A stretch of 50,386 nucleotides of DNA, from NCBI GenBank assembly GCA_030645815.1, contig JAUSMW010000036.1, forward strand, positions 1 through 50,386, read 5' to 3'. The position numbers and the translations under genes are program-made. The notes beneath the pieces are model-generated. The model did no database searches. It was not told the DNA's origin and saw only the letters and a program-made list of their open reading frames with translations. Positions 1 through 50,386 of the stretch are shown piece by piece. The stretch is from Candidatus Saccharimonadota bacterium (GTDB lineage: Bacteria > Patescibacteriota > Saccharimonadia > Saccharimonadales > Saccharimonadaceae). Positions within the stretch are counted from its first letter, which is position 1. Every line of letters starts with the position of its first letter.

Positions 1-288
1 ATTAAAAAGCGCTATGAAGCCAAAGTGACCTGAAAAGATAGCGAGTATAGACACCAAAACCATACCCATGATGTACAACAATGGTGTAGTAATATTTGTT
101 GGGTCTGTTATCAATGACTGGATGAAAAAACTAATTAAAAGAGGTACCAGCACGATATACAAAAAGTGTTGCATTGGGATAAAAACACTCGCTACAATAA
201 AAGGCTTTTTTTCACCCTTTAGTTCCTGACGATACACATCAATTGTTTTATTAATTATATGTGAATCTGTTCTAGTAAAAATTTTCAT
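1..288 (-). CDS. ABC transporter, N-terminal transmembrane part (partial, runs off the left edge)
   Basis: The reverse strand reads MKIFTRTDSHIINKTIDVYRQELKGEKKPFIVASVFIPMQHFLYIVLVPLLISFFIQSLITDPTN... to the window edge. Its ATG overlaps the stop of the upstream ABC transporter (ATGA). Not in the ORF track. Confidence 0.7.
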   Translation of the reverse strand, partial: MKIFTRTDSHIINKTIDVYRQELKGEKKPFIVASVFIPMQHFLYIVLVPLLISFFIQSLITDPTNITTPLLYIMGMVLVSILAIFSGHFGFIALFN

Positions 289-2048
289 TCTTCTAAAAAT
301 CCTCCACTTTGATGTGACCAAAGCCGTGCATATGTTTCTTTGTTATCTAGCAATTGACTATGGGTGCCGTCTTCTATAACATTGCCTTTTTCTAGAACAA
401 TTATGCGGTCAAGCTGCGCTATAGTACTGAGCCTATGAGCGATAACAATCGTCGTTCTACCTTCCATTAATCGCTTGAGGGCTTTTTGTATCAAGGCTTC
501 ACTCTCACTATCAAGCGCACTTGTTGCCTCGTCTAAAATCAGGATTGGTGCGTCTTTTAATATTGCCCTTGCAATTGCAATGCGCTGTCTTTGTCCGCCA
601 GAAAGTTTTACACCACGCTCACCAACAATTGTCTCTAGACCATCTGGTAGCTCATCTATGAACTCCATGGCATATGCTTTTTTAGCTGCTTCAGTGATTT
701 CCTCTATAGCAGCATCAGGCCTAGAATACGATATATTTTCCCGCAGACTGCGGTGAAATAATATTGGTTCTTGCGGCACATACGATATATTTTCGCGTAA
801 GCTATCTTGGGTAAAATCTGCTATGTTTTTGCCGTCAATTAAAATCTTCCCATCATCAACATCAATAAAACGAAGAATTAATTTTATGAGGGTTGATTTA
901 CCACTACCACTGACACCAACCAAGCCAAGTTTTTGCTTTGCAGGTATTTTTAGAGAAAAATGTGAAAACAATTCCTTAACATTATCTTTCTCTTTACTGC
1001 TCTCGTGAGTAAACGATACATCATCAAATTCTAGTGTTGATTTCGATATAACGAGATGCTTGTTACTGAGGTTTTTGACTGATGGCTCCTCTTTAAGTAA
1101 CTCAACCATTTCTTCTGAATCACCGACAATCTCATAATAGGTTCGCTGAATATTTACTACGTTCCATATTTCTTCAATCAAGTTGAATGTATATGTTAAA
1201 CAAATATAGACAACTCCGGCATTTGCCAAGCCAGACTGAATAGCCCATATAGAAGCTATCAGGGCGCCCGCTCTCATTAAGGATATGATTCCTGCATACA
1301 ACGAAGATATTTTGACAAAATTATTACGAACAGTCATTTCTCGACCATATACGGTATCGAGGGATTGGTTGAGTCGCTGTCGCTCATAATCAACATTTGC
1401 ATCCGCTTTTATTGCCATAATATTCGTTAAGGCATCAGATACTTTGCCAGAAAGTTCCGTGTAGGCTTCAGATCTTTTCTTGAAAAATGGCCTGAGAAAA
1501 CGTGTGCCGAAATAAACAGCTACGATAAATACCACAGTCAGAATGGCGAGCGCAATTGCATACTGCCACACCAAAAACGCAATTCCAACAAGGGTTGCGA
1601 TGATACTTGTTGCAACAAATAATAAATTGAACGACACCATTCCCCAAAAGTTACTAAATGCAAACGAGAACCTGCTAACTTTTGATACTAGCGAGCCAGT
1701 AAAATTGTCACTATAAAATGCCATCGATTTTTGTGATAACTTATCATACGAAAGCTTATATAAATCGTTCGAACCTAATGTTTGTACAGTCCACATTGCA
1801 TATAAATTAATCCGATAACCAATAACCTGACTATAAATTTGTATGGCAAAGTAACCTGCTATCAGTGCGACAGAGCTTTCTAGGGTAACTGTGCCGGTCT
1901 GTATTTGATTGAGGACATGCGCAATAAACAAAGGAGATACATATCTCTCTAGTAATAATGTAGTCGGCGCAAAGAACAAACTCGTAAATGCGAGTTTCTT
2001 GTGTTTCATTGCTTCGCGCACATGAAACGAGATAACTTTGTTAAGCAT
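285..2048 (-). CDS. ABC transporter ATP-binding/permease protein (exporter type, TM + NBD)
   Basis: Walker A GVSGSGKST, signature LSGGQRQR, Walker B ILILDEATSALD, H-loop IAHRLST. Start set at the internal ATG (MLNKV) preceded by AAGGAG; the ORF track extends to 2060. Confidence 0.9.
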   Translation of the reverse strand: MLNKVISFHVREAMKHKKLAFTSLFFAPTTLLLERYVSPLFIAHVLNQIQTGTVTLESSVALIAGYFAIQIYSQVIGYRINLYAMWTVQTLGSNDLYKLSYDKLSQKSMAFYSDNFTGSLVSKVSRFSFAFSNFWGMVSFNLLFVATSIIATLVGIAFLVWQYAIALAILTVVFIVAVYFGTRFLRPFFKKRSEAYTELSGKVSDALTNIMAIKADANVDYERQRLNQSLDTVYGREMTVRNNFVKISSLYAGIISLMRAGALIASIWAIQSGLANAGVVYICLTYTFNLIEEIWNVVNIQRTYYEIVGDSEEMVELLKEEPSVKNLSNKHLVISKSTLEFDDVSFTHESSKEKDNVKELFSHFSLKIPAKQKLGLVGVSGSGKSTLIKLILRFIDVDDGKILIDGKNIADFTQDSLRENISYVPQEPILFHRSLRENISYSRPDAAIEEITEAAKKAYAMEFIDELPDGLETIVGERGVKLSGGQRQRIAIARAILKDAPILILDEATSALDSESEALIQKALKRLMEGRTTIVIAHRLSTIAQLDRIIVLEKGNVIEDGTHSQLLDNKETYARLWSHQSGGFLEE

Positions 2049-2235
2049 ATAGCAAAACACTCCTTATGGTGATATTAAATTTTGTTTTAGAATTTTTTAA
2101 GGTTTAAGATTCAAAGAAAAGACTTTGGACCTGTGTATTTTTTCGTGTGTACATGATTCGACCTAGCCTTTCCTTTAATGTAAATAATTACGTATCATTG
2201 TATCACATGATTTACCTCTGGTATAATCTCTGTTG

Positions 2236-3138
2236 ATGCAAAAGATTCTACTTTATTACAAATTCACGCCGATTAAGGACCCAGCAGCTGTGATGTTGTG
2301 GCAAAAAACATTGACCGACAGTCTAAATTTGCGTGGACGAATATTAATTTCACCACACGGTATTAACGGTACAGTTGGCGGTGCAATGAGTGATTTGAAA
2401 AAATATATCAAAATAACCAAACAGTTCGAAGGTTTCAAAAAAACAGTATTTAAATGGAGCGAAGGAACGCGCGAAGATTTTCCACGGATGAGCGTAAAAG
2501 TTCGCGATGAACTAGTTGCCTTTAATGCTGGTGACGAACTAATAGTTGATGAGAGCGGAGTTGTCGGCGGCGGCAAGCATTTGAAGCCAAAAGCCTTACA
2601 CAAATTAGTTGAGGAGCGAGGAGCTGATGTCGTATTTTTTGACGGACGTAATGCTCACGAAGCAGCAATCGGTAAATTCAAAAATGCTGTGATTCCTGAA
2701 ACTAATACAACACACGATTTTATCAGCGAGCTAGAGAGCGGCAAATACGACGATATCAAAGACAAGCCAGTCGTAACTTATTGTACAGGTGGTATTCGTT
2801 GTGAAGTGTTATCGAGCCTCATGAAGAACCGCGGATTTAACGAAGTATATCAAATCGATGGCGGCATAGTGAAATACGGCGAGGCCTACAAAGATGATGG
2901 ATTGTGGGAAGGAAGCCTAAGAGTTTTCGACGAGCGAATGACCGTAGAATTTAGTGACAATGCCAAGATAATTGGCGAGTGTATACATTGCAAAGAAAAA
3001 ACCAGTAACTATGAGAATTGCGAGTGGGTTGCTTGTAACGATTTAGTGTTGATATGCGAAACCTGCAAAACCGACCAGTCTAGATTATTTCATACGGAAA
3101 ATTGTCGACAAAAAGCCAAAATTGGTGCAACTGCGTGA
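2236..3138 (+). CDS. trhO: Rhodanese-related sulfurtransferase / tRNA uridine hydroxylase (TrhO/YceA family)
   Basis: YceA-family N-terminus ([11 protein letters not shown]), catalytic [10 protein letters not shown]-terminal Cys-rich segment. ATG at 2236; the ORF track start is an upstream TTG. Confidence 0.85.
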
Positions 3139-3668
3139 GATATATCGCACTACTACGTGGCATAAATGTTGGCGGAAACTCAAAGGTCAAGATGTCTGAC
3201 CTCAAACTTGGTTTTGAAAGACTGGGGCTCGAAGATGTCAGAACATATATAAATAGTGGAAATGTTATATTTGCGACTGTCAAAATGGACTCGCAAATAT
3301 TGGCAAAAGAAATTGAGTTAGAAATAGAGAAAACATTTCATTTTCATGTCGATGTCGTCGTTATTGATGAGTACAAATACAGAAAGATGATTGAAAATGT
3401 GCCAAAAGGGTGGGGCGAGGCGGAGGGTTGGAAATATAACTCACTATTTCTCATACCACCATATGATATCGATGAAATAATGACTGATATCGGTGAGTTA
3501 AAGCCGGATATCGAAGTCGTCCAGACGGGTGATGGAGTGATTTATCAAGCATTGTTATTTACGTCATTTGGTAAAACAACCTCTGGCAAGCTAGCTAGTA
3601 GAGATTCATATAAAAAAATGACAATTCGCAATTGGAACACATCTAAAAAACTGCTAGAGCTTATCTAG
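3135..3668 (+). CDS. DUF1697 family protein
   Basis: [12 protein letters not shown]...KVKMSDLK...YINSGNVIF is the DUF1697 signature. Probable GTG start at 3135 overlaps the trhO stop (GTGA). Confidence 0.8.
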
Positions 3669-3766
3669 GTATTGCATTTTATAGGAATAGTAGTATTATA
3701 AGTATTTATGAAGGCCTATTAGGCTTTTAAGTCCCTGTCAAACCCAACATTTCCTAAAGGGGAAGT

Positions 3767-4069
3767 ATGACTGCTTTGGAAGAACGAAACCAAGCCAGAG
3801 CAAGGAAGCGCACTCAGCGGGCCAAGGCTCGCAATCGTGGTCCACGTGGCGACCGTCGTCTAAAAATGGACACGATTGGAGTACATGACCCTCGAACAGG
3901 ACGTTCGAAGCACGTTGAAGTGCAATCACGGAGACCCTCCCCGGGTCCGCGTTCCAATTCGCGGAGGATTTACCCCCACTCCTGGCGCTACAGCAGAGGA
4001 AAAAAGGAACCAAGGGCTGCGAGCGTCACGCCCGTTGGTAGGGGAGGCGTTTACATCGTCAACGCTTAG
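3767..4069 (+). CDS. Small very basic (Arg-rich) orphan protein, 100 aa
   Basis: SD-like GGGGAAG before ATG, and an ORF of higher GC than its neighbours. Another frame is also open over the 3' half (3876-4100), so the coding call is uncertain. No recognised family. Confidence 0.4.
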   Translation: MTALEERNQARARKRTQRAKARNRGPRGDRRLKMDTIGVHDPRTGRSKHVEVQSRRPSPGPRSNSRRIYPHSWRYSRGKKEPRAASVTPVGRGGVYIVNA

Positions 4070-4080
4070 AAGCGGGCAAT

Positions 4081-4117
4081 CTAACCACTTCGCACTATGA
4101 TGGTGCGAAGTGGTTAG
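4081..4117 (+). terminator. 15-bp perfect inverted repeat downstream of the orphan ORF
   Basis: CTAACCACTTCGCAC-TATGATG-GTGCGAAGTGGTTAG. The downstream T-tract is weak. Confidence 0.5.
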
Positions 4118-4163
4118 ATGCATTAACTTTTAATAGTCTTTATGGGCTCGGTAGTATTTACTG

Positions 4164-5663
4164 ATGCCCTATTTTTATGCGCATATAACTCCTTCATATT
4201 ATAATGATTGTATAGTGAATAAAAAATTGTCCGAAAAATTAAAGACCTTGCCGCGCTCTGCTGGTGTGTATTTTCATAAATCCGCAAAGGGCGAGATTAT
4301 TTATGTTGGTAAAGCAGCGGTACTAAAAAATCGTGTACGGCAGTATTTTCAGAATGTGAAAGATAAAGATGTAAAGACTCAAGCGCTCGTTGCGGAAATC
4401 GCAATGACTGAATGGACGGAAACTGAGAGTGAAATCGATGCATTATTTCTAGAGTCTGAAATGATCAAACGCTATAAACCGCGTTATAACGTATTACTAC
4501 GCGATGACAAGAGCCAGATTTTTGTGCGCATCAATATGAAAGATGATGTACCGTCGGTCACGACAACACGTCAGCCGAGTGATGACGATGCTGAATATTA
4601 CGGCCCATACTATAACGGCTGGGCAGTGAAAAAAGCTTTGCGACTGTTGCGTAAAGTGTTTCCGTACTATACCTTGTCAAAACTACCCAAAAAGGCTGAT
4701 TTAAATTATCACCTAGGTCTGACGCCAGGACTCGAAGCCGATGGCTCATTGCAAGATTATCGCAAAAATTTACGCAAACTAACGAGATATCTGAGTGGTG
4801 AGCGCAAGAAACTCATACGTGAGCTAGAAACAGAAATGAAAACGGCAGCTGCAAAAAATGATTTTGAAACTGCGGCAAAACTACGAAACAGTATACGCAA
4901 TCTAGGTGAGTTGCAGAGGCAAATTGTCTTTGGACGAGACGAGTTCTTGGATATGAGCAAAGATCAGGCTTTGGTAGGTTTGCGTGACTTATTAGGGTTA
5001 TCAGACTTACCAAAACGTATCGAAGGCTATGATATTTCACATATGAGCGGTACAAACAATGTCGCCAGTATGGTTGTGGCAACCAATGGATTGGCGGACA
5101 AAGCCGAGTATCGAAAATTCAAACTGCACATTCCTGGTAACAATGATTTTGCACATATGAACGAAGCGCTGGGTCGCCGATTTTCCGGACGTCATGATTG
5201 GCAATTGCCAGATTTGTTAGTAATTGATGGCGGTAAAGGGCAGCTCGATGCAGCACTAAAGATATTAGAAGAAAAAGACCTCAAGATACCTACAATTGGT
5301 CTAGCCAAGAGAGAAGAAGAAATAGTCATTCACAAAACTCGTTCAAATATCCAGATTGCGACAGGTTCGCCAATTTCACAGGAAAGTGATGATTTTACAT
5401 TGATTTTACTAGATAAAAACTCTCATATAGTCAAGCTACTGCAGCGTCTGCGTGACGAGTCACACCGTTTTGCTGTGAGCTACCACACACACCTCAAGCG
5501 TCAAAAACAAACAGCAAACATGCTAGAAGAAATACCAGGTATTGGTCCAAAAACTCGCACCAAACTAATCAAAAAATTTGGTAGCTTGCGTGGAGTCCAA
5601 GCCGCCAGTGTGCAAGAGATTGCATCGGTAATCGGTGATAAAAAAGCCAAACTAATCAAATAA
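4164..5663 (+). CDS. uvrC: Excinuclease ABC subunit C (UvrC), short form
   Basis: GIY-YIG N-terminus (LPRSAGVYFHKSAKGEIIYVGKA), UvrC homology region (YDISHMSGTNNVASMVV...LLVIDGGKGQL), C-terminal HhH (EEIPGIGPKTRTKLIKKFGS). The start could be GTG 4215. Confidence 0.92.
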   Translation: MPYFYAHITPSYYNDCIVNKKLSEKLKTLPRSAGVYFHKSAKGEIIYVGKAAVLKNRVRQYFQNVKDKDVKTQALVAEIAMTEWTETESEIDALFLESEMIKRYKPRYNVLLRDDKSQIFVRINMKDDVPSVTTTRQPSDDDAEYYGPYYNGWAVKKALRLLRKVFPYYTLSKLPKKADLNYHLGLTPGLEADGSLQDYRKNLRKLTRYLSGERKKLIRELETEMKTAAAKNDFETAAKLRNSIRNLGELQRQIVFGRDEFLDMSKDQALVGLRDLLGLSDLPKRIEGYDISHMSGTNNVASMVVATNGLADKAEYRKFKLHIPGNNDFAHMNEALGRRFSGRHDWQLPDLLVIDGGKGQLDAALKILEEKDLKIPTIGLAKREEEIVIHKTRSNIQIATGSPISQESDDFTLILLDKNSHIVKLLQRLRDESHRFAVSYHTHLKRQKQTANMLEEIPGIGPKTRTKLIKKFGSLRGVQAASVQEIASVIGDKKAKLIK

Positions 5664-5693
5664 ACCACTAAAAGATTTGATATACTGATTTAA

Positions 5694-6083
5694 ATGAGAA
5701 AACAACTACTACTATTTGCCATTCGTTGGTGTGCTACGAGTTTCGGTATATGGCTTGCAGTCCGCTTGCTAGGTGGTATCGAGCCAGGCATGCAGCCAAC
5801 AATTTGGACATATATCGGTGCAGGTTTGGCGTTTTCTGTCGTCAACTCCTTTCTGAAACCCATTGTAACGATACTTAGTCTGCCTGCTGTTGTGCTGACA
5901 CTTGGGCTATTTATGCTAGTTGTTAACGGTTTGATGGTTTGGATAGCACTTTTACTGGTACCGTCACTCAATATGAGCTTTTGGCAGGCAATCTTGGCAG
6001 GCATTGTTTTGAGTATCATAAACTATGTTGTTTCAGAGCTTTTGGATATACATCAAACTAAGTCATTACGCCCTAATGCGTGA
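5694..6083 (+). CDS. Phage holin family 4 / small multi-TM membrane protein
   Basis: Four hydrophobic segments with RLLGGIEPG...VNSFLKPIVTILSLPAVVLTLGLF typical of the family; extended -10 TGATATACT just upstream. Confidence 0.75.
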   Translation: MRKQLLLFAIRWCATSFGIWLAVRLLGGIEPGMQPTIWTYIGAGLAFSVVNSFLKPIVTILSLPAVVLTLGLFMLVVNGLMVWIALLLVPSLNMSFWQAILAGIVLSIINYVVSELLDIHQTKSLRPNA

Positions 6084-6101
6084 TATAATTGTCTATAAGT
6101 T

Positions 6102-6326
6102 ATGAGTATTGATGCGATTTTACAACTAACGATGGTAGTGTCAGCAGTTTTGATGACGCTTTGTATCTTGTTGCAACAACGAGGTGCTTCATTGGGGGCG
6201 GGATTTGGTAGTTCTGGTGAGCTGTATACGACACGTCGTGGTACTGACAAAAGCCTGTACGAGGCAACTATAATTTTGGCGGTTATCTTTGTCGGTTCAC
6301 TACTATCTGGACTACTAATCGCATAA
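6102..6326 (+). CDS. secG: Preprotein translocase subunit SecG
   Basis: 74 aa, two TM segments with ILLQQRGASLGAGFGSSGELYTTRRGTDK. Confidence 0.85.
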   Translation: MSIDAILQLTMVVSAVLMTLCILLQQRGASLGAGFGSSGELYTTRRGTDKSLYEATIILAVIFVGSLLSGLLIA

Positions 6327-6331
6327 CAAAT

Positions 6332-8095
6332 ATGGAACCTAAAAAAACCAGATCTTGGCATAGGCTCAAGAAGATAAATCTGAAATCAGTCGATCAACAG
6401 TCTAAAAAAGTTGAGGTAGCAACCGCTAGACATGCTAGAAAATTCTTGCTAGGTCGTCTAGAGAATCTACAGCATATTCGTCGACATTTAATAGGCTGGT
6501 TAACGCTACTGATAGTATTAATTGGTCTCAACGCCGCGCAGATAATATTTAACCAAAACTATGTGAGCGTAGCGCAACCTTCTGAAAATAAAGCATATGC
6601 CGAGGGCGTACTAGGCCCAATTAACAACCTCAACCCACTTTTTGCTAGTACCGATGCTGAAATTTCTGCAAGCAAACTGATGTTTTCTAGCCTACTAGCG
6701 TACGATACAGACGGTAAACTACAGAGTGATGTAGCCCAAAATTACGAAGTAAGTCCAGACGGTAGAACTTATACAGTCAACCTAAAGCCCGATGTTCAAT
6801 GGCATGATGGAAAACAACTAACCTCAAAGGACGTTGTCTACACAGTACAAGCAATGCAAAATTCCCTCACAGGGTCTAGGCAGTCATCGAGTTGGCAAAA
6901 TATTCAGGTGTCTGCAAACGGCCCTCAGCAAGTAGTATTCACGCTACCAACTAGCTATGCACCATTTGCATCTGCGCTGACTTTTCCAATTTTGCCAGAA
7001 CATATTTTAGGTAAAGTTGCGCCCGAAGAATTACAAGAGAATGAATTTGGTAAACATCCGATAGGCAGTGGTCCATTCAAATTTGTAGATTTGCAAACAA
7101 TTGATGTCAACAAAGAAAAGAGTGCTTTGCAATTAACACGATATGACAACTACTATACTGGCCCTGCTAAATTATCTCGATTTTCACTGTATGTATATGG
7201 GACTAGAGATGAATTAGTCAAAGGTATCCAATATCACGAAGTCAACGCAGCTAGTGGTGTTGGTGTGGTAGCTCGTGGCCTCAAAGTTGCTGATGTCACA
7301 ATTAACAATGGAGTATTTGCGCTGTATCGTACAGACAACACTATCTTAAAAGATAAAAATATCAGAAAAGCATTGACGCAAGGTCTGGATAGACAAAAAT
7401 TGCGAGCACAGTTGGGTGATAAAAAGCCTCTAGAAGGTCCAATCATCAACAACCAAACACAAACAGCAAATCTAGTGTTTCAGCAAAAGTATGATTTCAC
7501 AGTCGCTAACCAACTATTAGACCAAGGCGGATGGATAAAAGGTAGTGATGGAGTTCGTCACAAAGATGGTCAACCGCTAGAGCTACGGTTGGTTGCTGTC
7601 GATACAGTTAATTACAAAAGGATTACAAAATTGCTCAATGAGCAGTGGCAAAAATTAGGCATAAAGGTCCAAATTCAACTCATAGACCCCGAGCAGATAC
7701 AACAAGTTATTTTGCGACCAAGAGCGTATGACATATTGGTCTATGAACTTTCACAAGGCGGTGACCCAGATGGTTATGCATTTTGGCACTCCTCCCAAGC
7801 CTCAAGCTCTGGATTGAACTTTTCTAACTATGTCTCATCATCAGCTGATGATGCACTGCTCACAGCGCGTGGACGGTCAAATATAACGCTGCGTGATGCA
7901 AAATATGCAAACTTTGCAAAACGTTGGGTCGAAGATGTTCCTGCAGTTGCCTTGTATCGTTCTAGTTTAAAGTACACAACGACAGACGGTACACAATCAC
8001 TGAATTCAACCGACTCACTAGTGAACGCAACCGATAGGTATTATCACGTCACCGACTGGTCATCCGAGCCAGATGCAACATACAATACGCCGTAG
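6332..8095 (+). CDS. Peptide/oligopeptide ABC transporter substrate-binding protein (SBP_bac_5)
   Basis: N-terminal TM anchor; EGVLGPINNLNPLFA, YEVSPDGRTYTVNLKPDVQWHDGKQLTSKDVVYT motifs. Confidence 0.88.
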   Translation: MEPKKTRSWHRLKKINLKSVDQQSKKVEVATARHARKFLLGRLENLQHIRRHLIGWLTLLIVLIGLNAAQIIFNQNYVSVAQPSENKAYAEGVLGPINNLNPLFASTDAEISASKLMFSSLLAYDTDGKLQSDVAQNYEVSPDGRTYTVNLKPDVQWHDGKQLTSKDVVYTVQAMQNSLTGSRQSSSWQNIQVSANGPQQVVFTLPTSYAPFASALTFPILPEHILGKVAPEELQENEFGKHPIGSGPFKFVDLQTIDVNKEKSALQLTRYDNYYTGPAKLSRFSLYVYGTRDELVKGIQYHEVNAASGVGVVARGLKVADVTINNGVFALYRTDNTILKDKNIRKALTQGLDRQKLRAQLGDKKPLEGPIINNQTQTANLVFQQKYDFTVANQLLDQGGWIKGSDGVRHKDGQPLELRLVAVDTVNYKRITKLLNEQWQKLGIKVQIQLIDPEQIQQVILRPRAYDILVYELSQGGDPDGYAFWHSSQASSSGLNFSNYVSSSADDALLTARGRSNITLRDAKYANFAKRWVEDVPAVALYRSSLKYTTTDGTQSLNSTDSLVNATDRYYHVTDWSSEPDATYNTP

Positions 8096-8173
8096 TTAGA
8101 AAATGCCACAATAGCTTGGCTGGTCAATCTTGCTTGTGGTATGATAATAACCAAATGATAGAGAGGGAAATCT

Positions 8174-9793
8174 ATGAGTAAAATTGCGAGCTACCTTGCT
8201 ACCCACCTGCGTGGAGAGGTATTGAGTAGTAAGAACATACGCAACGCCTTGGCCACAGATGGCAGCGTGTTAAAGATTACTCCAATACTAGCGGTATATC
8301 CATATGACACTAGTGATGTTCGCAAGATTGCTCACTTTGCGTGGCAATTAGCTCAAAAAGGACATGTGTTTCCTTTGACGACTCGTGGTAGCGGCGCTAG
8401 TCGCGTTGGTGCGGCGATTGGTTCAGGCGCTATTATCTCATTGCCGACTCACTTTGACACGATTTTTGAAGTTGACACAAAGCAGAAATTAGCTCGGGTT
8501 CAACCTGGTGTAACTGTTGCTTCGCTGCAACAAACTATGCGAACCCATGGACTAGAATGGCCAGTTGATGTGTCTAATCCAGCCAGTACTATTGGTGGTG
8601 CTATAGCAAATAATAGTTATGGTGAAAAAGCAGTAAAATTTGGCGATACATCTGAATGGGTAGATCAGATAGAAATAGTTTTGAGCAACGGAGACACTTT
8701 GCAGACTGGCCGTTTGAGCAAACGTCAGCTCAGCAAGAAGAAGGGCCTTAGTAGTTCGGAAGGCGAAATTTACCGTAAGCTGGACGCCCTAATAGAAGAC
8801 AACGAAGCAATTATTGCAGGTTTGGCAGAAAAAAATACCACAGCAGGCTATGCAATAGCCAAAGTAAAAGACCGTCGAGGTAATTTTGATTTGACTCCAT
8901 TGATTGCAGGTTCACAAGGTACCCTAGGTATCGTGACAGAAGCAATACTAAAGCTTGGTGTGTATCATCCACAAAAAGAAGTCATAGCTGTTACCTTGTC
9001 AACATTAGACAATATAGATCAGCTCATTAGCTCTATACAAAAATACTCACCAGACAAAGTCGAGTATGTAGATGGTCCAAGTGTCGAGCAAATAGCAGCT
9101 GATTTGAAAGACATCTTGCCTGATGATGATCCCGATTTCAAACCAAAAGGATTAATTTTTATCGAACTCAGTGACATTGGTCGTAAAGCAAAAGGCAAAG
9201 CCAGCAAATTAGCTAAAGCAATAGAAAAACTTGGCCATCAAACTGCTATCAGTGATGGAGATACTGACTCGGCAGGTGAAATATGGCAAACATACAGCAG
9301 AATCCAATCAGCTATTAGCCAAGAAGGCGATGACCATAAATCACCGGTGTCAATAGTCGAAGACGCCTTGCTGCCAATCAGCGAAGTAGTACATTTTATT
9401 GAAGCTGCTCATGAATTGGCAAAGAAACATCGAACAAAACTACTCTTTTCAGCACACTTGGGTACCGGGGTTGTGAATGCTCATGCACTATTGGATATGC
9501 AAAACCTAACAGACCGCAACAAAGTCACCAAGCTAATCGAAGACTATTATGAACTAGTTATCAAGCACGATGGTGGTATAGCAGGCGAGTACGCAGAGGG
9601 CAGATTACGTGCCAGTCAAAACTCTCTGCAGTTTACAGAAAATGAACTAGAGCTGTTTGCGAAAGTAAAAAGCGTCTTTGATATTCACGGTATTTTCAAT
9701 CCGGGCGTCAAGCTTGCAAGTGAAAAAGACATTGCAAAGCTCAACGAAGATTTTGAGCCAGGCAAATTCGCAGACAATCTACCGAGGTTGTAA
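8174..9793 (+). CDS. FAD-binding oxidase/linked dehydrogenase (GlcD/LDH type)
   Basis: TTRGSGASRVGAAIGSGAIISL, VSNPASTIGGAIANNSYG, GSQGTLGIVTEAILKL; FAD_binding_4 plus FAD-oxidase C-terminal domain. Confidence 0.85.
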   Translation: MSKIASYLATHLRGEVLSSKNIRNALATDGSVLKITPILAVYPYDTSDVRKIAHFAWQLAQKGHVFPLTTRGSGASRVGAAIGSGAIISLPTHFDTIFEVDTKQKLARVQPGVTVASLQQTMRTHGLEWPVDVSNPASTIGGAIANNSYGEKAVKFGDTSEWVDQIEIVLSNGDTLQTGRLSKRQLSKKKGLSSSEGEIYRKLDALIEDNEAIIAGLAEKNTTAGYAIAKVKDRRGNFDLTPLIAGSQGTLGIVTEAILKLGVYHPQKEVIAVTLSTLDNIDQLISSIQKYSPDKVEYVDGPSVEQIAADLKDILPDDDPDFKPKGLIFIELSDIGRKAKGKASKLAKAIEKLGHQTAISDGDTDSAGEIWQTYSRIQSAISQEGDDHKSPVSIVEDALLPISEVVHFIEAAHELAKKHRTKLLFSAHLGTGVVNAHALLDMQNLTDRNKVTKLIEDYYELVIKHDGGIAGEYAEGRLRASQNSLQFTENELELFAKVKSVFDIHGIFNPGVKLASEKDIAKLNEDFEPGKFADNLPRL

Positions 9794-9835
9794 CAAACGA
9801 ATTGATAGGGTAAAATTGACTAAGCCTCAATTTTT

Positions 9836-9920
9836 GCGCGAGTGGCGGAATTGGTAGACGCGCTAGTCTTAGGAACTAGTGCCTTCGGGCGTGGAGGTTC
9901 AAGTCCTCTCTCGCGCACCA
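9836..9920 (+). tRNA. tRNA-Leu(TAG), CCA encoded
   Basis: Acceptor GCGCGAG/CTCGCGC, anticodon arm CTAGT-CTTAGGA-ACTAG, long variable arm, T-arm GGTTCAAGTCC, 3' ACCA. Confidence 0.95.
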
Positions 9921-9927
9921 AGGTTGC

Positions 9928-10004
9928 GGGTTGTTAGCTCAGTTGGCTAGAGCACCTCGTTTACACCGAGGGGGTCGGGGGTTCGAGTCCCTCACAACCC
10001 ACCA
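9928..10004 (+). tRNA. tRNA-Val(TAC), CCA encoded
   Basis: Acceptor GGGTTGT/ACAACCC, anticodon arm CCTCG-TTTACAC-CGAGG, T-loop TTCGAGT, 3' ACCA. Confidence 0.95.
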
Positions 10005-10006
10005 TT

Positions 10007-10037
10007 AAAAAAATCGAACATTACGTTCGGTTTTTTT
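10007..10037. terminator. Bidirectional intrinsic terminator between the tRNA pair and the TPM gene
   Basis: AAAAAAATCGAAC-ATTAC-GTTCGGTTTTTTT. Confidence 0.8.
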
Positions 10038-10045
10038 AATACAAT

Positions 10046-10951
10046 TTACCAACTTCCGCTGGCACCACCTCCTCCAAAACCACCACCACCGAAACCGCCA
10101 CCCGATGATGACCCACCACCAAACGTTGTACCACCGGCCCACCATGATGGTTTTTTGCCTGATTTGCGACGCTGCTTGTAATTATTGGAAACAACCCAAT
10201 CGAATCCTAAACCAAGCAAGGTAAGGCCAACAACCCAAAACCAGGTCCATACAGCCCAAACGCCAACAAAAGCGATGACGAGCCCAACGATACCTCCCAT
10301 GAGGCCCCCGGCCCACCAGCTCTTACTGCGTGCCAACACAGATGTTATCCAACTAGGCACAATAAACAGAAAGAAAAATATAACGAACCCTACTACATCA
10401 GAGATACCAGACTCGCCGTCATCTTCTATTGTTGATGACGAGTTTGGGTCGGGCACACCTTCTACAGCAGCAGCAATACTTTCAACGCCTTTTTGTATTC
10501 CACCATAGTAATCATTTTTCTGGAAATAAGGCCTCATGACGCCACTGATAATACGGCCGCTTTCTAGGTCTGTTAGGTCACCCTCTAGGCCTGTTCCTAC
10601 CTCAATACGCATCTTTCTATCATCTTTTGCAACAAGTAACAGAACTCCATTATTTTTTTCTTTTTCACCAATTCCCCAGGTACGAGCAACATCTATCGAA
10701 TATCCTTCGATATCTCTGCCATCAAGACTAGGTATAACCAGTATTCCTAGTTGATAATCCTTTTTCTTACGACTTTGTTGTATTTGACTAGCCAGTTTTT
10801 TTATTTGCTCTGCTGTCAGCGTATTGGTTTGGTCGACAATCGGGCTTTCCAGTGATGGCGCAGGGGGGACACCAATCGCTAATACAGTATTTTGTCCAAC
10901 AAAAAGAACTGTACCTAGTAAAATAATTAAACCAAAAAGCCAACGTTTCAT
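10046..10951 (-). CDS. TPM domain protein (YgcG family) with Gly/Ser-rich tail
   Basis: IVDQTNTLTAEQIKKLASQI...ARTWGIGEKEKNNGVLLLVAKDDRKMRIEVGTGLEGDL; C-terminal GGGFGGGGFGGGGASGSW. Confidence 0.88.
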   Translation of the reverse strand: MKRWLFGLIILLGTVLFVGQNTVLAIGVPPAPSLESPIVDQTNTLTAEQIKKLASQIQQSRKKKDYQLGILVIPSLDGRDIEGYSIDVARTWGIGEKEKNNGVLLLVAKDDRKMRIEVGTGLEGDLTDLESGRIISGVMRPYFQKNDYYGGIQKGVESIAAAVEGVPDPNSSSTIEDDGESGISDVVGFVIFFFLFIVPSWITSVLARSKSWWAGGLMGGIVGLVIAFVGVWAVWTWFWVVGLTLLGLGFDWVVSNNYKQRRKSGKKPSWWAGGTTFGGGSSSGGGFGGGGFGGGGASGSW

Positions 10952-10962
10952 AATAAACTTTG

Positions 10963-11574
10963 CTAGTTAAAGTCTACAGATGGCGCTTTGTCGGATCCAG
11001 CGTCTGCTTGGAAATACGTGAATGTTTTGAACCCAAACACACCTGCTGTAATGTTTGTAGGAAAACTCTGTGTTGTCGTGTTATATGTCCGTGCTGCTTC
11101 GTTGAAATCATTACGTGCTACAGCAATGCGATTTTCTGTACCCTCGAGCTGTACTTGTAGGTCTTTAAAGTTTTGTGTTGCTGTCAATTCAGGATAATTC
11201 TCGGTAACTGCTAAAAGCCTACTCAATGCTTGGCTCAGCTCACCCTGTGCTTCCTGGTATCGTTGTAGCTGTTCAGGAGTTGCATTTGACGGGTCAATCG
11301 TAATCTGAGTTGCTTTGGCGCGAGTATTGGTGACATTTTCCAATGTGCTTTGCTCAAAATCTGCTGCACCTTTCACAGTACTCACCAGGTTTGGTATTAA
11401 ATCAGCGCGACGCTGGTACTGACTTTGAACATTAGCTAGCTTTGTGTTGACATTTTCTCGACCACTCACAAGCCCATTGTATAATCCGGCAATTGTAGCG
11501 ATAAACAACAAAATAATTACTCCGACAACACCAATAATTGTCCATTTTGTATTCAAATTTGATTTTTTGGCCAT
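10963..11574 (-). CDS. LemA family protein
   Basis: VSGRENVNTKLANVQSQYQRRADLIPNLVSTVKG...FDNEAARTYNTTTQSFPTNI-type LemA signature. Confidence 0.88.
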   Translation of the reverse strand: MAKKSNLNTKWTIIGVVGVIILLFIATIAGLYNGLVSGRENVNTKLANVQSQYQRRADLIPNLVSTVKGAADFEQSTLENVTNTRAKATQITIDPSNATPEQLQRYQEAQGELSQALSRLLAVTENYPELTATQNFKDLQVQLEGTENRIAVARNDFNEAARTYNTTTQSFPTNITAGVFGFKTFTYFQADAGSDKAPSVDFN

Positions 11575-11792
11575 ACTTCCCCTTTGCTTAAAAGTTACTG
11601 TCTTTATAGTAGATATGTACTAGTTTCTATTCTATAAGAAAAGCTTAAAATTACTAGCAATCATACACAATAATTTTTGTTGACCAACAGGCTTACTAAA
11701 TATATTTCGTTTAAGCTTATTTATATGTAATAATGAACAGGTATAAATTACATAGTAGTATAACCTGTTATCAGGAGGGGATAGAAGAGGTC

Positions 11793-12677
11793 ATGAACCC
11801 AGACAACAACAACTCAGGTATCGATTCCGCGGATACTAATCCACAGCCATCACAAGGCAACCAAGTAAATCCACAGCAGCCGACACCCACCAGTTTTAAC
11901 GCCACACCACCTATACCTGTTACAACAACACCAATCCAGCAGACTCCTACGCTACAAACTCCACCGCAACCAATAGGTACGCAGCCCGCTCCCTACAATC
12001 CGAGTACAGGCGGCAGTCCAGTCAAAAAAATAATAATTGGTATTGTTGCTTTTGTACTAATCCTTATCCTAGCTGCTGTTGGATATACCGTGTATAAATC
12101 CATGCAATATCCAGAGGAAAACAAGGTTTCAACTGCATATATTGAAGCATTGAGAGATGAAGATTATGACCAAATCGCGGAGTTATATGATACGGAATTA
12201 ACTGAAATAATCGACAGGGAAAAAGGCTTGGCAGATAGAATGCACGCCATTGAGCCGTCAAGCGTCAACCCCGAGACAGTAAAGGAAGATGAATACAAGA
12301 GATTCCTGACAGAAAGCAAACAAGATTTTGATATACCCGACGGCAAACCATCACGCATATCGGCTGATTACTATGGCGATACCGATCCAAAATACATAGT
12401 TTCAACATACACAGTAGGCGGTGAAGATATTTCTGTAGTTTTGGTATACGATAGCGGCAAACCAAAAGCTCTTTTTGCCAAAAAAGGTCAGTACAATGAT
12501 ATAAAAGATTTTGAAAAGGCATATCAAGAGTACAAAGATGCTCTAGAGGAAGCCAAGCAGCTGCTGGATAATACCGAAGTTGTTATCGAATCAGTTGAAA
12601 ATCAAAGCAAGACAGTTGGTGGTACTGACAGCCTCAGCGCTAAAATTGATGCCAAAAAAGTATTCGGCGGTAACTAA
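11793..12677 (+). CDS. Single-pass membrane protein with Pro/Gln/Thr-rich N-terminal tail and extracytoplasmic domain
   Basis: SD AAGAGG before ATG 11793; disordered N-terminus, TM KKIIIGIVAFVLILILAAVGYTVY, then a globular domain. Confidence 0.65.
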   Translation: MNPDNNNSGIDSADTNPQPSQGNQVNPQQPTPTSFNATPPIPVTTTPIQQTPTLQTPPQPIGTQPAPYNPSTGGSPVKKIIIGIVAFVLILILAAVGYTVYKSMQYPEENKVSTAYIEALRDEDYDQIAELYDTELTEIIDREKGLADRMHAIEPSSVNPETVKEDEYKRFLTESKQDFDIPDGKPSRISADYYGDTDPKYIVSTYTVGGEDISVVLVYDSGKPKALFAKKGQYNDIKDFEKAYQEYKDALEEAKQLLDNTEVVIESVENQSKTVGGTDSLSAKIDAKKVFGGN

Positions 12678-12703
12678 ACTTTTAACAACTATTTTTCATT
12701 TAT

Positions 12704-15106
12704 ATGTCACATAATAATCACACTAGACATAAACGCAAACTAAATACCGTCATTGCGCTTCATATAGCTGTTTTTATAGTTGCCCATATGCTTTTAATTG
12801 CTGTATTTGAGCAATATAAAAAAGTTGCGTATGCTGCTACACCAAAGACCGCGATTGAAAAAACACTACAAAATAGTTCGGGTTCTAGTACAGTAGAAAA
12901 TGTCTCTATAAATTCGTCGCTAGGTTTTAACGTTGGTTATAATAAAAAGCAATTTACCTCAGTTGGATATGTTATTGGAAAAGACAATAGTTTTAAAACT
13001 TATGACAAAAATGATGTTTTCGAAAAGCGAGATTACGCCATAGTAAACCTATATGATGCTCGTCTAAAATCAAAAGATAATATTAAAACAAAAAACTATT
13101 CCAGCGCAGAGCTAAATATATCTACCAGTATATTAAAAGATTTCTTTGAAAAACGTCGTTCTCAATACGGCACGCAGTTTTCAGAACTTGATTTGGTTGA
13201 AAAGCATTATGCACCAAAAACTGGTGGTGATATCCAATCTGTTGATGTTATTAGTAAAGGCGATACAAAGGTCAACGGTATTACATATAGAAAGGTTATT
13301 TACAAGATTGTAAACACCAAGCTAATTAAAACCACGTCTACCACCGAGGCCTATTACTTGGTCAAAGACGGCAAACCTTTTGCGATTACATTAACGACTG
13401 CCAACGATAGAGACCAAGAGTTTGTCGCATCCCTCAGAGGTATCATCACAAATGTCAGCTATGGTACAAATCAGCAATCCGCAAAGTATGGTTCAAGTAA
13501 CTCTGCCAGTGGGGGTAAGGTTTCAAAAAAAGTCAGCGACACCGCTCTAAATACACCATATAAATTAAAATCAGACACAGCGCTAAAGGTTGTAGCAAAA
13601 AACCAACCAGCAACTGTCAGAATAGGTATGGCGTATTGTGCAAAGGTGACACTGAAACTAACCAATGGACAGCCCTTTACGACATTAGACGAAGCCTGTA
13701 ATGCAGCTATAGGTAGCGGATCAATTATATCTGACAAGGGCTACGTCTCAACTAACGGTCATGTTGTTACGATGAAACCAAATGATGTCATATTATATGG
13801 ATTACTAGGTCCTATTCAGGAATCTGGCGACAATACATCTCTAGTGAAATTTCTACAGTATATGTCTATGAATGGGCAGGCTGCTCAAGTTGACGAGCTA
13901 ATTAGGTTAATCGAAAGTAATGACCAAAAGGCTATAGATAAACTCTCAGCCGCTATCGATGCCATTCCCCCTGCTCAGCTGGACACAACTGGTAGCGAAA
14001 AATACCAGTTTGCTATTCAGCTAGGCAAAGCACCGCTGAGGCTAAAGGTTGATGGTGTAAACGCTAGCTATGTTTATATCAAAGACCAAATAGTAAGTGC
14101 CAAGCTTGTCGATAAAAATTTCAATGTGTATGACGATATTAATACCGGTACATTTACTCGTTCTGATGTTGCGGTTCTAAAAATTAATGACAAAGTTACT
14201 GGTGGTTTTCCGGTTATCAAACTAGGCTCGATAAACGGACTAAAAGAAAATGATTTGGTTACCGCTATTGGCTATCCATACTTTGTCGACAGCGGAACAG
14301 ATACAAAACAGAAATATACTTTTCCTACTGCTACTCAGGGGAAAGTACTGGAAATAGGCTACGATTCACCTGGTAGCAAGCGCAAAGTAGTGAACATGAC
14401 GACTCCTATCGCTGCTGGAAATAGTGGTGGACCCGCGTTTTCTAAAAATGGTCTAATGATTGGGCTAAACACATATGGTCAGAGCGCTTCAGAAGATGAG
14501 TTTTCAATTAGTAGTATATTCAGGGACGTAGCGGATTTAAAACAATTGTTAGATAAAAATAATGTATCAGCTACCGGAACCAGCGAACTGTCTAAGGTTT
14601 GGTCTAGCGCGATTGATGATTTTTCAGCCGGCCAGTATGTGGAGGCTCAGAAAGGGTTTGCAGCTGTTAGTGCAAAATACCCAAGCTTTTATCTAGCTGA
14701 TAGTTTCCTCAAGACAACAAACGAGCAAATCGAGGCTGCCAACAAAGAAAATAACCTGAGGATAATGATGATTGTAATAGGTATCGTTATAGTTGCAGTT
14801 GTCATCAGTCTAATACTGTTTATCAGAAAACTCATCAAACACAACCGAGCCGACCCTGGTTCATACATACCAAACCAACAAACACCGCCAATCACTCAAC
14901 AGTTTACTCAGGCTCCAGTCAGCCAACAACCTCCTGTCGTAGTGACGCCAACCTTACAATACCCACCAGTTGACTCAGTGCCGACCGAGCCAATTGACCA
15001 AACGACACCTGTGCCGTTACCCCAAACTCCTCAGCAAGATGTAGCCGGTTCTCAGCAAACTATCGAGGTCAGAATAGACCATAACGATGACAAAACCAAC
15101 GCCTGA
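12704..15106 (+). CDS. Large membrane-anchored trypsin-like serine protease (HtrA-like catalytic domain)
   Basis: Catalytic triad candidates: STNGHVV (His), TRSDVAVLKI (Asp), AAGNSGGPAF (Ser). N-terminal signal/TM and a second TM near aa 690 followed by a Pro/Gln/Thr tail. Confidence 0.8.
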   Translation: MSHNNHTRHKRKLNTVIALHIAVFIVAHMLLIAVFEQYKKVAYAATPKTAIEKTLQNSSGSSTVENVSINSSLGFNVGYNKKQFTSVGYVIGKDNSFKTYDKNDVFEKRDYAIVNLYDARLKSKDNIKTKNYSSAELNISTSILKDFFEKRRSQYGTQFSELDLVEKHYAPKTGGDIQSVDVISKGDTKVNGITYRKVIYKIVNTKLIKTTSTTEAYYLVKDGKPFAITLTTANDRDQEFVASLRGIITNVSYGTNQQSAKYGSSNSASGGKVSKKVSDTALNTPYKLKSDTALKVVAKNQPATVRIGMAYCAKVTLKLTNGQPFTTLDEACNAAIGSGSIISDKGYVSTNGHVVTMKPNDVILYGLLGPIQESGDNTSLVKFLQYMSMNGQAAQVDELIRLIESNDQKAIDKLSAAIDAIPPAQLDTTGSEKYQFAIQLGKAPLRLKVDGVNASYVYIKDQIVSAKLVDKNFNVYDDINTGTFTRSDVAVLKINDKVTGGFPVIKLGSINGLKENDLVTAIGYPYFVDSGTDTKQKYTFPTATQGKVLEIGYDSPGSKRKVVNMTTPIAAGNSGGPAFSKNGLMIGLNTYGQSASEDEFSISSIFRDVADLKQLLDKNNVSATGTSELSKVWSSAIDDFSAGQYVEAQKGFAAVSAKYPSFYLADSFLKTTNEQIEAANKENNLRIMMIVIGIVIVAVVISLILFIRKLIKHNRADPGSYIPNQQTPPITQQFTQAPVSQQPPVVVTPTLQYPPVDSVPTEPIDQTTPVPLPQTPQQDVAGSQQTIEVRIDHNDDKTNA

Positions 15107-15139
15107 GACTGATATTTGATGGTATAATTGACAGAAGTT

Positions 15140-16378
15140 ATGAGTCTATCTACCCAACCCTACAAAGGAACCCGAGATTTTTATCCGGATGACATGCGAA
15201 CTCGCAAATGGATGTTTGCCAAGTGGCGCAAAGTTGTCGAGAGTTTTGGATATGAAGAATATGATGGTCCAATCCTCGAGCCATTAGAACTCTACACCGC
15301 AAAGACTAGCGAAGAGATTGTAAATGATCAATCATTCAACTTCGAGGACCGCGGAGGGCGCCGTGTTGTTATGCGACCAGAGATGACACCTACGGTTAGC
15401 CGTATGGTTGCAGGCAGGCGTCAAGAACTTGGCTATCCACTGCGCCTATATAGCATTCCAAATTGTTTCCGCTACGAACGCCAACAGCGTGGACGCTTGC
15501 GTGAGTTCTGGCAGTTGAATGTAGATTTGTTTGGGTTAGAGGGAATTGAAGCCGATGTAGAGAATATACAAATTGCAGATGCATTACTAAAAGAATTTGG
15601 CGCAAATGAGAACCAGTATGAAATACGCGTCAATAGCCGCAAATATATGAATAGTATTTATGATGAACTCGAATTGTCTGATGAAGAAAAAAAGACAATC
15701 ACTGGTTTAATTGATAAAAAAGCAAAAATTGATTCCACAGAATTTGAAAAGATATTTCGCGAGAAACTAGGCGAAGAAAAGGCGACAAAGCTACTAAAAG
15801 TTTTAAATAATAATGATGCAATTCCAGAATCTATCGGTCAGTTAATTGGTAGTTTAGAAAAACATGGAGTGAAAAATGTAACTTTTGAACCAAGTATTGC
15901 ACGCGGCTTCGAGTACTACACAGACATTGTGTTTGAAGTCTTTGACAAAACTCCCGAAAACAATCGGTCTATGTTCGGTGGTGGACGTTATGACGGGCTA
16001 GTTGGTGAGTTTGGTGTCGAGCCAGTTCCAACAGTTGGCTTCGGCATGGGCGACGTGACATTCCAGAACTTCCTCGAAAGTAACAAGCTATTGCCAGAGC
16101 AAACCAGTGAAACGGATGTCTACATTATCGTTATAGGTGATGTATTAACTGAAGCCCAAAAAGTTGCCCAAGCATTACGTGAAAAAGGTGTAAATGTTGC
16201 AGTTGATATTTCCGGACGCAAAACTGACAAGCAAATTACTAATGCCAACAAAAAGAATATTTCATACAAGGTTTTTGTTGGTAGCGAAGAGGTCAGCTCA
16301 CAGTTATATAGTGTTGATGGTCAAAATCAAAAACTTAGCCTAGACCAAATAGTTAGTCTGATTAAATCTTCTAAATAG
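15140..16378 (+). CDS. hisS: Histidyl-tRNA synthetase
   Basis: PYKGTRDFYPDDMR, class II motif 2 (FRYERQQRGRLREFWQ), ARGFEYYTDIVFEV, GGGRYDGLV. ATG 15140. Confidence 0.93.
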   Translation: MSLSTQPYKGTRDFYPDDMRTRKWMFAKWRKVVESFGYEEYDGPILEPLELYTAKTSEEIVNDQSFNFEDRGGRRVVMRPEMTPTVSRMVAGRRQELGYPLRLYSIPNCFRYERQQRGRLREFWQLNVDLFGLEGIEADVENIQIADALLKEFGANENQYEIRVNSRKYMNSIYDELELSDEEKKTITGLIDKKAKIDSTEFEKIFREKLGEEKATKLLKVLNNNDAIPESIGQLIGSLEKHGVKNVTFEPSIARGFEYYTDIVFEVFDKTPENNRSMFGGGRYDGLVGEFGVEPVPTVGFGMGDVTFQNFLESNKLLPEQTSETDVYIIVIGDVLTEAQKVAQALREKGVNVAVDISGRKTDKQITNANKKNISYKVFVGSEEVSSQLYSVDGQNQKLSLDQIVSLIKSSK

Positions 16379-17015
16379 CTTTTAGCGAAGCAAATGCTGC
16401 TTCAGCTGCTTCGATAGCTTTGTCATCTAGCGCTTGTATTGTTTTATCTTCGCTACAAACTCCTTGAGGTTTGGTTATAATAAAGTAATTGTTACCAACT
16501 TTCTTGGCATCTTTCACCTGCTCTACGGGTGTAGAGTCTGCAGCCGTATCTACCTTGTCACCGGTTTTGTATGAGGTAATTATTCCCGCAGCACCGTTTG
16601 AACTACCACAAAGTGTTGTGCCATCGTTGTTGTTTGCATTAGCAGCTTTAACGAGTGCAGTACTCGAGAAACCAATGCTGGATTGGCCAAAGCCAAAGTT
16701 ATAAGCGTATGTCAGATCTTTTGTTTGATTAGTAACTTTGTATTTTACACCTAGCTCTGGAATTTCACGATATACCGTCGTGTCGTCATCTTTGCTATCT
16801 GCTTTTTGTAAATCTTTATTATCATTCGTTAATTTCACATTTTTTGCAGTCAAAATAGATATCTTTGTATTGAGCTCACCCTGTTGTTTGACGAAAAACA
16901 ATGCCCACATCACATTACTAGCAATCAGTGCCAATATGATGATTACGAGCCAAATAGTTTTCTTTTTACTGGGTTTTTGCTCTGGTGAGCTGATGTATGA
17001 TGGTGTGTCGTCCAC
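16371..17015 (-). CDS. Single-pass membrane protein of unknown function
   Basis: Cytoplasmic tail, then TM TIWLVIIILALIASNVMWALFF, then a coiled-coil/extracellular region; convergent with hisS. Confidence 0.6.
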   Translation of the reverse strand: MDDTPSYISSPEQKPSKKKTIWLVIIILALIASNVMWALFFVKQQGELNTKISILTAKNVKLTNDNKDLQKADSKDDDTTVYREIPELGVKYKVTNQTKDLTYAYNFGFGQSSIGFSSTALVKAANANNNDGTTLCGSSNGAAGIITSYKTGDKVDTAADSTPVEQVKDAKKVGNNYFIITKPQGVCSEDKTIQALDDKAIEAAEAAFASLKAI

Positions 17016-17108
17016 GATTTAAATTCCTATATTAGTTACGTGTATTTAAACACAAGCGTCTCGTATCTGTCTAGCCGAAATACATTATCGATGGTACACT
17101 TGTTAGCT

Positions 17109-18389
17109 ATGAAAGTAACTAGAAAAAACCTATCCACTACAAAAGTCCAACTAACTATTAGCTTGAGTACAAAAGAACTAAAAGGCGCCGAAGATGTAGC
17201 CTTGGTCCATATGGGCAATGAGCTGAAAGTTCCAGGCTTTCGCAAAGGCAAAGTCCCAACCAAAGTCGTCAAACAACAAGTATCTGAGGAAGAATTAAAT
17301 TCTCATACTATGAGCGACGCAATCAATCGTGCTGTTCCCGAAGCATTCGAAACTGAAAAACTGCAGCCGCTCGACCGACCAGAAGTAGAGGTCAAAAAGT
17401 ATGTCCCGGGTGCAGAACTAGAATTTACTGCAGAAGTCGAAGTGTTGCCACCAATCAAGCTCGGTGACTACAAGAAACTAAAAATAACTAAGCCTAAAAT
17501 TTCTGTCGTCAAAAAAGATATTGACCAGGTTGTTGAGCGCATGCGAACTAGCTTTTCTGAAAAGAAAGAGGTTAAACGCGCGGCCAAGGATGGTGACGAA
17601 GCAACGATTGATTTCAAAGGGTTTGATAGTAAAGGTGAGGCATTTGCAGGTGGTGAAGGCAAAGACTACCCGCTAATTATTGGTAGCAAGAGTTTTATTC
17701 CAGGTTTCGAAGAAGGTTTGGTCGGTAAAAAGGCAGGTGATGCATTCGATTTACCCGTAACTTTTCCAACGGACTACCAGGCCGCCCATTTAGCTGGTCA
17801 AAAATGTAAATTTGAAGTAAAAATTAAAAGTGTTAGCGAAGTTGTTCTACCGAAAGTTGATAATGAATTTGCCAAAAAGTGTGGCCCATTCAACAGTGTT
17901 GCCGAGCTAGAAGCAGACATCAAAAATGAGATTAAAGCTCAGCGCGAACACGAAGCAGCCGAAGGCTTGAAAGATCAGCTGGTTGAGCAACTAGTAGCAG
18001 CTAGCAAGCTCGAAACACCGGAAGTTCTAGTAAAAGACCAGATGAAAAATATTGAGCTTGATTTTACTCAGAATCTAGCAGCACGCGGTATGAGTTTAGA
18101 GCAATATCTAGAGGACAAGAAACTAACTCGCGAAGATTGGGAAAAAACTGAACTACACGATGCAGCCGAAAAGCGTATACAAGCCGCGCTAGTACTGGCA
18201 GAAGTCAGCAAGCTAGAAAAAATCACAGTTGACGACGATGAAGTAGCGGTTCGCCACCAACAATTATTGCAACAATACCCAGACCCAAATATGCGACAAC
18301 AACTAGAAACCCCAGAAGCCAAAAACGACATATACAATCGTTTAGCAACTGAAAAAACCCTTGACCGACTAGTTGAACTGAATAGCTAA
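17109..18389 (+). CDS. tig: Trigger factor
   Basis: ELKVPGFRKGKVP signature, FKBP-type domain (AKDGDEATIDFKGF...GSKSFIPGFEEGLVGKKAGD), C-terminal domain. Start ATG 17109. Confidence 0.93.
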   Translation: MKVTRKNLSTTKVQLTISLSTKELKGAEDVALVHMGNELKVPGFRKGKVPTKVVKQQVSEEELNSHTMSDAINRAVPEAFETEKLQPLDRPEVEVKKYVPGAELEFTAEVEVLPPIKLGDYKKLKITKPKISVVKKDIDQVVERMRTSFSEKKEVKRAAKDGDEATIDFKGFDSKGEAFAGGEGKDYPLIIGSKSFIPGFEEGLVGKKAGDAFDLPVTFPTDYQAAHLAGQKCKFEVKIKSVSEVVLPKVDNEFAKKCGPFNSVAELEADIKNEIKAQREHEAAEGLKDQLVEQLVAASKLETPEVLVKDQMKNIELDFTQNLAARGMSLEQYLEDKKLTREDWEKTELHDAAEKRIQAALVLAEVSKLEKITVDDDEVAVRHQQLLQQYPDPNMRQQLETPEAKNDIYNRLATEKTLDRLVELNS

Positions 18390-18421
18390 ATTACCCACTC
18401 TATCGTATAATACAAAGTATT

Positions 18422-18934
18422 ATGGCAGCTGAAAGAATCGGTGAAGTGCTCAAAGGCGAAGGGCCTTTACGAACGCAAGATGGAGTAGTCATTCCCTTTG
18501 AGTTCAGGAATAAAAATCACAGATTAGCCCTTAGTAACCAAGAGCTTGATGATTTTGCAGTACGTTCGTTCACTAGAACGAGTTATCAAGATAATATAAA
18601 TCTAGAAATGCCGGGATTAGACAGGGTATTTATTCATTCAACCAAACTTCTAAATGACAGTGGAGCGTTGAATATGGTGACTCAAATATCATCTTTTACA
18701 GATAGTCCATATACAGGTGTTGCATTTAACGTAGAAGGCCGTTATCGGCAAGGATGGCAGCTACGGGATATTGAAAAGGTTCCTGACATTACACTCATGA
18801 CTTGGGTAGTAGATCGAATGACCAGTAAAGTCTTAGAAAGGCAAGTAGCGCAAAAGCGTCGTGATATAAAAAATAGAGAGACAGAGCTTCTTGATAACGC
18901 AGGAGTGCCAAAACCTCTTGATATCTACGCCTAG
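18422..18934 (+). CDS. Hypothetical protein, 170 aa
   Basis: Complete ORF with TATAAT 10 nt upstream of ATG; no recognised family. Confidence 0.6.
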   Translation: MAAERIGEVLKGEGPLRTQDGVVIPFEFRNKNHRLALSNQELDDFAVRSFTRTSYQDNINLEMPGLDRVFIHSTKLLNDSGALNMVTQISSFTDSPYTGVAFNVEGRYRQGWQLRDIEKVPDITLMTWVVDRMTSKVLERQVAQKRRDIKNRETELLDNAGVPKPLDIYA

Positions 18935-18976
18935 CACTCGCTTGACTTGAGTGCCAGGCAGCGTATAATTATTTAC

Positions 18977-19573
18977 ATGACAAAACCTAGCAATTACTTA
19001 GTCCCAACGGTTGTTGAAAAATCGAGCGATGGTGAACGTGCTTTTGACATATATAGTCGCTTGCTCAAAGACCGTATCATCTTTTTAGGTGAAGACGTCA
19101 ATGAACATACGGCAAACCTAGTTGTTGCACAGTTACTATTTTTAGCGGGCGAGGACAGTAAAAAAGATATTTATTTTTATGTGAATAGCCCTGGCGGTAG
19201 CGTTCATGATGGTCTGGCGATTTACGACACTATGCAATATATCAAACCAGACGTTCACACTATTGGTATCGGTCTACAGGCTAGTATGGGCGCATTCTTA
19301 TTGAGTAGTGGTACAAAGGGTAAACGCTTTATGTTGCCACATGCACGAGCTATGATTCACCAAGTTTCATCAGGCGCACAAGGTCAAGTAACAGATATGG
19401 AAATATCACTCAAAGAAAGCATACGGGTTAAAGAACTCCTCACCGACCTGCTCGCAAAAAACACTGGTCAAAAGCGCGCCAAAATAAAAGAAGATATGGA
19501 GCGAGACTACTGGATGACCGCCGAACAAGCCAAAAAGTATGGTCTCATCGACGAAATTATCAAAAAAGCCTAA
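18977..19573 (+). CDS. clpP: ATP-dependent Clp protease proteolytic subunit
   Basis: [70 protein letters not shown] 18977. Confidence 0.95.
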
Positions 19574-19583
19574 TAAAACACTT

Positions 19584-19766
19584 GACAGTTTGCAATTAAC
19601 CCCTCACAATGGTGTGTAATGAATTAGTGTAAGTTGGGTTTTTATGCATTTGGCCTTGGTGGCTCTCGGTTAGAAATGCTTGCCCACGGAGTTAAATCTC
19701 CTAACTTAGTAGATTCGGCGCCCCTAAGTATCAACCACTAACAAGAACCAGGAGACCATTTTTTAT
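19584..19766 (+). promoter_or_regulatory. rpoBC promoter and ~145-nt 5' leader
   Basis: TTGACA-17-CACAAT, followed by a long untranslated leader with GGAG/CTCC and GTTAG/CTAAC complementarity. Confidence 0.5.
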
Positions 19767-22700
19767 ATGGCAACTAGCAAAACGCAAGCGAGGCGTTATT
19801 TTACTGATAACGCAACCGTTTTAGACCTACCAGACCTCATCAAACACCAAACAGATTCTTGGCAAGAATTCATCGAAACGGGACTTAGCGAAATTTTCGC
19901 CGAAGTAAACCCAATCGAAGATTACACTGGCCAAAAACTAGAACTACGTTTCAAAGACTATAGTTTCGAAGACCCAAAGTGTACCGAAGCTGACGCTCGT
20001 CACAATAATGTGAGTTTTGAAGCACCTTTGAAAGCTCGTGTTGAGCTAACAAACAAAGTAACTGGCGAAGTAAAAGACAGTGAAATTTATCTAGGTGACT
20101 ACCCATGGATGACCGAACGCGGTACATTCATCATCAACGGTTCTGAGCGTGTGGTTGTGTCTCAGCTTATCCGTTCTGCTGGTGTATTCTTTACTGCTAA
20201 CAAAGGTTCAGTTCGTAACCAATATGGTGCGAAGCTTATTCCTGGCCGTGGTGCATGGCTAGAATTTGAAACCAGTGCCGCTGGTGTACTATATGTAAAA
20301 ATTGACCGTCGCCGAAAAATTGCGGTTACTACACTACTACGTGCACTTGGTTACGGTACAGATACTGCTATCAAGGAACTATTCAAAGATGTTGATACTG
20401 GTGAAATCAACTACATCGACACTACTATTGGCAAAGACCCTAGTAGCGGCACAAACGAAGCCCTGATTGAAGTCTACCGACGTCTACGTCCAGGTGACCT
20501 CGCAACAGTTGAAAACGCAAAAGGCATGATTGAACGAATGTTCTTTGACTTTAAACGATTTGACTTTAGCCGTGTTGGTCGTTACAAAATCAATCAACGT
20601 CTAGGCTTGAAAGTAACTAATACCACTGACAACCGTGTCATGCGTCTAGAAGACTTAGTCGCTATCATAAAAGAAGTCATCCGCCTCAATAACAGCCAAG
20701 AACCTGCTGACGACATCGATGCACTATCAAACCGTCGTGTGAAATTAGTCGGCGAGCTTGTAGCTCGTCAGTTCCGTATCGGTATGCTACGTATGCAACG
20801 TAACACTATGGACCGTATGAGCATGAGCGACCTTGAAACTGTGACTCCTGGCGCACTCATCAATGCACGCCCAATTGTTGCTGCTGTTCGTGAATTCTTC
20901 GCGAGCTCTCAATTGTCACAATTTATGGACCAAACTAACCCACTAGCTGAACTGTCACACAAACGACGCCTTAGCTCTATGGGTCCTGGTGGTTTGAGCC
21001 GTGAACGTGCCGGTCTAGAAGTTCGTGACATCCACGAAACTCACTATGGTCGTATCTGTTCCGTTGAAACACCAGAAGGTGCCAACATCGGACTTGTACT
21101 AAACCTTGCCAGTTACGCTCGTATCAACGAATATGGTTTCATCGAAACTCCATTCCGCAAAGTTGTCAAAAACAAAGTAACTGACGAAGTTATTTATATG
21201 GACGCAGCAGCTGAAGCCCGCGAAATCATCGCCGAAGCCGGTAACGAACTAGATAAAAACGGCAAATTCAAAGCTGCACGTGTGAGTGCTCGTAAAAACT
21301 TGGTACCAGAAGAAGTCGATGCGACTGAAATCACATTTGTTGATGCTGCAATCGGTCAGATTCTAGGTTCAACTGCTAGTTTGATTCCGTTTATTGAGAA
21401 AAACCGTATTGACCGTTCACTAACAGGTTCTAACATGTCACGTCAGGCTGTACCACTATTGCAACCGAAAAGCCCAATCGTTGGAACTGGCATAGAAGGC
21501 GACATCGCTAAAAATACTAGCCAACTAATCTTGGCCGACGGCACTGGTGAAGTAACAAAAGCCGATGCTGATGAAGTTGTAGTCAAATACAAAGACGGTC
21601 CTATCAGCTACGTCCCTATTCACTTTGAACAAAGTAACGACGACCGTTCAATCAACCAAAAGGTTGTTGTAACTCGTGGTCAAAAAGTCAAAAAAGGTGA
21701 TGTACTAATCGAAGGTGCATCTATCGAAGGCGGCGAACTTGCCCTCGGTCGTGACCTGACTGTGGCCTTTATGCCGTGGAGCGGTTACAACATGGATGAC
21801 TCTATCATCCTAAGCTCTCGTATCGTTAAAGAAGACGATTTGACTAGTATTAACATTCAAGATTTCATGGTTGAAGTCCGTGAAACTAAATTAGGTCCAG
21901 AAATTGTGACCCGCGATATTCCAAATGTATCAGAGGAAAGCCTACGTCACCTCGATGAAGACGGAATCGTACAAGTTGGTTCAGAAGTCCACCCAGGCGA
22001 TGTTTTGGTTGGTAAAATTACACCAAAAGGTGAGCAAGAACTTTCTAGCGAAGAACGATTGCTACGCGCAATCTTTGGTGAAAAAGCCAAAGATGTTCGT
22101 GACACATCACAACGTATGAGCAACGGCAAGCACGGTAAAGTTGTTGGCGTCAAAGTCTTTAGTCGCGAAAACGGCAACGAACTAAAAGCCGGTGTGTTGA
22201 TGCAAGTACAAATCTTTGTTGCACAGCTACGTAAAATCGCAGTTGGTGACAAGCTAGCTGGACGACATGGTAACAAGGGTGTTGTTGCACGTATTTTACC
22301 TGAAAACGACATGCCATTTAGCGAGGACGGAACTCCAGTTGACGTACTGCTGAACCCACTGGGTGTGCCATCTCGTATGAACCTTGGTCAGTTGTTTGAA
22401 ACTCACCTCGGTATGGCTGCACGTGCACTAGGCTACAAAGTAGCAACTCCACCATTTAACGGTGTACCAAACCACGTTATTGCTGAACAGCTAAAAGAAG
22501 CTGGCCTACCAACTGATGGTAAAATTCAACTATTTGATGGCCGCACAGGTGAACCATTCCGTGAAAAGACAACCGTTGGTAACATGTACATCATCAAGCT
22601 GCACCACATGATTGCAGACAAGATACATGCTCGTTCTATTGGCCCATACACAATGGTTACCCAACAACCTCTTGGTGGTAAGGCGCAAAACGGTGGACAG

Positions 22701-23123
22701 CGATTTGGTGAGATGGAAGTCTGGGCTCTTGAAGCCTATGGTGCCGCGACTACATTGCAGGAAATGCTAACTATCAAATCCGACGATGTCTATGGTCGCG
22801 CAAAAGCCTACGAATCTATCATCAAGAACGAACCAATTACAGGTCCGAAAGTTCCAGAAAGCTTTAACGTTCTAGTAAAAGAACTGCAAGGTCTTGGTCT
22901 ACGTGTTGATTTAGTCGAAAACGGACAAGACATTGATGCCGAAGAGATTTTGGATGGAACAATTGCCGCAGATGCTGAACCAGAAGCTACACCAACGGTC
23001 GCTGTCGAAGAGACAGAAGCAGTCGGTGACGAAGCTGATGAGCTAGGTGAAATTGACCTTGGTGAAGGAGTCACCATCCAGGACACAGACGAAATCGAAG
23101 AAATAAAGGAGGAGATAGTCTAA
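19767..23123 (+). CDS. rpoB: DNA-directed RNA polymerase subunit beta
   Basis: LELRFKDYSFEDPK, RGTFIINGSERVVVSQL, ERAGLEVRDIHETHYGRICSVETPEGANIGL, GQRFGEMEVWALEAYGA. Confidence 0.98.
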   Translation: MATSKTQARRYFTDNATVLDLPDLIKHQTDSWQEFIETGLSEIFAEVNPIEDYTGQKLELRFKDYSFEDPKCTEADARHNNVSFEAPLKARVELTNKVTGEVKDSEIYLGDYPWMTERGTFIINGSERVVVSQLIRSAGVFFTANKGSVRNQYGAKLIPGRGAWLEFETSAAGVLYVKIDRRRKIAVTTLLRALGYGTDTAIKELFKDVDTGEINYIDTTIGKDPSSGTNEALIEVYRRLRPGDLATVENAKGMIERMFFDFKRFDFSRVGRYKINQRLGLKVTNTTDNRVMRLEDLVAIIKEVIRLNNSQEPADDIDALSNRRVKLVGELVARQFRIGMLRMQRNTMDRMSMSDLETVTPGALINARPIVAAVREFFASSQLSQFMDQTNPLAELSHKRRLSSMGPGGLSRERAGLEVRDIHETHYGRICSVETPEGANIGLVLNLASYARINEYGFIETPFRKVVKNKVTDEVIYMDAAAEAREIIAEAGNELDKNGKFKAARVSARKNLVPEEVDATEITFVDAAIGQILGSTASLIPFIEKNRIDRSLTGSNMSRQAVPLLQPKSPIVGTGIEGDIAKNTSQLILADGTGEVTKADADEVVVKYKDGPISYVPIHFEQSNDDRSINQKVVVTRGQKVKKGDVLIEGASIEGGELALGRDLTVAFMPWSGYNMDDSIILSSRIVKEDDLTSINIQDFMVEVRETKLGPEIVTRDIPNVSEESLRHLDEDGIVQVGSEVHPGDVLVGKITPKGEQELSSEERLLRAIFGEKAKDVRDTSQRMSNGKHGKVVGVKVFSRENGNELKAGVLMQVQIFVAQLRKIAVGDKLAGRHGNKGVVARILPENDMPFSEDGTPVDVLLNPLGVPSRMNLGQLFETHLGMAARALGYKVATPPFNGVPNHVIAEQLKEAGLPTDGKIQLFDGRTGEPFREKTTVGNMYIIKLHHMIADKIHARSIGPYTMVTQQPLGGKAQNGGQRFGEMEVWALEAYGAATTLQEMLTIKSDDVYGRAKAYESIIKNEPITGPKVPESFNVLVKELQGLGLRVDLVENGQDIDAEEILDGTIAADAEPEATPTVAVEETEAVGDEADELGEIDLGEGVTIQDTDEIEEIKEEIV

Positions 23124-26100
23124 TGAGCCGAGTAATCGCAAACACCAGTATCGCCGACTTTGATGCAGTACGACTAGCCGTTGCTAGTGCAGAAGATATC
23201 AAAAAATGGAGTTACGGTGAAGTAACAAAACCAGAAACAATAAACTATCGAACCCAAAAACCTGAACGTGACGGATTGTTCTGTGAGCGAATCTTTGGTC
23301 CAGTCAAAGACATAAACCCACACGATGCAAAACTAAAAGGAGTTCGTTCTCGCGAAGCTGCAGTTGATAAGAGTGGCGAAGTCGTTACTCGTTCAATTGT
23401 TCGTCGTGAGCGAATGGGACACATTGGCCTAGCTGCACCTGTTGCGCACATTTGGTTCATGCGTGGTACACCATCAGCGATGGGACTACTACTAGGTATG
23501 ACTGTTCGTAACCTAGAACGTGTTGCGTACTTTGCAAGCTACTTAATCTTAGATGTTGATAACGAAAAGCGTGAACAATTACTAGCCGATGCCGAAGCTG
23601 AACTAGAAGCAGGCACCGCAGCAATCAAGATTCGTTACGAAAAAGAAGCAGAAGACGAAAAGGCTGATGTTAAGAAACTAGCTGCTGAACAGACAAAAGA
23701 GCTAGAAGATTTAGCCGAAGCATTTGCAGTTAAAAAATCTCAGCTAGACGGTTTAGCAAAATCAGCCCTACTAGGTGAAATTGAATACCGTAACCTACCT
23801 GACGACTACGCTGACATCGTCAAAGTTGGCATGGGTGGCGAAGCTTTGAAAGCGTTGCTAGAACAAATCAATCTAGAAAAGCTAATCCAGGATCTTTCCG
23901 AAGAAGCTAGTGCCAGCAAGGGTCAAAAGCAAAAGAAAATCCTCAAGCGCCTCAAAGTGCTAGAGGGTATGCACCGTGCCGGTATCAAGCCAATCAACAT
24001 GACAATGTCAGTTCTACCTGTTATCCCACCAGACCTGCGTCCAATGGTGCAACTAACCGGTGGTCGTTTCGCCACATCTGACCTAAACGACCTATATCGT
24101 CGTGTGATTAACCGAAACAACCGTCTCAAGAAGCTAATTGACCTCAACGCTCCAGAAGTTATCCGCCGTAACGAAATGCGTATGCTTCAGGAAGCTGTTG
24201 ATGCATTAGTAGATAACTCTGCAGCTCGTGGTAACCGTGCGGTTAACGCAACTGGTGGCCGACGTAAACTCAAATCTTTGAGCGACATGCTCAAGGGTAA
24301 GCAAGGTCGTTTCCGTCAAAACCTATTAGGTAAACGTGTTGATTATTCTGGTCGTTCAGTTATTGTTGCTGGTCCAGAACTAAAAATCCACCAATGTGGT
24401 TTGCCAAAACAAATGGCGTTAGAGCTATTCAAGCCATTTGTTATCAGCTGGCTATTACGCGGTGAGCATGCTCACAACATTCGCTCTGCAACTCGCTTGA
24501 TCGAAAGTGGCAACACTATCATATGGGACGCATTGGACGAAGTAATTAAGGGCAAATACGTACTACTAAACCGTGCACCATCACTACACCGTTTGTCTAT
24601 TCAGTCATTCCAACCAAAACTAATCGAAGGTAAAGCAATCCAGCTACACCCTCTAGTTTGTGCTGGTTTTAACGCTGACTTTGATGGTGACCAAATGGCT
24701 GTTCACTTGCCTCTGAGCGATGCTGCACAAGCCGAAGCCCGTGATTTAATGTCTGCTACTAACAACTTGCTAAAACCTGCTGATGGTACACCAGTACTAA
24801 ACATCGCACAGGACATCGTGCTCGGTTGTTACTACCTGACATATCCAAAACCAGATGCTCAGACTGAAAAGAAACTATTTAGTTCTGTAACCGAGGCTGT
24901 ACACTCATACGAAAAGGGAATCATTAAATTGCAAACCCCTATTCGTGTACACACCAAAGGACAACTACGTGACACAACTCTAGGACGCGTGTACTTTAAC
25001 GAGTCATTAATCAAAGAGTTCCCATACGTCAACGAAGTCATGACTAAAAAGGCTCTCAACAAAGTTCTTGCACGTATCTTTGAAGCATACGGTAGTGAAA
25101 CAACTGCGGTAACCGCTGATAGTATCAAAGACCTCGCGCTCGAATACGCTACAGCCGCCGCTGTATCAACTGGTATGGATGACTACTTTGATGTTCCTGA
25201 AATGGAAGGTCTGATTGCTGAGGGTGAAAAACTCGCGACTCAAATTTCTGACCAATTCGAAGAAGGTTTGATAACCGAAGAAGAGCGTTATGGTCTAACT
25301 GTTAACGCATGGCGCGGTATCGACAAAAAAGCTATCGCAGTAGTAGAAGACAAGCTAAAAGATTCTGACACTTCAGTCAGCGTCATGGTTAACTCTGGTG
25401 CTCGTGGTAGTATCGATAACATCAAACTTGCGACTGCAATGCTAGGAACAATGGTTGATGCAACCGGTAAAGAAATTGAGCTACCAATCCGTTCTAGTTT
25501 CAAAAAAGGTCTGTCACAACTAGAAGCTTTCGTTGCCACCCGTGGTACACGTAAGGGTTTGATTGACACTGCCCTAAAGACTGCTGACTCTGGTTACTTA
25601 ACTCGTCGTCTAGTCGATGTGAGTCAAGATGTCTTCACAGTTGAAGAAGATTCAAACGACAATGGATTCACCATTTTCCGTAATGAAACTGACGAGACTA
25701 TGATTGAATTTGGCGACCGTCTATACAGTCGTTACGCAGCTGAAAAAATCGGCGACCACATCAAATCAGGTCAACTGATTACCCGTGAAATCGCTGACGC
25801 AATCAATGCTGACGAAAAAATCACCGAAGCCAAAATCTTTAGTGTCCTGACTGCAAAGAACCTCCGTGGTATTCCACAAAAGAGCTACGGTCTCGACATG
25901 GCAACTGGCAAATTGATTGACGTTGCGCAACCTGTTGGTGTCATCGCAGCTCAGTCTGTTGGTGAACCTGGTACGCAGCTAACCCTTCGTAACTTCCATG
26001 CATCTGGTGTAGCCGGTGCAGCCGACATTACCCAGGGTCTACCACGTGTAGACGAGTTATTTGAAGCCCGAACTCCAAAAGGTGAAGCATTGCTATCAGA

Positions 26101-26932
26101 AATTGATGGTACATTACGTATCTGGGAAGACGGCAACAAGTATGTCCTACAAGTAACCCCAGCAAAAGCCAAGGTCAAGAAATTGAAACTAGAAAAACGC
26201 AAAGCTCAGGTAAAGACTGGCACAGAAGTTCTAGCTGGTGATGTATTAGCAGCTAAAAAGGGTGACGAAGAACCTCTAATCGCACCATTTGATGGCATAG
26301 TAGATGTCACCAAAGAAGAAGTGATTGTCTCTAGTAGCAACCAAACGCCTGCTCGTTACGAAGTCCCTAGCACTCACCAGTTGACTGCAAAAGATGGCGA
26401 CGTTGTAACTGCTGGTGACCGTTTGACTGCTGGTTCAATCAACCTTCACGATTTGATGCGCCTAAAGAGCATCGAAGCGACACAACGTTACATCATCAAC
26501 GACGTCCTACGTATCTATGCATCTCAGGGTCAGAACATTGCTGACAAACACCTAGAGATCATTGTGCGTCAGATGTTTAGCCGTGTACAAATCGAAGACC
26601 CTGGTGATAGCTTGTTTGTTACTGGTGACATTGTCTCAAAGGCTTTGGTCATCGAATCTAACGAACGGCTAGTAGAAGCCAAGAAAGAGCCGGCTCAGTT
26701 TACTCAACTATTACTAGGTATCACCAAAGTATCAATTTGGTCTGACAGCTTCCTATCAGCAGCTAGTTTCCAAGACACAACCCGTGTATTGATTAATGCA
26801 GCTGTAACTGGTCGTCAAGACAACCTATACGGTTTGAAAGAAAATGTGATTATCGGTCGCAAGATTCCTGTGGGAACTGGTGCTCGTGATACAGAAGTAG
26901 CAGAAGAAACTACAGAAGACGACGAAGCCTAA
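23123..26932 (+). CDS. rpoC: DNA-directed RNA polymerase subunit beta' (zinc-site cysteines absent)
   Basis: [16 protein letters not shown] active site, [46 protein letters not shown] overlap with rpoB. Confidence 0.98.
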
Positions 26933-26980
26933 GTTCTTTATAGACTTTGTTTTTACTACAGAGTGGTATAGAATAGACCC

Positions 26981-27559
26981 ATGCAAAAGGTGGGTCTATT
27001 TCGCGAAAAACAGGGGTTCACTTTAGTAGAGGTGCTTGTAGTGGTTGCCATTGTGGCCATCATAGCAGCGCTTTTATTAGTGACTTATAGGACTTTGACA
27101 ACGCAAGCTATCAATACAGTACGCTATGATGAAGCAAAATCTTGGGATAAACATTTCAAGCTTTACAGGGCTGCCTATAGGCACTATCCAGACATGCCTA
27201 GCGGTTACTATTGTCTAGGTACTGGATTTCCAAATATAGATGGCGACAGCCAAACCGATTGTCGTGATTTGTTTCCATCTATTCCTACCCTCGAGCATCC
27301 TAGCGCGACACTCAATGCAGAGCTATCAAAAGTTGGCTCTCTACCAAAGGGCTCTAGGGTAGGGGCATCTACTGACAAGACCCGCTTAGGTCCCTTTGTT
27401 AGTTACGATCAGAATTTCGGTGTTACTGCACATATTGTTGTTATGCAGATATTTGATGGTGACAAATGCTATAGTGATATGGTTTCGATTTATGATTACA
27501 ACCAGCAAGTGCCAGACCATCCAAATGCAATCATATGCGGCTTTGTAGTAGATAAATAA
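26981..27559 (+). CDS. Type IV pilin-like/prepilin protein
   Basis: Class III signal REKQGFTLVEVLVVVAIVAIIAALLL; globular domain with cysteines. Confidence 0.85.
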   Translation: MQKVGLFREKQGFTLVEVLVVVAIVAIIAALLLVTYRTLTTQAINTVRYDEAKSWDKHFKLYRAAYRHYPDMPSGYYCLGTGFPNIDGDSQTDCRDLFPSIPTLEHPSATLNAELSKVGSLPKGSRVGASTDKTRLGPFVSYDQNFGVTAHIVVMQIFDGDKCYSDMVSIYDYNQQVPDHPNAIICGFVVDK

Positions 27560-27756
27560 ATTCAATTAATTATAAATTATTTTACATCTTGAAAAAGAAG
27601 TCTATTTTTGCTACAATAACAGGTGAGTTTCCTCTTTGGAGTCAACAAAAATACATGCGAGTGTGTACAAGTTTTTGTTAAACCAAGGAAAGTGGTAGTT
27701 ATTTATGCTGAAAATAACACCAAATAAAGTTAATTTAACGGAGAATATTTTTTCAT

Positions 27757-28170
27757 ATGCCAACAATCAATCAATTGGTTCGCAAGCCTCGTAAAACGGC
27801 TGGTAAAAAGAGTAAAAGCCCTGCACTAGGACGTATTCAAAATACCCTAAAAACCCGTTACTACGACCAAAACGCACCTCTAAAACGTGGTGTCTGTGTC
27901 AAAGTGACAACCAAAACGCCGAAAAAGCCAAATTCGGCTCTACGTAAAGTAGCTCGTGTTCGTTTATCAAACGGCCAAGAAGTTTGGGCGTACATCGGTG
28001 GCGAAGGCCACAACCTACAAGAACACGCAGTTGTGCTAGTTCGTGGTGGACGAGTAAAAGACCTTCCAGGTGTTCGTTACCACATCGTTCGTGGTGCGCT
28101 TGACCTTCAGGGTGTCGCAGACCGAAAACAACGCCGTAGTAAATATGGTGCCAAAAAGGAGAGCAAATAA
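27757..28170 (+). CDS. rpsL: 30S ribosomal protein uS12
   Basis: [13 protein letters not shown]...[17 protein letters not shown]...[12 protein letters not shown]. Confidence 0.97.
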
Positions 28171-28646
28171 TGCCGCGTAAAGTAACCAAATCTCTTCAAC
28201 GACGTCTCAACCCGGACCGCAAATACCAATCTATTATGGTCCAACGATTAATCAATAAAAGTATGTTAGATGGCAAAAAACTACTAGCTGAGCGCCAAGT
28301 TTACAGCGCACTAGAAATCGCTGCTAAAAAGCTAAAGAGTGAAGACCCACTAGAAGTTTTTGAAACAGCCCTAAAAAACGTTTCACCTAGCTTTGAAGTT
28401 AAATCTCGACGTGTAGGTGGTGCAAACTATCAGATTCCATTCCCAATTCAGGGCCACCGTCAGCTTCACTATGCATTTTCATGGCTAGTACAAAGCTCAC
28501 GCGCTCGTAAAGGTATGCCATACGACCAACGCCTAGGCGCTGAAATCGTAGATGCCTACAACCAAACTGGTGCAGCCTTCAAGAAAAAAGAAGACACTCA
28601 CAAGATGGCCGAAGCCAACCGTGCATTCGCTCACTTTGCTCGCTAA
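28170..28646 (+). CDS. rpsG: 30S ribosomal protein uS7
   Basis: [21 protein letters not shown]...NVSPSFEVKSRRVGGANYQIP. Confidence 0.96.
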   Translation: MPRKVTKSLQRRLNPDRKYQSIMVQRLINKSMLDGKKLLAERQVYSALEIAAKKLKSEDPLEVFETALKNVSPSFEVKSRRVGGANYQIPFPIQGHRQLHYAFSWLVQSSRARKGMPYDQRLGAEIVDAYNQTGAAFKKKEDTHKMAEANRAFAHFAR

Positions 28647-29104
28647 GCAGCTGCGTCTTGTCTATAGTTTAGTAATACGTCCGAAGCAGCGCTAAATAAA
28701 ATATACTGGTTAGTTGCAGGGTTATCGCTAGTTGCTTTAGTGGCTGCGAATATTTCGCCTTCTTCACCAATAGCACATAACCAATCTTGACCATCGGAAG
28801 TCGTCATAGATACTATCTTGTCACTATCATTCCAGTGTTCGAGTGTTGTCTTTGAGGGTGGCTGAATGTGTACTTCATCAGGGTAATCAATATAAGCAAT
28901 ATTTTCCATAGGTTTAGCTAACGCTGCAGAGCCTATAGTTATATCTCCACTAGTTTCTTCTGGTATGAGACCTTGCTGTCTAGCCGCTTCTAGAGAAATA
29001 CCTGTCCTACCACCTATATGATTATTACCCATGAATAAAAAGTCTACTTCCTGGGTAGTTTTACCACGGGGAGGTCGATATGGGTTAGAATTTTCTTTTG
29101 TCAT
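28643..29104 (-). CDS. Hypothetical protein antisense between rpsG and fusA
   Basis: ATG at 29104 with a reverse-strand TATAAT 6 nt upstream; stop codon interlocks with the rpsG stop (CTAA). No recognised family. Confidence 0.55.
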   Translation of the reverse strand: MTKENSNPYRPPRGKTTQEVDFLFMGNNHIGGRTGISLEAARQQGLIPEETSGDITIGSAALAKPMENIAYIDYPDEVHIQPPSKTTLEHWNDSDKIVSMTTSDGQDWLCAIGEEGEIFAATKATSDNPATNQYILFSAASDVLLNYRQDAAA

Positions 29105-29268
29105 ACTGACATTATAGCACAAAACGCTAATGTTTGCAAGTAGGGGTGGTCAAGGTGTTAATTATCTGGTACAATTGACAGTAAGTGTTTTTCCCTGTTG
29201 TCAAAAAATATTACAGGGGTAACGTAAAACTAATTAAATCATAGAAAAGGATCACCAAAGAAACCATC

Positions 29269-31350
29269 ATGGCAGCTAAAAACTATACCCTAGATAAATT
29301 CCGTAACATCGGCATCATTGCTCATATTGACGCCGGAAAAACGACAACTACCGAAGGTATTTTGTACCGCACAGGCCTATCACACAAAATCGGTGCCGTT
29401 CACGAAGGTGAAACAACAACTGACTGGATGGAGCAAGAGCGTGAACGGGGAATCACGATTACTAGTGCTGCGGTAACTTGTTTTTGGAAAGACCACAAAA
29501 TTAACATTATCGACACACCTGGTCACATCGACTTTACCGCAGAGGTAGAGCGTTCACTGCGTGTACTTGACGGTGCAATTGTCGTCTTTGACGGCAAGAT
29601 GGGTGTTGAAGCCCAGACTGAAACCGTATGGCGTCAGGCGAACAAATACCGCGTACCTCGTATTTGTTTCATTAACAAGATTAACCAAACTGGCGGTGAT
29701 TTCTACAAATCTCTCGACAGTCTACATGCACGTCTATCTAAAAAAGCGCTACCTATCCATTTGCCAATTGGTTTTGAAAAAGACATCAATGGCGTTGTTG
29801 ATTTAGTAGACATGAAAGCCTACACTTACAAAGAATTTTCTGACCACGAACTGGTTGTCGGTGATATTCCTGCTGATATGTTGGACAAAGCCAAAAACGC
29901 ACGACAACTATTGGTTGAATCTGCTGTCGAAGCTGACGACGCATTGTTCGAAAAATACCTCGAAGAAGGCGAAGACTCTATCACCGTCGATGAACTAAAA
30001 GCAGCCCTACGTAAGAGTGTCCTAACAGGTGAATTCTATCTCGTAACTGGTGGTGATGGCCGTGGTGTCATCGTTGAAAAGGTTCTAGACCTCGTAAACG
30101 AATACCTACCTAGCCCACTCGACACCGGTTCTATTTGGGGTACTCACCCGAAAACTGGTGATGAAGTTGAACGAAAACCTGACGATAAAGAACCTCTTGC
30201 TGCACTCGCATTTAAAATTGCCAACGACCCATTCGTAGGAAAATTGATTTTCATCCGCGTGTACAGCGGTAAAGTTGCTGCTGGTAGCTATGTACTGAAC
30301 ACCATGACTGGTGACAAAGAGCGTATTGGCCGAATCGTGCGTATGCACGCAGACAAACGCGAAGACATCAACGAAATTGCTGCCGGTGATATTGCCGCTG
30401 TCGTGGGACTTAAAAACACCACAACGGGTACGACTTTGGCTGACGTTGCAAAACCAATAACGTTAGAGAGTATCGATTTCCCAGAACCACCAGTCGCAAT
30501 TGCAATTGAACCTAAAACCAAAGCTGACCAAGAAAAAATGAGTCTTGCGCTTCAGCGTCTTGCCGAAGAAGACCCAACTTTCCGTGTACACACCGACGAC
30601 GAAACCGGTCAGACTATCATCTCTGGTATGGGTGAGCTACACCTAGACATCATTGTTGATCGCATGAAGCGTGAATTTAAGGTTGAGGCCAATATTGGTC
30701 AGCCACAAGTTGCCTTCCGTGAAACTATCAAAGGCACTACTGAAATTCAGGGTAAATACATCAAACAATCTGGTGGTCGTGGACAATACGGTGACGTATG
30801 GCTACGTCTAGAGCCAAACGAACCTGGTAAAGGCTTCGAATTTACTGACGAGATTAAAGGTGGTGTTGTGCCGCAAGAATACCGAAAACCTGTACAGAAC
30901 GGTATCATCGAAACGCTTGATGGTGGTGTGATTGCCGGTTACCCAGTTGTAGACGTCAAAGCGACACTATATGACGGTAGTTATCACGACGTTGACTCTA
31001 GCGAGCTTGCCTTTAAAATGGCAGGTGCCCTAGCTACTCGTAACGGCGTCAAACAGGCAAATCCAATCCTACTAGAGCCTGTTATGAAAGTCGAAGTAAC
31101 GACACCCGAAGAATTTATGGGTGATGTAATTGGCGACCTCAACTCTCGTCGTGGACGCATCGAAAGTATGGAGGACCGTATGGGGGCCAAAGTTGTCACA
31201 GGCTTTGTGCCACTAGCTAGTATGTTTGGTTATACAACTGACCTACGCTCAATGTCCCAAGGTCGAGCAGCATCAGCAATGGAGCTAGCCCAGTACGAAG
31301 AAGTCCCACCGAACGTAGCCCAAGAGATCATCGAAAAACGCGCCAAGTAG
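29269..31350 (+). CDS. fusA: Elongation factor G
   Basis: [56 protein letters not shown]; full-length EF-G. Confidence 0.97.
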
Positions 31351-31419
31351 TTTTGTTATATAGATTTCAACTGTTGTCGGTGGTATAATTAGACTAACTA
31401 ACCAAGGAGGGAATTAAAT

Positions 31420-31986
31420 ATGGAAATTGTTGGTATCGTGATTGCAGTTTTCGTTGTTATACTGGTCATCTTTTTATGGGCGACATACAACGGGCTTGTC
31501 ACACTACGTAATCGTGTAGAAGAAGCCTGGAGCGACATAACAGTGCAGCTAAAGCGTCGTTTGGACTTGATTCCAAATTTGGTTGAAAGTGTTAAAGGCT
31601 ATGCAAAGCATGAAAAAGAAGTGTTTGAAAATGTTACAAAGGCTCGTGCAGCTACATTAGACGCCAAGGGAGTCAAGGAAACTGCCGAGGCTGAAAATCA
31701 GTTTGAGTCAGCTTTAAAAAGCCTATTCGCAGTGTCAGAAGCCTATCCACAGCTTCGTGCGAGTGAAAACTTTCAACAATTGCAAGCTGAACTAGTCGAT
31801 ACAGAGGACAAAATCCAAGCATCTCGTCGTTTCTATAACGGTGGTGTTCGCGACCTCAACACAAAGATTGAAGTTTTTCCAAACAACATCTTTGCTGGCA
31901 TGTTTGGGTTCGCTAAAAAAGAATTCTTTGAACTTGATGAAGCCGAGCAAGCAAAAGCTGAGAAACCAGTCGACGTAAAATTCTAA
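31420..31986 (+). CDS. LemA family protein
   Basis: TM N-terminus; [48 protein letters not shown]. Confidence 0.92.
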
Positions 31987-32010
31987 GGACCATACCGGAG
32001 TAGCATAGCT

Positions 32011-32886
32011 ATGTATTCATCCATTGCTGCAAATAAACGCAATACAATACTGATAATGTTAGTATTTGTTTTTGTGATTGCTGGTTTGGGTTGGGGTATC
32101 AGCTTATATTATGGCGAACCAAGTTTGCTGTACTATGTAGCGATTGGAGCGCTCATCTATGCCACCATTCAATATTTTATTGCCAGTAAAATTGCATTAG
32201 CAGTTACAGGTGCAAAAGCTATAGAAAAAAAAGATAATCCACGCCTATATCGAATAGTTGAAAACCTCAGTATTGCAACCGGCCTACCAACTCCAAAAAT
32301 CTATATTATAGATGACCCAGCGCCTAACGCCTTTGCAACGGGTCGTGACCCTCGTCATGCCAGCGTAGCGGCGACAGCTGGATTGCTAGATATTATGGAT
32401 GACCGTGAGCTCGAGGCTGTTATGGCACATGAAATGGGTCACGTACAGAACTATGATATTCGTGTCAGTATGATTGTATTTGGTCTGGTCGCTGCAATAG
32501 GATTGATTTCAGATGTAGTGCTACGGATGATGATATTTGGCGACGATGACAGAGATAACGTATCGCCTGTATTTATTGTCATAGGTATTGTTGCAATTAT
32601 TTTGGCGCCAATTGTTGCATTTTTGATACAAGCCGCCGTGTCCCGTCAACGCGAGTATTTAGCTGATGCTACTGGTGCGTTAACAACGCGATATCCAGAA
32701 GGCTTGGCCAGCGCACTAGAGAAGCTTCGCGGCCACAGCCAGCCTATGCAACGTCAAAATGGTTCAACAGCACATCTGTTTTTCTCAAATCCAATGAAGC
32801 CGGGTTTTTTTGGCAATTTATTTAGCACACATCCGCCACTAGATGACAGGATTAAACGCCTACGCGAAAATGAAGGAAAAATGTAA
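32011..32886 (+). CDS. htpX: M48 family membrane metalloprotease HtpX
   Basis: VMAHEMGHV (HExxH), IYIIDDPAPNAFATGRDP, REYLADATGA, STHPPLDDRIKRL. Confidence 0.92.
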   Translation: MYSSIAANKRNTILIMLVFVFVIAGLGWGISLYYGEPSLLYYVAIGALIYATIQYFIASKIALAVTGAKAIEKKDNPRLYRIVENLSIATGLPTPKIYIIDDPAPNAFATGRDPRHASVAATAGLLDIMDDRELEAVMAHEMGHVQNYDIRVSMIVFGLVAAIGLISDVVLRMMIFGDDDRDNVSPVFIVIGIVAIILAPIVAFLIQAAVSRQREYLADATGALTTRYPEGLASALEKLRGHSQPMQRQNGSTAHLFFSNPMKPGFFGNLFSTHPPLDDRIKRLRENEGKM

Positions 32887-32888
32887 CG

Positions 32889-33917
32889 GTGAAAAAGAAA
32901 AATAAAAAACAAAATAAACTGCAAAAAGTTTTGTCTAAGCAAAAAAAACGTTATGATGATTTTTTAAAACGTCGGCCGCATCGCAGCTTTCGTATGACGG
33001 CCCGCCGAGACTACAAGCGTCAATGGAATGTGCCAGGCTACTGGTCATTAACTGACGAAGTGTGGCAGACAATCTGGTCTGATAGGTGGTTGTTTGCAAA
33101 GTTTACAATTGTATACAGTACACTTTCATTTTTTGTGGTTGGTTTGCTCTCACAAGACAGCTTTGTTTTACTAAATAAATCCGTCAATCAAATCGGAGGT
33201 GACGTTATTGTCGGTGAACTCAGTGGGGTTGTTCAAAGCTTAGCTGTATCAGCAGGAGTCTTTAGTGGGGCATTTACTCAAGGCTTGACGGAGTCTCAAC
33301 AAATATACAGTGGGTTATTGTTTTTGGTTGGTTGGTTGACTGTTGTTTGGTTACTGAGGCAAAAACTTGCAGGTCATAAAAATATAAAACTTCGTGATGG
33401 GTTATATTCATCTGGCTCACCTATACTTTCGACTTTCCTGGTGCTACTAGTACTGCTTGTTCAATTGGTGCCATTCGCAATTGCACTAATCGCGTATGGT
33501 GCCGCCGAGAGCGTTGATGTCTTTGGTGACGTACTGTTCACGACACTGTTTTGGATAGTTGAATTGTTACTCGTGTTAGTTTCTATGTATTGGACAACCA
33601 GTACAGTAGTGGCTCTGGTTGTTGTGACACTACCAGGTATGTATCCTCTCAAAGCTCTCAAAGCTTCCAGTGATTTGGTTATTGGTAGGCGAATCAGGGT
33701 GCTCTATCGCTTGGCTTGGTTAGGAATCACTATCGTCGTTATTTGGACACTTGTGATGCTGCCGATTATATTTATAAATCAAATTAGTTGGCTGTCACAA
33801 ATACCTATAGTACCTGTCGCCGCGCTGATAATGACGACATTTACATTATTGTGGACTGCATCATATGTGTATTTATTATATAGAAAGCTGGTCAGTGATG
33901 ACACGCCAACGGCTTGA
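32889..33917 (+). CDS. Multi-TM membrane protein of unknown function
   Basis: Basic N-terminus plus several TM segments; overlaps the ligA start by 20 nt. Confidence 0.65.
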   Translation: MKKKNKKQNKLQKVLSKQKKRYDDFLKRRPHRSFRMTARRDYKRQWNVPGYWSLTDEVWQTIWSDRWLFAKFTIVYSTLSFFVVGLLSQDSFVLLNKSVNQIGGDVIVGELSGVVQSLAVSAGVFSGAFTQGLTESQQIYSGLLFLVGWLTVVWLLRQKLAGHKNIKLRDGLYSSGSPILSTFLVLLVLLVQLVPFAIALIAYGAAESVDVFGDVLFTTLFWIVELLLVLVSMYWTTSTVVALVVVTLPGMYPLKALKASSDLVIGRRIRVLYRLAWLGITIVVIWTLVMLPIIFINQISWLSQIPIVPVAALIMTTFTLLWTASYVYLLYRKLVSDDTPTA

Positions 33918-35898
33918 CGACATAAAACAGCAGCTCAATCAATGGGCCCATGAATATTACGTTTTAGACAAACCTAGCGTCGACGATGCTGTCTATGACG
34001 GATTGTTTTCTGAGCTGAAAAATATTGAAACACAAAACCCTGATTTAATTACACCCGATAGCCCAACCCAGCGAGTAGGAGGCGAGCCTGCCAAAGGTTT
34101 TGAAAAATTTACACACAAATCTAGGATGATGAGTATGCTAGACTGTTTCGGTGATGACGAAGCCCTAGCTTGGTTTGAACGTATACAAAAACTAGATTCA
34201 AATGTAGCTAATTGTGATTTTTGGGTAGATTCAAAAAAAGATGGCTTGGCTTGTGCACTACATTACCAGGATGGAATATTGGTTCGTGCTGTAACCCGAG
34301 GAGATGGTCATATCGGAGAAGTAGTCACAACAAATGTAAAGACAATTCCCAATGTACCATTACGGCTATATAGTAACCACCCGTTTACCAAAGGTTATAC
34401 AGAGATTCGTGGTGAGATAATAATGCCTAAAAAAGAATTTGAGACACTGAACAAAAAGCAGCTAGCTGCTGGAAAACCAACATATGCCAATCCGCGTAAC
34501 CTGGCTGCAGGAACGATTCGTCAGCTTGACCCACGCCTAGTCGCCGAACGCCCACTTCGTTTTCATGGATATGATTTACTGCGCGAGGATGTAAACGAAG
34601 TACCAACAAATGAGTTTGCATATGAAACTATGAAAAAGCTTGGCTTTACTATCGGTAAAGGCGCACATTTAGAAAAAGATTTTAAAGGCGTATTAAGATA
34701 TGCCAAAGAATTTGAAACCATTCGTGAAACATTACCATATCACACCGACGGCCTGGTCGTGAAAATTAATGACCGTCAACTAGTTGGGAGACTTGGTGTT
34801 GTAGGTAAAAACCCTCGCGGCACAATTGCCTATAAATATCCTGCCGAGACAACCACTACAGTAGTACAGGACATCGTCATCTCAATTGGTCGAACCGGCG
34901 CTGCTACCCCAGTTGCGGTATTTAAGCCAGTTAACTTAGCTGGCACAACTGTTCAGCACGCGAGCCTGCACAATGCCGATGAAATTGCTCGTAAAGATGT
35001 ACGTATCGGTGACACGGTAGTTATCTTCAAGGCAGGTGAAATCATACCGCAAGTTGAGAGTGTAATCGAAAAGTTGCGCCCAGCGAAAGCTAAACCCTTT
35101 AATTTTGTTGATGAGCTAAAACGTCAATATCCAGAACTGGAATTTGTACGACCTGATGGCGAAGCCGTGTATCGTGTAAAAGGCGTAACTGGTCCAATAC
35201 TTCTCAAACGTGCGGTGCAGCATTTTGCATCAAAAGGTGCATTAGATATCGATACATTGGGCGAGAAAAATGTCGTTGCATTGGTAGACGCTGGTTTAGT
35301 CAAAGATTTAGCAGACATATATTTGCTAACCAAAGAACAATTATTAAAATTAGACCGTTTTGCTGAGATTTCTGCTCAAAAACTAATCGGTGCCATTGCC
35401 GCTAAAAAACAGCCAGAGCTACCTCGTTTTATTTTTGGTATTGGTATTCGGCACGTGGGTACGCAAACTGCAATTGATTTGTCGCACGTGTTCAAATCTA
35501 TATATGGCCTAAAAAATGCAACACTCGATGAGCTAAAATCTGTCGATGGGGTAGGTGAAATTGTCGCCGAAAGTATCTCTGCCTGGTTTGCGGACCTCGA
35601 TAATATCAAGCTCATCGAAAAATTTGAGACTGTTGGTGTAAATCCAAAATACCATGATACATCTGGTGGTAAATTAGCAGGACAAGCCTTCGTCATAACT
35701 GGTAGTCTATCTACTATGAGTCGCGACGAAGCGGCTGATAAAATCCGCAATCTAGGCGGAACATTCCAGAGCTCGGTGGCAAAAGACACAACCTACCTGG
35801 TAGCTGGTGGTAAGGTAGGTGCATCGAAACTGCAAAAAGCCGCGCAATATGGTACAAAGGTAATAAATGAGAAGACTTTATTACGAATTATTGAGTAA
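33898..35898 (+). CDS. ligA: NAD-dependent DNA ligase (zinc-finger cysteines absent)
   Basis: SPTQRVGGEPAKGFEKFTH, DSKKDGLA adenylation motif, HhH repeats, C-terminal BRCT. ATG 33898. Confidence 0.94.
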   Translation: MTRQRLDDIKQQLNQWAHEYYVLDKPSVDDAVYDGLFSELKNIETQNPDLITPDSPTQRVGGEPAKGFEKFTHKSRMMSMLDCFGDDEALAWFERIQKLDSNVANCDFWVDSKKDGLACALHYQDGILVRAVTRGDGHIGEVVTTNVKTIPNVPLRLYSNHPFTKGYTEIRGEIIMPKKEFETLNKKQLAAGKPTYANPRNLAAGTIRQLDPRLVAERPLRFHGYDLLREDVNEVPTNEFAYETMKKLGFTIGKGAHLEKDFKGVLRYAKEFETIRETLPYHTDGLVVKINDRQLVGRLGVVGKNPRGTIAYKYPAETTTTVVQDIVISIGRTGAATPVAVFKPVNLAGTTVQHASLHNADEIARKDVRIGDTVVIFKAGEIIPQVESVIEKLRPAKAKPFNFVDELKRQYPELEFVRPDGEAVYRVKGVTGPILLKRAVQHFASKGALDIDTLGEKNVVALVDAGLVKDLADIYLLTKEQLLKLDRFAEISAQKLIGAIAAKKQPELPRFIFGIGIRHVGTQTAIDLSHVFKSIYGLKNATLDELKSVDGVGEIVAESISAWFADLDNIKLIEKFETVGVNPKYHDTSGGKLAGQAFVITGSLSTMSRDEAADKIRNLGGTFQSSVAKDTTYLVAGGKVGASKLQKAAQYGTKVINEKTLLRIIE

Positions 35899-35952
35899 TA
35901 ATATAAACTATACTAGAATATACCTGTAAGTACGTATCCTATACATAAGGGT

Positions 35953-36285
35953 GTGGCAATGGATTTCGTGTTGAACATTTTGGAGTACGCTGCTTTTGCA
36001 GCGGCAGGACTAGTAGGTGCTGCAGTAGCAATCTTGCTTTTTGTGCTCGCTGGGTTGGCGATGATTGAGATAATCACTCTTGTCGTGCGCTTTGGGGGTT
36101 ATGTGATGCTTTTGACTGGAGTCGCATTAATTGGACTTTGGTCTACGAGGTTGATGGGAATGACTGCGTTGACATCGATACCAGCAAAAGAAGTATTCCC
36201 TTCAGCGGCAATTATTTTTGTCTGGGGAGCTATTTGGGCAGGTGTCATGTTTGCATTTGAAAGCGCTGACTCGTCGGACATATAG
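35953..36285 (+). CDS. Small multi-TM membrane protein
   Basis: 110 aa, three hydrophobic segments. The start may be ATG 35959. Confidence 0.5.
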   Translation: MAMDFVLNILEYAAFAAAGLVGAAVAILLFVLAGLAMIEIITLVVRFGGYVMLLTGVALIGLWSTRLMGMTALTSIPAKEVFPSAAIIFVWGAIWAGVMFAFESADSSDI

Positions 36286-36305
36286 ACCTATTTCTCTAAA
36301 AAAAT

Positions 36306-36345
36306 GGCTGCGACTACCAACTTTGTTGGTGGAAGCAGCCTTTTT
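36306..36345 (+). terminator. Intrinsic terminator
   Basis: GGCTGCGACTACCAAC-TTT-GTTGGTGGAAGCAGCC-TTTTT. Confidence 0.85.
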
Positions 36346-36387
36346 CATTGAATGGTACAATAATATAAACGAAGGGATGAAATTGTT

Positions 36388-36789
36388 ATGCCGATATTTA
36401 AACTCAACAAATTAATCCGTGACAAGTTACCAATGTTTTATGAGTCAATTGGGCAAAAAGCTAATTTGCGCGTACTAAACAAAGACGAACATACGCTTGC
36501 TTTGATAGATAAAATCGTCGAAGAAGCTGGTGAGATTACAACAAAAAATATCACAAAAAAGAATCTGACCGAAGAAATAGCTGATATCCAGCAAGCGATT
36601 GATGACCTGAAAAACTTACATACTATTTCTGCTGCAGATATCGAAAAAGAGCAAAAGTCAAAGGACGAATATAAAGGCGGTTTTGCAAAGGGTATATTTA
36701 TTGAAACACTAGAACTGCAAGAGAACGATACCTGGATAGATTATTATCGTGCCGAACCTGATAGATTTCCAGAGGTTAAAAAGAAGTGA
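36388..36789 (+). CDS. MazG-like / phosphoribosyl-ATP pyrophosphohydrolase-like protein
   Basis: NKLIRDKLPMFYES...KIVEEAGEI...NLTEEIADIQQAIDDL. Confidence 0.75.
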   Translation: MPIFKLNKLIRDKLPMFYESIGQKANLRVLNKDEHTLALIDKIVEEAGEITTKNITKKNLTEEIADIQQAIDDLKNLHTISAADIEKEQKSKDEYKGGFAKGIFIETLELQENDTWIDYYRAEPDRFPEVKKK

Positions 36790-37409
36790 AACAATTAGTT
36801 TTTGCTACCGAGAACCCAGGCAAGTTGCGTGAAGTTAGGGTATTTGCAGGCAATTACGGTGTAGAAGTGCTGAGTCCCAGTAATGCTGGTTTAAAGCAAC
36901 ATCAAGTTGAAGAAACAGGGACTACTTACGAAGAGAATGCAAAACTAAAGGTCAAATCCTGTCTAGGGCAAGAAGCTGCAAAGCAGCTAGTCATTTGTGG
37001 AGATGATTCTGGTATGGAAATAGATGCACTTGGAGGTGAGCCAGGTATTCATACTAGGCGATGGCTAGGCTACGAGATGAGCGATGATGAAATTATCGAG
37101 CATACTCTGAAATCACTTTCTGGGGAAAAGAACAGAAAGGTAACTTCAAAAACTGTTCTAGCATATAGCAATCACGGCAGTCCTATCCAATTTGTAACAG
37201 GTGAGCTAAGCGGTAGAATTGCCGAGGAATCGTTTGATGTTCCGAATCAGGAAGGCTTTCCGTTTAGGCAGCTGTTTATAGTAAATGCTAATCCCGAGAT
37301 TCCAATGTGGAAATTTGATGAGTTACCTTTGTCTGAAAGAAATGGGCAATTATCACATCGTGAAAAAGCATTTTTGAAATTATTCAAAGAGTTGGGTTGG
37401 GCAAAATAA
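36786..37409 (+). CDS. Non-canonical purine NTP pyrophosphatase (RdgB/HAM1-like)
   Basis: FATENPGKLREVRVFA, EETGTTYEENAKLKV, ICGDDSGMEIDALGGEPGIHTRRW. ATGA overlap with the upstream gene. Confidence 0.85.
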   Translation: MKQLVFATENPGKLREVRVFAGNYGVEVLSPSNAGLKQHQVEETGTTYEENAKLKVKSCLGQEAAKQLVICGDDSGMEIDALGGEPGIHTRRWLGYEMSDDEIIEHTLKSLSGEKNRKVTSKTVLAYSNHGSPIQFVTGELSGRIAEESFDVPNQEGFPFRQLFIVNANPEIPMWKFDELPLSERNGQLSHREKAFLKLFKELGWAK

Positions 37410-37437
37410 AAATACCCCCGAAATCGAGGGTATTTTT
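37408..37437. terminator. Bidirectional intrinsic terminator
   Basis: AAAAATACCC-CCGAAATCGA-GGGTATTTTT between convergent genes. Confidence 0.75.
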
Positions 37438-37452
37438 ATGCATTGTTACTGA

Positions 37453-37719
37453 TTAGTAACGAGGTTTTTCTTCACGTGGACGAGCCTCGTTAACGGTGAT
37501 TTCTCGTCCGTCAAGCTGAGAGCTGTTCAAAGTGTCGATAGCCTTTTTTGCGTCATCATCATTTTCAAACTCAACAAAGCCAAAGCCGCGTGAACGACCT
37601 GATTCACGGTCAGTTACGACACGTGCGCTGAGTACTGTACCAGCTGCTTCAAAGTGAGCTTTTAAATTGTCGTCTGTAGTGGCCCATGCCAAGCTACCAA
37701 CAAAAAGTTTAGTTGCCAT
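37453..37719 (-). CDS. RNA-binding protein, single RRM
   Basis: RNP2 KLFVGSLAW and RNP1 RGFGFVEF. Confidence 0.92.
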   Translation of the reverse strand: MATKLFVGSLAWATTDDNLKAHFEAAGTVLSARVVTDRESGRSRGFGFVEFENDDDAKKAIDTLNSSQLDGREITVNEARPREEKPRY

Positions 37720-37855
37720 TGATTTCAAATTTCCTATTGTCTATATGTAAAATGTCAGTTCGACCGGGTTCCAAGAGTTTTTAAATTATCTCTTTATTAC
37801 TTTCCTAACACCCGTAGTCTAACATACCACGGTGTAAAACACCACAACAAAACGC

Positions 37856-37884
37856 TTGCGTTTTTTATGTTTATTTGCCATAAT
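37856..37884 (+). promoter_or_regulatory. Sigma70-type promoter of the ncRNA candidate
   Basis: TTGCGT-17 nt-CATAAT with extended TGC before the -10. Confidence 0.6.
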
Positions 37885-37890
37885 CTCACT

Positions 37891-38024
37891 TGGAAACGCT
37901 GATGCGCCAAAAAACGAGGCTCGTTGGACTGAACGAAAATAAACAATACCTTCACCACACACCTAGAGCCTCAGGGTGGGCGCGCATCAACCCTTTAACC
38001 GTCTCTTTCCAGGGGCGGTTTTGT
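37891..38024 (+). ncRNA. Structured small RNA candidate (~130 nt) ending in an intrinsic terminator
   Basis: Nested pairing TGGAAA/TTTCCA, TGATGCGC/GCGCATCA, GAGGCTC/GAGCCTC; terminator AACCGTC-TCTTTCCAGG-GGCGGTT-TTG. Has its own promoter and no ORF. Confidence 0.6.
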
Positions 38025-38046
38025 TTGTTATAGTAATACTCCTCGG

Positions 38047-38123
38047 GGGGCATTAGCTCATTTGGCTAGAGCGCTTCGCTGGCAGCGAAGAGGTGGGCGG
38101 TTCGAATCCGCCATGCTCCACCA
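38047..38123 (+). tRNA. tRNA-Ala(GGC), CCA encoded
   Basis: Acceptor GGGGCAT/ATGCTCC with G3:U70, anticodon arm CTTCG-CTGGCAG-CGAAG, T-loop TTCGAAT, 3' ACCA. TGTTATAGT -10 upstream. Confidence 0.95.
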
Positions 38124-38179
38124 TAGACATCATTTTTTTCTTTCCAGTGATTAATACCGTATAATTGTCTATACAAGTT

Positions 38180-39460
38180 ATGTTTAAAAATTATATTCAG
38201 AAACACATAGAAAAATACGCACATAAATATCTGGCAAAACACAAGCCAAAGCTCGTCTTGGTAACAGGTAGCGTTGGCAAAACCAGTACCAAACTAGCGA
38301 TTGCCACTGTTCTATCCGAAAAATATCGTGTACGCGTACACGAAGGTAATTACAATACGCATATGAGTGTTCCACTAGGTATCCTGGGAATCGCATACCC
38401 AGACAATATTCGTTCAGTTAGCGCATGGCTCAGCGTCAGAAAGGCAGCGTTGCAGCGGATTAGGGCCAAGCAAAGTGATTGTGATGTCATAGTCCAAGAA
38501 CTCGGGACTGACCAACCTGGTGATATTGCACATTTTGGCACATATCTACATGGTGATGTTGCGGTTGTGACTGCAGTATCACCCGAACATATGGCATTTT
38601 TCCAGAATCTAGAGGCTGTAGCTCGCGAAGAACTAGAGGTTAGTAATTTTTCTGACATAACTGCAATCAATCGCGATGACATAGACGGCAAGTTTGCCGA
38701 GTTTATAAAAAATCCGGAAATCGACACCTATGGGCTGGGCGGGGCTGCTGAATATCGCTTTTTGATAGAAGACCAGACACTTGGCCTAGTAAAGGGCAAG
38801 ATGATTACACCATCAACTTCTGACATAGAAGTAGAGCTGCACGTAGCGAGCGAGGCTGGCGTAAAAGCCGCTGTCGCTGCTGGTTTTGTGGCCGAGCGTT
38901 TAGGGCTAGAGCCGCAAGAAATTGCTGCGGGCTTAGCTAAAATAACCTCCCCTCCGGGTAGGATGAATATACTGCGTGGTCAAAAAGAATCAACCATAAT
39001 AGATGATAGCTACAATTCTAGTCCGCTAGCTGCAGAATCTGCCATAGAAACTCTGTATAAAATAGAGGCACCGCAGCGTATAGCAGTGCTAGGTGATATG
39101 AACGAGTTGGGCCAATCCTCAGCTGCAGAACACGAAAAAATCGGCAAGTTGTGTAATAGCAATCTATTGAAGTGGGTTGTGACAATTGGCGAGCAGTCAG
39201 AGAAATATTTGGCACCAGCTGCAAAGGCAAATGGCTGCCAGGTCAAAAGTTTCCGTGACCCAATCAGCGCCGGTATATTCGTTCATAGCGTTCTAGAGAC
39301 TGGAACTATTATCTTATTCAAAGGCTCGCAGAACGGTGTCTTTTCTGAAGAAGCAGTAAAACCAATCCTGCACAGCACAGATGATGAACGGTATTTAGTT
39401 CGCCAGACCTCCGACTGGCTCGCTAAAAAATCAGAACAATTTGATGCTTTCAAGGTGTAA
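38180..39460 (+). CDS. Mur ligase family protein (MurF-like)
   Basis: LVTGSVGKTSTK P-loop, IIDDSYNSSPLAAESAIETL, RIAVLGDMNELG. ATG 38180. Confidence 0.85.
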   Translation: MFKNYIQKHIEKYAHKYLAKHKPKLVLVTGSVGKTSTKLAIATVLSEKYRVRVHEGNYNTHMSVPLGILGIAYPDNIRSVSAWLSVRKAALQRIRAKQSDCDVIVQELGTDQPGDIAHFGTYLHGDVAVVTAVSPEHMAFFQNLEAVAREELEVSNFSDITAINRDDIDGKFAEFIKNPEIDTYGLGGAAEYRFLIEDQTLGLVKGKMITPSTSDIEVELHVASEAGVKAAVAAGFVAERLGLEPQEIAAGLAKITSPPGRMNILRGQKESTIIDDSYNSSPLAAESAIETLYKIEAPQRIAVLGDMNELGQSSAAEHEKIGKLCNSNLLKWVVTIGEQSEKYLAPAAKANGCQVKSFRDPISAGIFVHSVLETGTIILFKGSQNGVFSEEAVKPILHSTDDERYLVRQTSDWLAKKSEQFDAFKV

Positions 39461-39501
39461 TGGTATATTTAAACAATAAACAACAAGCATAAGAGGAATA
39501 T

Positions 39502-40764
39502 ATGCCAGATTCGATAGACAATTTAAATAACGACCCATTAGAGACACCAACAACCCCTATTACCACAGACAACCCCGCTGGCGACCCAACTTTTCCAACT
39601 AGTCCAACTGTCGAAAAAACTCAATTTGCAGCAAGTACAATCAATCCAAATCCAGAGTTGAATGCTAATGCACAAAGTGCGGCATTTATACCAGATGAAG
39701 GTCCACAAAAGAGTAAAAAGAAACTTATTATAGGAATTGTCATAGCTATAGTAGTCATTTTGGGTATAGCTAGTGCAACCGCATTTGCTTATTACTATAC
39801 CAGCCCAGAAAAGGTCGTACAGGATAGTCTGCAAAATACGATAAAAGCAAAAACAGTCGTGACGGATGGAACTTTTAATGTCACAGACAAAACTAGTAAT
39901 GGCAGTGTTGCTGTACAGTTCTCGTCACAAAGTGACAATGAGAAACTAGCTGGTTCATTAGACGCAAAAATTAAAATTGATTATGAGGATTTCAAGCTCG
40001 ACCTAGAAGGTGCGGGTATGATTGCAGAAAGTGGTGACTTGTATTTTAAAATCGACAACGCCAGTGAGCTTTTAGAAAAGTCGTTAGCAACAGACTACGG
40101 CAAATATTATGCTAGCAATCCAGCACTTGTTTCAAAACTAAAGGCTTTTGTTGCAAAAATCGATAGTCGTTGGATAAAGGTAGACAAAGAAACAGTTAGT
40201 GAATATTCAAAAGATTATGATGAGCAACAAACTTGTACCAAAAAAGCTATCAAAAAGTTTTATAGTGACGACAAGCAACAACAGCAGGTAGCTGATATTT
40301 ACAAAGAAAACCGTTTCGTCATCATCAAGGATACAGGTAAAAGCAAAACCATAAATTCCCAGGATAGTGTTGCATATGATATAAAATTCAGTATCAGCAA
40401 GATGGAGACTTTTAACAAAAAGCTTGAGAAAACAGATTTAATGAAGGCGCTGAACAAATGTACTGATTCTACTGAACCAACCGAAGGAATGAGCAGCGAC
40501 GAAATAAATGACGCCCAAAAAGAAGCAAATAAAGTCAAAACAACTTTGTGGATTTCGCGATGGAGTCACGAGCTGCAAAAGGTAGAAGTTGGCACATCTG
40601 ACAAAGAAACAGGTACGATGGACTTTGCTATCAACCTAGATACAAAAACACAACCAAAACTCAAAGACCCTGCAAATACCCTAGATGCCAAACAACTAGT
40701 TAAAGAGCTTGAAGCAATCTACACAGAAGCACTCGGTGCGCAAGACGCCTCAGCTTCGTTCTAA
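39502..40764 (+). CDS. Single-pass membrane protein with disordered N-terminal tail
   Basis: Pro/Thr/Asn-rich N-terminus, TM KKLIIGIVIAIVVILGIASATAFAYYY, extracytoplasmic domain. Confidence 0.65.
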   Translation: MPDSIDNLNNDPLETPTTPITTDNPAGDPTFPTSPTVEKTQFAASTINPNPELNANAQSAAFIPDEGPQKSKKKLIIGIVIAIVVILGIASATAFAYYYTSPEKVVQDSLQNTIKAKTVVTDGTFNVTDKTSNGSVAVQFSSQSDNEKLAGSLDAKIKIDYEDFKLDLEGAGMIAESGDLYFKIDNASELLEKSLATDYGKYYASNPALVSKLKAFVAKIDSRWIKVDKETVSEYSKDYDEQQTCTKKAIKKFYSDDKQQQQVADIYKENRFVIIKDTGKSKTINSQDSVAYDIKFSISKMETFNKKLEKTDLMKALNKCTDSTEPTEGMSSDEINDAQKEANKVKTTLWISRWSHELQKVEVGTSDKETGTMDFAINLDTKTQPKLKDPANTLDAKQLVKELEAIYTEALGAQDASASF

Positions 40765-40782
40765 CCTGTTATAATATAACTC

Positions 40783-43668
40783 ATGCAAAGGTATGAACCT
40801 CTAGCCATTGAAAAGAAATGGCAAAAAAAATGGGATGATGACGGCACGTACGTCGTTGATTTTAATGACCATTCCAAGCCAAAATATTATGGCATGAGTA
40901 TGTTGCCAGGCATAACGGGCGCAGGTATACATATTGGTCATGGGCGGACGTTTCAGTTTAGTGACATCAAGGTTCGCGCTAAACGACAACAAGGCTTTAA
41001 CGCCTATAATCCAATCGGCTGGGATAGCTTTGGTTTGCCGGTTGAGAATTACGCAATCAAAGTCGGTAAAAAACCTCGTATCGCTCATGATGAAGCCAAA
41101 GAGAATTTCAAAACGCAGCTAAAACGACTAGGCTATAGCTATGACTGGACAAAAGAAATTAGTACTGCTGACCCGGAATATTACAAATGGACACAGTGGA
41201 TTTTTAATAAATTATATGAACATGGTTTAGCCTATCAAAAAGAAAGCTCTCAGTGGTGGTGTGAAACAGACCAGACAGTACTAGCAAATGAACAGGTAGA
41301 AGGCGGCAAGTGTTGGCGTTGTGGCAATCCAGTGACAAAGAAAAACCTCAAACAATGGTTTTTCAAAATTACCGAATATGCAGATGAAATTCTAGAAGCC
41401 ACAGATGATTTGAATTGGACAGAAATGGTCAAAACTATGCAAAAGAATTGGATTGGCAAATCTCAGGGGGCTGAAGTTGACTTTCAAATTGTTGATTCAA
41501 GCGAAACAGTAAAAGTCTTTACAACTAGGGCCGACACTTTATTTGGCTCAACATTCCTCGTTCTAGCACCGGAAAATGAGCTAGTTAACAAAATCACAAC
41601 TGCAGAAAATAAATCAAATGTTGATGAGTATATTAAAACCACATTAGCCAAAAGTGAAATTGAACGCCAAGAAAACAAAGAAAAAACTGGTGTCTTTAGC
41701 GGTAGTTACGCTATCAACCCAGTTAATGGCGAAAATATTCCAGTTTGGATTGCTGACTATGTATTAACAGGCTATGGCACAGGCGCAATTATGGCGGTAC
41801 CGGCACACGATGAACGTGACAATGCATTTGCCCAAAAATTCGATATTCCAATCCGTTACGTGATTGAACCAACTGCAGGTACAGCCCAGGGTGATGATAC
41901 ACATAAAAAGTCTGTCTTTATTGCGTTGCGTAACCCAAAGACAAACAAGGTCATCGTGTTGGATTGGGGTCCTCGCCAAGCGCGAACTGGTGGTCAAATG
42001 CTAATTGGCGGTGGCGTCGAGGGCGACGAGGATTTTGTAGCAACTGCAACTCGTGAAATTACCGAGGAAACTGGCTATAAAAATTTTGAACTGGTCAAAG
42101 AGTCAGAGTTTTTAGGACATGGTTATTTTTATTCGAATACAAAGAACAAAAACATGCATGTATCCGGCAAAGGACTACTATTTGATTTAGTAGACGAAGA
42201 AAAAACAGACACAAATCTAGATGATGGCGAGCAAGGAAAGTTTACAGTTACCTGGCAGCCGATAAGTGCTATCGCCAATATGTTAGATGACGGCATACAC
42301 GAGGCCATGTATCGACACCTTGTATTAAAAGAATGTTATAACGGCGAAGGCGTTTTGGTGAATTCTGGACAATTTGATGGCATGACAACTGAACAAGCTC
42401 GCGAAGAAATTGTTGGGTGGCTAGAGCAGCAAAAACTTGGTAACACCAAAGTTCAATACAAGATGCGTGACTGGTTGATATCTCGTCAACGTTATTGGGG
42501 TGCACCGATTCCTATTGTGTATTGTGAAGCCGATGGCACTGTACCTATTCCAGATACTGATTTGCCAGTGATTTTGCCTGATGTTGATGACTACAAACCA
42601 ACTGGAGGAAATACATCAGTTCTGGCGGGTGTTGAGGAATGGGTTAATACAACATGTCCAAAATGTGGCGGTCCAGCAAAGCGAGAAACGGATACTATGG
42701 ATGGTTACGCATGCAGCAGCTGGTATTTCTTACGCTACCTCGACCCTTTCAATGAAAATGAAGCCTGGAACCCTGAACAAATTAAACACTGGGCACCTGT
42801 TGATTTTTATAACGGCGCAGACCACGCAGTCGCTCATCTGTTATATGCACGTTTTTGGATGAGATTTTTCTACAAACTTAGGCTAGTCGGTGACCCAGAA
42901 CCATTCAAACGCATGATGTATAACTCGTACATAATGGCACCAGATGGTCGCAAGATGAGTAAGAGCTTGGGTAACGTGATTGATCCGATGGAAATAATGG
43001 ACAGTGGCTATGGGGCTGATAGTTTGCGTGTCTACGAAATGTTCATTGCACCGTACGACATGGATGCTCCGTGGGACCCTCGAGGCGTGCCAGGTACGTA
43101 CAGATTCCTTAACCGTACTTGGAATCTAGTCCAAGAGTACTTGAATAATGAGCCTGCTGTATTGGATGACAAACAATCAGCTGAAATATTGAAGGTTGCA
43201 CACAAAACAAGCAAAAAGGTTACGGACGATATCGAAAATGACAAATTTAACACTGCAGTCTCGGCAATGATGGAGGCAGTTAATAATTACTTTAAATTAA
43301 AAGAATCTGCTGGAATCGGCAAAAATGATACATGGCTACTTGCAATTGAAAGCCTGTTGCAGGTGCTGGCGCCGTTTGCCCCACACATTACCGAAGAGCT
43401 GTGGTCACAATTGGGGCGCGACAAAACTATTCACATCGATAATTGGCCACAGTGGGATGAACAGTACCTCGTCAGCGATATAGTCACAATTCCCGTGCAG
43501 ATTAACGGCAAAGTTCGCGCCACACTCACTGTCACAGTTGATATATCCGAAAGTGATGTTATCGAACAGGCCAAGTCACATGAAAAAGTAGTCCCATATC
43601 TAGAAGGCAAGGAACTGAAAAAAGCCATTTATGTCAGTGGTCGTATAGTAAACCTAGTAGTTGTCTAG
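40783..43668 (+). CDS. leuS: Leucyl-tRNA synthetase with Nudix domain inserted in the CP1 editing domain
   Basis: HIGH motif (HIGHGRTFQ), KMSKS (GRKMSKSLGNV), editing motif GTGAIMAVPAHDERD, GVLVNSGQFDGM; Nudix box GGVEGDEDFVATATREITEETGY between them. Confidence 0.96.
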   Translation: MQRYEPLAIEKKWQKKWDDDGTYVVDFNDHSKPKYYGMSMLPGITGAGIHIGHGRTFQFSDIKVRAKRQQGFNAYNPIGWDSFGLPVENYAIKVGKKPRIAHDEAKENFKTQLKRLGYSYDWTKEISTADPEYYKWTQWIFNKLYEHGLAYQKESSQWWCETDQTVLANEQVEGGKCWRCGNPVTKKNLKQWFFKITEYADEILEATDDLNWTEMVKTMQKNWIGKSQGAEVDFQIVDSSETVKVFTTRADTLFGSTFLVLAPENELVNKITTAENKSNVDEYIKTTLAKSEIERQENKEKTGVFSGSYAINPVNGENIPVWIADYVLTGYGTGAIMAVPAHDERDNAFAQKFDIPIRYVIEPTAGTAQGDDTHKKSVFIALRNPKTNKVIVLDWGPRQARTGGQMLIGGGVEGDEDFVATATREITEETGYKNFELVKESEFLGHGYFYSNTKNKNMHVSGKGLLFDLVDEEKTDTNLDDGEQGKFTVTWQPISAIANMLDDGIHEAMYRHLVLKECYNGEGVLVNSGQFDGMTTEQAREEIVGWLEQQKLGNTKVQYKMRDWLISRQRYWGAPIPIVYCEADGTVPIPDTDLPVILPDVDDYKPTGGNTSVLAGVEEWVNTTCPKCGGPAKRETDTMDGYACSSWYFLRYLDPFNENEAWNPEQIKHWAPVDFYNGADHAVAHLLYARFWMRFFYKLRLVGDPEPFKRMMYNSYIMAPDGRKMSKSLGNVIDPMEIMDSGYGADSLRVYEMFIAPYDMDAPWDPRGVPGTYRFLNRTWNLVQEYLNNEPAVLDDKQSAEILKVAHKTSKKVTDDIENDKFNTAVSAMMEAVNNYFKLKESAGIGKNDTWLLAIESLLQVLAPFAPHITEELWSQLGRDKTIHIDNWPQWDEQYLVSDIVTIPVQINGKVRATLTVTVDISESDVIEQAKSHEKVVPYLEGKELKKAIYVSGRIVNLVVV

Positions 43669-43776
43669 CTACTTACAGAATAATTGCTTAAACCAGTCGA
43701 GTTTTCATGTCTTTTACTAACATTACGGATAAATCCAAATATAACAACAAGTATTGATAAAAGTCAAGCATTTTAA

Positions 43777-43807
43777 CTTGAACTTTACAGTGGTATCGGC
43801 TATAATA
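43777..43807 (+). promoter_or_regulatory. rpmF promoter
   Basis: TTGAAC-17-TATAAT upstream of rpmF. Confidence 0.55.
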
Positions 43808-43845
43808 GTCGGCAAGTGAAAGAATAAAGGAAAGGAGTTGTTTTA

Positions 43846-43992
43846 ATGGGACAACCGAAAAAACAAACCAGTATGCGCAAAACTGGACTTCGTCGAAGTC
43901 ATTTAGTTTTGAAATTAGCTCGTACTGTTAATGGAAAATCACCAGTCAAAGCCTACACAACTAAACGTGAAAGCGGCAAGAAAAAAGCCTAA
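43846..43992 (+). CDS. rpmF: 50S ribosomal protein bL32 (48 aa, cysteine-free)
   Basis: MGQPKKQTSMRKTGLRRSHLVLKLARTVNGKSPVKAYTTKRESGKKKA with SD AAAGGAG. Below the ORF-track length cutoff. Confidence 0.85.
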   Translation: MGQPKKQTSMRKTGLRRSHLVLKLARTVNGKSPVKAYTTKRESGKKKA

Positions 43993-44041
43993 AACTTCAG
44001 GCAAATAAACAGTAATTTTAACAATAAGGAAATAACCTACC

Positions 44042-44491
44042 GTGGCATCAAACCGTCATCTTGGTCGCATAATCGCACTGCAAACTCTGTACGAGGTTGA
44101 TTTTCGATTGAGTTGCGAAGACAAGGCTGTAACGTTAGATGAAGTCTATGACCGCAACCTAGGTAGGTACGAAAAGACCGTCAAAGACAAAGCTTTTGTA
44201 AAACGCCTAGTCTATGGTGTACACAAAAAGCGTGATGACTTGGACAAGTTGATACAACCAATTGCGCCCGAATGGCCTCTGTCGCAAATCGCCAGAGTTG
44301 ATTTAGAGATATTGAGACTGGCGCTATACGAACTCACCGAGATGGATGATGTTGCACCACCAAAGGTTGTTATCAATGAAGCGGTAGAACTAGCCAAAGC
44401 ATTTGGCTCTGATAATTCATCTAGATTTATCAACGGTGTTCTAGGAACCGCTTATCGAACGCTGATTTCCGAGGAAGAGAAGAAGAAATGA
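44042..44491 (+). CDS. nusB: Transcription antitermination factor NusB
   Basis: GRIIALQTLYEVDF, LSQIARVDLEILRLALYEL, VINEAVELAKAFGSDNSSRFINGVLG. Confidence 0.92.
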   Translation: MASNRHLGRIIALQTLYEVDFRLSCEDKAVTLDEVYDRNLGRYEKTVKDKAFVKRLVYGVHKKRDDLDKLIQPIAPEWPLSQIARVDLEILRLALYELTEMDDVAPPKVVINEAVELAKAFGSDNSSRFINGVLGTAYRTLISEEEKKK

Positions 44492-45003
44492 ATGAAAAAA
44501 AAGATGACAAGTCAAAATTAGGCGACCGAGTAAAGAAATATTTTAGCCGATCACGCGCGTCTATACAGGAGCTTGTGCGTGAACCAACCGCTGGTGGAAT
44601 AGTGTATCGTCAAAATGCAAACAACGAGGTAGAAATACTGTTGATTCAAGACTCCAAAGATCGTTGGACCATACCAAAAGGCCATATCGAAGAAGGTGAA
44701 ACAGCTCAAGAAACAGCCAAGCGCGAAATCGCCGAAGAAGCGGGTTTAAAAGATACTGAGGTTTTAGGGTGGTTGGGCAAGATACATTTTCGCTACCGTC
44801 GTGTGAACACCCTCGTGTTGATGACGACCCAGATTTACCTTGTCAAAGCAAAAGGTGACACAAATGCAATTAAAAAAGAAGAATGGATGAATGGCATACA
44901 ATGGTTCTCATTTGGTGAAGCATTAGATAAAATAGAATACGAAGATATCGGAAAATTGATGCTACTCGCTAGCAAGCGTATACGCCAAGGTGGCAAAAAA
45001 TGA
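44488..45003 (+). CDS. Nudix hydrolase
   Basis: Nudix box GHIEEGETAQETAKREIAEEAGL. ATGA overlaps at both ends. Confidence 0.92.
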   Translation: MNEKKDDKSKLGDRVKKYFSRSRASIQELVREPTAGGIVYRQNANNEVEILLIQDSKDRWTIPKGHIEEGETAQETAKREIAEEAGLKDTEVLGWLGKIHFRYRRVNTLVLMTTQIYLVKAKGDTNAIKKEEWMNGIQWFSFGEALDKIEYEDIGKLMLLASKRIRQGGKK

Positions 45004-45710
45004 CGGGCATGGACACTGCTCCATATATAGAATTTGCTAGCGAAAAATTGGGCATTGAGTTCGATAATATTCAGACACTCATCACCGCCTTTACCCACCG
45101 TAGCTATGTAAATGAGCATCGCAAAAGCACTAGCGAACACAACGAGCGCCTTGAATTTCTGGGTGATGCCGTGTTGGAGCTTTCTGTGACAGACTTTTTA
45201 TTTAACAACTACAAAGAGCCAGAAGGTATTTTGACATCTTGGCGCGCAGCATTGGTACGCACCGAGAGCATCGGCGAATCTGGTGAAAAACTAGGGTATG
45301 AACCTCTCATGCGTCTGTCTCGCGGCGAAAAACAGGGCAGTGATCGTGCGCGCAAACAAATCTTGGCAAATGCATTCGAAGCATTAATCGGTGCAATTTA
45401 TATCGAAAAAGGCTATGAGGCAGCTGACAAATTTATCTTGAAACATATCTCTAGCAAATTAGATGGTATTTTAGAGAGTGGCAGCTGGCGTGATGCCAAA
45501 TCTGCCTTGCAGGAGGTTGCTCAACGAGTGGACAACCAAACGCCTATCTACAAGGTTTTATCCGAAGAGGGTCCTGACCACGACAAAGTATTTACACTTG
45601 GTGTGTATGTCGGCAATCAACTCAAAGGCAAGGGGACCGGTAGTTCCAAGCAATCCGCTCAACAGCAGGCCGCAGAGGCAGCAGTTGAAAAGTATAAAAA
45701 AGCCAATTAG
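45000..45710 (+). CDS. rnc: Ribonuclease III
   Basis: NERLEFLGDAVLEL, ANAFEALIGAIYIEKG, C-terminal dsRBD (GTGSSKQSAQQQAAEAAVEKY). Confidence 0.94.
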   Translation: MTGMDTAPYIEFASEKLGIEFDNIQTLITAFTHRSYVNEHRKSTSEHNERLEFLGDAVLELSVTDFLFNNYKEPEGILTSWRAALVRTESIGESGEKLGYEPLMRLSRGEKQGSDRARKQILANAFEALIGAIYIEKGYEAADKFILKHISSKLDGILESGSWRDAKSALQEVAQRVDNQTPIYKVLSEEGPDHDKVFTLGVYVGNQLKGKGTGSSKQSAQQQAAEAAVEKYKKAN

Positions 45711-45712
45711 TA

Positions 45713-45742
45713 TTGACATAGTCTACTTTTATGTGATAGAGT
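45713..45742 (+). promoter_or_regulatory. Promoter of the tRNA-like locus
   Basis: Consensus -35 TTGACA, ~18-nt spacer, -10-like TAGAGT; predicted start a few nt before GGGGCTG. Confidence 0.55.
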
Positions 45743-45752
45743 TCTATAGCTT

Positions 45753-45876
45753 GGGGCTGTAGCTCAATGTAGAGCTGATCGCCATGCGATTGTAATAGTA
45801 GTCTTGTCGGGCGGTCGCATCGCGTGCGTACCAAAATATCGACAGATTCGTGCAGGTGCAAGTCCTGTCAGCTCCA
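45753..45876 (+). ncRNA. Aberrant tRNA-like RNA 1 (G3:U70 acceptor, expanded anticodon/variable region)
   Basis: Acceptor GGGGCTG/CAGCTCC + A73; D-arm GCTC-AATGTA-GAGC; T-arm GCAGG-TGCAAGT-CCTGT; 76 nt between D and T arms; no encoded CCA. Confidence 0.7.
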
Positions 45877-45877
45877 T

Positions 45878-45911
45878 TGGGAGCTCAGGGCAGAAAAGCT
45901 CTGAGCTCCCA
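45878..45911 (+). other. Strong inter-tRNA-like hairpin
   Basis: TGGGAGCTCAG-GGCAGAAAAGCT-CTGAGCTCCCA, 11-bp perfect stem, no U-tract. Confidence 0.75.
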
Positions 45912-45946
45912 GTCAAACCGTCCGCTAAGACTTTAAATTAGCGTTC

Positions 45947-46030
45947 GGGCGTGTAACTCAGCTGGCAGAGCACTCGGTGGTTTGTCAGTAACTATCCGAG
46001 AGGTAGAGGGTTCGAATCCCTCCACGCCCA
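45947..46030 (+). tRNA. tRNA-like RNA 2 with 18-nt anticodon loop/extended anticodon stem (isotype undetermined)
   Basis: Acceptor GGGCGTG/CACGCCC + A73, normal D-arm, T-arm GAGGG-TTCGAAT-CCCTC, variable AGGTA; anticodon stem CTCGG/CCGAG encloses TGGTTTGTCAGTAACTAT; no encoded CCA. Confidence 0.75.
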
Positions 46031-46075
46031 CTGCCACCACTCGAAGTGTTCTCACCACTCCGAGCTTCCGGCAAC

Positions 46076-46118
46076 AGGCCTCCCGCGCATTCGTGCGCAG
46101 GAGGCCTTTTTACTTTTT
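46076..46118 (+). terminator. Strong intrinsic terminator of the tRNA-like locus
   Basis: AGGCCTCCCGCGCA-TTCG-TGCGCAGGAGGCCT-TTTTACTTTTTT. Confidence 0.92.
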
Positions 46119-46216
46119 TGTGCCCACTACTGTTTGACACAAACGTCCATCTGAGGTAGAATAATTATCAAGTCTAAAAATAATTTTAATGAAAAAGAAG
46201 AGAGTATAAGAGACAC

Positions 46217-46693
46217 ATGTTAGCTATTCGTTTGCAGCGACTCGGTCGCAAAGGTTACCCGGTTTATCGTATTGCCGTACAAGAAGCACAGCGCCACCCT
46301 AGTAGCGGTCGTGTTGTTGCCTATGTTGGTTCGTATAACCCACACACAAAAGCCGTTAACCTGGACAAAGAGAAGATTGAGAAGTTCCTATCTACTGGTG
46401 CGCAACCTAGCCCACGTGTAGTCAAACTATTGGTTGATGAAAAAGTCAAACTACCAGCTTGGGTACAAAAAGCTGGCAAAAAAGACAAGTCTACTCGTAA
46501 CCCAGAAAAACTACGTAAAAACCAACCAGAGGAAGAAGCTCCCGTAGAGGAACCTGCAACAGAAGCATCGACTGAACAAGAAGCAAAGGAAGAACCAGTA
46601 GCTGAAGAAGTCGTCGAGGCTCCTAGTGAAGAAGTTGAAACCCCAAGCGAAGAACAAGCCAAAGAGGCTGAAAAACCCGCTGAAACAGAATAA
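46217..46693 (+). CDS. rpsP: 30S ribosomal protein bS16 with acidic C-terminal extension
   Basis: MLAIRLQRLGRKGYPVYRIAVQEAQRHPSSGRVVAYVGSYNPHTK; Glu-rich tail. Confidence 0.95.
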   Translation: MLAIRLQRLGRKGYPVYRIAVQEAQRHPSSGRVVAYVGSYNPHTKAVNLDKEKIEKFLSTGAQPSPRVVKLLVDEKVKLPAWVQKAGKKDKSTRNPEKLRKNQPEEEAPVEEPATEASTEQEAKEEPVAEEVVEAPSEEVETPSEEQAKEAEKPAETE

Positions 46694-46765
46694 TTTTTGT
46701 AATTAATTCGAACCTGGGCTACAATTAAGTTTATAAACGTAAGCATGGCCGAGGAGGGTATCAGC

Positions 46766-47188
46766 ATGTCAAGTATTGACCAACAGTTTATCGAATATAT
46801 CGTAAAAGAGCTTGTCGGTCATCCCGATGATGTCGTTGTCGAACGCAGAATCGACGAAAAAGGTGTATTACTAGAATTGACAGTAAACCCGGAAGATTTA
46901 GGCCGAGTAATTGGCAAGCGTGGTGTGACTGCACAGAGCCTTCGTACGTTGCTACGTGCCTTAGGAACAAAGAATGATGCTCGTTATAACCTAAAAATTG
47001 TGAACAACGATGATTACCAAGGACCATCTAACAATACATCTAGCGCCACACCACCTAGTGATGACACAAGTGACAATACACCTGTGGAAGATACAACAGA
47101 GGAGACTGTGGAAAACGAAGAGAACGAGTCTGACCTAGCAAAAAACACCCGAAAAGAGCTTGCAGACCTAGACGATCTTGATATATAA
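46766..47188 (+). CDS. khpA: KH domain RNA-binding protein (KhpA-like) with acidic tail
   Basis: DQQFIEYIVKELVGHPDDVVVERR...DLGRVIGKRGVTAQSLRTLLRA. SD GAGGAGGG before ATG 46766. Confidence 0.88.
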   Translation: MSSIDQQFIEYIVKELVGHPDDVVVERRIDEKGVLLELTVNPEDLGRVIGKRGVTAQSLRTLLRALGTKNDARYNLKIVNNDDYQGPSNNTSSATPPSDDTSDNTPVEDTTEETVENEENESDLAKNTRKELADLDDLDI

Positions 47189-47314
47189 TCATAGGCAGTT
47201 CAGGTGATCCACCACGAACACTGTCCTAGAGAAAACAAGGACCACCGATAAAAACAAAAATAGCTCATGCGAGTCGAAAACTTATAAAAAAGTCTAGAGA
47301 GCTTTTGTGTCTCA

Positions 47315-47341
47315 AAAACCCAGTCATTAGGCTGGGTTTTT
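47315..47341 (+). terminator. Intrinsic terminator upstream of trmD
   Basis: AAAACCCAG-TCATTAGG-CTGGGTTTTT. Confidence 0.85.
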
Positions 47342-47378
47342 GGGTTATTGGACTGTAACAGATATAATACATAGATAC

Positions 47379-48035
47379 ATGAAAAAAATTCAGATAATTA
47401 GCTTGTTTCCAGAAATGTTCGAAGGCGTCTTGCATAACTCGATGATGTGGAAAGCTCAGCAAGAAGGAGCCGTAAGCTTTGAGCTCATAAACCTGCGTGA
47501 TTTCGGTCTAGGGCCACGCAAACAAGTTGATGACATGCCATATGGTGGTGGAGACGGTATGCTGTTAAAGCCAGAGCCACTATTTGCCGCCATTGAAAAG
47601 GCAAAACAAAATGACCCGACAGCAGTTGTCGTACTACCGACACCTCGAGGCAAGCAGTGGAAGCAAGCGATAGCACGAGAGTGGTCAGAGCTCAGTACTG
47701 GCTTGATATTTGTCTGTGCTCGTTACGAGGGGTATGACGAGAGAGTAACAGAGGTGACTGATGAGCAGGTGAGAGTGGGGGATTATGTATTGACTGGTGG
47801 GGAGCTACCAACTATGACTATCATAGATAGTGTCGTACGGCTCATACCGGGTGTACTAGGTGGCGAGACTAGTGCTGAAATCGAAAGCTTCGCAGATGGC
47901 CAAACATTAGAATTTCCTCAATACACCCGACCCGAAGTGTTTGAAGGTAGGAAAGTACCAGATGTGCTGCTCAGTGGTCATCACGGCGAAATTGCTCGGT
48001 GGCGAGCTGAAAATTCACCAAAAATAGAGGATTAA
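47379..48035 (+). CDS. trmD: tRNA (guanine-N1)-methyltransferase
   Basis: ISLFPEMFEGVLHNSMMWKA, DDMPYGGGDGMLLKPEPL, CARYEGYDERV, GDYVLTGGELP. ATG 47379. Confidence 0.95.
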   Translation: MKKIQIISLFPEMFEGVLHNSMMWKAQQEGAVSFELINLRDFGLGPRKQVDDMPYGGGDGMLLKPEPLFAAIEKAKQNDPTAVVVLPTPRGKQWKQAIAREWSELSTGLIFVCARYEGYDERVTEVTDEQVRVGDYVLTGGELPTMTIIDSVVRLIPGVLGGETSAEIESFADGQTLEFPQYTRPEVFEGRKVPDVLLSGHHGEIARWRAENSPKIED

Positions 48036-48043
48036 TACAACAA

Positions 48044-48066
48044 AACCCCTGTAAATTACAGGGGTT
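48044..48066 (+). terminator. Probable terminator/inverted repeat after trmD
   Basis: AACCCCTGTAAATTACAGGGGTT, weak T-tract. Confidence 0.5.
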
Positions 48067-48236
48067 CTGAGGTTGTTGTGGTGGAGATCGTAGAGCGAAA
48101 TCACCTTTTATTTTTTGAAGGTTTTTGTTTTTTGTTCTTTCGCTTGCAATCAATTTATACCATTTTCACCTTAAACACAAGCATTTTTGCTAAAAAAACA
48201 ACATTTATCATTGCGTTTGATTGTATAGTAATAGAT

Positions 48237-48713
48237 ATGAAACTACCTACGGCTTCTTATCCAAAAAACAAACTTAGCACTCCGAAAATCTATTTCATCT
48301 ATGGTTTGGCTATAGTAATTATCATCATGGTTGTTTCACAACTAATGACAATAGAGAAATTCCTACCAATTATCGAAAACTATCAATTGCCCGGCGGCTC
48401 CCCAACTGCAAAAATCACTGTATTTTCCTTGGCGACTTCGGGTATTTTCTCACTCCCCTTTCTAATGAGAATGAGTTTGAGCCCACTATTTCGAATATGT
48501 AGTGCAATTTTACTAAACCTATATGGCGTTATTTGGCTCATGTTGGCTATGTGGATAGTAATTGCTAATCCACCACTCATCGGCATTGGTATATTTGGTG
48601 GACTACTAAAGTCGATACCGGGCGAGGTAGTCTTGCCGTTTGCAATCATACTACTGGCTAGTACTATTTTTGCCACCTGTTTGTTACGAAAAGATTTGAA
48701 ATTTAAACTATAG
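48237..48713 (+). CDS. Multi-TM membrane protein of unknown function
   Basis: ATG 48237 with TATAGT 7 nt upstream; four hydrophobic segments. Confidence 0.6.
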   Translation: MKLPTASYPKNKLSTPKIYFIYGLAIVIIIMVVSQLMTIEKFLPIIENYQLPGGSPTAKITVFSLATSGIFSLPFLMRMSLSPLFRICSAILLNLYGVIWLMLAMWIVIANPPLIGIGIFGGLLKSIPGEVVLPFAIILLASTIFATCLLRKDLKFKL

Positions 48714-48715
48714 TG

Positions 48716-50335
48716 TCATTCATTTTGTAAATCACGTCTAGAAAAGGCATAAAAACCAACTATTAGCAGAGCAATGCCACATGTGGCTATCTGCCAAAAT
48801 TGCATCCAATCCACTGTTTGCGCTGGGACGAGTGCGATTGGCTGCAACAATGATGTACTGTTGAGAATGTCTTTTGCTTTTTCATCACTAACGATTGTCG
48901 CAACTATCTGTTCTATAAACGACCAGGCGAGTAGTGTATAGAGTATCCAGGTTGCGAGGCGGGGTATGACACCAAATAGTGCGACACCTAGCCCTAGCAT
49001 GACGACAACAGGTGCCAGTAGGTTGAGTCCGTCAAACAACATAGTATGCAGACTAATATCAATGTCTTGTGATTTTGCAATTGCCCAGGTTGTAAAGTTC
49101 GATATCGTACAAAATATAACAGCCGACGCGATCAGTAACAGTACTCGCCCTGCTAGCCATTTGCTTCTTGAAACTTTGCGTACTAATAGATTATCTAGCA
49201 GGCCTTTTGCTTCCTCACCTCTCATACTTCCAACTCCCCAGATGGTCATAGCCATCAGCATCATTACGATTATCATTGATCCTACACTGATAAATGTCTC
49301 TTCGAGTGAAGGTCCATCACCACCTAGTGATTGGAGAAGAGTTGTTGCGGTCTCTTCGCCCCTAAATGCGTCGACTGCAGACTTTGTGAGGGCAACTATA
49401 ACAATTGCAAAAGAAAGCGTACCTGCAAACCACGCCAACATCACACCTCTTGTTTGACGGAAACTCATACTTAATGAATTTCCTAGTAGCAGGTAATGTG
49501 ATTTTGCTTTGTCATTTGCCTGTAGCACGCTACTGCCTAAGTCCCGACGACTGCTTACCCATATAGCCAATGTTGCAAAAATAATAGGAGTTATAACAAG
49601 CGGTAATATCCACAGTGGTTTATGGTCATACACCGGATGCATCTGATCAATCCAGCCGAACGGGGTAAAGTTTTTGAGCCAGTATACATCATGAATAATG
49701 TTACCGATCGATCTCATAAGCTCCAGAACGATGAGCGGTATAACCCCTAGTAGTATTGCTTTGCGACGGGTATCAGCCAGTTGCGAGGTAAAAGCACCTA
49801 TAGCAGCAAAAACTGCTGCATTAATAGTGAGCGCAAACGCAAAATATGCCGACTGACCGATTGATAAACCAATGTAATCTAATGTACCCGATGCTGCGAT
49901 AATCGCTGTCAAAATTAGGAACGATACAGTTAATCCACCCACTATGCCTAGTAATATTTCTATACCCATACGTGAAGTCGTTGTAGGTCCCGAGAGTAGT
50001 AGTTCGCTACGCCCCTCTTCCTCCTGGGCACGGAACATACGAGTCGTAAACAACAAACCCCATATACCCGCAATCAATGCCGACACAATACCATCACGGT
50101 AGTACATGTAACCAGCCGGTGTATCAGAGTGTGCAGGCTCACCATAAAACAGACCTATGGTTGGGTTTGCACCTAACACAGTTACTACTTTTGTCCGCTC
50201 AGCTTGAGTAGGGAAGGCGTTTTGCAAACCCACCCCCTGTATAACCGCTATTAGTCCCACCGCTACAGCAAATATAATTGCACCTCGCAGCATTTGCCGA
50301 AATGTAAAGCGGGCAATAGTCAGTTTGTGTTTCAT
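48716..50335 (-). CDS. ABC transporter permease (ABC-2/exporter-type, ~12 TM)
   Basis: Long polytopic protein with TTRMFRAQEEEGRSELLLSGP...SMRGEEAKGLLDNLLVRKVSRSKWLAGR, typical of ABC exporter permeases. Confidence 0.8.
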   Translation of the reverse strand: MKHKLTIARFTFRQMLRGAIIFAVAVGLIAVIQGVGLQNAFPTQAERTKVVTVLGANPTIGLFYGEPAHSDTPAGYMYYRDGIVSALIAGIWGLLFTTRMFRAQEEEGRSELLLSGPTTTSRMGIEILLGIVGGLTVSFLILTAIIAASGTLDYIGLSIGQSAYFAFALTINAAVFAAIGAFTSQLADTRRKAILLGVIPLIVLELMRSIGNIIHDVYWLKNFTPFGWIDQMHPVYDHKPLWILPLVITPIIFATLAIWVSSRRDLGSSVLQANDKAKSHYLLLGNSLSMSFRQTRGVMLAWFAGTLSFAIVIVALTKSAVDAFRGEETATTLLQSLGGDGPSLEETFISVGSMIIVMMLMAMTIWGVGSMRGEEAKGLLDNLLVRKVSRSKWLAGRVLLLIASAVIFCTISNFTTWAIAKSQDIDISLHTMLFDGLNLLAPVVVMLGLGVALFGVIPRLATWILYTLLAWSFIEQIVATIVSDEKAKDILNSTSLLQPIALVPAQTVDWMQFWQIATCGIALLIVGFYAFSRRDLQNE

Positions 50336-50386
50336 TTTCGTCTTTCAGTTTCTCCGTACAGTGACAAGAAAAGTTCTTCTAGTGAT
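50332..50386 (-). CDS. ABC transporter ATPase, C-terminal end (partial, runs off the right edge)
   Basis: The reverse strand reads SLEELFLSLYGETERRK-stop, typical ABC ATPase C-terminus; its TGA overlaps the permease ATG. Not in the ORF track. Confidence 0.7.
   Translation of the reverse strand, partial: SLEELFLSLYGETERRK

Follow-up and report, generated by a model that had tools for sequence, protein, structure and literature searches.

The leucyl-tRNA synthetase of the window

Why would a leucyl-tRNA synthetase (LeuRS) of a Candidatus Saccharimonadota bacterium carry a second complete enzyme domain inside the CP1 domain, with which it edits its own products? The gene in question, leuS, lies on the forward strand (as do all of its features described below) at 40783..43668 of the 50,386-nucleotide contig JAUSMW010000036.1, here called the window, and encodes a 961-aa bacterial-type LeuRS with an inserted Nudix domain, as assigned by TIGR00396 and AlphaFold. 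TIGR00396 matched the ORF with 952.7 bits against a curated cut-off of 548.4, identifying it as bacterial LeuRS, and the coding region is one open frame with zero internal stops.

An alignment of 45 LeuRS was used to examine the signature motifs. The results showed that: (i) in the HIGH motif (residues 50–53; 40930..40941), residues 50 and 52 are invariant and residue 53 nearly so, (ii) in the threonine-rich editing motif TTRADT (residues 247–252; 41521..41538), T247, T248, D251, and T252 are invariant, (iii) the same holds for D343, R345, and D346 of the editing-site motif VPAHDERD (residues 339–346; 41797..41820), and (iv) in the KMSKS motif (residues 724–728; 42952..42966), S726 and K727 are invariant, with K724 and M725 nearly so. 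The alignment and the profile score thus bear out the initial annotation, which had described an unbroken gene with intact HIGH, KMSKS, and editing motifs. The AlphaFold model of the whole protein had a pLDDT of 91.0 and a pTM of 0.79, and its top fold matches were all LeuRS. The profile search found no second LeuRS in this genome, the remaining matches being other class I synthetases; as the sole LeuRS of its genome, the window protein is presumably active in aminoacylation and editing.

Place, fold, and active site of the insert

The insert occupies residues 363–514 (41869..42324), a position that we call site B, and lies about 17 residues past the editing Asp loop. Bacterial LeuRS (TIGR00396; Thermus 1H3N/2BTE, E. 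coli 4AQ7) and the window protein share the catalytic, editing, anticodon, and C-terminal parts and all signature motifs. In the alignment with Thermus LeuRS, however, the window protein has about 150 residues (from 363 to 515 of its own numbering) between Thermus residues 364 and 373, where the Thermus enzyme has an 8-residue linker. Both the extra length and the shortness of the Thermus linker had been stated in the initial annotation. Well-characterized LeuRS lack the insertion.

Profile and fold matches placed a NUDIX domain (PF00293) at residues 374–502 (41902..42288). The PF00293 match reached 39.2 bits (E = 8.8e-10) on the full protein and 43.6 bits (E = 3.8e-11) on the isolated insert, the gathering cut-off being 21.1. 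The Nudix box GX5EX7REUXEEXGU is matched exactly by residues 410–432, GGVEGDEDFVATATREITEETGY, at 42010..42078, the very coordinates at which the initial annotation had seen a perfect box. An AlphaFold model of the isolated insert had a mean pLDDT of 90.3, and its best PDB matches in Foldseek were all Nudix enzymes (2AZW at E = 1.6e-10), so that the modeling proposed by the initial annotation confirmed its central claim of a complete Nudix domain within the CP1 editing domain. Judged from sequence and structural models, the insert is a genuine Nudix fold whose predicted active site is intact, and the LeuRS that hosts it looks functional.

Nudix hydrolases such as 2AZW, E. coli RppH, and the Aquifex Ap4A hydrolase (PF00293) share the box and the fold with the insert and are its best structural matches, but are just 14–21% identical to it. 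Unlike them, the window insert resides in a synthetase and carries two signature residues, Trp395 (41965..41967), found in 92% of the main inserted group and 0 of 13 standalone proteins, and Lys454 (42142..42144), found in 99% and 3 of 13, respectively. The NCBIfam subfamilies gave no substrate for the insert; RppH alone appeared, below threshold, the window protein scoring 22.4 bits with the curated RppH model NF001938 (cut-off 116).

Distribution of the inserted Nudix type

We searched 344 Patescibacteria genomes with a profile of the inserts. There were 52 matches of at least 80 bits (80–242), 51 of them in ORFs of 647–1795 aa, the exception being an ORF of 187 aa, and the next 17 matches, with 73 bits or less, were all in ORFs of 140–212 aa. 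This clean split of scores between long and short ORFs indicates that the inserted Nudix type is distinct from standalone Nudix proteins. Long-ORF copies occurred in 50 of the 344 genomes, and the long ORFs that we read encoded LeuRS, except for one ValRS (L161) and one IleRS (L249). The survey of Patescibacteria suggested by the initial annotation thus revealed a recurrent insertion and ruled out a one-off fusion.

When TIGR00396 was searched in 163 Patescibacteria genomes, ORFs of at least 900 aa accounted for 30 of the 142 LeuRS among the matches listed. Outside Patescibacteria, the Nudix type also occurs in a small number of LeuRS: it was found in 5 of 194 genomes in the phylum of a Pacearchaeota record (DPANN) and in 8 of 198 genomes of a Bacilli class, in both cases exclusively in ORFs of 937–1160 aa. 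The distance between the junctions, measured in relatives and named genomes, was bimodal, mostly 11–50 or about 140–190 residues. In the nearest LeuRS (L019/L099, same genus), with 88% core identity, the site is empty and bridged by the linker VIDGGQDELH.

A free-standing, 187-aa Nudix protein of the inserted type (145 bits) is encoded at L250:1565–2125, between TatD DNase and HD-domain genes; it may be either a source of the inserted type or an escapee from it.

Kinship with other Nudix proteins

Trees of Nudix domains were built with 13 standalone proteins in one and 9 in another. The inserted copies clustered, except for a small set (L009, L089, L097, and L098) and the doubtful L170, and the window copy fell within supported sets that consisted of inserted copies only (bootstrap/SH-aLRT 99/87, 98/88, and 99/89). 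A single clade for the main inserted set was not rejected by the AU test (p = 0.44), the extra set and L170 being placed elsewhere or doubtfully. Nested among the site-B copies were Nudix domains from LeuRS site A (residue ~240), from the IleRS L160, whose insert is 45% identical to that of the window, and from the ValRS L161; this nesting means that the module has passed from one site to another and from one synthetase to another. The comparisons of sequences show a putative Nudix subfamily that is found almost only within class Ia synthetases of Patescibacteria.

The window holds a second, free-standing Nudix gene at 44488–45003, which overlaps the ends of nusB and rnc. A standalone or neighboring Nudix gene was ruled out as the general source of the inserts, since the inserted copies form their own group and the 44488–45003 gene lies outside it.

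Gain, loss, and replacement of the insert

To compare the history of the insert with that of its host, identities of core and insert were determined for 72 LeuRS with Nudix at site B (2556 pairs). The two were uncorrelated (Spearman −0.03), a value that is descriptive because the pairs are not independent; the argument is carried by tree counts and sharp contrasts. For example, L009 and L010 share 83% of the core and 19% of the insert, and the window protein and L088 share 75% and 30%, whereas L102 and L118, with the same core identity of 75%, have inserts that are 78% identical. Identity falls at both insert junctions and rises again outside them. The tree of LeuRS cores requires a minimum of 36 changes in insert presence; supported branches force 31 of these, and coding six insert types gave 47 changes. 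Among the 13 LeuRS of the clade that includes the window protein (support 100), there are four Nudix types, several empty sites, and ASCH at another site (L074).

The lack of correlation and the 36 presence changes rule out vertical inheritance from one ancestral insertion. A uniformly fast-evolving insert was also ruled out, since pairs with similar cores have insert identities of either ~20–30% or ~70–80%. The uncoupling of core and insert identity means that the domain behaves as an exchangeable cassette: LeuRS have acquired it, lost it, and received a completely different copy on many occasions, with little change in the surrounding protein.

Selection and catalytic residues

In the only two pairs with unsaturated synonymous sites, dN/dS was 0.013 and 0.042 for the insert and 0.029 and 0.125 for the core; these estimates show strong purifying selection on the insert while it is retained. 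All 77 inserted copies have the first Gly of the Nudix box and the first Glu of REUXEE, and each of the next two Glu is found in 76. Together with the low dN/dS, the conservation of these metal-ligand residues favors the earlier suggestion that the insert may be an active Nudix enzyme. E7 and R15 of the box are each found in 65 of the 77 copies. A subgroup of eight site-B copies (including L010, L011, L014, L017, L027, and L094) mostly has Gln in place of E7 and has lost R15 while keeping the EE pair, and catalysis in these proteins could be altered or lost.

Other enzyme domains in class Ia synthetases

Other LeuRS carry further domains. At site A, we found an alpha/beta domain (Ser_hydrolase), ASCH, or Nudix with HAM1, and at site B, besides Nudix alone, Nudix with HAD, a nucleotidyltransferase, or a module of ~110 residues. 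When the alpha/beta hydrolase insert was searched in 240 genomes, the best 14 matches were all in ORFs of 867–1191 aa. A LeuRS of 1795 aa (L248:1177–6561) combines HAD, HAM1, Nudix, and nucleotidyltransferase domains. The ~110-residue module, which has a PGFWNE-like motif, recurs in L169 and L177 (LeuRS site B) and L121 (site A). At site A of the L132 LeuRS, the stretch ahead of the alpha/beta hydrolase resembles a translated short repeat (VIPAKAGIQ...SGMT).

Among 140 sampled IleRS, about 23 have ORFs of 1124–1480 aa that are split at one fixed place. In all 19 long IleRS that were read (L210–L228, from 19 Patescibacteria genomes), the inserted stretch was histidine phosphatase-like, and PF00300 was confirmed in six of six scanned, two of which have it in tandem and one of which additionally has GNAT. 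Another IleRS (L249:1641–6272) contains Ser_hydrolase, Nudix, and His_Phos, and His_Phos is also present in ValRS, twice in L251:875–4708 and once in L254:526–3504. The alternative inserts are for the most part small hydrolase or transferase families. As a control, AlaRS had two ORFs of at least 1000 aa among approximately 120, the usual length being 570–700; the two long frames are G061:C1 (1000 aa) and G132:C11 (1013 aa).

By sequence, then, the window LeuRS belongs to a wider pattern in which members of several enzyme families are inserted, recurrently and exchangeably, into LeuRS, IleRS, and ValRS. The picture of a single LeuRS–Nudix fusion given by the initial annotation was correct in that the fusion is real and too narrow in that several enzyme families are found in three synthetases.

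Possible function of the insert

We are nearly certain of the observed part of our interpretation, namely that a complete Nudix domain sits in CP1 at a fixed junction, belongs to a synthetase-resident subfamily, and is often gained, lost, or replaced, with purifying selection while it is kept. The whole interpretation, which adds that the domain is a tethered, active hydrolase of adenylate-type ligands, is our preferred one, held tentatively and at a little less than even probability. According to it, the insert would fold on its own as a catalytically active, metal-dependent pyrophosphohydrolase and would leave aminoacylation and editing intact. Tethered to the synthetase, it would act on adenylate-type ligands that arise at LeuRS or are directed against it, the candidates being stray aminoacyl-adenylate, ApnA by-products, and aminoacyl-nucleotide inhibitors, and such a hydrolase cassette might thereby clear or detoxify nucleotide ligands. 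No substrate signature was identified in the insert, so that its action on synthetase-related nucleotides is an inference. The exchange of the cassette for other hydrolase or transferase domains would be accounted for by chemical challenges that change.

That the insert families are so diverse is compatible, too, with enzymes that are merely parked in a tolerant loop. Tolerant CP1 loops may house small accessory enzymes, which are expressed and retained since the host gene is essential and need no link to aminoacylation. This is the main rival of the tethered hydrolase, and we consider it rather unlikely. It agrees with the occurrence, at several sites, of numerous enzyme families that are unrelated to one another, with the same-genus relative that lacks the insert and shows no visible damage, and with the agreement in third-position GC between insert and core (r = 0.90). 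It does not account well for the inserted Nudix being a synthetase-resident lineage with its own signature residues and not a series of captures of the sampled standalone Nudix genes, or for insertions being far commoner in class Ia synthetases than in AlaRS.

A broader proposal, which we likewise hold to be rather doubtful, is that fixed junctions in Patescibacteria LeuRS, IleRS, and ValRS form a socket system for catalytic cassettes that can replace one another (Nudix, histidine phosphatase, alpha/beta hydrolase, ASCH, HAD, HAM1, nucleotidyltransferase, and GNAT), which would be swapped between lineages and synthetases and provide the translation machinery with a changing in-cis chemical defense or housecleaning.

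In a narrower form of the tethered-hydrolase explanation, the inserts would be dedicated resistance cassettes, i.e. changing in-cis enzymes that detoxify nucleotide antibiotics targeting synthetases. Microcin C is inactivated by GNAT acetylation (MccE), by a peptidase (MccF), and by phosphoramide hydrolysis by HIT proteins (PMC7157772), and agrocin 84 has LeuRS as its target (PMC5059758). The resistance reading is attractive because the insert chemistries resemble these routes of microcin C inactivation and because agrocin 84 targets LeuRS, and a domain that is often replaced, yet strongly constrained between replacements, would suit a resistance gene. The enzyme families concerned are, however, very common, and we regard such a dedicated role as improbable.

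It is quite improbable that the domain is an editing or tRNA-contacting module, whose main role would be to modulate the movement of CP1 or the handling of the tRNA 3′ end, with catalysis secondary or lost. Its position ~17 residues beyond the editing Asp loop and the degenerate Nudix box of one subgroup would suit such a module, but the metal-binding Glu is nearly invariant, and the presence of the same Nudix subfamily at two LeuRS sites, in IleRS, and in ValRS argues against a site-specific structural role.

Finally, although the window comes from a draft genome that is broken into 270 contigs and has 6% contamination, an assembly or binning artefact is highly improbable, since insert and core share one open frame and nearly the same GC (0.433 vs 0.425; third position, 0.395 vs 0.390) and the same architecture is found in dozens of independent genomes, among them single-contig genomes with Nudix at the same LeuRS junction (G016, G024, G030, and G035). 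Misassembly, which the initial annotation had named as an alternative, is thereby excluded as a general cause. The base composition of insert and core gave no sign of recent foreign origin.

Relation to known systems and significance

At least one class Ia synthetase with an added enzyme domain has been catalogued before, IleRS with GNAT (NF040702, ileS_w_GNAT), which differs in both the domain and the synthetase; against its cut-off of 1999 bits, the window LeuRS scored 58.4 and the 1477-aa IleRS L160 scored 238. Lineage-specific inserts of RNA polymerase are likewise variable domains within an essential information-processing enzyme. These are described as recurrent polymerase insert domain types (BEAN/HABAS; PMC11515920), whereas the domains swapped at a fixed junction in the synthetases are whole enzymes whose active sites are conserved. 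Searches of the open-access literature gave no paper that describes Nudix in LeuRS, histidine phosphatase in IleRS, or exchangeable synthetase inserts, and nothing relevant on synthetase inserts of CPR or Saccharibacteria; the novelty of the finding is accordingly provisional.

Synthetases belong to the most highly conserved enzymes, and a 2026 survey of domain insertions classified the LeuRS editing domain as an insertion-exclusive module with zero host events (PMC13114784). The repeated hosting of complete enzymes by this domain contradicts that classification. The insert junctions are natural, evolution-tested insertion points that are useful for enzyme engineering, and the turnover of the inserts raises the question of which chemistry is needed beside the Leu, Ile, and Val synthetases in bacteria with very small genomes.

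Follow-up and report, generated by a model that had tools for sequence, protein, structure and literature searches.

The interval between rnc and rpsP in the genome of a Candidatus Saccharimonadota bacterium (assembly GCA_030645815.1, contig JAUSMW010000036.1) carries an insertion that encodes two unusual tRNA-like RNAs, here termed RNA1 and RNA2 (Table 1). The window, i.e., the whole stretch of DNA that was analysed, comprises 50,386 nucleotides, with a G+C content of 42% compared to 52% for the insertion. The insertion is missing from a same-genus genome (G001) in an alignment of the rnc-rpsP region. Its neighbours are housekeeping genes, and no linked toxin or immunity gene was found.

Table 1. 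Features of the rnc-rpsP insertion and their coordinates in the window.
Feature	Position	Strand	Details and basis
Whole insertion	45711..46133	+	rnc stop to rpsP promoter; ~420 nt; alignment with same-genus genome
Sigma-70-like promoter	45713..45742	+	TTGACA-18-TAGAGT, TG ahead of -10; 10/12 matches; few bases 5' of RNA1
RNA1	45753..45876	+	124-nt tRNA-like RNA; Rfam RF00005, 34.5 bits; MFE fold
RNA1 acceptor	45753-45759/45869-45875	+	GGGGCTG/CAGCTCC; G3:U70; A73 at 45876; CCA absent
RNA1 D-arm	45762..45775	+	GCTC-AATGTA-GAGC; virus-type D-loop, 6 nt
RNA1 hairpin A	45777..45791	+	GATCGC-CAT-GCGATT; triloop; MFE fold
RNA1 hairpin B	45800..45848	+	Long, imperfect; MFE fold
RNA1 T-arm	45852..45868	+	GCAGG-TGCAAGT-CCTGT with G55; Rfam alignment and viral T-arm comparison
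Strong hairpin, 32 nt	45879..45910	+	GGGAGCTCAGGGC-AGAAAA-GCTCTGAGCTCCC; starts 2 bases 3' of A73; fold
RNA2	45947..46030	+	84-nt tRNA-like RNA; CCA absent; Rfam RF00005, 50.3 bits; 70 nt downstream of RNA1
Rho-independent terminator	46076..46119	+	AGGCCTCC.GCGCA-TTCG-TGCGC.GGAGGCCT + TTTTACTTTTTT; stem in computed fold; read by eye
rpsP promoter, separate	46134..46162	+	Downstream of the terminator

RNA1 had been singled out by a first-pass annotation, made from the sequence alone, as an alanylatable but non-decoding tRNA mimic; the promoter, the 3' hairpin, RNA2 and the terminator were not noticed at that stage. The Infernal/Rfam search which that annotation had suggested matches RNA1 to the tRNA family, above the gathering cut-off of 29 bits, with E-values of 0.0014 when the window and 9.7e-6 when the genome is taken as the search space. 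Its resemblance to tRNA exceeds chance. The MFE fold contains the acceptor, D- and T-arms together with hairpins A and B (z = -2.67 versus shuffled sequences), and all primary features reported for RNA1, namely the acceptor, G3:U70, A73, both arms, the lack of CCA and a D-T interval of 76 nt (RNA1 positions 24-99), could be reproduced. The two hairpins, which occupy the place of the anticodon arm, had likewise been described correctly, except that the loop of hairpin A is a triloop, CAT; there is consequently no 7-nt anticodon loop and no true 'position 33', and the C33 loop originally ascribed to this hairpin does not exist. Similarly, the 6-nt D-loop was said to lack the GG pair, but it retains one G, which is probably G19 and may still pair with C56.

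RNA2 possesses a normal T-arm, while its anticodon arm is approximately 11 nt overlong, with 18 nt in place of the 7-nt anticodon loop. A 10 bp anticodon stem is possible in this RNA, although an alternative fold is more stable by 3.8 kcal/mol. The arrangement of flanking signals suggests that RNA1 and RNA2 are probably cotranscribed, starting at the promoter and ending at the terminator of the insertion, and the hairpin that follows RNA1 is a possible processing site. The terminator was identified by eye and was not reported by an automated terminator scan. A role for RNA1 as an rpsP leader was rejected, since this terminator and the separate rpsP promoter intervene.

A decoding tRNA presents a 5-bp anticodon stem with a 7-nt loop and U33, where RNA1 has the triloop of hairpin A followed by the long hairpin B. 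The G18 G19 and T55 C56 residues are replaced by the loops AATGTA and TGCAAGT, and the 3' CCA is not encoded in a genome that yields no match to the PolyA_pol family. As encoded, neither RNA1 nor RNA2 would decode, and for RNA1, with its missing anticodon loop, this agrees with the original proposal.

The state of the 3' end bears on charging as well. Each of the host's 41 other tRNA genes encodes CCA (38 elsewhere in the genome and three in the window, as the first-pass annotation had remarked for the latter); RNA1 and RNA2 do not. A search for the CCA-adding enzyme (PF01743, PolyA_pol) gave no match in the draft genome, an assembly of 1.46 Mb in 270 contigs that is 94% complete with 6% contamination. 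The same search in relatives was negative in 56 of 61 genomes, the host included, and in 40 of the 43 high-quality ones, the enzyme being present in the other five of the 61. With CCA unencoded and no CCA-adding enzyme detected, both RNAs should stay uncharged.

Several known RNAs share part of this architecture. Canonical tRNA-Ala has in common with RNA1 the G3:U70 pair, A73 and the acceptor, D- and T-arms; unlike it, RNA1 lacks an anticodon loop and CCA, contains 53 extra nt and carries G55. The RNA1 acceptor is identical to that of E. coli tmRNA (GGGGCUG/CAGCUCC), which shares the G3:U70 pair, but RNA1 is only 124 nt long, retains a D-stem and has no tag frame. Its identity as a tmRNA was rejected, as it is not among the matches to the tmRNA covariance models, and the genome's own tmRNA is located on contig C38. 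YrlA (Y RNA-like) RNAs also adopt a tRNA-like fold; in RNA1, by contrast, the ends pair as an acceptor stem, no Rfam match to that group was obtained, and the genome offers no RtcB partner. A twister-sister ribozyme (RF02681) was rejected too, the match scoring 18.7 bits against a gathering cut-off of 34 (E = 0.23) and making use of the T-arm.

The closest likeness is to the unusual tRNAs of viral tRNA arrays, which resemble RNA1 in their 6-nt D-loop with one G, their G55 and their usual lack of CCA, and which include extended or duplicated anticodon arms in examples of 100-154 nt. Among viral contigs, 90 tRNAs were found with the 6-nt D-loop pattern TAGCTCA-N4-AGAGC and T or G at position 55, and 63 of them lack CCA; the ATGT of the RNA1 D-loop is the second commonest loop in this set. 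The same pattern occurs in none of the normal-length tRNAs of 295 Saccharimonadales genomes, and since the viral collection is far larger than these genomes, the contrast is one of kind rather than of rate. Furthermore, the D-loop GG is present in only eight of 64 distinct viral tRNAs with G55 as against 451 of 488 with T55, in a count that uses a crude interval (nt 14-22), ignores kinship and draws on contigs fetched with patterns including these T-loops. Residues 18 and 55 thus appear to covary in viral tRNAs (e.g., L268, L283 and L291). Given this coupling of GG loss to the T55 to G change, the loops of RNA1 are best read as a coordinated swap, and not as the loosening of D-T pairing seen in cell-wall tRNA-Gly, with which they had been compared.

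Oversized tRNA-like genes bearing the T-arm of RNA1 are also found in viral contigs (L323, 117 nt; L306, 113 nt), as are a 120-nt tRNA-like gene with G3:U70 and A73 (L205), one with a hairpin in the anticodon loop (L224), a tRNA with two anticodon-like arms (L192, 7403-7503) and one whose anticodon arm is long and which also has G55 and a D-loop of 6 nt (L177). RNA1 itself combines the 6-nt D-loop, a G55 with loss of the GG pair, and the absence of CCA. Unlike the viral arrays, the cassette is a lone two-gene unit in a bacterial chromosome. BLAST searches of the insertion against phages and plasmids matched only tRNA stretches, an exact RNA2 string has no match in the viral contigs, and no viral, phage or plasmid copy of the cassette was found. 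As no virus carrying it was found, the proposed viral origin is an argument from type, not from descent.

The cassette is known from one copy in one sampled genome. At the rpsP loci of relatives, no tRNA was detected by ARAGORN (29 relatives) or by Rfam (20 relatives). A model, R1, was used to look for relatives of RNA1: it matched only RNA1 itself in 380 genomes of the phylum and, besides RNA1, only sequences of 72-85 nt in 295 genomes of the order, which by their length are read as ordinary tRNAs. Conservation in sister genomes, the lack of which the first-pass annotation had named as refuting its reading, was not observed. A DNA search of 393 order genomes returned, besides the cassette itself, only short partial matches, mostly to the T-arm half of RNA2. 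Finally, the long D-T pattern was encountered at eight places in a collection of genome contigs: some are tRNA-like genes (L140, L141), others are tRNAs arranged in tandem or nested, and others again probably match by chance within coding sequence.

Taken together, we consider it fairly probable that RNA1 and RNA2 make up a non-decoding tRNA cassette of virus type that the host acquired by horizontal transfer. A small two-gene unit would have been gained from a virus or other mobile element, with RNA1 keeping the outer tRNA body while its anticodon domain was replaced by two hairpins, and RNA2 keeping an anticodon arm some 11 nt too long; both would remain uncharged in the host. We put first the possibility that the cassette is now a passenger or relic of that element, and second an active decoy. 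If the RNAs are active, the likeliest way would be as uncharged tRNA decoys that occupy tRNA-binding or tRNA-cutting proteins. The stronger view, that selection has favoured them as bait for toxins acting on tRNA, such as anticodon nucleases, to which they offer no cleavable anticodon while escaping charging, is one we regard as possible but doubtful. The tight fold and the dedicated promoter and terminator favour it, and there are precedents: the tRNA-like domain of the YrlA system has been proposed as a competitive inhibitor of an anticodon nuclease (PMC7790460), and evasion of tRNA-cutting defences has been proposed for phage tRNAs whose anticodon loops are altered (PMC10264068). The lack of conservation, the lack of a linked toxin or immunity gene and the housekeeping neighbours argue against it. 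More speculative still, and in our opinion improbable, is a mobile cassette of deliberately CCA-less, anticodon-less mimics that guard an ultra-small bacterium, or its virus, from tRNA-cutting toxins.

Readings in which the RNAs are charged, spliced or used as scaffolds appear weaker. Splicing of the extra sequence as an intron, leaving a decoding tRNA, finds parallels in Patescibacteria tRNA genes that contain hairpins or whole tRNAs within the anticodon region, and in the viral L224, whose anticodon loop holds a hairpin of ~27 nt directly 3' of GCC. It is nevertheless unlikely: once its hairpins are taken out, RNA1 shows no clear anticodon stem-loop, a group I intron would need a longer insert, the RtcB ligase was not found in the genome, and the host tRNA set is already broad. 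No paper on introns in the tRNA genes of CPR bacteria turned up in the literature searched. The alanylatable mimic originally proposed has in its favour G3:U70, A73 and a full acceptor stem, and we judge it very unlikely, given that RNA1 lacks the CCA that every other host tRNA gene encodes and that the CCA-adding enzyme went undetected in the host and most of the genomes searched. Alanylation in the host is hence unlikely despite G3:U70, a pair that, on this genomic evidence, cannot suffice alone unless an undetected enzyme adds CCA. The tempting step from G3:U70 to an alanylated RNA is thereby corrected. Least credible of all is a scaffold in an RNA-repair or Ro/Y-RNA-like system, which the first-pass annotation had also raised. 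YrlA RNAs do include a tRNA-like domain (PMC7790460), but RNA1 has no Rfam Y-RNA or YrlA match at E <= 10 and the neighbouring genes differ; an RNA-repair system was rejected, as RtcB was not found in the genome.

The cassette, probably acquired horizontally, indicates that tRNA genes of virus type and odd structure can stand alone in a Saccharibacteria chromosome. Since the CCA-adding enzyme seems to be gone from most of the lineage, CCA-less tRNA genes there should be translationally dead, and may serve as natural test cases for non-decoding roles of tRNA.

Odd tRNA genes were also observed elsewhere. Apparent nested tRNAs, in which a complete second tRNA separates the halves of another, often with complementary flanks, occur in Patescibacteria (L145, L148, L150-L153, L155-L158, L161-L169, L171, L173, L174 and L176); in L162-L164, for example, CCCGTTAGAAATT flanks a tRNA-Met. 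Four further Patescibacteria loci (L149, L159, L160 and L170) hold tRNA-like genes with a hairpin or extra sequence of ~20-45 nt in the anticodon loop, unreported by ARAGORN. A Chitinophagaceae genome carries three tandem tRNA-like genes of ~117-122 nt each (L141, 1862-2411, minus strand), flanked by a divergent WYL-domain regulator and a protein of 577+ aa with a weak RING-like match, and a Clostridia sequence (L140, 4033-4125, minus strand) is tRNA-like, with a long D-T interval and a T-loop that reads TGCAAAT. The L192 tRNA lies on a 332-kb viral contig between two tRNAs with CUA anticodons.

In the host itself, tRNA-Gly(GCC) (L058; G000 C6:4482-4555) has the D-loop AGTTGTTTA and the T-loop TTAGAGT, with G19/C56 apparently changed to U19/A56, and tRNA-Cys (L058; G000 C6:4339-4409) combines the unusual T-loop AGCGTTA with a D-loop devoid of GG. 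A second tRNA-Ser(GCT) (L068; G000 C6:7243-7315) lacks the long variable arm, a normal class II copy also being present. Within the window, the leucyl-tRNA synthetase (40783-43668) bears a NUDIX domain inserted after its editing domain.
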